Made by a program: the position numbers and the translations under genes | Shown here: positions 1-44,185 of the stretch, piece by piece | Numbering within the stretch: the first letter of the stretch is position 1 | Layout: each line of letters begins with the position of its first letter | The notes under the pieces: generated by a model | What the model was told of the DNA's origin: nothing | Seen by the model: only the letters and a program-made list of their open reading frames with translations | Databases searched by the model: none | IMG/VR virus record: IMGVR_UViG_3300030329_001894 | Coordinates: 1 to 44,185 of that record | DNA from: a virus | DNA: 44,185 bases | Reading direction: 5' to 3' (one strand)

Positions 1-98
1 AACAAGCGACGGTAGGGTAGTACGCGGTAGAATATCAAAGTCTGGTGAGGTTGTCAAGCCTAAGCCTAAGCCTAAAGCTAAGCCTAGACGGGCAAGCA
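1..98. repeat. terminal direct repeat (left copy)
   Basis: These 98 bases are identical to 44087-44184. The last base of the window (44185, C) differs from its counterpart at position 99 (A). An open reading frame continues in phase through the joint, so the contig closes as a circle of 44,086 bp. This is either an assembler overlap of a circular or permuted genome, or a true short terminal redundancy; sequence alone cannot separate them. Confidence 0.93.
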
Positions 99-253
99 AG
101 CGGACAACAGTAGTAAATGGTGTGACACGTATCACGACGGTACACAAAGCACCTAAGCAAAACGTAGCGAGTTGGCATAGCAAGTTGTCAAACCTAGATC
201 GGGAACGTATGTTAGCGATCAAGGCACAGAACGAACGACTAGCTAACCAATAA
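1..253 (+). CDS. basic hypothetical protein, C-terminal part (gene crosses the contig joint)
   Basis: Base 1 is the third base of a codon and the frame is open to a TAA at 251-253. Joined to the segment starting GTG at 43917 it gives a 140-residue protein. The middle is a run of KP repeats (KPKPKPKAKPRR) followed by a helical, charged tail (LDRERMLAIKAQNERLANQ). The strong positive charge suggests nucleic-acid binding, but no family was recognised. It lies at the head of the early operon behind a dyad-operator promoter at 43814-43858. Copies of TTGTCAA, the operator half-site, occur inside it at 52-58 and 184-190. Only the last 83 codons lie in this segment. Confidence 0.8.
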   Translation, partial: TSDGRVVRGRISKSGEVVKPKPKPKAKPRRASKRTTVVNGVTRITTVHKAPKQNVASWHSKLSNLDRERMLAIKAQNERLANQ

Positions 254-269
254 GCTAATCGATCACAAT

Positions 270-315
270 CGGTTGTCAAGAATCTCTTGACAATCGACTG
301 AGGTTGATATACAAT
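270..315 (+). promoter_or_regulatory. sigma-70-type promoter with overlapping dyad operator
   Basis: The -35 is TTGACA (287-292), the spacer is 17 bp and the -10 is TACAAT (310-315). The -35 is the right arm of an inverted repeat, TTGTCAAG (273-280), AATCT, CTTGACAA (286-293), extendable to 11-bp arms with one mismatch (270-280 / 286-296). The same arrangement recurs at 528-573 and 43814-43858. A repressor bound to the dyad would cover the -35; that is inference. Confidence 0.85.
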
Positions 316-348
316 CAGTCTCAACAATTAAATAGGGAAGGATTAGTA

Positions 349-516
349 ATGCAACACTTACTAGAAGATCCGCATGAGGATCATAAGGAAGTCAACATCC
401 TCACCAGTGATGAGATAGAGACTGAGTTTATCAGGATCTATCCATCAGCAGAGGTCAAAGAATTGTTGACGTGGTTAGTGCATGGTGATGAGGTAGAGGC
501 GATAGACCACACCTAA
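349..516 (+). CDS. hypothetical acidic early protein (55 aa)
   Basis: ATG at 349 follows GGGAAGGA by 7 bases. The in-frame ATG at 304 is rejected because it would sit upstream of the -10 element. The product (MQHLLEDPHEDHKEVN...) is short, acidic and soluble, with no recognised domain. It sits alone between two copies of the same promoter/operator unit, so it is the kind of gene expressed first after infection; host-takeover functions are typical of such a position but nothing in the protein shows one. Confidence 0.75.
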   Translation: MQHLLEDPHEDHKEVNILTSDEIETEFIRIYPSAEVKELLTWLVHGDEVEAIDHT

Positions 517-527
517 TCAGTCACAAT

Positions 528-573
528 CTATTGTCAAGGTAGACTTGACAATAGACTGGGGTTGATGTAGAAT
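528..573 (+). promoter_or_regulatory. sigma-70-type promoter with perfect 11-bp dyad operator
   Basis: A perfect inverted repeat CTATTGTCAAG (528-538) / CTTGACAATAG (544-554) has a 5-nt spacer and contains the -35 TTGACA (545-550). The -10 TAGAAT is at 568-573 after a 17-bp spacer. The following leader (ATTAAATAGAGGAAGGG) is shared with the promoter at 270-315. Confidence 0.87.
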
Positions 574-601
574 CAATCTAATTAAATAGAGGAAGGGCTA
601 T

Positions 602-1015
602 ATGGCAAGTACATATAGAGGTGTGACTAAGGGTCACGAAGGTATATTTTGTGAGTGTACCTTGATCGTGCCGAAGTTGAAATTACGCCGTAACGAAGGC
701 AGAAATCGACAATGGCTCGAGCAACGTATTGCCCATCAATTCGGAGGCTGGACGGTATCCCGTGAGCCACATCGCGGCGCATGGATCAATCCAGAGACTG
801 ATGAGATGGAAATTGAGGATGTCATTGTCTTCAAGATATTCACAAGAGTACATGACAGTGAACGTCACGGGGTAGCAAATCATGACAGCTTCTTCGAATT
901 AGCGGAGGAGATACGAGAAGACTTGGAGGAAACAGCAATATGCTTCTCAGTGGGTGGGTTTGGGTATATCTGGTACGATGGGGATTATGAGGAATTCTTG
1001 AAGCTTCGCAGCTAG
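602..1015 (+). CDS. hypothetical early protein (137 aa)
   Basis: The ATG at 602 follows GAGGAAGGG and a strong promoter. The central part (QFGGWTVSREPHRGAWINP, then an acidic stretch and hydrophobic VIVFKIFT) has the look of the small phage/bacterial proteins with a conserved FGGxT...GxW core (DUF3574-like), but the resemblance is weak. It ends in an aromatic acidic segment (GYIWYDGDYEEF). A palindrome GTGAC-N5-GTCAC lies in its coding region at 623-637, and close relatives lie just downstream. No function assigned. Confidence 0.78.
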   Translation: MASTYRGVTKGHEGIFCECTLIVPKLKLRRNEGRNRQWLEQRIAHQFGGWTVSREPHRGAWINPETDEMEIEDVIVFKIFTRVHDSERHGVANHDSFFELAEEIREDLEETAICFSVGGFGYIWYDGDYEEFLKLRS

Positions 1016-1031
1016 TCGGTTAGAATCTGGG

Positions 1032-1047
1032 TGTGACGGAAGTCACA
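1032..1047. repeat. palindrome TGTGAC-N4-GTCACA
   Basis: This is a 6-bp perfect inverted repeat around GGAA, 17 bases after the stop of the 602 gene. A second copy of the core (GTGAC-N4-GTCAC) is at 1121-1136, on the other side of the tRNA-like element, and a looser one (N5) is at 623-637. It could be an RNA hairpin that bounds a processed RNA, or a protein-binding palindrome. Confidence 0.6.
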
Positions 1048-1055
1048 TCCAGCTT

Positions 1056-1119
1056 GGGCATAATGGTTAGGACGCACGACGGTGCTGGAGTTCTGTGGGT
1101 TCGATTCCCACAATGCCCT
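1056..1119 (+). ncRNA. tRNA-like element (acceptor and T-arm intact, centre non-canonical)
   Basis: GGGCAT (1056-1061) pairs with ATGCCC (1113-1118). GTGGG-TTCGATT-CCCAC (1095-1111) is a textbook T-arm with the GGTTCGAnTCC signature, and 1112 joins it directly to the acceptor strand. The centre is only about 32 nt instead of about 40. No 5-bp stem with a 7-nt anticodon loop can be drawn; only GCAC-GACG-GTGC (1074-1085) folds. No CCA is encoded. It is therefore a tRNA minihelix, tRNA remnant or tRNA mimic rather than a working decoder tRNA. Confidence 0.6.
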
Positions 1120-1120
1120 C

Positions 1121-1136
1121 CGTGACTGCGGTCACG
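1121..1136. repeat. palindrome CGTGAC-TGCG-GTCACG
   Basis: A perfect 6-bp stem with a TGCG tetraloop lies immediately after the tRNA-like element. It is related to the palindrome at 1032-1047, so the tRNA-like element is bracketed by two GTGAC/GTCAC hairpins. Confidence 0.62.
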
Positions 1137-1386
1137 ACAATAATTAAATAGGTGGTAGGTTCTCTGGTGCGGTGGGACGTAGCTGTCTCTACAGTAGTTC
1201 TAGACGCAGGATGCACAAACATCCGCTGTAGTATCCGGCATAGGCGTAGCTGACTCCGGTATTTGTAGCCGGTGCTGCATAAACAACTGTTGACTCGAGT
1301 ACACTCCCTACAAAGGATGTACCGGACACTCACAGGGATACCCGTACTAGAGAGCCTATCACCCAAGATGGAAGGGACGGTGTTTA
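1137..1386 (+). other. 250-nt gene-free, hairpin-rich segment
   Basis: No convincing gene is seen on either strand; the minus-strand frame over this stretch has no ribosome site and its composition looks random. It starts with a copy of the early leader (AATTAAATAGGTGG). It holds several short stems: CTGT-CTCT-ACAG, GGATG-N6-CATCC (about 1210-1225), CCGG-N9-CCGG (about 1256-1272) and GGG-ATA-CCC. The only T-arm signature is in the preceding tRNA-like element. A structured untranslated leader or small RNA is possible. GGAAGGGA at 1370-1377 is the ribosome site of the next gene. Confidence 0.4.
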
Positions 1387-1800
1387 GTGAAGAATGAGTA
1401 CTGGCGTGATAAGGATAAGGTGAATTGGGATAATTCTCCCGATGCCTACTGGAATCCTATCACCTTGAAGAAAGAGGAGCCGCTAGAGTTCGGCGCTACT
1501 TTCAGTAGAACACGTGAGGTGTATGATACGGCCTCGGTCACAATCTATGCCCACACGTGGGAGGAAGCTGATTCGATAGCTGAGATGTATGCGCGACATG
1601 ATAAGATCGAGTATGGACTCGATGCGTACATTGAGACGGACGATGACTACTACGGTCATATGGAAGCGTGGCACGCTGAGGTCGAGGTAGACAATGAACA
1701 GGTCGAAGCGGATCGTGAGTCTGCTAAGGCTGACCCCGAACTGTGCAAAGTTGAGAATGAGCATTTATGGGAGGTGCCCTATGCCGCTCTACGAAGTTGA
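1387..1800 (+). CDS. hypothetical acidic protein (137 aa), beta-alpha repeat type
   Basis: GTG start at 1387, 9 bases after GGAAGGGA. After a tryptophan-rich N-terminus (YWRDKDKVNWDNSPDAYWNP) comes SVTIYAHTWEEADSIAEMYA, a strand followed by a helix of the pattern hydrophobic strand-A-x-(T/S)-x-EEA. The same pattern occurs in the proteins at 1781, 3296 and 4433. The C-terminus is acidic and helical. The stop overlaps the next gene by 20 bases, so the two are translationally linked. Function unknown. Confidence 0.78.
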   Translation: MKNEYWRDKDKVNWDNSPDAYWNPITLKKEEPLEFGATFSRTREVYDTASVTIYAHTWEEADSIAEMYARHDKIEYGLDAYIETDDDYYGHMEAWHAEVEVDNEQVEADRESAKADPELCKVENEHLWEVPYAALRS

Positions 1801-1987
1801 AGCTGAAGGTGTTGTCGAACATCGTGTGTGGGGGACATTTGAAGTGTTCGCCCCCACGAAAGAGGAGGCTGTTGCGCTATTCAACGAGTGCAACATACCG
1901 CACGAGGATAGATTCAATCTGATCAACGGGCCTGAAGTCTTCGATGAACTAGATTCTCCCTTGTGGGAGGCGTCGGATGACAACTGA
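1781..1987 (+). CDS. hypothetical protein (68 aa), beta-alpha repeat type
   Basis: ATG at 1781 is preceded by GGGAGGTG; the longer frame upstream lies inside the previous gene and is not needed. The N-terminus VWGTFEVFAPTKEEAVALF matches GMEFEVVADTEEAAKEIF in the 3296 gene, showing that the two are paralogues. Small soluble protein, acidic, no catalytic motif seen. Its end overlaps the 1977 gene in an ATGACAACTGA arrangement. Confidence 0.78.
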   Translation: MPLYEVEAEGVVEHRVWGTFEVFAPTKEEAVALFNECNIPHEDRFNLINGPEVFDELDSPLWEASDDN

Positions 1988-2366
1988 ACATCCACTCACT
2001 GATGAATGGATCAGTGAGCTACTGGTGACGGCCTTCGAAGGAGGTGCCCTCGCTGAGTGGGTTGAGGATGTGAGGCTCATAGCTGAACCCTTGAGGAATC
2101 GTCGGGAGAATCCTGACGCACGCTTCGACCCAGACGGGGAGTTTGACAACTACTTCCCCTATGTGGTAGGGTATGGAGGTGTGATCGGACTCACCGTCGA
2201 GAGTGAACTCCACTCCCTGACCCGCAGTTGTGTGGTGAAAGGATTGGAGGAATATGTCCGATGGTTTGGGAAGTGTACCCACTGCCTGATCGAAGATCAT
2301 GATGAGAGTGATGCAAACAGCATCGTTCAACTGGGAGTACTGGGAGATATTGTCTATGACTGCTGA
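1977..2366 (+). CDS. phage hypothetical protein with DEWI-LLVTAFEGG motif (129 aa)
   Basis: ATG at 1977 lies inside the end of the previous gene, with GGGAGG upstream. The N-terminus (DEWISELLVTAFEGGALAEWV) recalls a recurring family of small phage early proteins with an E-W-x4-L-(V/L)-x-A-(F/L)-E-G-G signature. The function of that family is not known to me. The C-terminal half holds a CTHC pair and is acidic. Confidence 0.75.
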   Translation: MTTEHPLTDEWISELLVTAFEGGALAEWVEDVRLIAEPLRNRRENPDARFDPDGEFDNYFPYVVGYGGVIGLTVESELHSLTRSCVVKGLEEYVRWFGKCTHCLIEDHDESDANSIVQLGVLGDIVYDC

Positions 2367-2574
2367 CCTACAGGTTCCGAAGCCAAAACCACGGTGGCAT
2401 CCAGACCGAAAGAATGATCCATACATCATTGAGGAGTATGATCCAACGTATGATGAGTGGATTGAGATCAAGCGAACATTGAGTGGACGTGAAGCGGAGG
2501 ATCTGTTAGTCGCAGATCCGAATGCCAAGCGGAGAATGTTTCTTGAACAGGGCAATACATATTACATGAAGTAA
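2356..2574 (+). CDS. hypothetical protein (72 aa)
   Basis: ATG at 2356 overlaps the previous gene by 11 bases and follows GGGAG by 9; the alternative start at 2299 lies deep in the previous gene. The product is rich in proline and charged residues (PKPKPRWHPDRKNDPYIIEEYDP), followed by a helical SGREAEDLLVADPNAKRRMF segment. No family recognised. It is followed by a strong hairpin, so it ends this transcription block. Confidence 0.72.
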   Translation: MTADLQVPKPKPRWHPDRKNDPYIIEEYDPTYDEWIEIKRTLSGREAEDLLVADPNAKRRMFLEQGNTYYMK

Positions 2575-2586
2575 AACATACCGAAA

Positions 2587-2618
2587 GGGCCAGTGAGATC
2601 CCTTCCCCTCACTGGTCC
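2587..2618 (+). terminator. stem-loop between early operon segments
   Basis: GGGCCAGTGAG (2587-2597) pairs with CTCACTGGTCC (2608-2618), an 11-bp stem with one G-U pair and a 10-nt loop. Only TCTT follows, not a full T-run, so it may be a weak terminator or a processing or stability hairpin. Confidence 0.55.
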
Positions 2619-2653
2619 TCTTGGTGGGTTTTGTAACTACATAAGGAGGGATT

Positions 2654-3028
2654 ATGTTTCCACCATCAAATACGGTAGCCCGTTGGGTTGCTGATGATCT
2701 TGACTCGCCCTTTGCTCTATGGGAAGAGAACTTCTCGAATGCCATAGGCCATGCGCGGGGACTGAAGGCCGTTGAGGTCTTTGTCGAGCTTGGAGGAGGC
2801 GGAGGAGCCGCACTCTATATCTTCGACGGGAAGAATTACTGGTCACCTGTGTACGAGGAACGTGCGACAGAGTGGCAGTTTGAGCAACACACGGGCCACG
2901 CTGCTGGGGTACACAGCTCATGGGATGACTTTGAGTTTGATCCTGAAGCGTGGGCGCGGGAGGTGCTTGATAACTACGAGTCGTCGGACTATGAAGATGT
3001 CGGGACTCGCATCCCGCTGGTGTACTAA
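2654..3028 (+). CDS. hypothetical protein (124 aa), FDGKxYWS family
   Basis: The ATG at 2654 has a strong ribosome site (AAGGAGGG). The segment FDGKNYWSPVYEE...W...DPEAWAREVL aligns by eye with FDGKLYWSDGVVE...W...DPTDWAEERI in the 4082 gene, so the two are paralogues within this operon. A glycine run (ELGGGGGAALYIFDG) precedes the motif. Acidic, soluble, no catalytic motif recognised. Confidence 0.77.
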   Translation: MFPPSNTVARWVADDLDSPFALWEENFSNAIGHARGLKAVEVFVELGGGGGAALYIFDGKNYWSPVYEERATEWQFEQHTGHAAGVHSSWDDFEFDPEAWAREVLDNYESSDYEDVGTRIPLVY

Positions 3029-3303
3029 TGTTACATGATAACGATTATGACACCACGTATGGGGCGGCCTTGGTATTGATCATGGCAAAGCAGATGCTCG
3101 GTGTCTCTGAGGAGTCAGAAACGGATGAGGTAACGATTATGACAGAGCTACTGGATAGCTGGGCCGATAATCTACTTCATGCGATACTGTACACAGGGAT
3201 ACCTGCGGAGGAGGTGGTCGAGACAGCAGAAAGACTTGACACACACGTGAAAGCACGGTATATTCTAGATAAATCATTTGAGGAGGAGGAACCTCATGGC
3301 TAG
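3028..3303 (+). CDS. hypothetical helical acidic protein (91 aa)
   Basis: ATG overlaps the preceding stop by one base (TAATG), a translational-coupling arrangement. The sequence is mostly amphipathic helix (GAALVLIMAKQMLGV; TIMTELLDSWADNLLHAIL) with many acidic residues. No domain recognised. Confidence 0.75.
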   Translation: MLHDNDYDTTYGAALVLIMAKQMLGVSEESETDEVTIMTELLDSWADNLLHAILYTGIPAEEVVETAERLDTHVKARYILDKSFEEEEPHG

Positions 3304-3541
3304 ATGGGTGATTAGCGGAACTCGGGAAATCACGATTGATGTGGGCATGGAATTCGAAGTCGTTGCCGACACTGAGGAGGCTGCGAAGGAAATATTCGAG
3401 GCTCATGCGAGTGAGTACGAATATGGGGGCGAAACACCTGAGTGGACCCCACGGTTTGATACAATCAGAGGTGACCTGTTCGAACCTGTGTACGAGGGTG
3501 AGGACTGGGTGATCGACGCTATCGAGGAAACAAAATCATGA
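3296..3541 (+). CDS. hypothetical protein (81 aa), beta-alpha repeat type
   Basis: ATG at 3296 follows GAGGAGGAGG, which decides the start over the frame opening at 3278. GMEFEVVADTEEAAKEIFEAHA is the same strand-helix unit as in the 1781 gene, and the two look like diverged duplicates. The rest is acidic (EGEDWVIDAIEE). Function unknown. Confidence 0.78.
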   Translation: MARWVISGTREITIDVGMEFEVVADTEEAAKEIFEAHASEYEYGGETPEWTPRFDTIRGDLFEPVYEGEDWVIDAIEETKS

Positions 3542-3816
3542 CAGATATACATCTGAATGGGAAAGCGGATACGATTAACATGACCCCATCGTGGGAGGGG
3601 ATATTTACGATCATGCTCGAAACATGGTCATCCCAATCCAACGAGGGGAGAATGGCATATCGACAAGAGTTGCGTCGTGTGGCTACGTTGCTTGACGGCA
3701 TCGAGCCTCTGGTGAATGCTCTTAGACCACTCATTGATAGTCAGGAGGAGTTGACGCCAGAGTGGGAGGCCGTCGCGAAAGCAATTCAAAATATTATAGA
3801 TGCGAGTGAGTTGTAA
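3538..3816 (+). CDS. hypothetical helical protein (92 aa)
   Basis: The start and the previous stop share ATGA. The predicted product is helical: MAYRQELRRVATLLDGIEPLVNAL and EWEAVAKAIQNIIDA, with a polar N-terminus. It has no recognised family. Confidence 0.74.
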   Translation: MTDIHLNGKADTINMTPSWEGIFTIMLETWSSQSNEGRMAYRQELRRVATLLDGIEPLVNALRPLIDSQEELTPEWEAVAKAIQNIIDASEL

Positions 3817-4085
3817 TGGCCGACATATCTATTAAGGATGTCCCATCCGTCGCGGTGCTTGGAACACTGGTCGGACGTTATATTGGAGATCGCATCATTG
3901 ACCTGCAATATCCCCCGCACAAGGGGTATAAGGGCGATGATTACTACAGGATGCGTGCCTATAGTGTCGAGGGTAAGTTTGAGAATGGCGGTAGTTGGTA
4001 CGCTGGAGTGATGATTCATAAAGGTAAACTCTTGGGGATACGATACCCCAACCCAGTGAAATGGCAGGAGGAGTGGAACAAGTGA
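3816..4085 (+). CDS. hypothetical protein (89 aa)
   Basis: Coupled to the previous gene by TAATG. It has a hydrophobic N-terminal stretch (VAVLGTLVGRYIGDRIIDL) too polar for a clear membrane helix, then aromatic beta-rich sequence (GSWYAGVMIHKGKLLGIRYP). No family recognised. Confidence 0.73.
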   Translation: MADISIKDVPSVAVLGTLVGRYIGDRIIDLQYPPHKGYKGDDYYRMRAYSVEGKFENGGSWYAGVMIHKGKLLGIRYPNPVKWQEEWNK

Positions 4086-4432
4086 ATATTGGTAATGTGA
4101 AACATCATCGCATCGTGCGTCCTGAGAACATATCTTATCCCCGTGTGGGTGATATGGACCCTGAAAGCTTTGCGTTGCATAGAGCAAACTATCACTTAGT
4201 TAGGACAGAGGCGTATCACGGCGAGGAAGTGTTTGAGTTGATTGTCACCGAACACTCACACGGAGGGAGGTCGCTGACTGGATTTGATGGCAAGTTGTAC
4301 TGGTCGGATGGCGTGGTTGAGTCTGAGTCGAAGTGGAAGGAAGATTCCTTGCATGACCCGACGGACTGGGCTGAAGAACGCATCCCAGAATGGGCAGCAA
4401 ACATCGCACAAATAGAATGGAGATATTCGTAA
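4082..4432 (+). CDS. hypothetical protein (116 aa), FDGKxYWS family
   Basis: GTG at 4082 overlaps the previous stop (GTGA) and follows GGAGGAG by 10 bases; this is preferred over a start at 4061 that would precede the ribosome site. LTGFDGKLYWSDGVVESESKW and DPTDWAEERI align with the 2654 product, so these are paralogues. Acidic and tryptophan-rich. Function unknown. Confidence 0.75.
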   Translation: MNIGNVKHHRIVRPENISYPRVGDMDPESFALHRANYHLVRTEAYHGEEVFELIVTEHSHGGRSLTGFDGKLYWSDGVVESESKWKEDSLHDPTDWAEERIPEWAANIAQIEWRYS

Positions 4433-4630
4433 ATGGATAAATTCTTAACGTACAGGGTAGAGATTATCGCACGTGTTGAGGCTAAATCGCCAGAACATGC
4501 AGAAGACCAAGTACGGTGGTCTGCGGCAAAGCTTCATTATCCTACATACGTAGGTCAAGCGCGTCCTGTGAGATCATCGTATGAGTTCGGAGCTGATAAG
4601 ATTGAGGACGATAATGAAACTGAATCTTGA
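4433..4630 (+). CDS. hypothetical protein (65 aa), beta-alpha repeat type
   Basis: ATG at 4433 abuts the previous stop. YRVEIIARVEAKSPEHAEDQV is a strand-helix unit like those of the 1387, 1781 and 3296 proteins. The C-terminus is acidic. It overlaps the next gene by 17 bases. Confidence 0.74.
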   Translation: MDKFLTYRVEIIARVEAKSPEHAEDQVRWSAAKLHYPTYVGQARPVRSSYEFGADKIEDDNETES

Positions 4631-4919
4631 TGAGTTCCTGACCGTCGATCTTGAATTGATCGGCGATGCGCTAGGTGGAGATATCACTGAGCTGCACGGC
4701 GAGTACATTGGAGAGTATGGCGCTCGGATTGTTGCGAAGACTCGAGCTGGTCAGTCTCATGCGTTCGAACTCTCGTGCGGTCGTCTTGGGGCTTTTGATC
4801 GGGAAGTCGGCAATGATTACGAAGCTGACTACTCGAAGTTCGATATGAATTGGAATCATATGATAGAAGCTGCGCTTGAGCAGCCATTTAAGTGGAGGAA
4901 CTGGAATTTTGGATCGTGA
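4614..4919 (+). CDS. hypothetical protein (101 aa)
   Basis: ATG at 4614 is preceded by GAGGACGATA. The product starts MKLNLDEFLTVDLELIGDALGGDI and is acidic with an aromatic C-terminus (KWRNWNFGS). No family recognised. It overlaps the small membrane-protein gene at 4909. Confidence 0.74.
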   Translation: MKLNLDEFLTVDLELIGDALGGDITELHGEYIGEYGARIVAKTRAGQSHAFELSCGRLGAFDREVGNDYEADYSKFDMNWNHMIEAALEQPFKWRNWNFGS

Positions 4920-5010
4920 ACCTAACTCTTCTTTGGGCGATTGGATATGTATCGGTATTACGTGGGTGCTTCCAGCGATTTTGCTCATGCTCGCTGCGGT
5001 TGTGGTATGA
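4909..5010 (+). CDS. 33-residue single-span membrane protein just before the sigma gene
   Basis: TTG start at 4909, 10 bases after GGAGG (4894-4898). The product has a short acidic/polar head (DREPNSSLGD) and one strongly hydrophobic span (ICIGITWVLPAILLMLAAVV). Its TGA overlaps the sigma start in an ATGA junction (5007-5010), so the two are probably co-translated. A membrane partner encoded directly before an ECF-like sigma resembles the position of anti-sigma genes, but at 33 residues it lacks any anti-sigma domain; that link is speculation. The TTG start makes the call less certain. Confidence 0.55.
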   Translation: MDREPNSSLGDWICIGITWVLPAILLMLAAVVV

Positions 5011-5528
5011 CGAAGGATGAAGTCGAAAAGACATTTCGTAGTCTTCGCAGTCGCTTACGGGGCTTTCTATTCGTACAGTACGGTAATCTCTCTCGTGAGG
5101 AGCATGATGACATAATTCAAGATACGTTTGAATTGTTACTCAAGCATCCTGATAAGTGGACAGACACAGAGCGAGACGTGTTTCCGTTAATGTGTGAGAT
5201 AGTGAAGCGACGAGCCAGAGGGCGGATACGGCATTTACGAATGCGAGAAGGAAAGTCAGAGAAAATCTTTAAAACGCAGGCTAACCACATCTTACCAGAC
5301 CCAGCCACGTGCATTCCCTTTGAACTTGAATCCGAACTAACGGATCGCCAAATCGAGATTCTGGTAATGAAAATGCAGGGCTACGAATACAAAGACATCA
5401 TGGCTAAGCTTGGCATCGCACATTCTACGGTCAACACGACACTGGATGTCGTCAGGAAGAAGCTCCGTTCGAAAGTTTTGTCGCATACGCATCTAAATCT
5501 CCCCACTCCCCGATATCAAACTCAATAA
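5007..5528 (+). CDS. RNA polymerase sigma factor, sigma-70/ECF-like (173 aa)
   Basis: Residues 34-47 (DDIIQDTFELLLKH) match region 2, which binds core polymerase and melts the -10. Residues 111-154 (LTDRQIEILVMKMQGYEYKDIMAKLGIAHSTVNTTLDVVRKKLR region) are a region 4 helix-turn-helix that reads the -35. There is no region 1 or 3, and the length is normal for an ECF sigma. The start at 5007 is chosen over 4941 because it forms an ATGA overlap with the membrane-protein gene and gives the usual ECF N-terminus. As the last early gene it is a good candidate to switch host polymerase to phage middle/late promoters. Its 3' end overlaps the convergent primase-helicase gene by 77 bp. A LuxR-type regulator is less likely because region 2 is visible. 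Confidence 0.82.
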   Translation: MTKDEVEKTFRSLRSRLRGFLFVQYGNLSREEHDDIIQDTFELLLKHPDKWTDTERDVFPLMCEIVKRRARGRIRHLRMREGKSEKIFKTQANHILPDPATCIPFELESELTDRQIEILVMKMQGYEYKDIMAKLGIAHSTVNTTLDVVRKKLRSKVLSHTHLNLPTPRYQTQ

Positions 5529-7125
5529 CGAGGCGATCAGGGACTGAGGCTCGACGAAACTCCCGCTGCACGACGATTTCAGCCTTCTTATCGGTTGGTC
5601 GCTCGACATATAGGCCGCACACAACCCAGTTGTGGAAGTTATTGCTTCCACTGAGGCGTTGACCGGCTCTGGAGGTGTCTGACTTCCCTTGCTTCTTACG
5701 CCAGTGGTGACAGACGATAAGTGCTGAGTTGCTTTCTTTACTGAGCTTGCGAAGCCAGTTGAGGATAGGCCGGACTTCGTGGGCCTTGGTTTCGTCCACG
5801 CCGCCTAGCATGGAGTACAGGGGGTCGAAGATAATGAGGACCGGACGAATGTTCTCGACCTCAGCACGTACCCGTTCGAGATGCTCTGGATCAGTCAGGT
5901 TAAACCCGCTCTGGTTCAGGAATCGAATGGGGAGGTTACGTGTTGGGGCGAGCTGACGGTCCTGACCCTCAGTCCATATCGCTGGGGACGGAAATAGACC
6001 ACGCTCACGCAACATTTTGTACATGAGGTCAGGAAGATAGTAGTCTGCATCATTCTCTTCCTGCACAATAAGGACGGGACCGTTACGGTTGACTTCGAAT
6101 TTTCCGAGGAACGGCTCACCGCTGGCGACAGCGATAGCCATCTCGAGGGTAAGCATAGACTTGTGGCTCTTGGCTTCGCCGCCAATGATACCCCACGCAT
6201 CAGCGTGCCAGATATCTTTGATGAGCCACCCAGCATCGACAGGCTGGCTGGCGAGAAGCTCCGAGAGCCAGACGAATTCAGACTCTGCTGGAGGTTCGCT
6301 TGACTCGACAGCCTCATAGTGGACAGGAGCGCTGCGTCGAACGCATTCTGTAAGACGTAGATCTTCGTCATATCGTCCACGGAACTTGTTCCATGACGAG
6401 TCTTTGAGAACCGTGAAGGTTTCTTCGGGGGTCAATCCTTCTTCTTGGAGGGTTGCTGACAATCGGAACAGGTACTCAGATCTATCGTTTGATGCCCCGC
6501 CTGCATAGGGGCGATTGATGAGTTCTTGTGACTTAGGTCCGGATTTCGCAATAAGCTCGTATACTGAGGTGGGGACAGGACGTAAGTTTTCCCCCACCGA
6601 TTCGTTAGCGATGGCTGGGTATGCTGCGTGAAAATCTGCGGAAGTATATTGGGTAGATTCACTCCACAGTATCTCGACAGGAGGAGCGCTTGGGTATTTG
6701 AAGTTTCGGGTGCCGGGAATACGGAGGACTTGGGTAATGTCCCACCCTCCCTTGTCAGCACCTTCAGCATAGGCCATGCGCTTGCCGCACTCGGCGGCAT
6801 CTTCGGCAGTAATGGCAGACGTAAGTTCCCACAACGCTTGGAAGCGTCCGGGCGATGATTGCCATGCGATGGTTGGACGGATCTTAAGTTTCTCTGGGTT
6901 AACAAAGTCAAGATCAGCCCAGACCCATTTTACGCGATGAGCGTTGTCTACACGTCGGGGTCCGGCAAAATGCACAGGCGCGAAGTACACATCGCGTTTT
7001 TTGTTAACCAGTTCTGTGATGTCTGCGGGGCTAAGATGCTCTGGGTGTTCGAGCCACGTGCCCGTTTGCTTGGGACTGTTCGAGGAAAAGTGAGTTGGTT
7101 GAAGTCTACGAAGAAAATCTTGCAA
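5452..7125 (-). CDS. RepA-like primase-helicase (557 aa)
   Basis: The N-terminal part has primase-type signatures: WADLDF (69-74) and WDITQVLRIPGTRNFK (128-143), the latter resembling the conserved R-x-PGT-x-N-x-K of prim-pol/RepB-like primases. The C-terminal part is a RecA-fold AAA_25/RepA-type ATPase. Its Walker A is GEAKSHKS (316-323), with His where Gly is usual before Lys, the Walker B is PVLIIFD (D434), and it has CHHW (472-475) and RAGQRLSGSNNF. It probably unwinds and primes phage DNA for the family A polymerase. It is the only minus-strand gene in the left arm, divergent from the helicase (39-bp gap) and overlapping the sigma gene tail to tail. Confidence 0.82.
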   Translation of the reverse strand: MQDFLRRLQPTHFSSNSPKQTGTWLEHPEHLSPADITELVNKKRDVYFAPVHFAGPRRVDNAHRVKWVWADLDFVNPEKLKIRPTIAWQSSPGRFQALWELTSAITAEDAAECGKRMAYAEGADKGGWDITQVLRIPGTRNFKYPSAPPVEILWSESTQYTSADFHAAYPAIANESVGENLRPVPTSVYELIAKSGPKSQELINRPYAGGASNDRSEYLFRLSATLQEEGLTPEETFTVLKDSSWNKFRGRYDEDLRLTECVRRSAPVHYEAVESSEPPAESEFVWLSELLASQPVDAGWLIKDIWHADAWGIIGGEAKSHKSMLTLEMAIAVASGEPFLGKFEVNRNGPVLIVQEENDADYYLPDLMYKMLRERGLFPSPAIWTEGQDRQLAPTRNLPIRFLNQSGFNLTDPEHLERVRAEVENIRPVLIIFDPLYSMLGGVDETKAHEVRPILNWLRKLSKESNSALIVCHHWRKKQGKSDTSRAGQRLSGSNNFHNWVVCGLYVERPTDKKAEIVVQREFRRASVPDRLVIEFDIGEWGDLDAYATKLSNGASS

Positions 7126-7148
7126 AGCTGCCCTCCGAGGTAGTTACC

Positions 7149-7157
7149 TGCTATAAT
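7149..7157 (+). promoter_or_regulatory. extended -10 promoter TGCTATAAT
   Basis: TGC followed by a perfect TATAAT (7152-7157), with no -35 hexamer at the right distance. Transcription would begin near 7164, just before the ribosome site GGGAG (7167-7171). The first ATG at 7165 would be leaderless, which favours the next ATG (7177). It is one of seven TGnTAnAnT sites in front of genes. Confidence 0.7.
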
Positions 7158-7176
7158 ACCACACATGGGAGAGGGT

Positions 7177-8625
7177 ATGAGAAAATACTACGCGCCGTTG
7201 ACGCTATACCATCATCAGGCGGCAGCGGCGCGTCAAATGATTGATCAGGGAGGCGTGGGCCTCCTGCATATGGAGATGGGCACTGGAAAGACACTCGCTG
7301 CGCTATCAGTCGCTGGTGCGCTTACCGTGCGCGGAAAGATTGATAACCTCTGGATCTTTTGCACGAAGTCAGCCGTTCCTGTGTGGGAACGTGAGCTTGA
7401 GAACTTTGGCATTGACTACACGCTAACCGTGCAGACAGACTTTGTTGGATGCTACGAAGCACCGTTCTATCAGAAGATGGTGCCAACCGAAACTCCGCTG
7501 AATATAAACATTATCACATACGATATGGGATGGCGGCGCGTGAAGATTCTAGACGAGTTAACGCCCCGGTCGCTTGTCGTCTGTGACGAGATTCAGAAGA
7601 TTAAAAGCCCGTCGTCGAAACGATCCCGGTTCCTGTTCAGGGTGGGGCAGCGGGTAAATTATCGAATAGGATTGAGCGGCACACCCGCTCCGAAAGGACC
7701 GTTTGATTACTATGGCATCTTCCGTTTCATTGACCCGAAGGTCTTTGGTACAAACTATGATAAATTCAAACATACTTATGGCGTGTGGGCACCGTATCCC
7801 AGACACTGGCTCATGTATCATTACCAGAGCCTTGATGAACTCAAAGGAAAGGTACAAGCGAAGACCTATTCGATTCAAAAGGCTCAGTGCTTAGACTTAC
7901 CCAAGAAGACACGACAAATTATAGATGTACCCTTATCAAAAATAGAAAAGGAAATATACGATGAATTGGAAGAAGACTTTATCTCCTTTGTGGAGGGTGA
8001 ATCTGACCGAACTGGGCAACCGGTGGAGCGAGTCGTTAAGGCAGATCATGTCCTGCCCCGCCTACTCAGGCTTGCCGAAGTCACCGCCGGATTCACACGA
8101 ACTCCGTCTGGTGAAACCCTATGGGTGGGTGAATCCAAACTTAACGCCTTGGCTGAACACATCGAACCCTTACTGGAAGCCGGTGAGCGGGTGGTTATCT
8201 TTGCGAGATTTCGACCTGAGATCGAGGCAATATCGGAAGCACTCAAGGACTCCCCACTATCTAATGGAAAGCAAGTGGGGTTGGAAACAATCACAGGGGA
8301 TGACGCTACACACGCTCGCCGTCGAAAGGTCGAAGAGTTTACACAGAGCGAATCCTCAATCCTTGTCTGCTCGTTGGCCGCGGCATCAGAAGCCATCGAT
8401 TTATCAGCCTCAGCATACACCTTCTTCTTCTCCGTAGATTACGATCTCTCACACGTTGAGCAGGCGGACGCGAGAAATGACCGCATAGGACAGACCCGAC
8501 CAATGACAACATACTTTCTACAGGCGAAAGGAACTGTGGACGAATATATGTATAAAGCCGTAGTTGACAAACGAACCATGCAAGACTGGATTGGAGGATT
8601 CATAAAGTCCCGTCATGAAAACTGA
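7177..8625 (+). CDS. SNF2-family DNA helicase/translocase (482 aa)
   Basis: Walker A MEMGTGKT is at about 32-39, motif II DEIQKIKSP at 137, motif III SGTP at 167-170, and motif VI QADARNDRIGQ near the C-terminus. The last is typical of SNF2/RapA-type superfamily 2 enzymes. The HMEMGTGKT loop and the FIDPKVFG segment fit phage-encoded SNF2 proteins. Such enzymes move along duplex DNA and support replication or recombination. The start at 7177 is preferred over 7165 because GGGAG lies between the two ATGs. First gene of the replication operon; overlaps the polymerase gene by 11 bases. Confidence 0.88.
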   Translation: MRKYYAPLTLYHHQAAAARQMIDQGGVGLLHMEMGTGKTLAALSVAGALTVRGKIDNLWIFCTKSAVPVWERELENFGIDYTLTVQTDFVGCYEAPFYQKMVPTETPLNINIITYDMGWRRVKILDELTPRSLVVCDEIQKIKSPSSKRSRFLFRVGQRVNYRIGLSGTPAPKGPFDYYGIFRFIDPKVFGTNYDKFKHTYGVWAPYPRHWLMYHYQSLDELKGKVQAKTYSIQKAQCLDLPKKTRQIIDVPLSKIEKEIYDELEEDFISFVEGESDRTGQPVERVVKADHVLPRLLRLAEVTAGFTRTPSGETLWVGESKLNALAEHIEPLLEAGERVVIFARFRPEIEAISEALKDSPLSNGKQVGLETITGDDATHARRRKVEEFTQSESSILVCSLAAASEAIDLSASAYTFFFSVDYDLSHVEQADARNDRIGQTRPMTTYFLQAKGTVDEYMYKAVVDKRTMQDWIGGFIKSRHEN

Positions 8626-10276
8626 ACTAGAACGTATTCACAACCACAAGGGTCCGGTTGTCATTGATATTGAGACACCCGGACAAGTTGATCCATACGA
8701 ACAAGGCGCACGAGTGCTTATGATCGGGGTGGCTCTGTCAGACACGGAAGCTTATGTATTCAAGTACCCGTACATTAAACCGTTGCTGCGAGTGCTTGCG
8801 CTGAAACCGCTAATCGCACATAACGCAAAGTTTGAACGTAACTGGCTCCGCAAGGCATATGGATTCGAAGGGCGTTTCTTTGTAGACACCATGTTGCTGG
8901 CCCACTACGTGAACGAGAAACAACCTGTAGGGTTGGAAACACTCGCACAGGAACTATTTGACGCACCTCCGTACGGAGAGAACATTGATTACGTGAATGA
9001 GCCGTGGGAATCGTATTCTGAGTATTGTGCGTTGGACTGCAAATACACCTACGCTCTGTACAACCTCTGGAAATACCGGGCGCAGGAACCGTACTACCAC
9101 TTTATTATGGACTTTAGTCGGGCTGTCTGGGATATGGAGTATAATGGTATTGGGTTTAGCACTCCAGAGTGTGTGTACTTGCAAAAGTATCTTTGGAATC
9201 TCTTAGACAAATACCGTCCTGACTGCGACGGCATAAATCTTAACTCACCTCAACAAGTTGCTAAATGGTTGGTCGATTCAGGGGTGCCGCTGTATCAACG
9301 TACAGCATCAGGAAAGCTCTCCGTCAGTGAGGACGCTACGCTCGAGTTTCGCGCCGAGTATCCTGTGGTAGACCAGTACCGGAAATGGAAAGATATTAAT
9401 TCCTTGATCGTGAAATACACGAACAGGTGGCCGGATTATGTAAAGGAGGATGGACGCATTCATGCGAGCTATTTCCCTCTAACGGATACTGGACGGCACT
9501 CAGCGAAAAAACCCAACATGCAGCAAGTTCCTCGCGATCCGCAGCATAAGATGAAACGTGTGTTTGTCCCCGACGAAGGCAATGAAATGGTGTCGTGGGA
9601 CGCATCACAAGTCGAGCTACGTGTCGCAGCGGTTGTTGCTCCCGATGAGAACATGTGCCAACTATTCCGTGACGGCGTGGATATTCATGCCGCGACAGCG
9701 GAAGCCATCGTGGGGGGAAAGGTTAACAGTGAAGAACGACAACGAGCTAAAGCCGTCAACTTCGGATTCTTATACGGCATGGGAGCAACTAAATTTGCCC
9801 AACATGCCTTCAAGGAATACGGAGCAGTTTTCTCAATCAACGATGCCTTTAACGTCCGAGACACTTATTTTAACGCCTACCCCGGCCTTAGAGAATGGCA
9901 CGAGCGTACTGAGCAACGTATTAGACACGATAGAATGCTCACCACCATCTTTGGACGTACGCGACATCTAGACGAAGTTAATTCACCGAATGATGGCATC
10001 GCGTTTCATGCGATACGTCAGGGGATAAATTTTCTCGTGCAATCCCCGGCAGCGGACCTTACACACGCAGCTTTAATAGCATTGCAAGATTACGATAATG
10101 TTACAGTCGTTGCGTCTGTTCACGACTCCGTGGTGTGGGAACAACCCGAAGGGACGGGAGATGCTGTCGCGGAAACGCTCATGAATAATGCCTTGGATAT
10201 TATCCGACGGAGGTTTAGTTTTGAAATGTGTATCCCGTTCGAAGCTGAGTGGACGATAGGAGATCATTGGACATGA
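8615..10276 (+). CDS. family A DNA polymerase with 3'-5' exonuclease domain (553 aa)
   Basis: The exonuclease domain has DIE (18-20), an NAKFE motif (70-74) after which D91 follows, and YCALD (137-141). The polymerase domain has motif A DASQVELR (D329), motif B RQRAKAVNFGFLYG (K379, F383, Y387) and motif C VHD (502-504). All expected catalytic acids are present, so both activities should work. F383 rather than Tyr at the selector position predicts discrimination against dideoxynucleotides, as in E. coli Pol I. It has no 5' nuclease domain and is compact, as in T7-like and other phage enzymes. Confidence 0.95.
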   Translation: MKTELERIHNHKGPVVIDIETPGQVDPYEQGARVLMIGVALSDTEAYVFKYPYIKPLLRVLALKPLIAHNAKFERNWLRKAYGFEGRFFVDTMLLAHYVNEKQPVGLETLAQELFDAPPYGENIDYVNEPWESYSEYCALDCKYTYALYNLWKYRAQEPYYHFIMDFSRAVWDMEYNGIGFSTPECVYLQKYLWNLLDKYRPDCDGINLNSPQQVAKWLVDSGVPLYQRTASGKLSVSEDATLEFRAEYPVVDQYRKWKDINSLIVKYTNRWPDYVKEDGRIHASYFPLTDTGRHSAKKPNMQQVPRDPQHKMKRVFVPDEGNEMVSWDASQVELRVAAVVAPDENMCQLFRDGVDIHAATAEAIVGGKVNSEERQRAKAVNFGFLYGMGATKFAQHAFKEYGAVFSINDAFNVRDTYFNAYPGLREWHERTEQRIRHDRMLTTIFGRTRHLDEVNSPNDGIAFHAIRQGINFLVQSPAADLTHAALIALQDYDNVTVVASVHDSVVWEQPEGTGDAVAETLMNNALDIIRRRFSFEMCIPFEAEWTIGDHWT

Positions 10277-10431
10277 TAGACGATACATTGAATTTTTTCG
10301 AGGATATCGTCGGTGGCTGGAGATGCCCAGAATGTAACAGTTATCTCGAACAAGACGATAAATGGTTATACTGCTTAAATTGCGGATACGACGAAGAGGA
10401 GGAGGCGCAGGATTCAGAAGACATAGACTGA
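10273..10431 (+). CDS. small zinc-ribbon protein (52 aa)
   Basis: The ATGA overlap with the polymerase stop sets the start at 10273, not 10249. CPEC (about 22-25) and CLNCG (about 38-42) form a four-cysteine zinc ribbon, followed by an acidic tail (DEEEEAQDSEDID). Its place directly after the polymerase suggests a replication accessory, but this is inference. Confidence 0.78.
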   Translation: MIDDTLNFFEDIVGGWRCPECNSYLEQDDKWLYCLNCGYDEEEEAQDSEDID

Positions 10432-10435
10432 TCTA

Positions 10436-10444
10436 TGGTATAAT
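10436..10444 (+). promoter_or_regulatory. extended -10 promoter TGGTATAAT
   Basis: TATAAT at 10439-10444 is preceded by TGG; no TTGACA-like box lies upstream. It would start a transcript near 10451, ahead of GGAGGG (10456-10461) and the nuclease gene at 10470, giving the second half of the replication operon its own promoter. Confidence 0.68.
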
Positions 10445-10469
10445 GTAAATTCTTATGGAGGGCAGCAAT

Positions 10470-11540
10470 ATGCTAGAAACACCGATACGCCCCATCGCGA
10501 TATCCCCGACACGGGCATTTCAGCGATGTAATCGAGCGTATCGTTACGGTTACGTAGATAACCTAAAACCCGTCCATCTTTCAGCCCCTATTCGCATGGG
10601 GATCGAAGCACACAAGTTCTTCGAAGACGCCGAAACGATGGGCGATGATGAAGCACTCGCGTTGGTCGATCAACGCTGGGAAGCACTAACGGCTGACCAA
10701 CGTGCAATCTACCAAAATCGAGGAAAGGGCGACCGAGTATTACCGCCGCTTCCCGATGATTTACGCCGCATCGTGCGTTCCTATCGTTACCAATATCAAG
10801 AAGATAATTGGGACGTGGTTGGCGTCGAGCATAAACTTGACGTTGAAATTGAGGGCCGTCGGCATGTGGGGATCATGGACCTGCTGGTCCGTGATGCTCG
10901 TTTTGGTCCCGGCCTTACGTTAATCGATAGAAAAACTACAGGTCGGATTCCTGACGACAGTGTTCAGCTCAATGATCCGCAGCTTGCGTTCTACGCAGGG
11001 CTTTGGAATACTCAGAACGAAGAAAAAGTTGAGCAAGTCGTGTTTGATTATATCGTGACCAAGGCTCCGACTACGCCTGCGCTCGTCGGCTTGAAAGATA
11101 AGCCTCGAGCAGACGGAACGTACGCTGACGGCAAGGGTCCGCGCATATCAAGCCGTGCGATTGAGACAACAGTGTTTGAATACATCGACGCTATTGAAAA
11201 CGCATCTCGGGAATACCCCGGCATCTCACTCGCACAGTACGAGAAGCCAATCATGGACTTGAACAAAAAACCCAGTCCATTCTTCCGTCGTCGAGTTATC
11301 CGCATGACGCCGCATATCATTGATTCTGCGTTACGCGATGTTCGAGCGACGAATACATTCATTAGCGCTGCAACGACAGCGAACGTGTTCCCGCGCTCTG
11401 TGGGACCGTTCACGTGCCCCTCATGCCAGTTCAAAGGTATTTGTGGAGCCGAGTTGCAGGGTGATGATGATATAGTCAAAGAAGAATTACAACGCTTTGA
11501 AAAGAGCGATTATTGGGATCGCTACCATGCGGTATCCTAA
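10470..11540 (+). CDS. Cas4/RecB-like PD-(D/E)XK nuclease with predicted iron-sulfur cluster (356 aa)
   Basis: The nuclease core is GIMDLLV (D137), then LIDRKTTG (D153, K155) and LNDPQLAFY (Q171), matching the D...DxK...Q pattern of RecB/Cas4 nucleases. Cysteine C20 and a C-terminal trio C316, C319 and C325 (CPSCQFKGIC) are spaced as in the 4Fe-4S clusters of Cas4 and AddB. The start at 10470 has GGAGGG upstream, whereas the ATG at 10455 would precede that site. A role in phage recombination or end processing fits the neighbours. No CRISPR array or cas1/cas2 is present, so a CRISPR role is unlikely. Confidence 0.86.
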   Translation: MLETPIRPIAISPTRAFQRCNRAYRYGYVDNLKPVHLSAPIRMGIEAHKFFEDAETMGDDEALALVDQRWEALTADQRAIYQNRGKGDRVLPPLPDDLRRIVRSYRYQYQEDNWDVVGVEHKLDVEIEGRRHVGIMDLLVRDARFGPGLTLIDRKTTGRIPDDSVQLNDPQLAFYAGLWNTQNEEKVEQVVFDYIVTKAPTTPALVGLKDKPRADGTYADGKGPRISSRAIETTVFEYIDAIENASREYPGISLAQYEKPIMDLNKKPSPFFRRRVIRMTPHIIDSALRDVRATNTFISAATTANVFPRSVGPFTCPSCQFKGICGAELQGDDDIVKEELQRFEKSDYWDRYHAVS

Positions 11541-11739
11541 CGAGGAGGAAGTAAAAACTTATAAGATCTACAGTGTAGACGAAAGCGAGCCGTTTGAAAT
11601 CGAAGGGCAGCGATGTGTTGTCAACGAGTACGGTGACGCAACATTTGTAGAAGTGTTTAACGAGGGTATGGCTGTGTTTACCATACAGGCAGATCTCGTC
11701 AAGTATATAAGGAGGGCAGATGCCAATTCCGCAGAGTGA
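11527..11739 (+). CDS. hypothetical protein (70 aa)
   Basis: ATG at 11527 overlaps the nuclease gene by 14 bases; the longer frame begins with TTG at 11497. The product (MRYPNEEEVKTYKIYSVDE...) is beta-rich with alternating acidic and hydrophobic residues and no known motif. It overlaps the next gene, whose ribosome site lies within it. Confidence 0.68.
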   Translation: MRYPNEEEVKTYKIYSVDESEPFEIEGQRCVVNEYGDATFVEVFNEGMAVFTIQADLVKYIRRADANSAE

Positions 11740-12505
11740 CGCTAAACCCGCTGTTCCTACAGCGCCAGCGGCACCTACAGGATCAGCACCGCTCATTACC
11801 AAGACTGACAATCAGTCGTACCATCGCTTGTTTGTGGTATATTCACAACCGGGCGCGGGTAAAACACATCTGATTGGTACAGCACACGAGGCAGGAAAGA
11901 AAGTTCTGTTACTCGATTGTGACTTTGGTGGTGGCGAGACGCTAGATCAATTGCCGGTAGACACGGCTCGTCTCAATACGCTCGAAGAGTGGTATGGGAT
12001 GGTCGAGTGGTTGGAAGCCGGGAACGCTGAGAAGTATGATGTGATCGCGTATGATACGGGATCTACGCTTCAGGAGATGCTAGCTGGAGAAGCTATCGCA
12101 AAACTTGGGGCACACGAAGACTTTGGTAACCATTACAAGGTCGTGCGTGATATGGTGGTTCGTCATTTCCAAGAGCTGAAGAAGCGAGATGTGACGCTCA
12201 TCGTAACCGCGCACGAACACGTAGATTATCAGGGTGTCGGAGAAAACTGGTCACAGAAGACGATTTCAGAGGTCAGACCAGAATTTGTGAACTCTGTATG
12301 GCGTGGGATTAACCGCATCACGTCTGTTATAGGCCGCTTGACGCTTGTGAAGGCTGAAGGCGGAGGTTGGGTGCGGCGATTGGATTTCCAAGAGAAACCC
12401 GTCATCACCGCAAAAGATAGATCAGGTCGCCTTCCTGCGAGGATGGATGACCCCACATGGGAAAAGATTTCCCAAGCACTGGAGGGCAAACGTGCCAGCA
12501 AGTGA
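11720..12505 (+). CDS. Sak4-like RecA-fold ATPase (261 aa)
   Basis: Walker A SQPGAGKTH is at 42-50 and Walker B-like YDVIAYDTGS at 106-115, followed by VTLIVTAHEHVD, the usual beta-strand with His seen in AAA_24/Sak4 proteins. These RecA-fold phage ATPases act in single-strand annealing recombination together with an SSB-like partner. The N-terminus is a Pro/Ala linker. The gene follows GGAGGG and is followed by a DUF669-like gene, the usual partner. Confidence 0.82.
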   Translation: MPIPQSDAKPAVPTAPAAPTGSAPLITKTDNQSYHRLFVVYSQPGAGKTHLIGTAHEAGKKVLLLDCDFGGGETLDQLPVDTARLNTLEEWYGMVEWLEAGNAEKYDVIAYDTGSTLQEMLAGEAIAKLGAHEDFGNHYKVVRDMVVRHFQELKKRDVTLIVTAHEHVDYQGVGENWSQKTISEVRPEFVNSVWRGINRITSVIGRLTLVKAEGGGWVRRLDFQEKPVITAKDRSGRLPARMDDPTWEKISQALEGKRASK

Positions 12506-12992
12506 CCGCAGTTTTCAGTCCAAGGATAACCAGCGCGGGTCCGCAGGATTTGGTCGTCCTGTCGTACCCGACGGGAATTACAAGCTCGAAGTGGTTGACT
12601 CCGAAGAGCGAACTTTTAACTCCGGCAATAAGGGCGTCATCGCGACGTTCGAGATTGTCGATGGTCCTGTCGGTGCTGAGGAACACGTAGGAACGCAGCT
12701 CACGTCTGCTTTTGTAGACTCAGAGGCATCCTACTGGTTCCAGCGAAGTTTCGCCGAGGCTCTGAATGGTGTTGAATACCCCGAAGGGCAACAGGTAGCC
12801 GTTCCGTGGTCAACCGCGAATGGAAAACACGTTGGGGCTGTCCTAGCTGCTGAGGTGGGTCGTGACTGGACTAACCGTCAGGGTGAAACCGTTAAGGGGC
12901 AACTCGAGTCTAAGATTAAACGATTTGTCGATCATCGACCGTGGGCATCCACGCAAGAATTACTCGATAATTCCGCTGATCTAGGTGTCTAA
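12492..12992 (+). CDS. DUF669-like single-stranded-DNA-binding candidate (166 aa)
   Basis: GTG at 12492 has GGAGGG at 12481-12486, which rules out the start at 12447 inside the ATPase gene. VPDGNYKLEVVDSEE...GVIATFEIVDGP is the opening of DUF669-type phage proteins, which sit beside recombination ATPases and are thought to act like SSB. The C-terminus is helical with HRPWAS. Coupled to both neighbours by short overlaps. Confidence 0.75.
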   Translation: MPASDRSFQSKDNQRGSAGFGRPVVPDGNYKLEVVDSEERTFNSGNKGVIATFEIVDGPVGAEEHVGTQLTSAFVDSEASYWFQRSFAEALNGVEYPEGQQVAVPWSTANGKHVGAVLAAEVGRDWTNRQGETVKGQLESKIKRFVDHRPWASTQELLDNSADLGV

Positions 12993-13293
12993 CCCAGAGA
13001 CTCGGATACAGCAATCCATCATCCGCCGCCTCCACTCGGAGGTTGGCGGATGGTGGGTGAAGTATCATGGCTCCGCTATCACAAGAGCCGGAATACCCGA
13101 TATTCTGGGCGGCTGTGAGGGGCTTTTTTTCGCATTTGAGGTAAAAACCCCCAAAGGAAAGACAACGAAGATTCAAGACTACACGATACAAGAACTAAAC
13201 GAAAGCGGAGCCGGTAAAGCTCACGTTGTTGATAATCCTGATGATGCCGTACGTATCGTTAAGGACACTCTACAGGAGTTAAATGATGATTAA
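12985..13293 (+). CDS. VRR-NUC domain nuclease (102 aa)
   Basis: The core shows GIPDILGG (P38 D39), FAFEVKTPKGK (E52, K54) and IQDYTIQ (Q64), the D...ExK...Q signature of standalone VRR-NUC nucleases found in phage replication modules. Start GTG at 12985 overlaps the previous stop. Such enzymes cut branched or flapped DNA in related systems. Confidence 0.87.
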   Translation: MSNPETRIQQSIIRRLHSEVGGWWVKYHGSAITRAGIPDILGGCEGLFFAFEVKTPKGKTTKIQDYTIQELNESGAGKAHVVDNPDDAVRIVKDTLQELNDD

Positions 13294-13894
13294 TGAATCC
13301 GATCTCGTTGATGAGCTTCGAAGTAGCGGAGCTTCGCAAGTGACGGCTGAGGAGTTCGCGGCACAGGTTAAGGGTATTACGGAGCAAGCGGCAATGGAAA
13401 CCGCCGCGCAAGACTCTCTGACTATATTCCACGAGATCGCATTAGCTCACGGATTTACTCCCGACAACGCACGTCAACTTCTGGTTGAAGCCGGGAGACT
13501 TTTCGAGTTGGATGACGAGTGGACCCCTGAAGACGCAATTTTTGTGTCTGACTGGCTCAAAGAAGCTCAGGCTAAGAAGCGTCGAGCGACGCCCGGTCTT
13601 CCGTACGAACCGGATGTTGATGGGGCAGCGCGGATACCGGAACCCGCATATGATGATGCTCGCATACAGAATAGCATTATCGATGCAGAAGTCGTTGATC
13701 CTCCACAAGCAGTGGCTACAACCATGGTGGGTGACATGGATCTCTCAATCAACTTCGATACTCGAGAACAGGCTGAAGAGTTCTTGGCTACCCTGAAGGA
13801 GTCTGGGGTGAGTTTAGGTAAGCCCGGAAACGCTCGTGTGGTAATGAAGGTAAGCAGCTACACGGCCCAAGCAGCAGTCTGGCAAGACCTATAA
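13283..13894 (+). CDS. hypothetical protein (203 aa), end of replication operon
   Basis: ATGATG at 13283/13286 follows AGGAG; either codon may be used. The N-terminal half is helical and acidic (SDLVDELRSSGASQVTAEEF), the middle is a proline-rich linker (ATPGLPYEPD), and the C-terminus has FDTREQAEEFLATLKESG, the same strand-helix pattern seen in the early small proteins. No catalytic motif. It ends one base before the terminator. Confidence 0.75.
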   Translation: MMINESDLVDELRSSGASQVTAEEFAAQVKGITEQAAMETAAQDSLTIFHEIALAHGFTPDNARQLLVEAGRLFELDDEWTPEDAIFVSDWLKEAQAKKRRATPGLPYEPDVDGAARIPEPAYDDARIQNSIIDAEVVDPPQAVATTMVGDMDLSINFDTREQAEEFLATLKESGVSLGKPGNARVVMKVSSYTAQAAVWQDL

Positions 13895-13925
13895 AAAATC
13901 CCCGCCTTCGGGCGGGGATCTTTTT
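13893..13925. terminator. bidirectional rho-independent terminator
   Basis: ATCCCCGCC (13898-13906), loop TTCG, GGCGGGGAT (13911-13919): a perfect 9-bp stem with A6 on the left and TTTTT on the right. It ends the + strand replication operon and the - strand late operon, which converge here. Confidence 0.95.
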
Positions 13926-14604
13926 ACCAATCCTGTTCCACAGGATCGAATGGAACGTAGGTCACACCTACACGTTTATTATTATAGATATCCAGTAACA
14001 CGCCTCCGACATTCGGATGGAGGTTCTTTCCCTTCTCGTACGGTGTCTGCGACTGGAAGCACGCAGCATTAATGCCGGTGACACCCTTTTCATACACCGA
14101 GTTAAAGAAGTGGAAATGACCCACAAGCAGGATATCAGGCGAGGATTCATTCCTCCAGATCTCCTGCTGCGCTCGATAGCTCTTTGCGAGGCCCGGACTT
14201 CCACCGGGGTGGAACAATCGAAACTTTACCCCATGAATTGAGATATGCGCTTCATCGTTTCCAACGAACTTAAAGTCATCTCGCTGTTGACTGACGGCTC
14301 GAACCGGATTGTACCCGCTCTCTTTCATGAGCGAAATATCGTGGTTCCCGGTAATAATTGAAGTCTTCAGTCCAGTATCGGGATACTTAGCTACGGCGTA
14401 ATCGACCATTTCATCCGCAGAATCCAAGAATCGTAAAAATTCCGATCCTCTGTGGCTCATACGGCCTTCGAAAAGGTCGCCTATGTGTAATACTTCCTCC
14501 GCACCCTCGCGTTTTGCAAACCGTAAGAACTTACGGAGTGCGCTGAGTTGCTGGAACTTCGATCCTAGATGCGTGTCTGAAACGACCGCCACCCGGAACG
14601 ACAC
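13924..14604 (-). CDS. calcineurin-like metallophosphoesterase (226 aa)
   Basis: All dinuclear-metal motifs are visible: DTH (D10, H12), GDLFEG (D43), GNHD (86-89) and GHFH (162-165). It is close in layout to small phage/YfcE-like phosphoesterases and lacks the accessory domains of Mre11/SbcD. The substrate cannot be told. Its GTG start directly follows the TAA of the membrane-protein gene, so it is the last gene of the late operon, next to the terminator. Confidence 0.88.
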   Translation of the reverse strand: MSFRVAVVSDTHLGSKFQQLSALRKFLRFAKREGAEEVLHIGDLFEGRMSHRGSEFLRFLDSADEMVDYAVAKYPDTGLKTSIITGNHDISLMKESGYNPVRAVSQQRDDFKFVGNDEAHISIHGVKFRLFHPGGSPGLAKSYRAQQEIWRNESSPDILLVGHFHFFNSVYEKGVTGINAACFQSQTPYEKGKNLHPNVGGVLLDIYNNKRVGVTYVPFDPVEQDW

Positions 14605-14823
14605 TTACGTTCTCCAGCGGAACGCCTTATCCGCTGCCAATAAGATTCCCACTAAGAGAGCCGACACGCTCGGCCCGACGATATCACTAAAATCTTTAGA
14701 CTCTAAAGCAAGTTGAACAGTTGGGATTGCTGCGACAAGTGCCGAAGCAACCACACCTTTTGACCACCGCTTTAATAATACGAAGTTCTTGTTGACTGGG
14801 TTACAGCCACACATACAGCCCAT
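14605..14823 (-). CDS. two-span membrane protein, holin candidate (72 aa)
   Basis: ATG at 14823 follows AAAGGAGGT, which decides the start over 14913. After a cysteine-rich head (MGCMCGCNP) and a basic segment come two hydrophobic spans (GVVASALVAAIPTVQLAL and IVGPSVSALLVGILLAAD) and a basic end (KAFRWRT). Size and topology fit a class II holin, and it follows an XhlA-like gene. Holins have no diagnostic motif, so the call is by topology and position. Confidence 0.6.
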   Translation of the reverse strand: MGCMCGCNPVNKNFVLLKRWSKGVVASALVAAIPTVQLALESKDFSDIVGPSVSALLVGILLAADKAFRWRT

Positions 14824-14840
14824 ACGACCTCCTTTGTATA

Positions 14841-15071
14841 TCATTTTGCTGCGAACATCCAAATAAGACTGGCCCATCCGCCAAGGTTTAGAACTCCTAA
14901 ACTGACGGCCCACCGCATCGCACGATTTTCGCTTGATGCTATTCTATCGCGTAAACTGGATTCTCTTCGATCTATCTCCTCCCTCGGGACGACTACTTTC
15001 GTAACCGCTACCTGAAAGTCTGCGAGTTGTTTCGTTAAGGCTATGATTTCTGTCCGTTCGTGACCGTTCAT
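14841..15071 (-). CDS. XhlA-like coiled-coil membrane protein (76 aa)
   Basis: Residues 1-50 are a charged amphipathic helix (EIIALTKQLADFQVAVTKVV...EEIDRRESSLRDRIASSE); residues 53-74 are one hydrophobic span (WAVSLGVLNLGGWASLIWMF). This head-plus-anchor plan is that of XhlA/hemolysin-like lysis accessory proteins. Start overlaps the previous stop as ATGA. A tail-chaperone or spanin role is possible but less likely. Confidence 0.6.
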   Translation of the reverse strand: MNGHERTEIIALTKQLADFQVAVTKVVVPREEIDRRESSLRDRIASSENRAMRWAVSLGVLNLGGWASLIWMFAAK

Positions 15072-15313
15072 TCAAGAATCGAATTTACTCGAGTAACTTC
15101 AGCAGCTACTCGGGCATCGCCTGACATCGACAATTCTTTGTTTTTTTGGTCGATCTTCTGGTTGACCAGTCTATCTAATTCGGTATCGCTCAACCCTTCT
15201 GTCTCCTGAACTTCCAGCAAAATGATGGTTTCGTATGGCGGTGCAGACTCCGTGTCTGCGAGCGTAATCTTGACCATCTGTCCTTCGCTGCTTACCGTGG
15301 TTATCTGGGCCAT
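15068..15313 (-). CDS. hypothetical protein (81 aa)
   Basis: Follows the fibre gene with a good ribosome site (AGGAGT). N-terminal half is beta-like (TTVSSEGQMVKITLAD), C-terminal half helical (DTELDRLVNQKIDQKNKEL). No family recognised. Position between fibre and lysis genes allows a fibre chaperone role, as speculation. Confidence 0.7.
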   Translation of the reverse strand: MAQITTVSSEGQMVKITLADTESAPPYETIILLEVQETEGLSDTELDRLVNQKIDQKNKELSMSGDARVAAEVTRVNSILE

Positions 15314-15325
15314 TTTTATTACTCC

Positions 15326-16642
15326 TTACGATAAAACCAAGCCCGGAGGCCCGATGGCGCTGGATAATGCTGTCGGCCACGCGCCCACCGTGAAAGAGGA
15401 CGGTAGTGGAAAATCAGATGTTTCTCGTTGCATCATGCGGGTAGCCATCGTGTCTGCGCCGGTCGCTTGACCCCATTTAAACGTGGTGTTATCAACGGCC
15501 AACGCCAGATAGTGCTGGCCTGCGCTGATACTTGTTGACGCAACCGTAAGCGTCTGAACGCCAGTCCCCGGACTGGCCGTTGAGCCTTTTGACACCAGTC
15601 TGGTGCCGGACGAGTCATACAACCCTACGTCGATGTTCCCCGAGGATGTGGCGATATACAGGGATATCTTCGTGATGGTCATATCGCCCGTCACGTCAAT
15701 CGGGAGGTAAAAGGCGTCGTTGTTGGCGACAGCCCCACCACTGGACCCGTTCCCTGTCAGGCTGAAAAAGCTTACATTCACGACCTTCTGGGTAAACCCG
15801 CCTGTAACAGCGGCCCACACAGGATTGGCAGATCCACCCTGCGTCTTCAGGAAGTACCCACTGGTTCCTGCGGATAATTCTGTTGGGGCACCGCCACTTG
15901 CGTAGTAGAGAATGCCGCCTTGTGTCCCATCACTGAGCTTCGCGAGGGTAACTTGGTTATCAGCAATGTGGGCCGTGTCGATAGATCCGTCAGTGTAATG
16001 CTCACTGTCGATGGCATCGTCCGCGATCTTGGCCCCGGTGACAGCATCTCCATCGATCTTGGCTGTGGTGACAGCGCTCGAGGCTAAATGCGCGGCATCG
16101 ATTGATCCGTCCGTGTAATGCTCTGAATCCAAAGCATCATCCGCGATCTTCGCGCCTGTTACAACATCAGCAGCAAGATGCGCCGTGTCTATTGATCCGT
16201 CAACGTAATGCTCTGAATCCACGGCATCGTCAGCAATTTTAGCGCCGGTGATGACATCGGCTGCAAGATGCGCCGTATCGATTGATCCATCGGTATAATG
16301 CTCTGAGTCCAGAGCATCGTCAGCGATCTTTGCTCCGGTAACAGCATCTGCGGATAAATGAACGGTGTCTATCGACCCGTCAACATAATGATCAGAGTCT
16401 ATAACATTAACAGCGTCGGGCATGACCTGAACCCACGCAGAGCCGTTATATTTAATAAATCGACTCGCATCAGTGTCGTAGAAGGTATCGCCGTTGTTTG
16501 GAGATCCCGGTTTCGCGCTATTCGCACCTCTCCCAAACAGAGACGCATCTAGGTCATCGAGAAATGCGTTAATGAAGGCATCTTGATCGATAGCGGTAGT
16601 ATCGTCATCCTTTTGCCATGCTTTGTTGGTTGTAGTAGCCAT
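15326..16642 (-). CDS. tail fibre protein with 30-residue repeats (438 aa)
   Basis: The N-terminus (about 1-80) carries GDTFYDTDASRFIKYNGSAW, common in virion-attached fibre heads. Residues 82 to about 240 are near-identical repeats of DSEHYTDGSID-TAHLAAD-TGAKIADDA, a pattern seen in many phage tail fibres. After a glycine-rich linker the C-terminal 150 residues form a separate beta-rich domain (VNVSFFSLTGNGSSGG...), the likely receptor-binding tip. Host range probably depends on this gene. Confidence 0.85.
   Translation of the reverse strand: MATTTNKAWQKDDDTTAIDQDAFINAFLDDLDASLFGRGANSAKPGSPNNGDTFYDTDASRFIKYNGSAWVQVMPDAVNVIDSDHYVDGSIDTVHLSADAVTGAKIADDALDSEHYTDGSIDTAHLAADVITGAKIADDAVDSEHYVDGSIDTAHLAADVVTGAKIADDALDSEHYTDGSIDAAHLASSAVTTAKIDGDAVTGAKIADDAIDSEHYTDGSIDTAHIADNQVTLAKLSDGTQGGILYYASGGAPTELSAGTSGYFLKTQGGSANPVWAAVTGGFTQKVVNVSFFSLTGNGSSGGAVANNDAFYLPIDVTGDMTITKISLYIATSSGNIDVGLYDSSGTRLVSKGSTASPGTGVQTLTVASTSISAGQHYLALAVDNTTFKWGQATGADTMATRMMQRETSDFPLPSSFTVGAWPTALSSAIGPPGLVLS
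15930..16399 (-). repeat. 90-bp coding repeats in the tail fibre gene
   Basis: Four to five copies of a 90-bp unit encode the 30-residue fibre repeat. Copies differ mostly at third codon positions, and one copy has an insertion (VTTAKIDGDA). Such repeats can gain or lose units by recombination and change fibre length. Confidence 0.85.
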
Positions 16643-16643
16643 A

Positions 16644-17198
16644 TTAAACTAGAATCTGAGTCGGCTTGAGTTGTTGTCCGCCAAGCGCAGCTTGTAATAC
16701 TTCTTCGCGATTGGTTAAGACATCATGGGCCAAGATATCTACGACTCTAAATCCTCTATCCTCCAGTGTGATGCGCTGCAAAAGATCTTGCACCTGTTTT
16801 TCTGATGTTGCGTAATGGAAATATTCTCCTTGAACTCTCCATACCATTGTCGGAACCCACTGTGGCGGCTGAAACAGAAAGTCTGCAACTACACCACCAA
16901 GCTGTAATCTACCCCCCATTATACTACTTTGAAACTCCCATCCACGTATTTTCTTTCTTGTCAGCCACAAATGTACCTGCCACTCAGGTAAACTTCCTAT
17001 AAAATTAGCCGGGGGATTCCAGTACTCATCTTTAGTAAATTTCTTAAAAAATCCTCGTCGTCGAACCGTAAACTTCCGAGGAAGGTTACGGATCTTGGTA
17101 AGTTTAGATCGGGACCGCGAGAGTAATATTTGCGGTCCCGGCTGCGTCGGAACGTGAGATGATGGGTCCGTTAGTAATCTGGACTTGAAATTCCCCAT
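16644..17198 (-). CDS. tail-region protein with possible nuclease-like fold (184 aa; start uncertain)
   Basis: The frame extends to 17291, but the extra 31 residues are arginine-rich and lie wholly inside the nozzle gene, so the ATG at 17198 is used here; it still overlaps that gene by 95 bases. The body has LPEWQVHLWLTRKKIRGWEFQ, GGRLQLGGVVADF, VWRVQGEYFHY and LQRITLEDRGFRVVDILAHD. That order (E, then (A/P)DF, then a strand with QGExxH, then a helix and a final strand) resembles the Vsr/DUF559 type of the PD-(D/E)XK fold. No clear ExK is visible, so activity is doubtful. Confidence 0.6.
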   Translation of the reverse strand: MGNFKSRLLTDPSSHVPTQPGPQILLSRSRSKLTKIRNLPRKFTVRRRGFFKKFTKDEYWNPPANFIGSLPEWQVHLWLTRKKIRGWEFQSSIMGGRLQLGGVVADFLFQPPQWVPTMVWRVQGEYFHYATSEKQVQDLLQRITLEDRGFRVVDILAHDVLTNREEVLQAALGGQQLKPTQILV

Positions 17199-18894
17199 CC
17201 TCCGACTTTGACGGTCCCGGCGTGAACTGGATATTACGCTCTCTCGACGTCTTCTTGAGCGCTCTAAGCCACGCGATGGTTTGCGAGGCATTTTTACCTA
17301 CCAATGCGTCCCTGTAAAGAGGTATTGTTAAGATCCAACTTAACCTATCTTCAGGTTGGGGGAGATACTTTAATATTATAGCATCTCCTACAGGTGTGTT
17401 TGTTTTGGTTGAGCCGCGATTAACGGTTACTCGTAATCGTATGGCGGTAGCTTCTATGCCTGATCCGCCTCCAAACAGCATTTCGTGACGAGTATCACTC
17501 CCGGTTGTTCGGCTTAGCGTTTTCCAATCTTGGTCTTGTTCATCAATGTAATCGGTCTGGTATTCGACTTTCATGTACTCTTCATCTGAAAAATCTCGCC
17601 CTGAGATGACTACAGAGAAGATAGTTTTCGGGAACTCAGGAAAGCCTAGTGTAACCCACGGTGTAACAATCGTTCCAGATGATTCATACGTTTGTCCTGT
17701 AAAGGGTAATTTTCGCTCGGACTGGTCATTAAACTCCTGATATTTAACCGCAGCGCTACCATTCGCGAACCATATACGGGGTCGTGTTCCAGAGGATGTC
17801 TCATGAAGCAGAAAATCTCCGCCTCCATTACCCGATGCCTGTACATGCCACCCTGCACCGGGATTAATCATAATCGCTGATTTATCCGTGCCGTTTGTAT
17901 TACAGATGACTAAAAAGTTTTGCATCGTGATGATGTTTGTGATACGATTCCCGTGATCGGGATTCGTTACGCCGTCATCTTTGTCTGGTCCCACAGATAT
18001 TACGGAACCTTGCGGAGAGATCGAGAGCAATTCTTGTCCCATCGGAAAGAATAATTGCCCGTTATACTCAGTTAAATGCTTCCCATTGTTATCATACGGG
18101 GTCGATGAGTAGTCGTACACATAATGGGAGCGACTATTCGCATAATCGATTTGAAACAACCCCAAAGACGTTGCGTACCAGATACTCGGTTGTCCATCTT
18201 GATCTCTAAAGATCGTCATCCCTCGAGCAGTTCCCTGCGTATTAGTTACGACGTTCGTAAATGAAGGCGACGTAATACTCGCTGTACTTCGAATCTGCTG
18301 CCCAATATCATCATATACGATTAATTTGTTATCAAACGTCGTTAAAAACGTCGCGTCATCGGTCTTATCTGTCCATGAAGTTCCGTCCGAAGAGTACATG
18401 AATCCCGTGTTTCCTGTTGTCCCGTCAGAATACGCAACAACGGCATACTCAGTTCCACCTTGTTCAAATATTGTCATGTCTGTTGGAGCCGAGGGAGGCG
18501 TATCTACAGCCGTGAACGCTTCGCTGGCGTACCGATAGACCTTACCGTCACTTCCAGCGACCAGATAAGCCCCACCGAACTCCATCGCAATATCTGTAGG
18601 AGTCACCCCCGCAGCAAGAACAACGGCTGTTTGTTTCTCAGTCTCGAGCATAAACTCAGAGCCTTTAAGCGTGTTCACGCCTGCCTGATCATTGAAACGG
18701 TCAGTATGTCCTTGACCGACGATCCGCTCTACACCTAGACCACCAGCAAACTCTTCGAAGGGGTAATGGCGAGCTAGGGATAAGTCAGAGCGTTTTTGCT
18801 CGCCTGTTCCAAATACAGCGCCGAAGGGCGTAATCGGTTGCTCGAGTAACGGACCTTGGAGCGTAACTCGCTGGTCTTCAAGTATAACTTCCAT
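17104..18894 (-). CDS. large beta-rich tail protein, nozzle/hub candidate (596 aa)
   Basis: The first 100 residues carry GLGVERIVGQGHTDRFNDQAG; then come blade-like repeats with SDGKVYRY, SDGTSWTDKT and YNGQLFFP, suggesting a beta-propeller. The C-terminal third has a jelly-roll look (WVTLGFPEFPKTIFSVVISG). Size and position after the connector gene parallel the tail nozzle (T7 gp12-like) of podoviruses. Sequence alone does not prove homology. It overlaps the next gene. Confidence 0.65.
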   Translation of the reverse strand: MEVILEDQRVTLQGPLLEQPITPFGAVFGTGEQKRSDLSLARHYPFEEFAGGLGVERIVGQGHTDRFNDQAGVNTLKGSEFMLETEKQTAVVLAAGVTPTDIAMEFGGAYLVAGSDGKVYRYASEAFTAVDTPPSAPTDMTIFEQGGTEYAVVAYSDGTTGNTGFMYSSDGTSWTDKTDDATFLTTFDNKLIVYDDIGQQIRSTASITSPSFTNVVTNTQGTARGMTIFRDQDGQPSIWYATSLGLFQIDYANSRSHYVYDYSSTPYDNNGKHLTEYNGQLFFPMGQELLSISPQGSVISVGPDKDDGVTNPDHGNRITNIITMQNFLVICNTNGTDKSAIMINPGAGWHVQASGNGGGDFLLHETSSGTRPRIWFANGSAAVKYQEFNDQSERKLPFTGQTYESSGTIVTPWVTLGFPEFPKTIFSVVISGRDFSDEEYMKVEYQTDYIDEQDQDWKTLSRTTGSDTRHEMLFGGGSGIEATAIRLRVTVNRGSTKTNTPVGDAIILKYLPQPEDRLSWILTIPLYRDALVGKNASQTIAWLRALKKTSRERNIQFTPGPSKSEDGEFQVQITNGPIISRSDAAGTANITLAVPI

Positions 18895-19970
18895 TATTGA
18901 GCAATAGCGCCGCTAGGCAATACCATCTGCTGCTCGAGACGAATTTCTGCTTCCTCGAGCGCTTCTCGTGCCCTGCGACGATCTTCGAGAGGATCTGATC
19001 GATCACCGACTCTGGCTCGCATCGTGCGAAGATAATACTCAACATACGGAGCAATAACACTGAACGGAACTTCTACAAGATCTTGTTCAACATTAAGCTG
19101 CCCAGCGTAGCGATACCCATAAATCATCAATGGCTGCCCTGAGATGCCCAGCCCGGAATCAATCCGAAGTCGAGGATACAACCCCGGCACGACGCTCCAC
19201 GCATCCGCGTTATTAAAAGCGTTCAGCGGCACCCATTGATTGGTTGTGTCTTGATACTCTACCGTGTGGATATACGAAAACGGGTATTTAATGAGACGAT
19301 ATGTGGTGCCGGAAGACGCAGCGCCGGGGAGCGCGTGGTCAAGTGTCAGCGTATCTGTTGAAGCATCAAAATCTTTAACTAAACGAACTTCACCGACATT
19401 TCCGGCAACGCCAGTGTCAGCCGTAATAATGACCGTAGCACCGTTCCAGTGGTCGTCATCCTGTGCGAGATCACCGGAAGTATCAATAACTGTTGTCGTC
19501 GTCCCGCTTGTCGCCGTAGCCGCAACAATTTCGAGGAAAGGAAGATCATATTCATACGTCGCTGCGGCAAGATCTATGCTATCTACAGCGTGTGGGATGA
19601 GAAATCGCTCTCGCGCCCAATCTACAGCCGCCGTAATCGCTTCATCAAGCTCCGCTTTATTCCACGTATTCGGTCGGTATATCTCGTAAGTAATGCTGTT
19701 TCCGGGCGTACTGCCAAACGCAGGATAGACGTGCATCTCGCCGTTGTTAGGATGGTTATGGCGGATAAAAGAAGTATTGCCGTCCAGCGCCCCCGACGTG
19801 ATGTGAACTTGTCCGCCAACCCAGTAGTCTTCATCCTCAATACGCGACGTGTCATTTAATTCCTCCGCATCACCACCGGTAGATGTTGTGGTGCTTGTTT
19901 CACCTATTCGAAGATAGGTTAAAAGTTTTTGTCGAACACTTCTTCGACTTGTTGTAGATGCCGCAGCCAT
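18894..19970 (-). CDS. head-tail connector/adaptor protein candidate (358 aa)
   Basis: ATG at 19970 shares one base with the preceding stop (TAATG), so the track-long start at 19982 is not used. Helices at both ends (SRRSVRQKLLTYLRIG; PLEDRRRAREALEEAEIRLEQQM) enclose two beta-inserts (VGGQVHITSGALDGNTSFI; NGATVIITADTGVAGNVGEV). Helical adaptor with beta-barrel inserts is the plan of podovirus adaptor/tail-tube A proteins. Assigned by layout and position. Confidence 0.6.
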   Translation of the reverse strand: MAAASTTSRRSVRQKLLTYLRIGETSTTTSTGGDAEELNDTSRIEDEDYWVGGQVHITSGALDGNTSFIRHNHPNNGEMHVYPAFGSTPGNSITYEIYRPNTWNKAELDEAITAAVDWARERFLIPHAVDSIDLAAATYEYDLPFLEIVAATATSGTTTTVIDTSGDLAQDDDHWNGATVIITADTGVAGNVGEVRLVKDFDASTDTLTLDHALPGAASSGTTYRLIKYPFSYIHTVEYQDTTNQWVPLNAFNNADAWSVVPGLYPRLRIDSGLGISGQPLMIYGYRYAGQLNVEQDLVEVPFSVIAPYVEYYLRTMRARVGDRSDPLEDRRRAREALEEAEIRLEQQMVLPSGAIAQ

Positions 19971-20293
19971 TACAATACACACTCAATGATTACGTAAGAC
20001 AACACCTTGTCTCCGTCTGAAAATGTTGCGAGAATCTCTAAACGATAATTATGCCCACGCTCAAGAAGCTTCACTTCGCATGTGCAATTCGGCGAAGACA
20101 CGGTTACACTCCCCGCAGAAGCGGTAGAGGTTACATCTTTCTCGCGTTCCGTGAGATCGTACACCTTCTGAGCCGCACTTGACACAGTAATACCTGTACC
20201 CAAGGCGGCTGAGAAGTCTATGGTGTAATCAATTTCCTCGTTATCGGTCTGCTGGGCCGGGGAATTCGAGGCGTGGTGTGAATCGGACGGCAT
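19970..20293 (-). CDS. small phage structural protein with DLTEREKDVT motif (107 aa)
   Basis: After a polar N-terminus it has IDYTIDFSAALGTGITVSSAAQKVYDLTEREKDVT..., then an Ig-like beta run ending in HNYRLEILATFSDGDKVLSYVIIECVL. The 'G(I/T)-x-V-S-S ... Y-x-L-x-I ... (T/S)-x-DG' pattern is common in small phage structural proteins in the connector region. Coupled to both neighbours by TAATG. Confidence 0.68.
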   Translation of the reverse strand: MPSDSHHASNSPAQQTDNEEIDYTIDFSAALGTGITVSSAAQKVYDLTEREKDVTSTASAGSVTVSSPNCTCEVKLLERGHNYRLEILATFSDGDKVLSYVIIECVL

Positions 20294-20466
20294 TATCGCC
20301 TCGCCAGAGCTACGTGTTTGAAACTACGTGATGGTGCCCGATGGATAGAACCAGACGGGCAAAAATACGCCTTCAACCCGCCCCACGAAAGACTGCGACT
20401 TTTAACATCTCCCCATGTCCAGCCAGCGTCCGCGACATTTTTCCACGTAGTACACGGGGTAGCCAT
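20293..20466 (-). CDS. tryptophan-rich small structural protein (57 aa)
   Basis: ATG at 20466 lies four bases after the stop of the upstream gene, and its TAA overlaps the next ATG (TAATG). The sequence has evenly spaced Trp (TWKNVADAGWTWGDVKSRSLSWGG), a pattern of tiny phage structural genes found near connector genes. It is short and easily missed, but the tight junctions on both sides support it. Confidence 0.72.
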   Translation of the reverse strand: MATPCTTWKNVADAGWTWGDVKSRSLSWGGLKAYFCPSGSIHRAPSRSFKHVALARR

Positions 20467-20469
20467 ACG

Positions 20470-20997
20470 CTAAAGTTCGCGCCAAACTGCTACTGCTTCG
20501 TATTCGTACGTCCCCCCATTGGTGCCTTCGTCAAGCAGTACAATCAAGTCTCCGGCTCCAGCGCTCTTGTCGGTCGCTCGTTCAGCATCGACAAGATCGC
20601 CAGCATCGTTCTGGAGAATGGTGTGATTTCCAGACACAGGCGCTCGAGACTCTGTTAACGCGCCACTTACGACACGAAGATCGATGCCACCGGGGAACTC
20701 AATCCACGCGGATTCATACTCTTCGTTGTACGCAACAAGATCAGACTCGGCAATAATGGCAAACGTACCGTCTGTCGCATCGTTTTCTTCAACTACACCG
20801 ATCTGAAGCGTGGCGTTGCCTGCGCTCCCTGCCGTACCCTTCACACGAAACTTTAGCGCGTATAGCGCGATACCGCCGGTAGCGGTGTGGGGATACGAGG
20901 TTGTATCACTAATATCTACGATAATCTGCGCGTTGTCAGCAGTAATCCCAGTCGCTTTGTTACGATGGAAGTACGAAGGACCGTATCCTGCACTCAT
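20470..20997 (-). CDS. structural protein of unknown role (175 aa)
   Basis: Start overlaps the previous stop (ATGA at 20994-20997). The sequence is beta-rich (NAQIIVDISD; ATGGIALYALKFRVKGTAGSAGNATLQIGVVEE) and rich in Gly, Ala and Thr, typical of virion proteins. No family recognised; a head decoration or minor tail protein is likely from position. Confidence 0.68.
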   Translation of the reverse strand: MSAGYGPSYFHRNKATGITADNAQIIVDISDTTSYPHTATGGIALYALKFRVKGTAGSAGNATLQIGVVEENDATDGTFAIIAESDLVAYNEEYESAWIEFPGGIDLRVVSGALTESRAPVSGNHTILQNDAGDLVDAERATDKSAGAGDLIVLLDEGTNGGTYEYEAVAVWREL

Positions 20998-22208
20998 GGT
21001 TTCCTCATTGCAATGGAGAGTTCACTTCCTCCGAAGTGCGTCATTTCTAGTCCCTGAGCTTTTAACCTGTTTGGAAGATCAGGATGCTCATTCCAATTTG
21101 GGGCATGATGACTCTTATTATGCACATTAAAGTATAACACACCACCGGGCTTTAAGGCGTTAGATATCTTTCGAATTTCAGAATCTAACTGAGAATCTTC
21201 GAGTTTTCCAAACTCATCAAGCGCAACAACGACATCAAATTCTCCTTTTAGCTTCGTTATGGTCGTAATTCCCACGTGTTGCTCGGCAAATTTAGGGTCT
21301 ACATCCTTATCGCGGAGTAAAGTAATGTCATTACTATCTCGCATACCTTGAGCCACAGTTCCCAGCGCATCGCCTATGACTAAGACGAGTTTTTCATCCA
21401 CCTCTGCCAATCTGGAGATGGAGTCCGCGAATCCCATACTTGCGTCTCGCGTGAGGTAGTGAATATGGGCTTTTTCGTCGGTGTAATCTTCTGGTTGGTA
21501 CGCCCTGACAGCCAACGTATGATTCTCTCCCGTAAATTCATTGTAATCCTCCAGTAATTGGGGTCCGTTTATCGAAAACGGGTTTGCACGGTACATTTCT
21601 TGGTAGGCTAACCAATGCCCTGCGGATACGCCATCGATACCTATGTGTACACACTGTACTGACGGGTCGCCGTACAATTCGAAGCCTGCATCTTTTACTT
21701 TCCGCCAGAAGCTGTGATCTTCAGCCGCCGCATCCAGCGTAAAGTGCGGATATTCCATCTTTTCGATCACCTCACGGTGAATAAGACTACAGGCTAGTCC
21801 TGCGCTATCTATTTTAACGAGTCCGTCGCTCGGAGGGTTAAAAAACCCCTCGTACGTCCACGAATCTCGCGATTTATCGTAGATAGGGTTCAGATACCAG
21901 TTAGGGTTATAAGGCGGCTCCTTGAACGGTACAAGGCCGTTTACGGCCTTCTTATCGTGTGATAGTAGCTGCCAAAGCGCGTGTGGGGGTGGAACAACGT
22001 CATCATCTATCCAAAATAGCCATTGACAGTCCGTTTTAAGGAACTGATCAACAAGATCTTGACGTGCGATATGGACAATAGTTGGTGGACGATACCCTAG
22101 CTGATCGCCCTCACGCCATGACGTGGTGATAAATTGAAAAAACCCATACACCCAGCGGGAAAACACCGCATGAGTCATGGGCACAGCATAGAAAACAGGT
22201 TCTCGCAT
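20994..22208 (-). CDS. glycosyltransferase (GT-A)-methyltransferase fusion (404 aa)
   Basis: Residues 1 to about 230 are a GT2-like GT-A domain: hydrophobic strand then WIDDD (67-70, metal/nucleotide-sugar DxD), VKIDSAGLACSLIHREV, and AAEDHSFWRKVKDAGFELY, the acidic ED acceptor-site region. Residues from about 270 form a class I SAM methyltransferase-like domain: LVLVIGDALGTV, FDVVVALDEFGKLED and ISNALKPGGVLYFNVH. Its motif I (GDALGT) lacks the usual GxGxG. Lying directly after the capsid and decoration genes, it could decorate virion proteins or host surface sugars; neither is shown by the sequence. Confidence 0.8.
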   Translation of the reverse strand: MREPVFYAVPMTHAVFSRWVYGFFQFITTSWREGDQLGYRPPTIVHIARQDLVDQFLKTDCQWLFWIDDDVVPPPHALWQLLSHDKKAVNGLVPFKEPPYNPNWYLNPIYDKSRDSWTYEGFFNPPSDGLVKIDSAGLACSLIHREVIEKMEYPHFTLDAAAEDHSFWRKVKDAGFELYGDPSVQCVHIGIDGVSAGHWLAYQEMYRANPFSINGPQLLEDYNEFTGENHTLAVRAYQPEDYTDEKAHIHYLTRDASMGFADSISRLAEVDEKLVLVIGDALGTVAQGMRDSNDITLLRDKDVDPKFAEQHVGITTITKLKGEFDVVVALDEFGKLEDSQLDSEIRKISNALKPGGVLYFNVHNKSHHAPNWNEHPDLPNRLKAQGLEMTHFGGSELSIAMRKP

Positions 22209-22228
22209 GAAGCCCTCCTAATAGATAG

Positions 22229-22253
22229 GGGTGGGGGCCAGAAGCCCCCACCC
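22229..22253. terminator. strong stem-loop after the decoration gene
   Basis: GGGTGGGGGC (22229-22238), loop CAGAA, GCCCCCACCC (22244-22253): a perfect 10-bp GC-rich stem between the decoration-protein gene and the glycosyltransferase gene. No T-run follows on the minus strand, so it probably reduces rather than stops read-through, keeping capsid expression above that of downstream genes, or it stabilises the capsid mRNA 3' end. Confidence 0.65.
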
Positions 22254-22264
22254 GCTAAAACTAC

Positions 22265-22714
22265 TTACGTAGCAATCGTTGGTGTCGTCGCAGCAGCGAA
22301 AGCGATGTTGAAAACTAACCATTTTGAACCATCGCCAACGATAAAGAAGCTTTGGCCGATTTTTTCGTTTGACGTACTATGGGTCAAACTATCAGCCGCC
22401 GCATCGTTCTTCACAACAAGTGTATCGGCAGGGCCGGTAATAACTATATTCTGATCGACAGTATTGAAGATCCAATAGTTAAGTCCTGCATTGCCTGACA
22501 CTGCTGGAAGAGTGAATGTTACAGCACCCGAAGCCCCGGTCGTGGTGAATAGACCGCCGGAATCCGATTCAAGCAGACTGTAGCTCGACGTTTTGGCCGT
22601 AACCTTCATACGTTGAACTTGTAAATTCTGCGCGAACGCGAAATCCTTTTGACCTGCACCAAACGTCCCCGGCTCACCTCCGGCGAGATATTCAACTGCA
22701 TCCGTAGATGGCAT
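22265..22714 (-). CDS. capsid decoration/head-fibre-like protein (149 aa)
   Basis: Lies 11 bases after the major capsid gene. The core SYSLLESDSGGLFTTTGASGAVTFTLPA...NYWIFNTVDQNIVITGPAD is a repeat-like beta segment seen in phage head fibres and structural proteins (TLPxxxxGxxYxIxN). N- and C-termini are flexible and Ala/Thr-rich. Likely an abundant outer capsid protein. Confidence 0.7.
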   Translation of the reverse strand: MPSTDAVEYLAGGEPGTFGAGQKDFAFAQNLQVQRMKVTAKTSSYSLLESDSGGLFTTTGASGAVTFTLPAVSGNAGLNYWIFNTVDQNIVITGPADTLVVKNDAAADSLTHSTSNEKIGQSFFIVGDGSKWLVFNIAFAAATTPTIAT

Positions 22715-22725
22715 TTAATACCTCC

Positions 22726-23856
22726 TTAAGAAGTGCTGAGGTTAGACATGTACCCGTGAGCCTTGTCCCAGCGACAACTTAGTGTGTAATCGCCGTAGAG
22801 ATGCTCTTTGAAGTACGCGCCGTCCTCCGGCAAGGGTTCTGTGAAAAACGCCGAGTTCTTAAAGGCATGGAAGTCGATAAGATTCGGGTTTAGGAAATAC
22901 GCATGATCTGACGGGCAGTTGAAGACCATCGAAACGTCGATTTCACCGAAATCGGTGTCCACAACGTCTACGACGATTCCACCTTCTCTCGAACCACGGT
23001 CCATACGGGCCAAGGGTCGGTAGAAGTCAGAGATCTTACGTTTCTGCCACTGACCTGTCACGATCCACGTTGCCATCGTCTCATGCCCCACATCGTCAAA
23101 GATCAACGCCAATAGGTTGTTAATCTTCTTCTCAGTGATCGCTTCAGACGTAGTGTCTGTGTTGTTCGTGATGAAGGTCTTCAAACCACCAAACGCGCCC
23201 GGTACGGACGACGTTCGCAAGACACGCTCGGCACCATACAGTGCCGCTCGCTCAAGCATTGTGAAAGCGTCAGTAAGAACCTTTTCCGCTTCGTAGTCAA
23301 GCCGGTCACTCAGACCATACTCGCCCGTGTTCTGCGCTCGATGTGAAACCTGATAGGCCACGTCGATAATTTGCGCGTAGTTGAACGGGAAAGAGTGAGT
23401 CGTCGTACCAGCAACCACGGAGTCGGTGTTCTCAGGGAACGCCTGTGAAATTCGTCTAATTGTCGTGCCAGCAGCGTGAGATGCACCCGACGTTGAACCC
23501 CACCCACGAGTAATCGTAAGGGAGTTGTCCGACGCGATTGCAGTTACACGGATCTGTTCATCTTCAACTAGAAGAATGTCGCCAACCCTAAAGTTATACG
23601 CATCGTTAGCTGCCAGCGTCACAGTGGTGTGAGCGCCGTCAGTCATAACGGTGGAACCGTGGACGGAAGATGTTAGTGCAAACAGTTCATCTTCGTGCCA
23701 CTCGTACTTCGGGTTGGTGATAGTTTCGCCATTAAATCCAATCCGTTTAAGGAATGGAATGGCCTTTGGCGAGAAGTTAACAATCTGATCCTCTACTTGC
23801 CGTGGTTGAACGGTAGTATCGGTCAGGGTGTCTCTCGCACCTCGTACACCAGCCAT
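22726..23856 (-). CDS. major capsid protein, SU10/DUF5309-like HK97 fold (376 aa)
   Basis: The N-terminal part has DQIVNFSPKAIPFLKRIG and KYEWHEDELFAL, as in the SU10-like (DUF5309) capsid family. An inserted domain follows at about 75-135 (DILLVEDEQIRVTAIASDNSLTITRGWGS). Then comes VAYQVSHRAQNTGEYGLSDRLDYEAEKVLTDAFTMLERAALYG, the spine-helix region, and GGLKTFI. Immediately upstream is a scaffold-like gene, and no separate protease is seen. Strong support from context. Confidence 0.85.
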   Translation of the reverse strand: MAGVRGARDTLTDTTVQPRQVEDQIVNFSPKAIPFLKRIGFNGETITNPKYEWHEDELFALTSSVHGSTVMTDGAHTTVTLAANDAYNFRVGDILLVEDEQIRVTAIASDNSLTITRGWGSTSGASHAAGTTIRRISQAFPENTDSVVAGTTTHSFPFNYAQIIDVAYQVSHRAQNTGEYGLSDRLDYEAEKVLTDAFTMLERAALYGAERVLRTSSVPGAFGGLKTFITNNTDTTSEAITEKKINNLLALIFDDVGHETMATWIVTGQWQKRKISDFYRPLARMDRGSREGGIVVDVVDTDFGEIDVSMVFNCPSDHAYFLNPNLIDFHAFKNSAFFTEPLPEDGAYFKEHLYGDYTLSCRWDKAHGYMSNLSTS

Positions 23857-23872
23857 AGGTTGTTAGTATCCT

Positions 23873-24547
23873 TTAACGAGAATTCATTGCAGCACGGGCA
23901 CGAGCCAGTCCTTCAGCGACCTTACCAGTGTGTGCGATGTCACTATTATCAGAGACACCTGCACCGCCCCCGCCAGTCCCGCTATCAACAGCAGGAGCGC
24001 CGGGACCGCTGTCCGGTTCGCTTTCTTGACTTTCCGCGTTGCCTGCTTTTGCAGTTACCTCTCGTTGAACGGTATCGCGAAACATTTTCGCGGTACTTTC
24101 CATTGCTTCCAGAGACGAAGAACCCTGTAACACGTCGGCGGGAACACCGTACTTTGCAGCCATTTCTTGGGCGGCTAAGTGTTTTCCTGCTCCTTCTGCC
24201 AGAGCTGTAGCAGCGTCGGCTTTCGCTTCCGCAGCGGCTATACGCTTCGCAGCATCCTGCTGGGCGTAATCCATGCGGAGTCGCGTCTGCTCTTCTGGAT
24301 CTTCAACATTAGCGAGCGCTGCATTGAACGCTTGCTGACGGGCAGCTTCCGCCGCATTTTCGGCAGCTTGAGCGCGTTGATTCGCCTCATTAATCTGCTT
24401 TGATAGCGACGATTGAAGACCTTTGAACTGCTCCTCAGTATACGTGTTTTGAGCAGCAGTCGATTCTACAGCTTGTCCTTCTTCTGATTGGGCGCTTTCT
24501 GCTTCAGATTTACCCTGCGGGGCTTCTGATTCATTCAGCTCTGCCAT
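23873..24547 (-). CDS. scaffolding protein (224 aa)
   Basis: Acidic Glu/Ala/Gln-rich N-terminus, long helical coiled coil (EEQFKGLQSSLSKQINEANQ to about 130), then a Gly/Pro/Ser linker and a basic C-terminal helix (VAEGLARARAAMNSR) of the kind that contacts capsid. This is the standard plan of phage scaffolds and it lies 16 bases before the capsid gene. It has its own extended -10 promoter upstream. Confidence 0.85.
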   Translation of the reverse strand: MAELNESEAPQGKSEAESAQSEEGQAVESTAAQNTYTEEQFKGLQSSLSKQINEANQRAQAAENAAEAARQQAFNAALANVEDPEEQTRLRMDYAQQDAAKRIAAAEAKADAATALAEGAGKHLAAQEMAAKYGVPADVLQGSSSLEAMESTAKMFRDTVQREVTAKAGNAESQESEPDSGPGAPAVDSGTGGGGAGVSDNSDIAHTGKVAEGLARARAAMNSR

Positions 24548-24615
24548 AACATGTACTCCCTGTGGTATTCCCGGTCTACTAATAAGATACCGCGAAATCG
24601 TAGTTATACCCTACC

Positions 24616-24624
24616 ATTTTACCA
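24616..24624 (-). promoter_or_regulatory. extended -10 promoter TGGTAAAAT before the scaffold-capsid genes
   Basis: Reading the minus strand, TGTGGTAAAATG lies in the 88-bp gap between the giant gene and the scaffold gene. The identical string precedes the terS candidate at 43369-43377. No TTGACA lies upstream. A dedicated promoter here would raise capsid and scaffold output. Confidence 0.65.
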
Positions 24625-24635
24625 CATAAATGGCT

Positions 24636-27600
24636 TTATTGCTGCGTTCGGAGCCTTTTTAACTCTTCACCGAAGGTTTGCGGAGCAAAGGGATTGTATG
24701 TCGCACCTTGAGGAAGGTCAAAAGAACCGCGAATCTGACCCGCTCGCGCAGAAGGCGTAAACGCTTTTGGCTTACTGTACCCGCGCAATTGCCAGTATTC
24801 ACCGAAACTGGGCAATCGAGCCTCCATAATTTCCGTGAAATCAACCCGCTTCAAGTGCGGATATTTCTTAATAATGTCCGAAACAATCTCAGACACCTTG
24901 GGTGAACGGTTAAATTCCGCTTCGATGCGATTATGATCAGTCAAACTAATACGTCCCTGCGCGTCTTTCAATTCGTTTCGCCGATCAAGCGCGGGTTGAA
25001 TGTATGTTTCTTGCCAGTATCTCCACGCGGTTTCTGCGGGAACACGATCCTTCATCAAGTACTCGTTTAATTCTTGCTCAGTTACCCCAAGCACAGAACC
25101 AAAAGCTACAGCTTCTTGAAACGCTGTGTCGCGTGCGGTATTGTACGCATCCCAGTCTACACCGTCTGATCCGAGAAACTGGTTAGGAACTACTTCACGA
25201 TACAGCGAACTCATCTCGCGAAGAATGTCTTCTGTCGTTAACCCGTCTTCACGACCAAACCATTTATTAGCAGCATCGGTCCACTTCGCAAGTGTTTGGT
25301 TATCTTCGAGTAATTCTTTAACTCGCTTGAAGATACCAATAGTCCCGTGTTTTCCATCTTTTCCGAGATACTTCATGCGAATACCGTCGTCTTTGCCAAC
25401 CGCGAAATCAATCGGTGACAACGCTCGCAATTCATCCTGATATTTCTCAGTTTCGGCATCGATGGCATGATTAAACGCTTTGCGGCGTACGTGGTCTTCG
25501 TTATAGGCTACGTAATCCTCAAGTGCCTGAGCAAATTCGCCGATATTCTCTTCGTTGACTTGCAATCCAGACGGCGTAGTAAATGCCTCTCCCGTTCGGC
25601 GTAATCGAGCGATCTTATCTGGGTAACGTCGATCCAAATATCCGCGAATCGATAAATCTCCATCAGCAACTTTATTAATAAGATACGAGACATTTGTCGC
25701 TGTATCCGCATCATCACCGTCGTCTGTCTTAACCCAGCTTCGATGGGGGTATCGTTTTACAGTTGCGCGAGCCAGTTCCTGCGCTGAAGGTGGAGGATTC
25801 TCTACAATCCACTGTTCTTTGATTTCTCGAGATTCACCCGCCGTTGCTTCCCAGAACTTCTCGAACGACAATTCATACAGGGTTCGGTATAGCGCATCTA
25901 GCGCAGAAATATTCTTGCTTAGTTCTGCTTCAAATTCAGCCCTCATTCCTTCTGTAACGTACTTGCGTTTCCAGTTTTCTTGGGCTAAGTAATACCCCTC
26001 AAGATTTGTGTCTTTACCGTCACGGTAATCTTCAGGTTTAATCGAGTCATAAAATGTACTTACCAGCCCCTTGATAGCGTCTTTGCGCTTGTTACCATAC
26101 ACAAGCTTTCCTGTCGGCGTATCCGGGTCGGTGCTGGTGTCAAAGCCAAGCATTTCATTTGTAAGACCTAATGATACTTTTAACTCCTCAGTGCGAGCTA
26201 AGAAGGTATCCCTGATCTCCCGTCGCTTCTCAACGTCAGTAATCGCCGTTGCGTCTAAAGCTGTTTGCCGTTCAACATTAAGGTCATCCACATCTGCGTA
26301 GTACTTGACAGTGTTTAGTCGTTGCTGCTGCTCGGGCAAGTCTTTCCAGATCATCCACCGTGCCGGAAGCTCAGGATGTGCCTTAATCCACGCATCCGCT
26401 TCACTATCTCGACCCTCGGCGCGAAGCTGGTTGTATTGATTCTGAACTTCGATAGATTCCTTATAGGGTGGATCGAACGTCTGCAATCCTCCAAACGTCC
26501 AGTTAGCTATCTTCACATCATCCTTACGCTGGAAATACTTTATCATCGCAGCAAGAGCATCCGGGTTCTCTACATTTTGTTGTAAATCAATAATTGCTTG
26601 CATACCCGCCTCTTGGTCCAATTCACCGGCAGCAATCGCTTCAGCAATCATATAACCTATAACGTGTCGTTCCTGCTGTTTCAACCCGTGGGTATACATC
26701 GCCTCCGGCGAAATCCGCTGTGCAAACTGGTTCATCAAGATCTGCTGGGTTGACCCGAGTATTCGACTTGCGTTTTCATCTATCGGAGGAGCTATTCCAG
26801 AAGGACCGAAAAGCTGTCGATACCCTCGTTCTCCAAGCATCTCTTCTGCGTTTTCTACGCCCCACTGCTCGATACCCTTATGCGTAAGCGCAGCAATCCA
26901 TGGATGCACACTTCCCACATTCAAAAGATTAACTAACTTAAACATGCCCAAGGTTTCTTGATTAAGCTCCGGGTCCGTGCCTTCTTTGAGCAAGGTAAAC
27001 GGTGCCGCATACGCAGAGCCTCCAAGCATGGACATCGGATCAAATCTCCACTCACGTCCATCCGCTGTCGTGAAAACTCGCACGGTTTGTTGTAAGTGTG
27101 GGGGAAGGTCTTCTGTCTCTGCCATCCAGTCATAATACAGATCAGCGAGGATATGGAGTTGTCCCGGCTTACTCAGTGATTGGCGAGCTTGGAACATCGC
27201 AAACTTCATCTGCCAGTACGGGTATGGGAATATTGCTTGCAAGGCAACTTCAGGTCTGTTATACACGTACGAGAACAGACCTCGGTTAGACTCACCTTCA
27301 GCGACTTGGCGTCCCATCGACATCGCACTGTTTCGCCAGTCGATAATTTCATCGGCGTCAAGAACCGCATCATCGAATTGCAGCGCGGGTGGCGCTTCCC
27401 ATGCTTTCGCAGTGGATTCCCCGGCCTCGAGAATTTGATCGTGTTCTCGCTGCGCTTTGTCTAGTATCCATCTTCCGATGTCATCTTCAAGAAACGCATT
27501 TTCCAGTTTCGGCGATTTGCCCTCTGCAACTTTCTTTGCATCAACTTCTCGAAGCGCCCGTATCCAATCCGATTCTGAAAGATACGCATCAAGACGAAGC

Positions 27601-30600
27601 TCAGGCATCGGATCTAGTCCATGACGCGCAGCAATTTGATTATACGTGTCGCGAATAGCCTCTATACGTCCTTTATTAGCGCGAGAGATTGCATTTGAAC
27701 GCTCATCCAGATTCGTTAACTTACGAGCCTTGTTTCGAGCTAAGGCATAAGTCTTGTTAACTTCCGTGATACCCGGCACTCGTATGCCATCATCCGTAAC
27801 AAAGCCCGTTTGAACTTCTCGAAGCGCCTGTCGTGCTTGTTGAAGATTTTTCTCAGCGCTCGTTCCGACGATATTTTTGAATGTCGCGCCTTCAGGAAGA
27901 TCTAAATTAATATTCTCACGAAGTACCGCATCATACGCATCAATCATCTCATCGCCCGTGATCTCATCAGCAATGGCTTCGAATTCCTTCGCGGTGCGCT
28001 GATGTAACTCCTGAAGACTTTCTTGATATTCTCGACCGCTCCGTCGTATCATATCCGAGTCTTTCGTTTCAGAAAGTGCCCGTTGATATTTTCCAACGAT
28101 TTCCCAGTGTGCCTGCGACTGCCGGTAACGTGCATCCTCAAATTTCTTTGCTACACCTTCAAGAAGATCTCCCACAGTTTCGCTTGTTGCGTCCGAGAAG
28201 TTAACCAATCGGCGTGACAGCACATCCATTAGACCTGTTTGAATGGCACTGAGTTCTATATCGTGCATTCGATGTGTGGCTATAAGATCAAAGGTTCTCG
28301 AATCAACAGGAGCGCCGGTTTCTCGGTATACTCGTAATAAATCATTCCCGCCTTTTCCGGGCAACGAAGGAAACGCATCAAAAACTTCATCGACTAATCG
28401 TTGCGCTTCAGCGAGATGTTCCTCTGCGGCAACTCTAGCTGCGTTTCGAATCATAGCGCCGTCCGCTTCGGGACCAACATCTAATAACTTGTTGCGTAAT
28501 TTTGTGTTAACGGTACTATCGACAACCGCAGGAATAAAGTCCTGTGGAGCATCTGAGACACGATATCCCGCTCGTAATCGTTGTCCAGTCTCGGCTAAAA
28601 ATTCTCGAAGCGCATCTTCATTCCAGATGATAGCCGAAGCCTCGTTGAATTCCGAAACAAGTTTCCGCAGCACGGATTCAGGAACACCCATGTTCTTACC
28701 ATGAAACATTGCGGCTTCCGCAAATTCTCGTTTCGCGACCTGCTCCAGTACCACTTCCTGCATGATAAAGTGCTGGGTTCTCTCGGTTCCGCTTACAGCT
28801 CGTGAAACGACACCACCAACACCGGGAACCCGCTGCCACCATTTGCGTCCATCCCGTTGCGTAGTAAGAAATGCTCCACCCGCCCTGTTAACCTGTTGAG
28901 CAATCTTCGAAAGTTTTCCACCCTTTTCAGCGAAGGGAACTTCCCACGGCAGCAGTTCTTCCGCATCGAAACGATTTCCTACACCAGTGCGCCAGTCTCC
29001 TACAAGATTTCTACCGACAATAGGAAGTCGAGCCAACAAGCTCTGCGGAACGCCCGGTATCCCAGTCGCACTAACGTCTTGACCTGTCATATACCCCGCG
29101 ATCCGCGATGATCCAGTATCTCGAGCGCGTGGCCCCAGCATTGTATCGAGTTCTCGACCGTAATTTTTATACCCCGTCGCGTCTTCAACATTTTTCTCAA
29201 GGATACGCCGCAGCCCGTGATCTAGTGAATGTCCGCCTTCCGCGACTCGTTGTAACCAGTTATGTGCGATACGCGCACGCGCAAGCTTCCACCCCTGCTG
29301 CTGTGTCATAGGAACCGCCCCGCCAAGAGCATTGAGCGGAGCAAATCCACCACGCATAAAGAGCCATGCGTATCCAACCTGCGCTTTCGTTTGCATAGAA
29401 AGCCACCGCACAGGATTCGTATTCCCTTTCTTTAAGAAAGGAACCCACAAAACCGGGCCATTATAGCCTTCAGCATCTGCGATCTCTCGAACAAGCTGTG
29501 ACTTAACTCTCTCGATAATGAGCGCAGGTGACCACTGCCCGTGACCGCTCGGCGGCGGCGTACGGAACATATCAAGTTGATCTCCCATGTTAAAAGGCAG
29601 CGGCGGCGGGTCATCACTGTCATACAGTCGTAAGGTCTTCTCGCTTGCTTTCCATCCGTTTTTCGCGAGGTCCGCACGCGCAGCGCGAGCCTCATTCGTG
29701 AGCGTAACGCCATCAGCCTTGTAGCTTTTTTCGCTACCTTTAATCCGACGTAATGTCCGCATAAACGGGCCAGTAGGCATTGAAAGATGCGAATTATTTA
29801 ATCGCTTAAGTAGTTCCTGTACAGCAACACTCCCCGCATGACCGGGACGCGCCAACAGTTCCATGAGACTTACGGCATCCTCGCTATCTTTCGCTACAGC
29901 CAAGATATTACCTGTCAGGGAATCAATATTCGTTTCTTCGAGTCGTATACGCTGGTCAGCCGTATATGTGGCTTTCAGTTTCTTTCGCTCTGAAAGCCTA
30001 TCCCACGTTTTGCCCTTAAGTTTTCGTACCGCAGCTTCAGCGTGCCCCATGAACGGTATGCGTCGTGCGACCATCTTAACCGGCCCCGAAAGAATCTTAG
30101 GACCGGGGATCTGAATTTCTACCGCAAGTGTGAGCGAATTCTCAAGTAAACCCTTGATCATATACGGGTGCGATCCGGCATTCCTGTTAAATAAGTCACG
30201 AGCAAGCTGGACCGCTTCTTCATCAGAACTGCCAATAAAACCCTCGCCCAGCTTAAGATTTGCTATTCTCTCGAGAATTTCTCGATCTTTCTCAGGAAAT
30301 TCAAAAGACTGCGGATCAGCTAATCCGCCCATCAGCGGAAGATCAGGCAGATCGAATGAATCCCAGCCCTGTAACATCGCACGGGCCATCGCCTGTCCCC
30401 CGGCTACCTGCACCTCAGCAGCTATAGAGTCTCGAAAACGTCCCATGCCCCCGAGAACGCCACCAAAGAAATGCGCGAGTCCTTGCCCGACATCACCCTC
30501 GGCAAACTTTTCTCTCGCTTTATTTAACTCACGCGCACCAAATTCCTCAATATATTCGTATCGCTTGTCAGGTTCTGAGAAGAATGCAGGTGCGGTGTTT

Positions 30601-31271
30601 ACTTCATCCGCCGTCGCGGTTTCTGCGAGATTCTTCAGCGTTTCGTTCCCGCTGCCCTCCCAGTCTTGAATTTTCTCACCAGCAAAGCGAAGCGCTCCGG
30701 TCGCAACCGGAGGCGTCCAATCCGCGAGCTTCACATCCGGCATTGGTTGTCCAACCGATGTCGAAGACTCTTCCCACTTCTGCCGGAGTTGCCCCATCGC
30801 TTCTACAGGGAAGGCGGGTTCGGCTCCTGAGACATACCCTTTCTGGGAATCTTCCCATCGTCGTCGAATCCCGTGCGACGTTGCGTCAGCAAATCGTTGG
30901 GCAAATTCAGGAACATCAAGCTCTCCGCCCACCGCAGGGTCAAGCGCGGCTTGTGATAGGGCAGTCGGAACCCGGTTAATGATCCCGGCATCCGATAGAG
31001 TCTGCATGGAAATCGGGTCAAAGAATTGCGCCATGTGTTCGGGCGTGGCACCTTGATCCAGTAAGAATTCAGCGACATCTACTTGGTCGGGAGGACGTGT
31101 AAGACCCCTGACCCGCTGAACTTCATCCATAAGTTGTTCGAGCGTTACATTAGGAAAATCGACACGTGTGATTCTTGAGGAGGTAACATTCTCCCCCAAT
31201 TCACCAACTTCCGCAGGATCTCCTCTTAACGAATCTGGACGAAAGTGCCAGTCGTTCGAGTTAAGAACCAC
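24636..31271 (-). CDS. giant virion/ejection protein candidate (2211 aa)
   Basis: The largest gene (6.6 kb), between portal-side structural genes and the scaffold. It starts at a GTG overlapping the previous gene by 11 bases. Mostly alpha-helical and charged, with a few hydrophobic segments (VGYAWLFMRGGFAPLNALGG; VALQAIFPYPYWQMKFAMF) separated by long helices. The latter segments look like those of large internal proteins that cross the cell envelope at DNA ejection (T7 gp16-type), by analogy only. No metal, ATPase or lytic motif was seen. Polyvalent-protein remnants are an alternative. No frameshift was noticed. Confidence 0.72.
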   Translation of the reverse strand: MVLNSNDWHFRPDSLRGDPAEVGELGENVTSSRITRVDFPNVTLEQLMDEVQRVRGLTRPPDQVDVAEFLLDQGATPEHMAQFFDPISMQTLSDAGIINRVPTALSQAALDPAVGGELDVPEFAQRFADATSHGIRRRWEDSQKGYVSGAEPAFPVEAMGQLRQKWEESSTSVGQPMPDVKLADWTPPVATGALRFAGEKIQDWEGSGNETLKNLAETATADEVNTAPAFFSEPDKRYEYIEEFGARELNKAREKFAEGDVGQGLAHFFGGVLGGMGRFRDSIAAEVQVAGGQAMARAMLQGWDSFDLPDLPLMGGLADPQSFEFPEKDREILERIANLKLGEGFIGSSDEEAVQLARDLFNRNAGSHPYMIKGLLENSLTLAVEIQIPGPKILSGPVKMVARRIPFMGHAEAAVRKLKGKTWDRLSERKKLKATYTADQRIRLEETNIDSLTGNILAVAKDSEDAVSLMELLARPGHAGSVAVQELLKRLNNSHLSMPTGPFMRTLRRIKGSEKSYKADGVTLTNEARAARADLAKNGWKASEKTLRLYDSDDPPPLPFNMGDQLDMFRTPPPSGHGQWSPALIIERVKSQLVREIADAEGYNGPVLWVPFLKKGNTNPVRWLSMQTKAQVGYAWLFMRGGFAPLNALGGAVPMTQQQGWKLARARIAHNWLQRVAEGGHSLDHGLRRILEKNVEDATGYKNYGRELDTMLGPRARDTGSSRIAGYMTGQDVSATGIPGVPQSLLARLPIVGRNLVGDWRTGVGNRFDAEELLPWEVPFAEKGGKLSKIAQQVNRAGGAFLTTQRDGRKWWQRVPGVGGVVSRAVSGTERTQHFIMQEVVLEQVAKREFAEAAMFHGKNMGVPESVLRKLVSEFNEASAIIWNEDALREFLAETGQRLRAGYRVSDAPQDFIPAVVDSTVNTKLRNKLLDVGPEADGAMIRNAARVAAEEHLAEAQRLVDEVFDAFPSLPGKGGNDLLRVYRETGAPVDSRTFDLIATHRMHDIELSAIQTGLMDVLSRRLVNFSDATSETVGDLLEGVAKKFEDARYRQSQAHWEIVGKYQRALSETKDSDMIRRSGREYQESLQELHQRTAKEFEAIADEITGDEMIDAYDAVLRENINLDLPEGATFKNIVGTSAEKNLQQARQALREVQTGFVTDDGIRVPGITEVNKTYALARNKARKLTNLDERSNAISRANKGRIEAIRDTYNQIAARHGLDPMPELRLDAYLSESDWIRALREVDAKKVAEGKSPKLENAFLEDDIGRWILDKAQREHDQILEAGESTAKAWEAPPALQFDDAVLDADEIIDWRNSAMSMGRQVAEGESNRGLFSYVYNRPEVALQAIFPYPYWQMKFAMFQARQSLSKPGQLHILADLYYDWMAETEDLPPHLQQTVRVFTTADGREWRFDPMSMLGGSAYAAPFTLLKEGTDPELNQETLGMFKLVNLLNVGSVHPWIAALTHKGIEQWGVENAEEMLGERGYRQLFGPSGIAPPIDENASRILGSTQQILMNQFAQRISPEAMYTHGLKQQERHVIGYMIAEAIAAGELDQEAGMQAIIDLQQNVENPDALAAMIKYFQRKDDVKIANWTFGGLQTFDPPYKESIEVQNQYNQLRAEGRDSEADAWIKAHPELPARWMIWKDLPEQQQRLNTVKYYADVDDLNVERQTALDATAITDVEKRREIRDTFLARTEELKVSLGLTNEMLGFDTSTDPDTPTGKLVYGNKRKDAIKGLVSTFYDSIKPEDYRDGKDTNLEGYYLAQENWKRKYVTEGMRAEFEAELSKNISALDALYRTLYELSFEKFWEATAGESREIKEQWIVENPPPSAQELARATVKRYPHRSWVKTDDGDDADTATNVSYLINKVADGDLSIRGYLDRRYPDKIARLRRTGEAFTTPSGLQVNEENIGEFAQALEDYVAYNEDHVRRKAFNHAIDAETEKYQDELRALSPIDFAVGKDDGIRMKYLGKDGKHGTIGIFKRVKELLEDNQTLAKWTDAANKWFGREDGLTTEDILREMSSLYREVVPNQFLGSDGVDWDAYNTARDTAFQEAVAFGSVLGVTEQELNEYLMKDRVPAETAWRYWQETYIQPALDRRNELKDAQGRISLTDHNRIEAEFNRSPKVSEIVSDIIKKYPHLKRVDFTEIMEARLPSFGEYWQLRGYSKPKAFTPSARAGQIRGSFDLPQGATYNPFAPQTFGEELKRLRTQQ

Positions 31272-31452
31272 GGAACTTGAGATTCATTCTCTTCAACTTT
31301 TCACGCCGAGAATGGTTCCCAAACATCCCTGCTACGGATTGACCAAGTTCTCGGGCTTCTTCAAGCGCCCCGGCAACAAGAACCGACGGATGTTCTTCCT
31401 TGGTTACGGTATGTTCCATTTTTCGAGACAGGTAATCAGCAAAGTGACCCAT
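31261..31452 (-). CDS. hypothetical small basic protein (63 aa)
   Basis: Coupled by TAATG to the previous gene and overlapping the giant gene by 11 bases. Helical, with VLVAGALEEARELGQSVAGMF and a basic end (HSRREKLKRMNLKF). Probably a minor virion or assembly protein from position. No family recognised. Confidence 0.7.
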   Translation of the reverse strand: MGHFADYLSRKMEHTVTKEEHPSVLVAGALEEARELGQSVAGMFGNHSRREKLKRMNLKFRGS

Positions 31453-31832
31453 TATCTTACCCTCCGTACGATAGGCTGAAATCGAGAGCCATACGCGCCT
31501 CGAGCGGCTGGCGGTAATCCAGCATACATCTGGTTAAAGTCCGAGGTGCGTAAAAAGTCTACAAAGCTGGCAGGTTGCGCCGCTCCTTGTCTGCCCGGAA
31601 ATCTGGGGGACTGGAGTCCGACCTCTGGACTGGCGGATAGTATTTCGGAAAGGTATTGCGACCAGACGGGCTGGAATTGGTTCCCAAGCGCCTGAGCTTG
31701 CGGACTAAACGCCCCGCCCCAGTTACGAAACGCATTACCAAGATACGCATCATACAGTGCCCTCGATCCTTGTCCACCGGTTTCCGTGATCCCACTAAAG
31801 AGATCACCGCGCAAATAGTCTGATAGAGCCAT
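31452..31832 (-). CDS. virion-associated hypothetical protein (126 aa)
   Basis: Gln, Gly, Phe and Pro-rich (FSPQAQALGNQFQPVWSQYLSEIL; GLPPAARGAYGSRFQPIVRRVR). The composition resembles the C-terminal 150 residues of the preceding 698-residue protein (NPFLRSVQAEL..., YGDFLQGRLGG), hinting at a shared origin or interaction. One base separates the two genes. Confidence 0.7.
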   Translation of the reverse strand: MALSDYLRGDLFSGITETGGQGSRALYDAYLGNAFRNWGGAFSPQAQALGNQFQPVWSQYLSEILSASPEVGLQSPRFPGRQGAAQPASFVDFLRTSDFNQMYAGLPPAARGAYGSRFQPIVRRVR

Positions 31833-31833
31833 C

Positions 31834-33930
31834 TTATGCCGCTCCTAGTTGTCGTCGTAAGTAATCAAAGTAATCGGCACCCAGAGTGTCTTTAATCTGA
31901 CCTTGTGATAGTTGACTCTGGAATTGATTCTGCAATCGAGACTGCTGGTTATACAATTCATTTCGCAGGAAGCTCGGTGCCCCAAGACCAGAGGCGTGCG
32001 CGGCGATATCGAATCCAATTCGTGGATCTTCTAATTGTGAGGCTAACAACTCCCACCCACCGGATGGCGGGTTCATGATGTTACCAAGAATTTCTGGTGT
32101 GCCATATGCGCCGAGTCCTCGCTCGCCGCCTAAGCGACCTTGGAGGAAATCTCCGTACGTTGGAGGAGTTTGTCCTTGGAGTTGCGAGACACCCTGCGCT
32201 AGTTTGAACGGCGACAAAGATCGTCCAAGTTCAGCTTGCACAGATCTTAAGAAGGGATTCCCGCCGTACATCCCCGCGCCTTGGAGCGCTTCGTGTACAG
32301 ACATATCCGGGTAAAATCCAGCGTCTACAAGATCTCGAGAGATGTCTGTCCATCCGGTGCCTCCCGTAGATGGGGTCTGCGCGGCTGATGCAGCGGCTTG
32401 GGCAGCTAGGGCTGCTTGCTCGACGCTAGCGACTTCTGCTTGATAATTGGCTTGCGCGTCTACAGGGATTATTCGACCACCCTCGCCCGAACCATCGTCA
32501 TTCACACCTATAAATTTTCTACCCTTAGCTTGCTCTCGTATTTTCCACTGGTTGTACGCACCAATCGCTTGTTCCGGGTTCAGGTTCCACAGGTCTTCGT
32601 AGTTCTCGTATCCGGCAGCTTTCGCTTCCATGTACCATCGATACATCTCGTTGGGGTTTCCGCCACCCAGCGAACTTCCCCACTCAGAAAGCCGGAGGCC
32701 ATCTGCACCAAACGTATCACCTTGTTGCGTGCCGGTTATAGGTCCAGTAGTGCCACTAACTGGCGTCTTCAACGAGATAGCCGGTACATTTCGCTTTGGT
32801 CGTGGTGGTGGTGGTGGTGGTTGATTGTTATTACCACCCTGCTGTTGCGGTCCACCCTGCTGTTGCGGTCCACCCTGCTGTTGCTGCGGTCCACCCCCAC
32901 CTTGAGCCGCTGCGTTGGCAGCTTCTATTACTTTATTACTTTGGTTCACCCATATTGTAGCTGCTGTCATGGGATCAGGGCCATACACAGCAAGGTACGT
33001 GTCCTGAGCTTCTTTATCTTGGTCGGCAAGTGTATTGTTATTCTTATCCCGAGGTAAATTTAATCCTGCGAATGGATTAGCACCACTGGCAGGCGGCGTA
33101 CCCCCCTGCTCACTAGTAACAGCAGTAACAATTTGTTCAACAGGGACATCAGTCGGAGCTGCCTGCGCATCTAATCCTAAATACTGACGCACCGTCGGAT
33201 TGTTAATATCTGGTGGAGCTGGAATTGCGACTCCCGGGCGTGATGCCGGGGGTACGCCAGCATCCCATGTCATCTGAGGTTCCATCCAGTTAGCGCCAGC
33301 GGCGGGTTCTAGACTGCTCATCTGAGTAATAGGTTGTTGTGTGGCGACATTATCAATAATTTTCTGTGCTATTTGCGCCGCTGGAGTTCCTAGATTCAAA
33401 GCCTCGTCTCGTCCGCCGGGGGGTACTGTCGAAGTAAAGGACGAACTCGTGTTTACAGTCCCTAGACCCGTTAGATCGCTATCGGGGTCCGTAAATGTCG
33501 TAGTTCCGCCCCTCGCGGGTTCGCGCTTTTGCACAGGTGGCGGAGAAACCACAGGTGGTGGAGGAGCATTGGGGTTAAACTGTGGACCCACTTCACCGGG
33601 CTGTAAACCCGTCTCAGGATCTAACCCTATCCCCATCGAACTGTATAAGCCTGACCTTTGCAGATCTGCAAGCGCTTCAGCTTCCGCAACTCGTTTTGCC
33701 GCCTCCCATGAAGGGTCAGCAGTTTGTCTTTCGTTCCATGCCTTCGATACTCTGCGCCGCCAGAAGGAAGGTTGTGACTCGCCGATACGAGTGTAGCCTT
33801 CAACCTCGTGTTCTACACCGTTGATCATCTCGCCCCACGAAGCACCCTTCGTATAGCCTTGCGGGGGAGCATCGCCGTGAATCCATCCTCCGGGTATATT
33901 ACCTACGTATTCCCATGGTCCTGCTGCCAT
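31834..33930 (-). CDS. large partly disordered structural protein (698 aa)
   Basis: It follows the portal gene in an overlapping arrangement. The N-terminal 100 residues are ordered and aromatic (GPWEYVGNIPGGWIHGDAPPQGY). A long Pro/Gly/Ala/Gln-rich stretch with a QQQGGP repeat and a poly-proline run (about 340-390) is predicted disordered. The C-terminal third is helical and Gln-rich (LYNQQSRLQNQFQSQLSQGQ). The combination suggests an internal or portal-associated virion protein. No enzymatic motif. Confidence 0.7.
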   Translation of the reverse strand: MAAGPWEYVGNIPGGWIHGDAPPQGYTKGASWGEMINGVEHEVEGYTRIGESQPSFWRRRVSKAWNERQTADPSWEAAKRVAEAEALADLQRSGLYSSMGIGLDPETGLQPGEVGPQFNPNAPPPPVVSPPPVQKREPARGGTTTFTDPDSDLTGLGTVNTSSSFTSTVPPGGRDEALNLGTPAAQIAQKIIDNVATQQPITQMSSLEPAAGANWMEPQMTWDAGVPPASRPGVAIPAPPDINNPTVRQYLGLDAQAAPTDVPVEQIVTAVTSEQGGTPPASGANPFAGLNLPRDKNNNTLADQDKEAQDTYLAVYGPDPMTAATIWVNQSNKVIEAANAAAQGGGGPQQQQGGPQQQGGPQQQGGNNNQPPPPPPRPKRNVPAISLKTPVSGTTGPITGTQQGDTFGADGLRLSEWGSSLGGGNPNEMYRWYMEAKAAGYENYEDLWNLNPEQAIGAYNQWKIREQAKGRKFIGVNDDGSGEGGRIIPVDAQANYQAEVASVEQAALAAQAAASAAQTPSTGGTGWTDISRDLVDAGFYPDMSVHEALQGAGMYGGNPFLRSVQAELGRSLSPFKLAQGVSQLQGQTPPTYGDFLQGRLGGERGLGAYGTPEILGNIMNPPSGGWELLASQLEDPRIGFDIAAHASGLGAPSFLRNELYNQQSRLQNQFQSQLSQGQIKDTLGADYFDYLRRQLGAA
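32802..32905. repeat. short tandem repeats (GTGGTG run and 18-bp CCACCCTGCTGTTGCGGT unit)
   Basis: On the + strand a GTG run is followed, after a short spacer, by three close copies of an 18-bp unit starting at 32834. In the gene they encode poly-proline and PQQQGG repeats. Slippage here would change the length of the disordered linker without shifting the frame. Confidence 0.85.
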
Positions 33931-35699
33931 TAGTTCATCCCAAACTGACTGGTGTCATAATTCGCTAATCCTTGACCGGGAGCCTGCATCCCCGGACTAC
34001 CGAGTAAACCGATGCCCGGAGGGGCACCTGCGGGAGCGCCGCCCGGTGGTCCAGCCATGCCGGGAGGTCCGCCCATCGGTCCTGCGGGAGCCGCGCCAGC
34101 GGGTCCAGCCGGAGTCTGCCCCATACCCAACGCCTGCCCGAGCGCTTGCGCTGCCATAACTTCATTGTTATTAACAAGTTCCTGATAAGCCATCGCCATC
34201 ACGACTTCCGGCATCCGAAGGGGAAGTTCTGCAATCACTCGGTTCCGTTCTTTCATTGGATCTTGGACTAACAAGATCTTTTCTCGAGCATACTGCATAG
34301 AAACTACAGGGTTAGCCCCCTGTGTCAAACTCGCAGCAACCTGCGCTCGCATTAAATCATCTTCAGGCAGAGACAACTTACGTGTACAGTATACACTATA
34401 ATCGCCATCAATTTCAGTATATGAGAAGTCTGAGAGCCGAAATGGGTTACCCATGCCGTCAGTACCACTATAATCCATAATCAGTTCTTCGCGTTCAATA
34501 CCCTTCAAAATGCGCCGTGCGGACTCCATATCGAACATCTGGAGTCGTTTCAGGTACGGTTCGAGACGTAACCCGGCGTGATGCCCGGTCAACGTAATGG
34601 CTAGCGCAGACATACCGCCCTCACCGGCTCCTCCATACACCGTCTCCTGAAAGGTTGCACGATACATCGCCTGAAGCACGGATTGGAGCAGCGGCACCAT
34701 TTCTGGGGGAGCGCCCGGTACATCCAGTACTTGCACGATATCGGTCGCTAACAGGGTATTTACAGCCCCGCTACCCAGTTCAAGGCGTCGTACCGTACCA
34801 TCGCGAGTTTTGACGACAACCGTCGGCTTAGCGTACTTCTTGACGATAAGACCCATTGTCTCGAGTAATTCGTTGTAATAGTCGTGGAGATCCCGATTCG
34901 CGTGATTCAGGGCCATGCCCATGTGTTCTACAAAGTCTCGATCATCATTGACCAGACCCCGGAAGTTATGCCCATTGACTGGACCGACCAGCCACGGAAC
35001 TTCGCCCTGCTTATGCTGGTCGCGCCAGACCTCGGTATTATCAATCAGCGTGACGACATCAGTGTCATCATAGAACTCGACAAGCTCATGCGTCTTATAC
35101 GGGTCGTCAGGATCAATATCGTTATGCACCTTTGAATACCGCTTATCGGCTAGAATACGCCCCCCGGCCACCGGAATCTGTGAAAAGACCCAGAGATACC
35201 CATCATCCGTCTGCGGACCCGGATACACCGTCATCGGGTTGTAATGACGGGTAAACCTGAATGGACTCTTGCCATCCTCTTGTGGCGCGACATATTGTCT
35301 CGAAGCAATCCACCCGTAATTTAACTGGTTAAACGCATTCTCGTAGTCTGGCGGCATATCACCGCGACGAAAGGCTCGCATGTCCATATCGGAGCGAATA
35401 CCCGAAAATACCTGTTCAATACGTGAAGATCGTGTCTGCTCTTCGGGGGTATCATCTCGAGGTCGAACCGACGTTTGTGGCTCCTGTCGAGTAATGATAG
35501 CCGCAGCCAGCCCTACAGCCGTGTGCGGCATGTTGTCCCGCACCGCAACGCCACCGGGTTGTTGAGGCCGCTCAGCCACCTCATACATGTCAAGCATCCG
35601 CAACATCATGTCATTGCGGGGCTTATAATGATCTACAGCCGCATTGACGAGGGAAACAATCTGTTCCTCGTCTCGGCCTCCACCTTCGAGTTCAGCCAA
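33930..35699 (-). CDS. portal protein (589 aa)
   Basis: The order is typical of large podovirus-like portals: N-terminal helices (IVSLVNAAVDHYKPRNDMMLRMLDMYE), a wing region with NYGWIASRQYVAP and NPMTVYPGPQTDDGYLWVF, a stem/clip region with GMALNHANRDLHDYYNELLETMG and GAPPEMVPLLQSVLQAMYRATF, then a helical crown. The last 80 residues are a Pro/Gly/Ala/Met tail (GPMGGPPGMAGPPGG), presumably flexible. It lies downstream of TerL as expected. Confidence 0.87.
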   Translation of the reverse strand: MAELEGGGRDEEQIVSLVNAAVDHYKPRNDMMLRMLDMYEVAERPQQPGGVAVRDNMPHTAVGLAAAIITRQEPQTSVRPRDDTPEEQTRSSRIEQVFSGIRSDMDMRAFRRGDMPPDYENAFNQLNYGWIASRQYVAPQEDGKSPFRFTRHYNPMTVYPGPQTDDGYLWVFSQIPVAGGRILADKRYSKVHNDIDPDDPYKTHELVEFYDDTDVVTLIDNTEVWRDQHKQGEVPWLVGPVNGHNFRGLVNDDRDFVEHMGMALNHANRDLHDYYNELLETMGLIVKKYAKPTVVVKTRDGTVRRLELGSGAVNTLLATDIVQVLDVPGAPPEMVPLLQSVLQAMYRATFQETVYGGAGEGGMSALAITLTGHHAGLRLEPYLKRLQMFDMESARRILKGIEREELIMDYSGTDGMGNPFRLSDFSYTEIDGDYSVYCTRKLSLPEDDLMRAQVAASLTQGANPVVSMQYAREKILLVQDPMKERNRVIAELPLRMPEVVMAMAYQELVNNNEVMAAQALGQALGMGQTPAGPAGAAPAGPMGGPPGMAGPPGGAPAGAPPGIGLLGSPGMQAPGQGLANYDTSQFGMN

Positions 35700-35916
35700 C
35701 TAGTTCGACCTGTTCTGGAGATAATTCCATTGTAATTTCGCCCTCATCGACAGGAAACCATAACAGGACACCGCCCGTCATTGGACGTTGGTGCGGTATC
35801 GGGAATGGATTCCCTTCTTTATCTGTAACACGAAACGAGCCATCCGGCCCAAAAACTGGGTACAATTCGGTGGCTCCATTGCCCTCCATGATGTCAATAA
35901 CTTCTTGTCGTCGCAT
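35692..35916 (-). CDS. hypothetical protein between TerL and portal (74 aa)
   Basis: The ATG at 35916 follows GGGGGATAAT, so it is preferred over 35928, which has no ribosome site. Product MRRQEVIDIMEGNGATELYPVFGPDGSFRV ... VLLWFPVDEGEITMEL; compact, acidic, beta-rich. Unknown family. It overlaps the portal start by 8 bases. Confidence 0.72.
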   Translation of the reverse strand: MRRQEVIDIMEGNGATELYPVFGPDGSFRVTDKEGNPFPIPHQRPMTGGVLLWFPVDEGEITMELSPEQVELVG

Positions 35917-35934
35917 ATTATCCCCCATATTCTA

Positions 35935-37590
35935 TCATATTTGTAGCCGATCAGGTAATTGTTTGCCATATTTCTTTAATAATGACATTCGACGTGACCC
36001 GGAACGCACCGAATCCAGATAATCGAGGTCTTCTCGAGGCACGGATTCTGAGTAGTACGGATCAGCAATATTCTGGTTCCCATGCTCAAAATAGTCCCGC
36101 ATTTGCCAACAGATAAGATCAGCGATCAAACAGTCATCAAATGCGCCTCGACGCGCTCCCGTACGCCCGGTTTTGTTCGAGACTTTTACATCCTGCTCCC
36201 GAGTCTCCTCGCGCACATACGTGAGGTATTCCCCGAGCAACGTCTCATCATACGATACCATTGCGCCTGTCGCGAGGGCTTCCTGCATCGTAGAAATCAT
36301 TACAGGTTTTGTCGATTTGTTCGTCACCCACCCTTCCTTGACGCTGACGTTTTCCCCCGAAGTACCAGAGACACGCAACTCATAGTAAAGGTTAGAATAG
36401 CCCACGTCCGTAAGAGCCTCGAGAACCGCGAGTCCGGGTCCGTTTCGCTCCACACCAATAAAAGCGGAGTTCCACCGCCATCCCAGATCTGCGATTTTTG
36501 CAGCGAAAACACGAGGCTCCCATCGTCCTCGGAGTGTTGCCACGTGTACCCCGGTCCTCCAATCCCGCACAATCGCCGCTCCGTAGTCTCCATCAGCGAG
36601 TCCTTCTGAACAGTCAACCCCAATGATATACTCCCGGCCCATAATAGGCTCCTGCCACTCGCGAAGTTCTTGGGTCATCACCAGTGGACGATGTTTTGCT
36701 GCTTCCTTCATCATGGCCATAATAATCGACGCATCGAAGACCTGTGCGCCTGATGCGACAAAGGCTTCTTCCCACGTGCGCGGGAATTCCTGCGCCATGT
36801 CCCGTTTTCCAAGCTCGGGTCCACCGGCTGAGATCTTATTCTTCAACATGGTGGCGTACCACTCGGGATCAGCGGTTCTATCCGGGTGGCTCGACCACGG
36901 AATGAACCATGGCACGAAATCGTTCTGCTTTCCATGCGCGGAGCGGAAGATATTGTAGAACGTCCCCGCCGCACCCTTCGCGGTACTCAGCCCGATAATC
37001 TGCCCTTCGATCCCCAGTGAGTCAGAGATGGCCGCAAAGTTCTCCGTATCGTACGGGTGCATCGCCCACTCATCAAGAACCGCCAGCGAGGTCGCTTCAC
37101 CACGTCCGGCGTCTTCGGTGGACGCGAGCGACTCGACACGACTAAACGCATTATCCGCACCGTCAAGAAAGAACTCAATAACCTGCGTGCTGCGATTCGG
37201 CTCGACGCCGGGGATCAACCACTTCGGAATCTTACTGAACGTATCCTTCATCCGGCGAATCAACATCTTCGCCGCCATCTCCTTGTAGGAGAGGAGCAAG
37301 ACGTTCGATCCGGGATGAAAGAGCGCGAGCCATAACGCATAAAAGCTCACCAGCCACGATACACCGAGCTGGCGAGCCTTTAAGATAACGTGTCGATTTT
37401 TGCCGTCTACACCGTGTTGCCAGTTATGGACGAGGGCCAATTGCCAATCCCACGGGATAAACTTTTGGAGTCCCTTACTCGTCCCCCGAGTTTCGGTATA
37501 CCACGCATAGTGCTGGACGAAATACGCACAGGATTCGCGGCATTTCGCCATTTCTTCATCAGCATTAACTACACGGCTCTTTGTATCCAC
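35935..37590 (-). CDS. terL: terminase large subunit (551 aa)
   Basis: ATPase: Walker A KARQLGVS (71-78) of the K-x-R-Q-x-G-x-S type and Walker B LAVLDEW (D173 E174), followed by a coupling segment IIGLSTAKG. Nuclease: GVDCSEGLADGDYGAA (D326), GVERNG (E381) and GAFDDCLIAD near 490, the three acidic sites of the RNase H-like domain. Both halves are complete, so it should be active. GTG at 37590 overlaps the zinc protein by 26 bases with a poor ribosome site; ATG at 37551 is the alternative start. Confidence 0.96.
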   Translation of the reverse strand: MDTKSRVVNADEEMAKCRESCAYFVQHYAWYTETRGTSKGLQKFIPWDWQLALVHNWQHGVDGKNRHVILKARQLGVSWLVSFYALWLALFHPGSNVLLLSYKEMAAKMLIRRMKDTFSKIPKWLIPGVEPNRSTQVIEFFLDGADNAFSRVESLASTEDAGRGEATSLAVLDEWAMHPYDTENFAAISDSLGIEGQIIGLSTAKGAAGTFYNIFRSAHGKQNDFVPWFIPWSSHPDRTADPEWYATMLKNKISAGGPELGKRDMAQEFPRTWEEAFVASGAQVFDASIIMAMMKEAAKHRPLVMTQELREWQEPIMGREYIIGVDCSEGLADGDYGAAIVRDWRTGVHVATLRGRWEPRVFAAKIADLGWRWNSAFIGVERNGPGLAVLEALTDVGYSNLYYELRVSGTSGENVSVKEGWVTNKSTKPVMISTMQEALATGAMVSYDETLLGEYLTYVREETREQDVKVSNKTGRTGARRGAFDDCLIADLICWQMRDYFEHGNQNIADPYYSESVPREDLDYLDSVRSGSRRMSLLKKYGKQLPDRLQI

Positions 37591-37747
37591 AGTTTTTACA
37601 GATCGCTAACGAGCAGCCGTTAATAAACGGGAGCTTTCCCACACCACACGACGGACAATCTTCATATCGATCATCAGTCGAAGCAGATCGTTTAACAAAT
37701 ACAGGGACTTTCTCACGGGGAGCGGGAACAGGGATCTGAAGAGCCAT
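37565..37747 (-). CDS. zinc-ribbon protein upstream of TerL (60 aa)
   Basis: CPSCGVGKLPF...CKNCGYKEPCS places four cysteines of a zinc ribbon in the C-terminal half, after a proline-rich N-terminus (PVPAPREKVP). Overlap with terL suggests coupled translation. A role as a packaging cofactor or transcription adaptor is conceivable, not shown. Confidence 0.75.
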   Translation of the reverse strand: MALQIPVPAPREKVPVFVKRSASTDDRYEDCPSCGVGKLPFINGCSLAICKNCGYKEPCS

Positions 37748-37762
37748 TGAACGCCTTTACGA

Positions 37763-38011
37763 TTAAGAGACAATTTCCCATCCCATCGTTTCTGCGGCGG
37801 TCACAATATGCGGATCATCCGACCACTTATCCGTGCCGTCCAGTAACTGCTCAAAGCGGACGGCTCGAATAACGTCGGCTTGGGGGGAGCGAAAGAGTCG
37901 AGGTTTCTTTCTGGGTTCCATTATACCATCTGCGTTGGCGTACGAATACAAATTATTGTCGTGCGCTCGCGAATGTTTTCGCTTTGATAAGCTGCTCATC
38001 CAGAAGTCCAT
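37763..38011 (-). CDS. hypothetical basic protein (82 aa)
   Basis: ATG at 38011 with GAGG upstream. Basic N-terminal half (SKRKHSRAHDNNLYSY; MEPRKKPRLFRSP), then RAVRFEQLLDGTDKWSDDPHIVTAAETMGW. No family. An internal ATG at 37921 is preceded by TGGTATAAT, but that string also encodes DGIM in frame, so it may be chance. Confidence 0.68.
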   Translation of the reverse strand: MDFWMSSLSKRKHSRAHDNNLYSYANADGIMEPRKKPRLFRSPQADVIRAVRFEQLLDGTDKWSDDPHIVTAAETMGWEIVS

Positions 38012-38018
38012 AATCGCC

Positions 38019-38132
38019 TCATTCTACCATCAGCGGCACACTTCGCGGAACCTTTCGCGGTGCCCGTATTCGAATAATTTTTTTAGCGTCGCCCCACCCA
38101 AACTGCCGTCCGTGCAACAGCCGTCGTCTCAT
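38019..38132 (-). CDS. 37-residue very basic protein
   Basis: Start and the preceding stop share ATGA (38129-38132). Product MRRRLLHGRQFGWGDAKK...RAPRKVPRSVP carries 11 Arg/Lys in 37 residues, so it likely binds nucleic acid or the membrane surface. Too short for ordinary gene finders; support comes from the coupling and from the next gene starting 8 bases later. Confidence 0.55.
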   Translation of the reverse strand: MRRRLLHGRQFGWGDAKKIIRIRAPRKVPRSVPLMVE

Positions 38133-38359
38133 GTTACGAACCCGATGGCGGGTGTCTTTCGTCGCCGACCCACAGGTGGACGATGCCCAAGTTTACGTCG
38201 TAAACGGGACAGCAACGCCGTTTCTTCCCAAGGTTGAAGCTCCACCCCGCAAGGTTCACACTCAGCCCAAGGCCCATAAACCGCCAGACGTACACGTCGA
38301 GCGAAATCTTCCTCATCGTCACATTCAAAGAAATCGATGGTAAATGTGTGTCCAGCCAT
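38129..38359 (-). CDS. hypothetical protein (76 aa)
   Basis: ATG at 38359 follows GGAGCGGTGAC and lies one base after the previous stop. Product starts MAGHTFTIDFFECDDEEDFARRVRLAVYGPW; two cysteines (CEPC) and a basic C-terminus (LRRKLGHRPPVGRRRK). Possibly metal binding; no family recognised. Confidence 0.68.
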   Translation of the reverse strand: MAGHTFTIDFFECDDEEDFARRVRLAVYGPWAECEPCGVELQPWEETALLSRLRRKLGHRPPVGRRRKTPAIGFVT

Positions 38360-38360
38360 G

Positions 38361-38645
38361 TCACCGCTCCACATTCTCCGCATACCCCGCCACATCGACC
38401 ATATTGTCACGTTTCGGGAAATGCACGTCCCTGTTAATCTTTAACGCAATCATCATATTGCCCACCACGCGAGGCGGAAGGTTCGGTATGGGTTTGAACC
38501 CTTGCTTCTTCAGATACCGATTGATCAGCGTTGCCCACAATACTCCCAACGATGTAAAATCCTCGATGGCCGGTCCATACTCAGGATCGCGCTCTTCATG
38601 CACGACCGCGTAGGCATCCATGAGGACTGATTTTTCTACATCCAC
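38361..38645 (-). CDS. DUF6378-like phage protein (94 aa)
   Basis: GTG at 38645 lies 5 bases after GGAGG; the longer TTG start at 38657 precedes that site. YAVVHEERDPEYGPAIEDFTSLGVLWATLI ... VVGNMMIALKINRDVHFPKRDNMVDVAGYAENV matches the DUF6378 pattern (R-x3-YG, W near the middle, M-x-KxxR, DxxxDxxGYA) found in many phages. The fold is helical, and the spacing of acidic residues recalls all-alpha NTP pyrophosphohydrolases (MazG-like), a possible activity. Confidence 0.82.
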   Translation of the reverse strand: MDVEKSVLMDAYAVVHEERDPEYGPAIEDFTSLGVLWATLINRYLKKQGFKPIPNLPPRVVGNMMIALKINRDVHFPKRDNMVDVAGYAENVER

Positions 38646-38664
38646 TATTCCCTCCAATAAAGTA

Positions 38665-38703
38665 GGCGCACCCCCGGTGGGGAGGGCAGCTCGGGGGTAC
38701 GCC
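38665..38703 (-). terminator. long GC-rich stem-loop
   Basis: GGCGCACCCCC (38665-38675) and GGGGGTACGCC (38693-38703) form an 11-bp stem with one wobble and a 17-nt loop. On the minus strand TACTTTATT follows. It separates the micro-gene group from the DUF6378 gene and may act as a partial terminator or processing site. Confidence 0.55.
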
Positions 38704-38709
38704 CAGTGT

Positions 38710-38904
38710 TCACAATTGTTTTACTCCCCGACAATACGCAGGCCATGCAACCCGACACTTTGGATTACACAACTCTGCGCCGGGACACGTCTGGTAATCA
38801 AGGGATTTGTTGCTTAGGTTACCCATACGTTGCCCCCACACAAGAGACAGTGCCAAGATTAAAGTGATGAGGATTGCGCCTCCCACCACAACCCTCCGGG
38901 TCAT
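38710..38904 (-). CDS. small exported or membrane-anchored cysteine protein (64 aa)
   Basis: MTRRVVVGGAILITLILALSLVWGQ is a basic end followed by an 18-residue hydrophobic span; the rest is a polar domain with four cysteines (CPGAELCNPKCRVAWPAYC). This could be a signal-anchored periplasmic protein with disulfides, or a spanin-like product; no lipobox is seen. It closes the micro-gene string near the lysis module. Confidence 0.65.
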   Translation of the reverse strand: MTRRVVVGGAILITLILALSLVWGQRMGNLSNKSLDYQTCPGAELCNPKCRVAWPAYCRGVKQL

Positions 38905-38907
38905 ATT

Positions 38908-38958
38908 TTAGTAGCGTGGTCGTCGATTAATCTTTGACTTTTTCTTCTTTTTTGGCAT
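38908..38958 (-). CDS. 16-residue lysine/arginine micro-protein
   Basis: The ATG shares one base with the preceding stop (TAATG). Product MPKKKKKSKINRRPRY, 10 of 16 residues Lys or Arg. Translation must be by coupling, as no ribosome site is present. It may be real or a chance frame; the exact junction is the only support. Confidence 0.4.
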   Translation of the reverse strand: MPKKKKKSKINRRPRY

Positions 38959-39059
38959 TATCGACCGTGCTGGGAAGGCCGTGAATCCGGCTTCTTCTCC
39001 AACGTCGTCTTGCGCGGTCCATCGCGCTGTACGACACGGCCCTTAGCTCCGTCGCCCAT
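38958..39059 (-). CDS. 33-residue basic micro-protein
   Basis: ATG follows ACGGAGACATA (a GGAG site) within the end of the previous micro-gene. Product MGDGAKGRVVQRDGPRKTTLEKKPDSRPSQHGR is polar and probably disordered. The overlaps on both sides fit an operon of tiny genes. Confidence 0.55.
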   Translation of the reverse strand: MGDGAKGRVVQRDGPRKTTLEKKPDSRPSQHGR

Positions 39060-39144
39060 TATGTCTCCGTTCTATTAGACTGGGCACTATTAACGACAAT
39101 CCACCCAGCGTAAACATTGATACCAAGGCTACAGGAAGTTCCAT
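39043..39144 (-). CDS. 33-residue membrane micro-protein
   Basis: ATG at 39144 follows GAGGAG. MELPVALVSMFTLGGLSLIVPSLIERRHNGRRS is one hydrophobic span of about 20 residues followed by a basic tail, the layout of pinholins and other small phage lysis or exclusion peptides. First gene after the extended -10 promoter at 39203-39211, which supports expression. Confidence 0.6.
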   Translation of the reverse strand: MELPVALVSMFTLGGLSLIVPSLIERRHNGRRS

Positions 39145-39202
39145 ACGAGATGCTCCTCACAGAAAAACACCGTCGTCAACGTATGGCTCCCTTGCCTCCC
39201 CT

Positions 39203-39211
39203 ATTATACCA
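39203..39211 (-). promoter_or_regulatory. extended -10 promoter TGGTATAAT before the micro-genes
   Basis: Minus-strand TGTGGTATAAT lies right after the transglycosylase stop and about 60 bases upstream of the membrane micro-gene. No -35 box. Part of the TGnTAnAnT family. Confidence 0.68.
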
Positions 39212-39216
39212 CAGGG

Positions 39217-39771
39217 TTACCCGTCCGGGTTGTGGTAATAGACCTCAGCATCCTTGTGAATCGTGCGATCTTCCGCACTGTGGAAGTGTTCGGGCGGGAT
39301 GCGGTTTAAGACTTGAATCGTCTGCCCGAGATGATGGAGCGCTCCAAGCTTGAGCGCGTGGTTTCGGGCTGAGTCCTCGCGGAGTAACTCAACCTCGGTC
39401 TTTGACGGTTGCCCACTCGCCGCAAGAATGATATCGGCGTACTGGACCAAGCCCTCCTCGCGGAAACTCCCCGTCGATCCGCGTCCCGTGTTGTAATCCG
39501 CCAAGGCTTCGCGGTAATCACCCTCGCGATACGCCAGATGACTCGCCATCAAGTGCGCCGCGTATTTCAGGCTTGCGTATGGATCGAAGGTCTTGCCTTC
39601 CATCTCCGGGTGATACTTCGGAATGATCTGGGCGATACCCTGCGCTCCGGCCCAACTCACGGCGTTCGGGTTCCAGCCCGACTCCATGTTGATCTGGTTT
39701 CGAAAGATCTCGCGATCTATGCCAGCGTCATCCGCCATAAGATCGGCATACTCAACAAGCTCAGTAGTCAT
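39217..39771 (-). CDS. soluble lytic transglycosylase-like muralytic enzyme (184 aa)
   Basis: ATG at 39771 has GGAGGGG 6 bases upstream. NMESGWNPNAVSWAGAQGIAQIIP (E30 catalytic, GIAQI motif) and ASLKYAAHLMASHL...ALADYNTG are the SLT/goose-lysozyme-like signatures. No signal peptide, so it needs a holin or acts from the virion. It is paralogous to the N-terminal domain of the 41514-42413 gene. Own promoter upstream. Confidence 0.87.
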   Translation of the reverse strand: MTTELVEYADLMADDAGIDREIFRNQINMESGWNPNAVSWAGAQGIAQIIPKYHPEMEGKTFDPYASLKYAAHLMASHLAYREGDYREALADYNTGRGSTGSFREEGLVQYADIILAASGQPSKTEVELLREDSARNHALKLGALHHLGQTIQVLNRIPPEHFHSAEDRTIHKDAEVYYHNPDG

Positions 39772-39813
39772 ACGTATCCCCTCCGTCGTTCGGGCCACCC
39801 ACACGACCCTCTA

Positions 39814-39822
39814 AGTATAGCA
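39814..39822 (-). promoter_or_regulatory. extended -10 promoter TGCTATACT before the transglycosylase
   Basis: Minus-strand GATGCTATACT is 43 bases upstream of the gene start, with no -35 box. The other transglycosylase gene has the near-identical TGGTATACT at 42446-42454. Confidence 0.63.
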
Positions 39823-39874
39823 TCTGCCAGTACAGCATGATACGGAATTGACGAACGGAACCGGCCCAGAGCAT

Positions 39875-41521
39875 CTACGTCGGGTTGATTCCACGCCACT
39901 CAGGAGGGTCCAAAGGAGGCGCGTTTTCGTCTAAACGAACCTTACTGAAATCAACGAATATTTCCTGTTCCCCACCATGATATGGGTCTTCCAAACCGTA
40001 CCCTGAACGACCCCGCATGTCCGTGTAGAATAAAATATCTTTTTTGTCAACCTTGTACGTTAAAAACTGTTCCCCCTGTGCTTGCGCCCGTTCCGCCCAC
40101 GGCAAATCACGTAGATAGTTATATCCGGGATTGAGGGTAAACGACGCGATAGGATCATCCTCACGTTGAGGGCCGAAACGATAAATTGTTACTTCATCAG
40201 GTAAACTCTTGAAAAACTCCTGCGTCTTGTCGTATAGCGCTGCCTTAATTTTTTCTAGTTGTTCTTCCGTCACCGGGTCCGCATGTTGCTGCGTTTCTCT
40301 AAGGGCGTTCCATTCGTCGTCAGGTAACCCCTCCCATGCAGCGCCATGCTCTATTTCCCTCGCCACTTCTCTAGCATGGCCGGTGTCGGGGTCAAATAAT
40401 CCTTTAGCAAGCCCTGTCGGATCTCCCGCCCAACGCCTGTCTAGCACTTCATTCACGACTGTATCCACAACCCTTCGGGTTTCCACATTGTCAGCTAGAA
40501 ACTGTGTCCACCCGGCCTCTGACTCTTGCGACGGCCATTCTTCCCCCGAAAAGTCAACAGGTGATTGGTAGTTCCCATAGATTAGTCCTGACCAATACGC
40601 CTCTCGCTCAGCATCTCTCGCCGTCTCTCTCTCAAGTGCGGCTTCTGACCCCTTCGTAAGCACATCGTGAACACGCTGGTAGGTTGATGCCATCGGATGG
40701 TCCGTGTCTTTTGTCTTGATCCACTCATGGTAGTCCTCGACGAGAGCGACACGATTTCTTGCGTCGGCCTGCGCATCCGCCCGCTCTTGCTCAAGCCTCG
40801 CCCTCTCCTCCGGGTTATCAACCTTACTCAAGCTAGCGTCCAGCCCCCGTTTCGTCCATCCCCATGCGTCATCTTCCAGCACAGCCTTACCTCGCTCTAC
40901 ACCCGGCTCAGGCAGGTCTGGCTCTATCCAATCCATGGTGCCCCCCCAATCCCAATACCCGTACCCTTCATTCTCCTTGAGATGTTCCGCGAACTTCTCA
41001 TAATCCCATTTGAACCAAGCTAGATCTGAGTGAAGCGCATCCCCGGTTTTCCCCTCATCTATTCCGTAAACCCGACGCATCCGTTCAAGAAACTCGTTAA
41101 GTTTCTGCCCCATCTCGTCCGGCGCGTCTGGGAAAAGCTGCCGACCAAGCGGAGCCGAATCGTCGTCGTCATCGGTTGCGGCATGTATACCGCCTCCCTC
41201 CATCGGAGGAAAAATGTCTCGTATTATAGGATCTTCCCCCGGAAGAATGGGATCACGTAGTATAGGATCTTCCTGCGGAAGTATGGGATCGCGTATGATC
41301 GTGGGCTGGGGGTCAGGCATAGGATCTCGTATTATAGGATCTTCCCGAGGAAGAACAGGATCGCGTAAGACCCCATCATCATCACGAGGTAGCACAGTCG
41401 CTGGTTGAAGGCCCCTTACAAAGTCATCAATCGCTTGCTGGATCGCATTAAATGGAATAGTAAGATTCGGCGGAAGCAATTGCAGCCACGAGGGAAGACC
41501 GCCGGGAGGCGGGTTAACCAC
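39875..41521 (-). CDS. large protein with C-terminal ADP-ribosyltransferase-like region (548 aa)
   Basis: A GTG at 41521 gives a short overlap with the preceding gene; the frame also has a GTG at 41566. The N-terminal 35-105 are PxxED/RDP repeats (RDPILPQEDPIL) followed by a poly-Asp run. The middle is helical, charged and tryptophan-rich. The C-terminal 110 residues read EVTIYRFGPQ...ASFTLNPGYN...YKVDKKDILFYTD...EQEIFVDFSKVRL. The order Arg, Ser-Phe-Thr, Glu-Gln-Glu after a Y/H-rich loop is that of R-S-E type ADP-ribosyltransferases (ExE at EQE). If right, it could be a virion-delivered or early-acting modifier of host proteins; the assignment needs a structural match. Confidence 0.6.
   Translation of the reverse strand: MVNPPPGGLPSWLQLLPPNLTIPFNAIQQAIDDFVRGLQPATVLPRDDDGVLRDPVLPREDPIIRDPMPDPQPTIIRDPILPQEDPILRDPILPGEDPIIRDIFPPMEGGGIHAATDDDDDSAPLGRQLFPDAPDEMGQKLNEFLERMRRVYGIDEGKTGDALHSDLAWFKWDYEKFAEHLKENEGYGYWDWGGTMDWIEPDLPEPGVERGKAVLEDDAWGWTKRGLDASLSKVDNPEERARLEQERADAQADARNRVALVEDYHEWIKTKDTDHPMASTYQRVHDVLTKGSEAALERETARDAEREAYWSGLIYGNYQSPVDFSGEEWPSQESEAGWTQFLADNVETRRVVDTVVNEVLDRRWAGDPTGLAKGLFDPDTGHAREVAREIEHGAAWEGLPDDEWNALRETQQHADPVTEEQLEKIKAALYDKTQEFFKSLPDEVTIYRFGPQREDDPIASFTLNPGYNYLRDLPWAERAQAQGEQFLTYKVDKKDILFYTDMRGRSGYGLEDPYHGGEQEIFVDFSKVRLDENAPPLDPPEWRGINPT
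41213..41368 (-). repeat. tandem coding repeats (RDPILPxEDPI)
   Basis: About four imperfect 36-42 bp units encode (I)RDPILPxEDPII. On the + strand they show as repeated ATAGGATCTTCC blocks. The repeats give an extended proline/aspartate linker. Confidence 0.82.
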
Positions 41522-42413
41522 TCGGAATCTGACTCTGCATGGGGAGCCATAGCAACTGGCCTGCACTAATACTGTGTATATCCGGGATATTATTTACAGC
41601 TTGTATCGCCGTTATATACGACTCCTGATCTGCCTCCGGTATCCCCAAGCGTGCTACGATGCCGGAGAGCGTGTCCCCTGCCCCCACCCGAACCGCACGC
41701 CCCGGCTTGTAATCCCCGGCCTCTAAGGTTGGCGTCCACCCCGACTTCAATTCGCTATAGCCTGACATATCCCCGGACAAAGGTTCTCCGTACGCAGGTC
41801 CGTAAATCGTCTCGTAGAGATTTCGACGGAGTTCCGGGGCACGAAGCTCTATTTTATCAGCATACCCAGAATCTTCGCCCCACCCATACTTCGTGGCTGC
41901 GTGTCTAAACGCTTCCCTGCCGCCCTCTGACCGTCGCTTCGTCGCATCATGCGTCCAATCGAAAGCCGAATCAACATCTATCCGGGAATCGGGCGAACCC
42001 GCTGCCGCCGCATCCCGTCGTGCTATGAGTGCTTCCTTCCGCTTCTGCGCCTGCATAGCCCACATCCACTTGGCCGCGTATTGTAAGGCTAACTCGGGGT
42101 TTGTTATAATTGCTGAAGTTTGAATATCATTCGGGTCTGTTTGTTGTCCTAACGCTTTTGACTGCGCCTCCGTCCAAAGAGGTTTATCCGTGTAAGGGTT
42201 AGTAAGACCGAGTGCTGTCGTAAGCCGCAGCAATTCTTTTGGATGCCACTCTGGGTCTATTTGCGCGATACCCGCAGCCCCTGAGAGGGGATTTACACTG
42301 TCCGTACGCCAGTCCTCGTTCTCAGTTTTTATCTGGGCCAGAAACAACCACGGATCAATGCCTGCGTCCTTCGCTGCCTTAAACGCGAGTCGCTGTACTT
42401 CTACTGGGTCCAT
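41514..42413 (-). CDS. lytic transglycosylase with C-terminal LysM domain (299 aa)
   Basis: ATG at 42413 is chosen because the N-terminus then aligns with the second transglycosylase (both reach DAGID at about residue 20) and because a promoter (42446-42454) lies over the upstream alternative start. E31 in TENEDWRTDSVNPLSGAAGIAQIDPEWHP is the catalytic glutamate with the GIAQI motif; LALQYAAKWMWAM is the usual helix. Residues about 245-296 (VRVGAGDTLSGIVARLGI...NNIPDIHSISAGQLLWLP) are a LysM peptidoglycan-binding domain. It may be a tail- or capsid-borne entry enzyme or an endolysin; no signal peptide. Confidence 0.87.
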   Translation of the reverse strand: MDPVEVQRLAFKAAKDAGIDPWLFLAQIKTENEDWRTDSVNPLSGAAGIAQIDPEWHPKELLRLTTALGLTNPYTDKPLWTEAQSKALGQQTDPNDIQTSAIITNPELALQYAAKWMWAMQAQKRKEALIARRDAAAAGSPDSRIDVDSAFDWTHDATKRRSEGGREAFRHAATKYGWGEDSGYADKIELRAPELRRNLYETIYGPAYGEPLSGDMSGYSELKSGWTPTLEAGDYKPGRAVRVGAGDTLSGIVARLGIPEADQESYITAIQAVNNIPDIHSISAGQLLWLPMQSQIPSG

Positions 42414-42445
42414 GCTCTGTTGGAGGCTCCTCAATTCGCTGTGCG

Positions 42446-42454
42446 AGTATACCA
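42446..42454 (-). promoter_or_regulatory. extended -10 promoter TGGTATACT before the LysM transglycosylase
   Basis: Minus-strand TATGGTATACT; the start point would fall near 42439, leaving GAGGAG in the leader ahead of ATG 42413. The upstream ATG at 42455 lies within this element and so is not the start of the mRNA made here. Confidence 0.62.
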
Positions 42455-42482
42455 TAATTTCGGCCTGTGTGCCGCTGGACCT

Positions 42483-42504
42483 CTCCCCCCCTTTAGGGGG
42501 GGAG
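42483..42504. terminator. GC-rich hairpin (CTCCCCCCC-TTTA-GGGGGGGAG)
   Basis: Perfect 9-bp stem (42483-42491 / 42496-42504) with a TTTA loop, between the terS candidate and the lysis promoter. No T-run follows on either strand, so an attenuator, RNA processing site or DNA structural site are all possible. Confidence 0.5.
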
Positions 42505-42661
42505 GTTCCGGCCACTGGTGGCTAGGCAAGTAACGATAGATCGCGTCATACAAGATGTGGAGAGGCAGAAAATGTCATATTTTTCATATTTTTTGGCCTA
42601 CAACCATGTTCCATCTCTTGTATAACGCTATTTTCGGAGGGTGGGGGGTGTAGAAAGGACA

Positions 42662-42741
42662 TTAGCCAACGGTTAGCAAAGTTTATCAAAGATTAATGAA
42701 ACGTTAATGTTCTGTTAATCTGGTGTTCGGTTTATGTTCGT
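42662..42741. repeat. helically phased repeat array (about 10-11 bp pitch)
   Basis: The TTA motif starts at 42662, 42673, 42683, 42693, 42704 and 42715 (TTAGCC, TTAGCA, TTATCA, TTAATG, TTAATG, TTAATC), and TTCG continues the phase at 42726 and 42737. All spacings are 10 or 11 bp, one helical turn, so the motifs face one side of the DNA. The array directly follows the terS stop and is AT-rich. Candidates: terminase recognition site, origin iterons or phased regulator sites. Confidence 0.6.
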
Positions 42742-43101
42742 ATCAGGAATTCAATTGGTCAGTTAATTCGACGGCTTCGTCTGTAGATGCAGGGCCGTCA
42801 ACCCATGCTGGAGACAGAACTTTGAGATATTCCGGGGGCGGAGAGGGATGTTCCTCTGCTTTATCCGACGGAGCGGTCCAGTTGAGGTCGTATTCGTGTG
42901 TAGATGGGGGTGGGCCTGTTGTCGTATCAATATAATCAGTTAGCAATGTCGTAGTTCTCGAGTTCGCGTTCGCTTCGCTCTCGCTCTCTCTTCGCCCTGC
43001 CAGCCTAATAACCTCTTTAATTGCCGACATATCGCCGTTTTTTGCCTTATCCAGCAGTATTTCGTAAATATCATCAATCGTTGATGTTCGGTTATTGTTC
43101 G
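42724..43101. repeat. 25-bp direct repeat pair (TGTTCG-N5-TGTTCG)
   Basis: TGTTCGGTTTATGTTCGTAT (42724-42743) and TGTTCGGTTATTGTTCGTAT (43085-43104) are near-identical. Each has two TGTTCG boxes 11 bp apart. One copy is at the end of the terS candidate and merges with the phased array; the other lies inside the gene, where it encodes an Asn/Thr run. Sites for a terminase or repressor are plausible. Confidence 0.6.
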
Positions 43102-43339
43102 TATTAAGCCTAGACTTTATCAATTCATCAACTACCGCCTGTATGGTAGGCGACTTAAGATAACGATGTACGGTGCGTACCGAACAATTTGCGAACACTG
43201 CGATATCTTGAATAGATCGATTCTCAGATAATCCCAACGCGATTTTCGCATGAGACAATTTTGGTGATTTTGGCAAAATATCGCCATCATGCAACGTTCG
43301 CGCTACCTGACACAATCGCAAAATTTTCTCGATTTTCAC
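42743..43339 (-). CDS. helix-turn-helix DNA-binding protein, terminase small subunit candidate (198 aa)
   Basis: Residues about 48-85 (LGLSENRSIQDIAVFANCSVRTVHRYLKSPTIQAVV) are a clear helix-turn-helix; then IYEILLDKAKNGDMSAIKEVIRLAGRR matches the helix (K-x-GD-x-x-AIK) common in phage small terminases of the phBC6A51 type. The C-terminus is Pro/Glu-rich and disordered. It is the first gene of the late transcript, although TerL lies 5 kb further on. A transcriptional repressor acting on the adjacent CTTGACAA array is the main alternative. Confidence 0.62.
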   Translation of the reverse strand: MKIEKILRLCQVARTLHDGDILPKSPKLSHAKIALGLSENRSIQDIAVFANCSVRTVHRYLKSPTIQAVVDELIKSRLNTNNNRTSTIDDIYEILLDKAKNGDMSAIKEVIRLAGRRESESEANANSRTTTLLTDYIDTTTGPPPSTHEYDLNWTAPSDKAEEHPSPPPEYLKVLSPAWVDGPASTDEAVELTDQLNS

Positions 43340-43527
43340 TTGACAAACTCAAAATTTTGTGCTAGCTCATTTTACCACAAAATCTGCAAAATTCTCTTGA
43401 CAAACTCGCCATTTTATGCTAGCCAATTTTCCCCAAAATCCTTGACAAACTCGCTTTGTCGTGATAGTCAAAATTCTCAAAATTCTCCCAAAATTCTCTT
43501 GACAAACTCAGTTCACTCACCTAATAT
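43340..43527 (+). repeat. array of four CTTGACAAACTC elements with promoter spacing
   Basis: TTGACA begins at 43340, 43397, 43442 and 43499, each followed by AACTC and, exactly 17 bp later, by TA (TAGCTC, TAGCCA, TAGTCA, TAATAT). Each is preceded by an AT-rich flank ending in CAAAAT-like sequence. No gene lies between them. They may be weak tandem promoters, repressor-binding or transcription-stopping sites, or both. Confidence 0.85.
43369..43377 (-). promoter_or_regulatory. extended -10 promoter TGGTAAAAT before the terS candidate
   Basis: Minus-strand TGTGGTAAAATG, identical over 12 bases to the site before the scaffold gene (24616-24624), 30 bases upstream of ATG 43339. It lies inside the TTGACA array of the opposite strand, so early and late transcription start back to back here. 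Confidence 0.65.
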
Positions 43528-43589
43528 CTATGTAGTTGATTAAGCGAGTTATCGAAACGAAAATTTTCGAAAATTCCCTCAAAATTGAC

Positions 43590-43618
43590 TTGACAACCGA
43601 CGATTAGCTTGCTAATCT
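43590..43618 (+). promoter_or_regulatory. sigma-70-type promoter for the 50-residue gene
   Basis: TTGACA (43590-43595), 17 bp, TAATCT (43613-43618). Fifth member of the TTGACA series; the CTTGACAACCGAC start links it to the dyad-operator group (CTTGACAAnnGAC). Confidence 0.75.
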
Positions 43619-43649
43619 TAAGTAGTTGAAAAAAGAAAGCGGGAACAAA

Positions 43650-43802
43650 ATGAATCGAATGTGGGTAACAAAGACATTCTTGAAAATGCTATTTTCGGGA
43701 ATTTCAACGGGCGAGAAAGCAACAATTGAATACTTGCTAACTGAATGGGAAAATGACAAAATACGAGACAGAATCGAGGATTTGCGGCAAGAATTGAACT
43801 AA
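43650..43802 (+). CDS. hypothetical early protein (50 aa)
   Basis: ATG at 43650 follows AAAGCGGGA, a weak ribosome site, 31 bases after a -10. Product MNRMWVTKTFLKMLFSGISTG then a charged helix (YLLTEWENDKIRDRIEDLRQEL). The N-terminus is amphipathic and could touch membrane. First early gene on the rightward transcript; function unknown. Confidence 0.68.
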   Translation: MNRMWVTKTFLKMLFSGISTGEKATIEYLLTEWENDKIRDRIEDLRQELN

Positions 43803-43813
43803 TCTATCTCAAT

Positions 43814-43858
43814 CAGTTGTCAAAATTACTTGACAACTGACTGAGGTTGAGCTAGAAT
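43814..43858 (+). promoter_or_regulatory. sigma-70-type promoter with dyad operator
   Basis: CAGTTGTCAA (43814-43823) and TTGACAACTG (43830-43839) form a perfect 10-bp inverted repeat with a 6-nt spacer, carrying the -35 TTGACA (43830-43835). The -10 TAGAAT is at 43853-43858 after 17 bp. Same unit as at 270-315 and 528-573. Confidence 0.87.
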
Positions 43859-43916
43859 CAATCTCAAAGTTGAAAATTAACAAACATCGCGCAAGCGATT
43901 ATAGAAAGAGGGCAAC

Positions 43917-44185
43917 GTGAAGCGATACGCTAAGCGTAAAGCAAGCAAAGATTATGTTGCAGCTGGTCCCGCGATTTACAGCGATGAGAATTTCATTCTC
44001 AACGTGACATATCAAGAGACTAGCAAATACAAGAATCGAATTGCTAAACCGATTATTCGCAAGCTTAAGAAGGCCAGAACCTTCTTAACAAGCGACGGTA
44101 GGGTAGTACGCGGTAGAATATCAAAGTCTGGTGAGGTTGTCAAGCCTAAGCCTAAGCCTAAAGCTAAGCCTAGACGGGCAAGCAC
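43917..44185 (+). CDS. basic hypothetical protein, N-terminal part (continues at position 1)
   Basis: GTG at 43917 follows GAAAGAGGG. The protein begins MKRYAKRKASKDYVAAGPAIYSD and continues basic through IAKPIIRKLKKARTFLTSDGRVVRGR into the KP repeats. Across the joint it totals 140 residues. It is probably a DNA- or RNA-binding early protein. The final base of the contig (C instead of A) would change one codon from AAG to ACN and is likely an assembly edge. Confidence 0.8.
   Translation, partial: MKRYAKRKASKDYVAAGPAIYSDENFILNVTYQETSKYKNRIAKPIIRKLKKARTFLTSDGRVVRGRISKSGEVVKPKPKPKAKPRRAS
44087..44184. repeat. terminal direct repeat (right copy)
   Basis: Exact 98-base copy of positions 1-98. 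It lies inside a coding region that reads on without a break, which is expected when a circular contig is cut at an arbitrary point. Confidence 0.93.

Follow-up and report, generated by a model that had tools for sequence, protein, structure and literature searches.

Layout of the locus and its repeats

The DNA analysed here is a virus contig from IMG/VR, 44,185 bases long and hereafter called the window; its ends overlap by 99 bp with a single mismatch, at the last base, and it is probably a circular assembly. Replication-type genes, for a SNF2-like helicase, a family A DNA polymerase, a PD-(D/E)XK nuclease and a Sak4-like protein, are read rightward; the terminase, head and tail genes and a primase-like gene (5452-7125) are read leftward, and a phage-encoded sigma factor lies at 4941-5528 (phrog_1740, E 5e-9). 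The early operon extends rightward from 43650, past the contig joint, as far as about 13.9 kb. The region described here is located between its first small gene and a leftward gene for an HTH protein (Table 1). A tRNA-like sequence, GGGCATAATGG...GGTTCGATTCCCACAATGCCC, can be observed at 1055-1120, for which ARAGORN makes no call. The HTH protein had no match in phage records, and scans with TerL and the HTH protein across bacterial and archaeal genomes found no relatives, so no host or prophage was assigned. As had been noted originally, no integrase was seen among the proteins scanned; with no relative in bacterial genomes either, the immunity role that had been suggested for the locus is unsupported.

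Table 1. Features of the divergent region and of the adjoining early genes (window positions).
Feature	Coordinates	Strand	Description
HTH gene	42743..43339	-	198-aa protein, candidate ligand; predicted HTH fold nearest phBC6A51 small terminase
HTH gene promoter	43369..43377	-	predicted extended -10, TGGTAAAAT; TGGTAGAAT in L005, TGGTATAAT in L021
Copy 1	43339..43368	+	CTTGACAAACTC...TGC-TAGCTC; adjoins GTG start of HTH gene; lacks -7 T
Copy 2	43396..43425	+	CTTGACAAACTC...TGC-TAGCCA; at about -35 of the minus-strand HTH promoter; lacks -7 T
Copy 3	43441..43470	+	CTTGACAAACTCGCTTTGTCGTGATAGT; lacks -7 T; copy nearest to the element kept in L005
Copy 4	43498..43527	+	-35 of predicted sigma-70 early promoter, TTGACA-17-TAATAT (10/12)
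Early promoter 2	43589..43618	+	TTGACA-17-TAATCT; perfect dyad GATTAGC-TT-GCTAATC across -10
First small early gene	43650..43802	+	50 aa; 82% identity to L005 counterpart
Promoter cassette	43803..43878	+	-35 at 43830, TAGAAT; in inverted repeat directly after stop codon
Promoter cassette	254..330	+	-35 at 287, TACAAT; in inverted repeat after stop codon
Promoter cassette	512..590	+	-35 at 545, TAGAAT; in inverted repeat after stop codon

An identical 12-letter promoter half, CTTGACAAACTC, occurs four times in the window (43339, 43396, 43441 and 43498) and nowhere else in it. The string TTGACAAACTC is found exactly at 43340, 43397, 43442 and 43499 on the plus strand, with no other mismatch-free site in the window, and the exact copies are thus confined to one 170-bp array. 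All 12 columns of the 12-bp core are invariant when the four copies are compared, whereas in the flanks this is true of 6 of 63 columns. The copies are spaced 57, 45 and 57 bp apart, keep no single helical phase, and are contained in visible tandem duplications. CTTGACAA is seen again at 43589, 43829, 286 and 544, and the distance from TTGACA to TA is 17 bp in all eight named elements.

The pattern CTTGACAA-N15/16-TA gave 12 matches (two of them a single site counted twice in the 99-bp end overlap), compared with 0.14 expected in shuffles. When the AT-rich stretch 43310-43600 was simulated with a local Markov model, a single TTGACAAACTC copy was obtained in 0.05% of the runs and two copies in none; local composition therefore does not account for the array. 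The four elements with 17-bp spacing described in the original prediction are real and their range, 43340-43527, is right, the last -10 base of copy 4 being 43527; the genome-wide motif search it had proposed places every exact site in the array. The prediction had also let the array continue into elements at 43590, 43830, 287 and 545. These do keep the 17-bp spacing to TA, but they are CTTGACAANNGAC without AACTC and belong to a different class.

No RNA structure beyond that of shuffled sequences was detected in the array itself (z 0.43 and -0.24), and Rfam gave no match. Dyad operators were considered and rejected, since GACAAA-N5-TTTGTC is confined to copy 3 and the corresponding L005 element and is not in every copy. 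Comparable noncoding stacks of TTGACAAACTC were not found elsewhere in a scan of the IMG/VR collection, which brought up two contigs whose repeats are coding and a third with a short local duplication.

The array could also be read as the iterons of a replication origin, bound by an initiator, since its direct repeats lie in an AT-rich stretch (65% AT versus 50% overall) at the minimum of the cumulative GC skew. We consider this very unlikely: the skew changes where transcription switches direction and is hence uninformative, -35 boxes overlap with the repeats, no gene for an initiator was recognised adjacent to them, and they are missing from the more distant relatives.

Two classes of promoter-like elements

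The eight elements fall into two classes, copies 1-3 on the one side and copy 4 with the four later sites on the other. Copy 4 and the sites at 43830, 287 and 545 have the TTGACA-17-TAnnnT form and score 10-11 of 12 as sigma-70 promoters, and a small early gene is found downstream of copy 4 and of each later site. Copies 1-3 have a perfect -35, the 17-bp spacing and both TG and TA, but the T at -7 is missing, and they thus lack the TAnnnT -10 element of an ordinary sigma-70 promoter. The poor -10 boxes reported for these copies (TAGCTC, TAGCCA, TAGTCA) are as originally described, and it is copy 4 that has a good one. Copies 1-3 had also been said to lead to no gene, which overlooked that copy 1 adjoins the start codon of the minus-strand HTH gene.

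As a control for the -7 T we used TTGACAAACTC-N9-TGNTAG in IMG/VR, a scan pattern that is promoter-like by choice and favours promoters. The matches of this form were mostly ordinary promoters of unrelated phages, and the -7 T was present in 47 of 53 distinct unrelated phage instances, compared with none of the five elements without a paired -10 (three in the window, two in L005). L005 is the one available relative with such elements. Its HTH protein is 82% identical to that of the window. The L005 spacer is otherwise unalignable, yet TTGACAAATTC is retained at the HTH start and TTGACAAACTC within the spacer, both without the -7 T. Window and L005 differ by 4 bp in how far the element lies from the HTH promoter. 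The invariant core, the loss of the -7 T and the retention in L005 indicate that something besides ordinary promoter use conserves the -35-like half, and selection on this half apart from promoter activity appears to be the simplest account. Two earlier proposals, that copies 1-3 are not ordinary promoters and that a protein may read the -35-like half, are thereby strengthened, the second through conservation that is separate from promoter function.

These observations also bear on whether the array could be a duplicated stretch of tandem sigma-70 promoters, with copies 1-3 weak or dead, copy 4 working and no dedicated protein. Such an origin would agree with the TTGACA, 17-bp spacing and TA of all copies, with the extended -10 TG of copies 1-3, with the tandem duplications that enclose the copies, and with the dozens of other phages in which this string serves as an ordinary extended -10 promoter. 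Neutral relics, however, should lose the -35 as well, whereas here the core is perfect and the -10 is lost; moreover, AACTC is kept beyond the needs of sigma, and the same broken form is retained in L005. We therefore regard the tandem promoters as a serious but rather improbable alternative. The TGnTA kept at the promoter position in copies 1-3 may nevertheless reflect some RNA polymerase contact.

Alternatively, copies 1-3 could be promoters for the phage's own sigma factor, with TGnTAG, common to the three, accepted instead of TAnnnT. This seems highly improbable, in spite of the sigma gene encoded in the window: a sigma-factor-like protein is present at the same place in L020 and L021 (L021 ORF 7860-8378), neither of which has such elements, nothing lies rightward of copies 1-3 beyond what copy 4 serves, and a different conserved block, 42445-42472, looks more like a late promoter. 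The surrounding minus-strand stretch, 42418-42518, is kept in three lineages, occurs once in the window and consists of a CCTCCCCCCCTAAAGGGGGGGAG hairpin followed by GCACACAGGCC...TATGGTATACTC; it is a possible late promoter.

The more distant relatives L021 and L016 have a diverged HTH gene at the same place (33% overall identity in L021, 30% in tblastn) and no such repeats. In the downstream helicase region, L020 and L021 show about 75% identity. A stretch of the HTH protein, SENRSIQDIAVFANCSVRTVHRY, is identical in the window and L005, which have the element, and different in L021 and L016, which do not. Other structured elements were observed in these genomes. A very long conserved hairpin precedes the early genes in L021 (2560-2672) and L019 (146-272), with -67 and -92 kcal/mol and z -7.6 and -10.5; between the two, 5 of 45 pairs are changed on both sides and 2 are broken, and no counterpart was found in the window. 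L021 is also predicted to form, at 1444-1500 between the HTH and early genes, a compact two-hairpin RNA with an outer closing stem (z -4.7).

The second class is defined by CTTGACAANNGACT, which three window sites (43830, 287 and 545) share with one site in L005. All four lie in inverted repeats, of 21-24 nt in the window, that start at or just past the stop codon of the upstream gene; in the window cassettes the -35 of the next promoter is within the 3' arm and a second dyad covers the -10. An inverted TTGTCAA arm, to which the original prediction did not refer, is present in three of the later sites. Folded as RNA, these stretches are much more stable than shuffled versions (z -4.6 to -5.9). 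At two stem positions both partners vary and pairing is kept in all four sequences, although the covariation score, from only four sequences, was matched by 41 of 500 shuffles. Each cassette is likely a hairpin that ends one small gene and whose 3' arm doubles as the -35 of the next promoter. It is not a standard terminator, because no U-run follows.

The HTH protein and a putative operator array

Sequence searches with the HTH protein returned only weak HTH, transposase and small-terminase matches, including one to a small-terminase PHROG (E 0.005). The structure model is confident for about residues 1-80 only, with a predicted helical HTH at the N-terminus, and residues 118-198 are of low confidence. 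In the VIA-align comparison the first match of the model was phBC6A51 (2ao9; Z 6.9, 64 residues, 2.6 A, 22% identity), which is below the reliable range, and the following rows had Z 5.4 and lower; Foldseek gave E 0.17. phBC6A51 has been counted among small terminases (PMC11331095). We treat the likeness suggested by the model as a lead and not as family membership.

If the protein were a small terminase, the adjoining repeats could be its sites in a cosB/pac-like packaging site. The fold and PHROG matches would agree with this, and no other small terminase was recognised among the proteins scanned. On the other hand, the HTH gene is about 5 kb from terL and is served by a sigma-70-type promoter of its own, an early promoter has one of the repeats as its -35, and L021 and L016 have the HTH relative without the repeats. 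A conserved G-rich hairpin and promoter-like block also separates the HTH gene from the late block, an arrangement that would suit a regulator better than a late packaging gene, although it is not decisive. We consider the packaging site unlikely. At the 3' end of the HTH gene, a noncoding stretch (42680-42770) is more alike in L005 than the coding part.

The explanation that we prefer, and to which we give about an even chance, is that the array is a set of operators for a regulator in a divergent control region of the phage, the likeliest candidate ligand being the HTH protein. The array would then be a regulatory hub between the rightward early operon and the leftward HTH gene, and CTTGACAAACTC the site of a DNA-binding protein, used four times as direct repeats. 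The minus-strand extended -10 promoter of the HTH gene is common to three lineages (the window, L005 and L021); in the window, copy 2 lies upstream of this promoter, at about -35, and copy 1 at the start codon. Binding to copy 4 would mask the early promoter's -35, whereas binding to copy 2 would mask the -35 region of the HTH promoter and binding to copy 1 the start of the HTH gene. In this way one protein could act on both units and lower early transcription as well as its own production, and the HTH protein encoded next to the array is the most economical candidate. The sequence itself shows the repeats, their conservation, the lack of the -7 T and their placement relative to the predicted promoters; protein binding, the protein that binds and repression as the outcome are points that we infer. 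Counting against operators are an HTH fold more like a small terminase than a known repressor, the uneven helical phase of the copies and the 4-bp shift relative to L005.

A bolder version, for which we see a slim chance, would be that a small-terminase-like protein, produced early from a sigma-70 promoter of its own, binds the four -35-shaped direct repeats and doubles as repressor of the early genes, tying packaging recognition to the early-to-late switch. A literature search on terminase autoregulation found nothing on point. The array offers a concrete, testable control element for an uncultivated phage group with no close relative in the phage records searched. A terminase-like HTH protein as ligand would link packaging recognition with early gene shut-off, and an ordinary operator array would be a useful annotation and no surprise.

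Comparison with known regulatory and packaging sites

The original prediction had likened the elements to the stoperators of mycobacteriophage L5. In phages of Cluster A, 20-30 asymmetric repressor sites are scattered across the genome, most of them away from promoters (PMC6550527), and the L5-type repressor has two domains, an N-terminal HTH and a Stoperator domain, and binds as a monomer (PMC9283540). L5-type sites are 13-14 bp long and without dyad, with one in the early promoter, and the 12-bp asymmetric core and copy 4 as a -35 resemble them; the L5/Bxb1-type repressor, which blocks transcription elongation at its sites, is also similar in size to the window's HTH protein. The string TGTCAAG is common to L5/Bxb1-type sites and the window elements. 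In contrast to the genome-wide L5 sites, the window has four exact TTGACAAACTC sites in one control region, the fold nearest to the HTH model is a small terminase, no L5-repressor homology was found and there is no sign of lysogeny. L5-repressor and CI-type structures were absent from the fold matches listed for the HTH model, which carries no weight. The proposed stoperator link is therefore not upheld, and the likeness to L5 is one of form, of asymmetric sites that include a -35.

In sites of the cosB/pac type, repeats near terS are bound by the small terminase, and the window likewise has direct repeats beside a gene with a small-terminase-like predicted HTH fold. Here, however, the repeats coincide with an early promoter -35 and the HTH gene is outside the terL operon. 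The phBC6A51-type small terminase is a ring oligomer with DNA packaging activity, to which the window's protein is likened by predicted fold. In the lambda OR type, several operators lie between the repressor and the early promoters. As there, the window has multiple sites between divergent promoters, overlapping both; the lambda sites are dyads, whereas those of the window are direct asymmetric repeats, and the HTH protein is no CI/Cro relative by any search made. The proposed operator-array design is a familiar one, in a previously uncharacterised phage.
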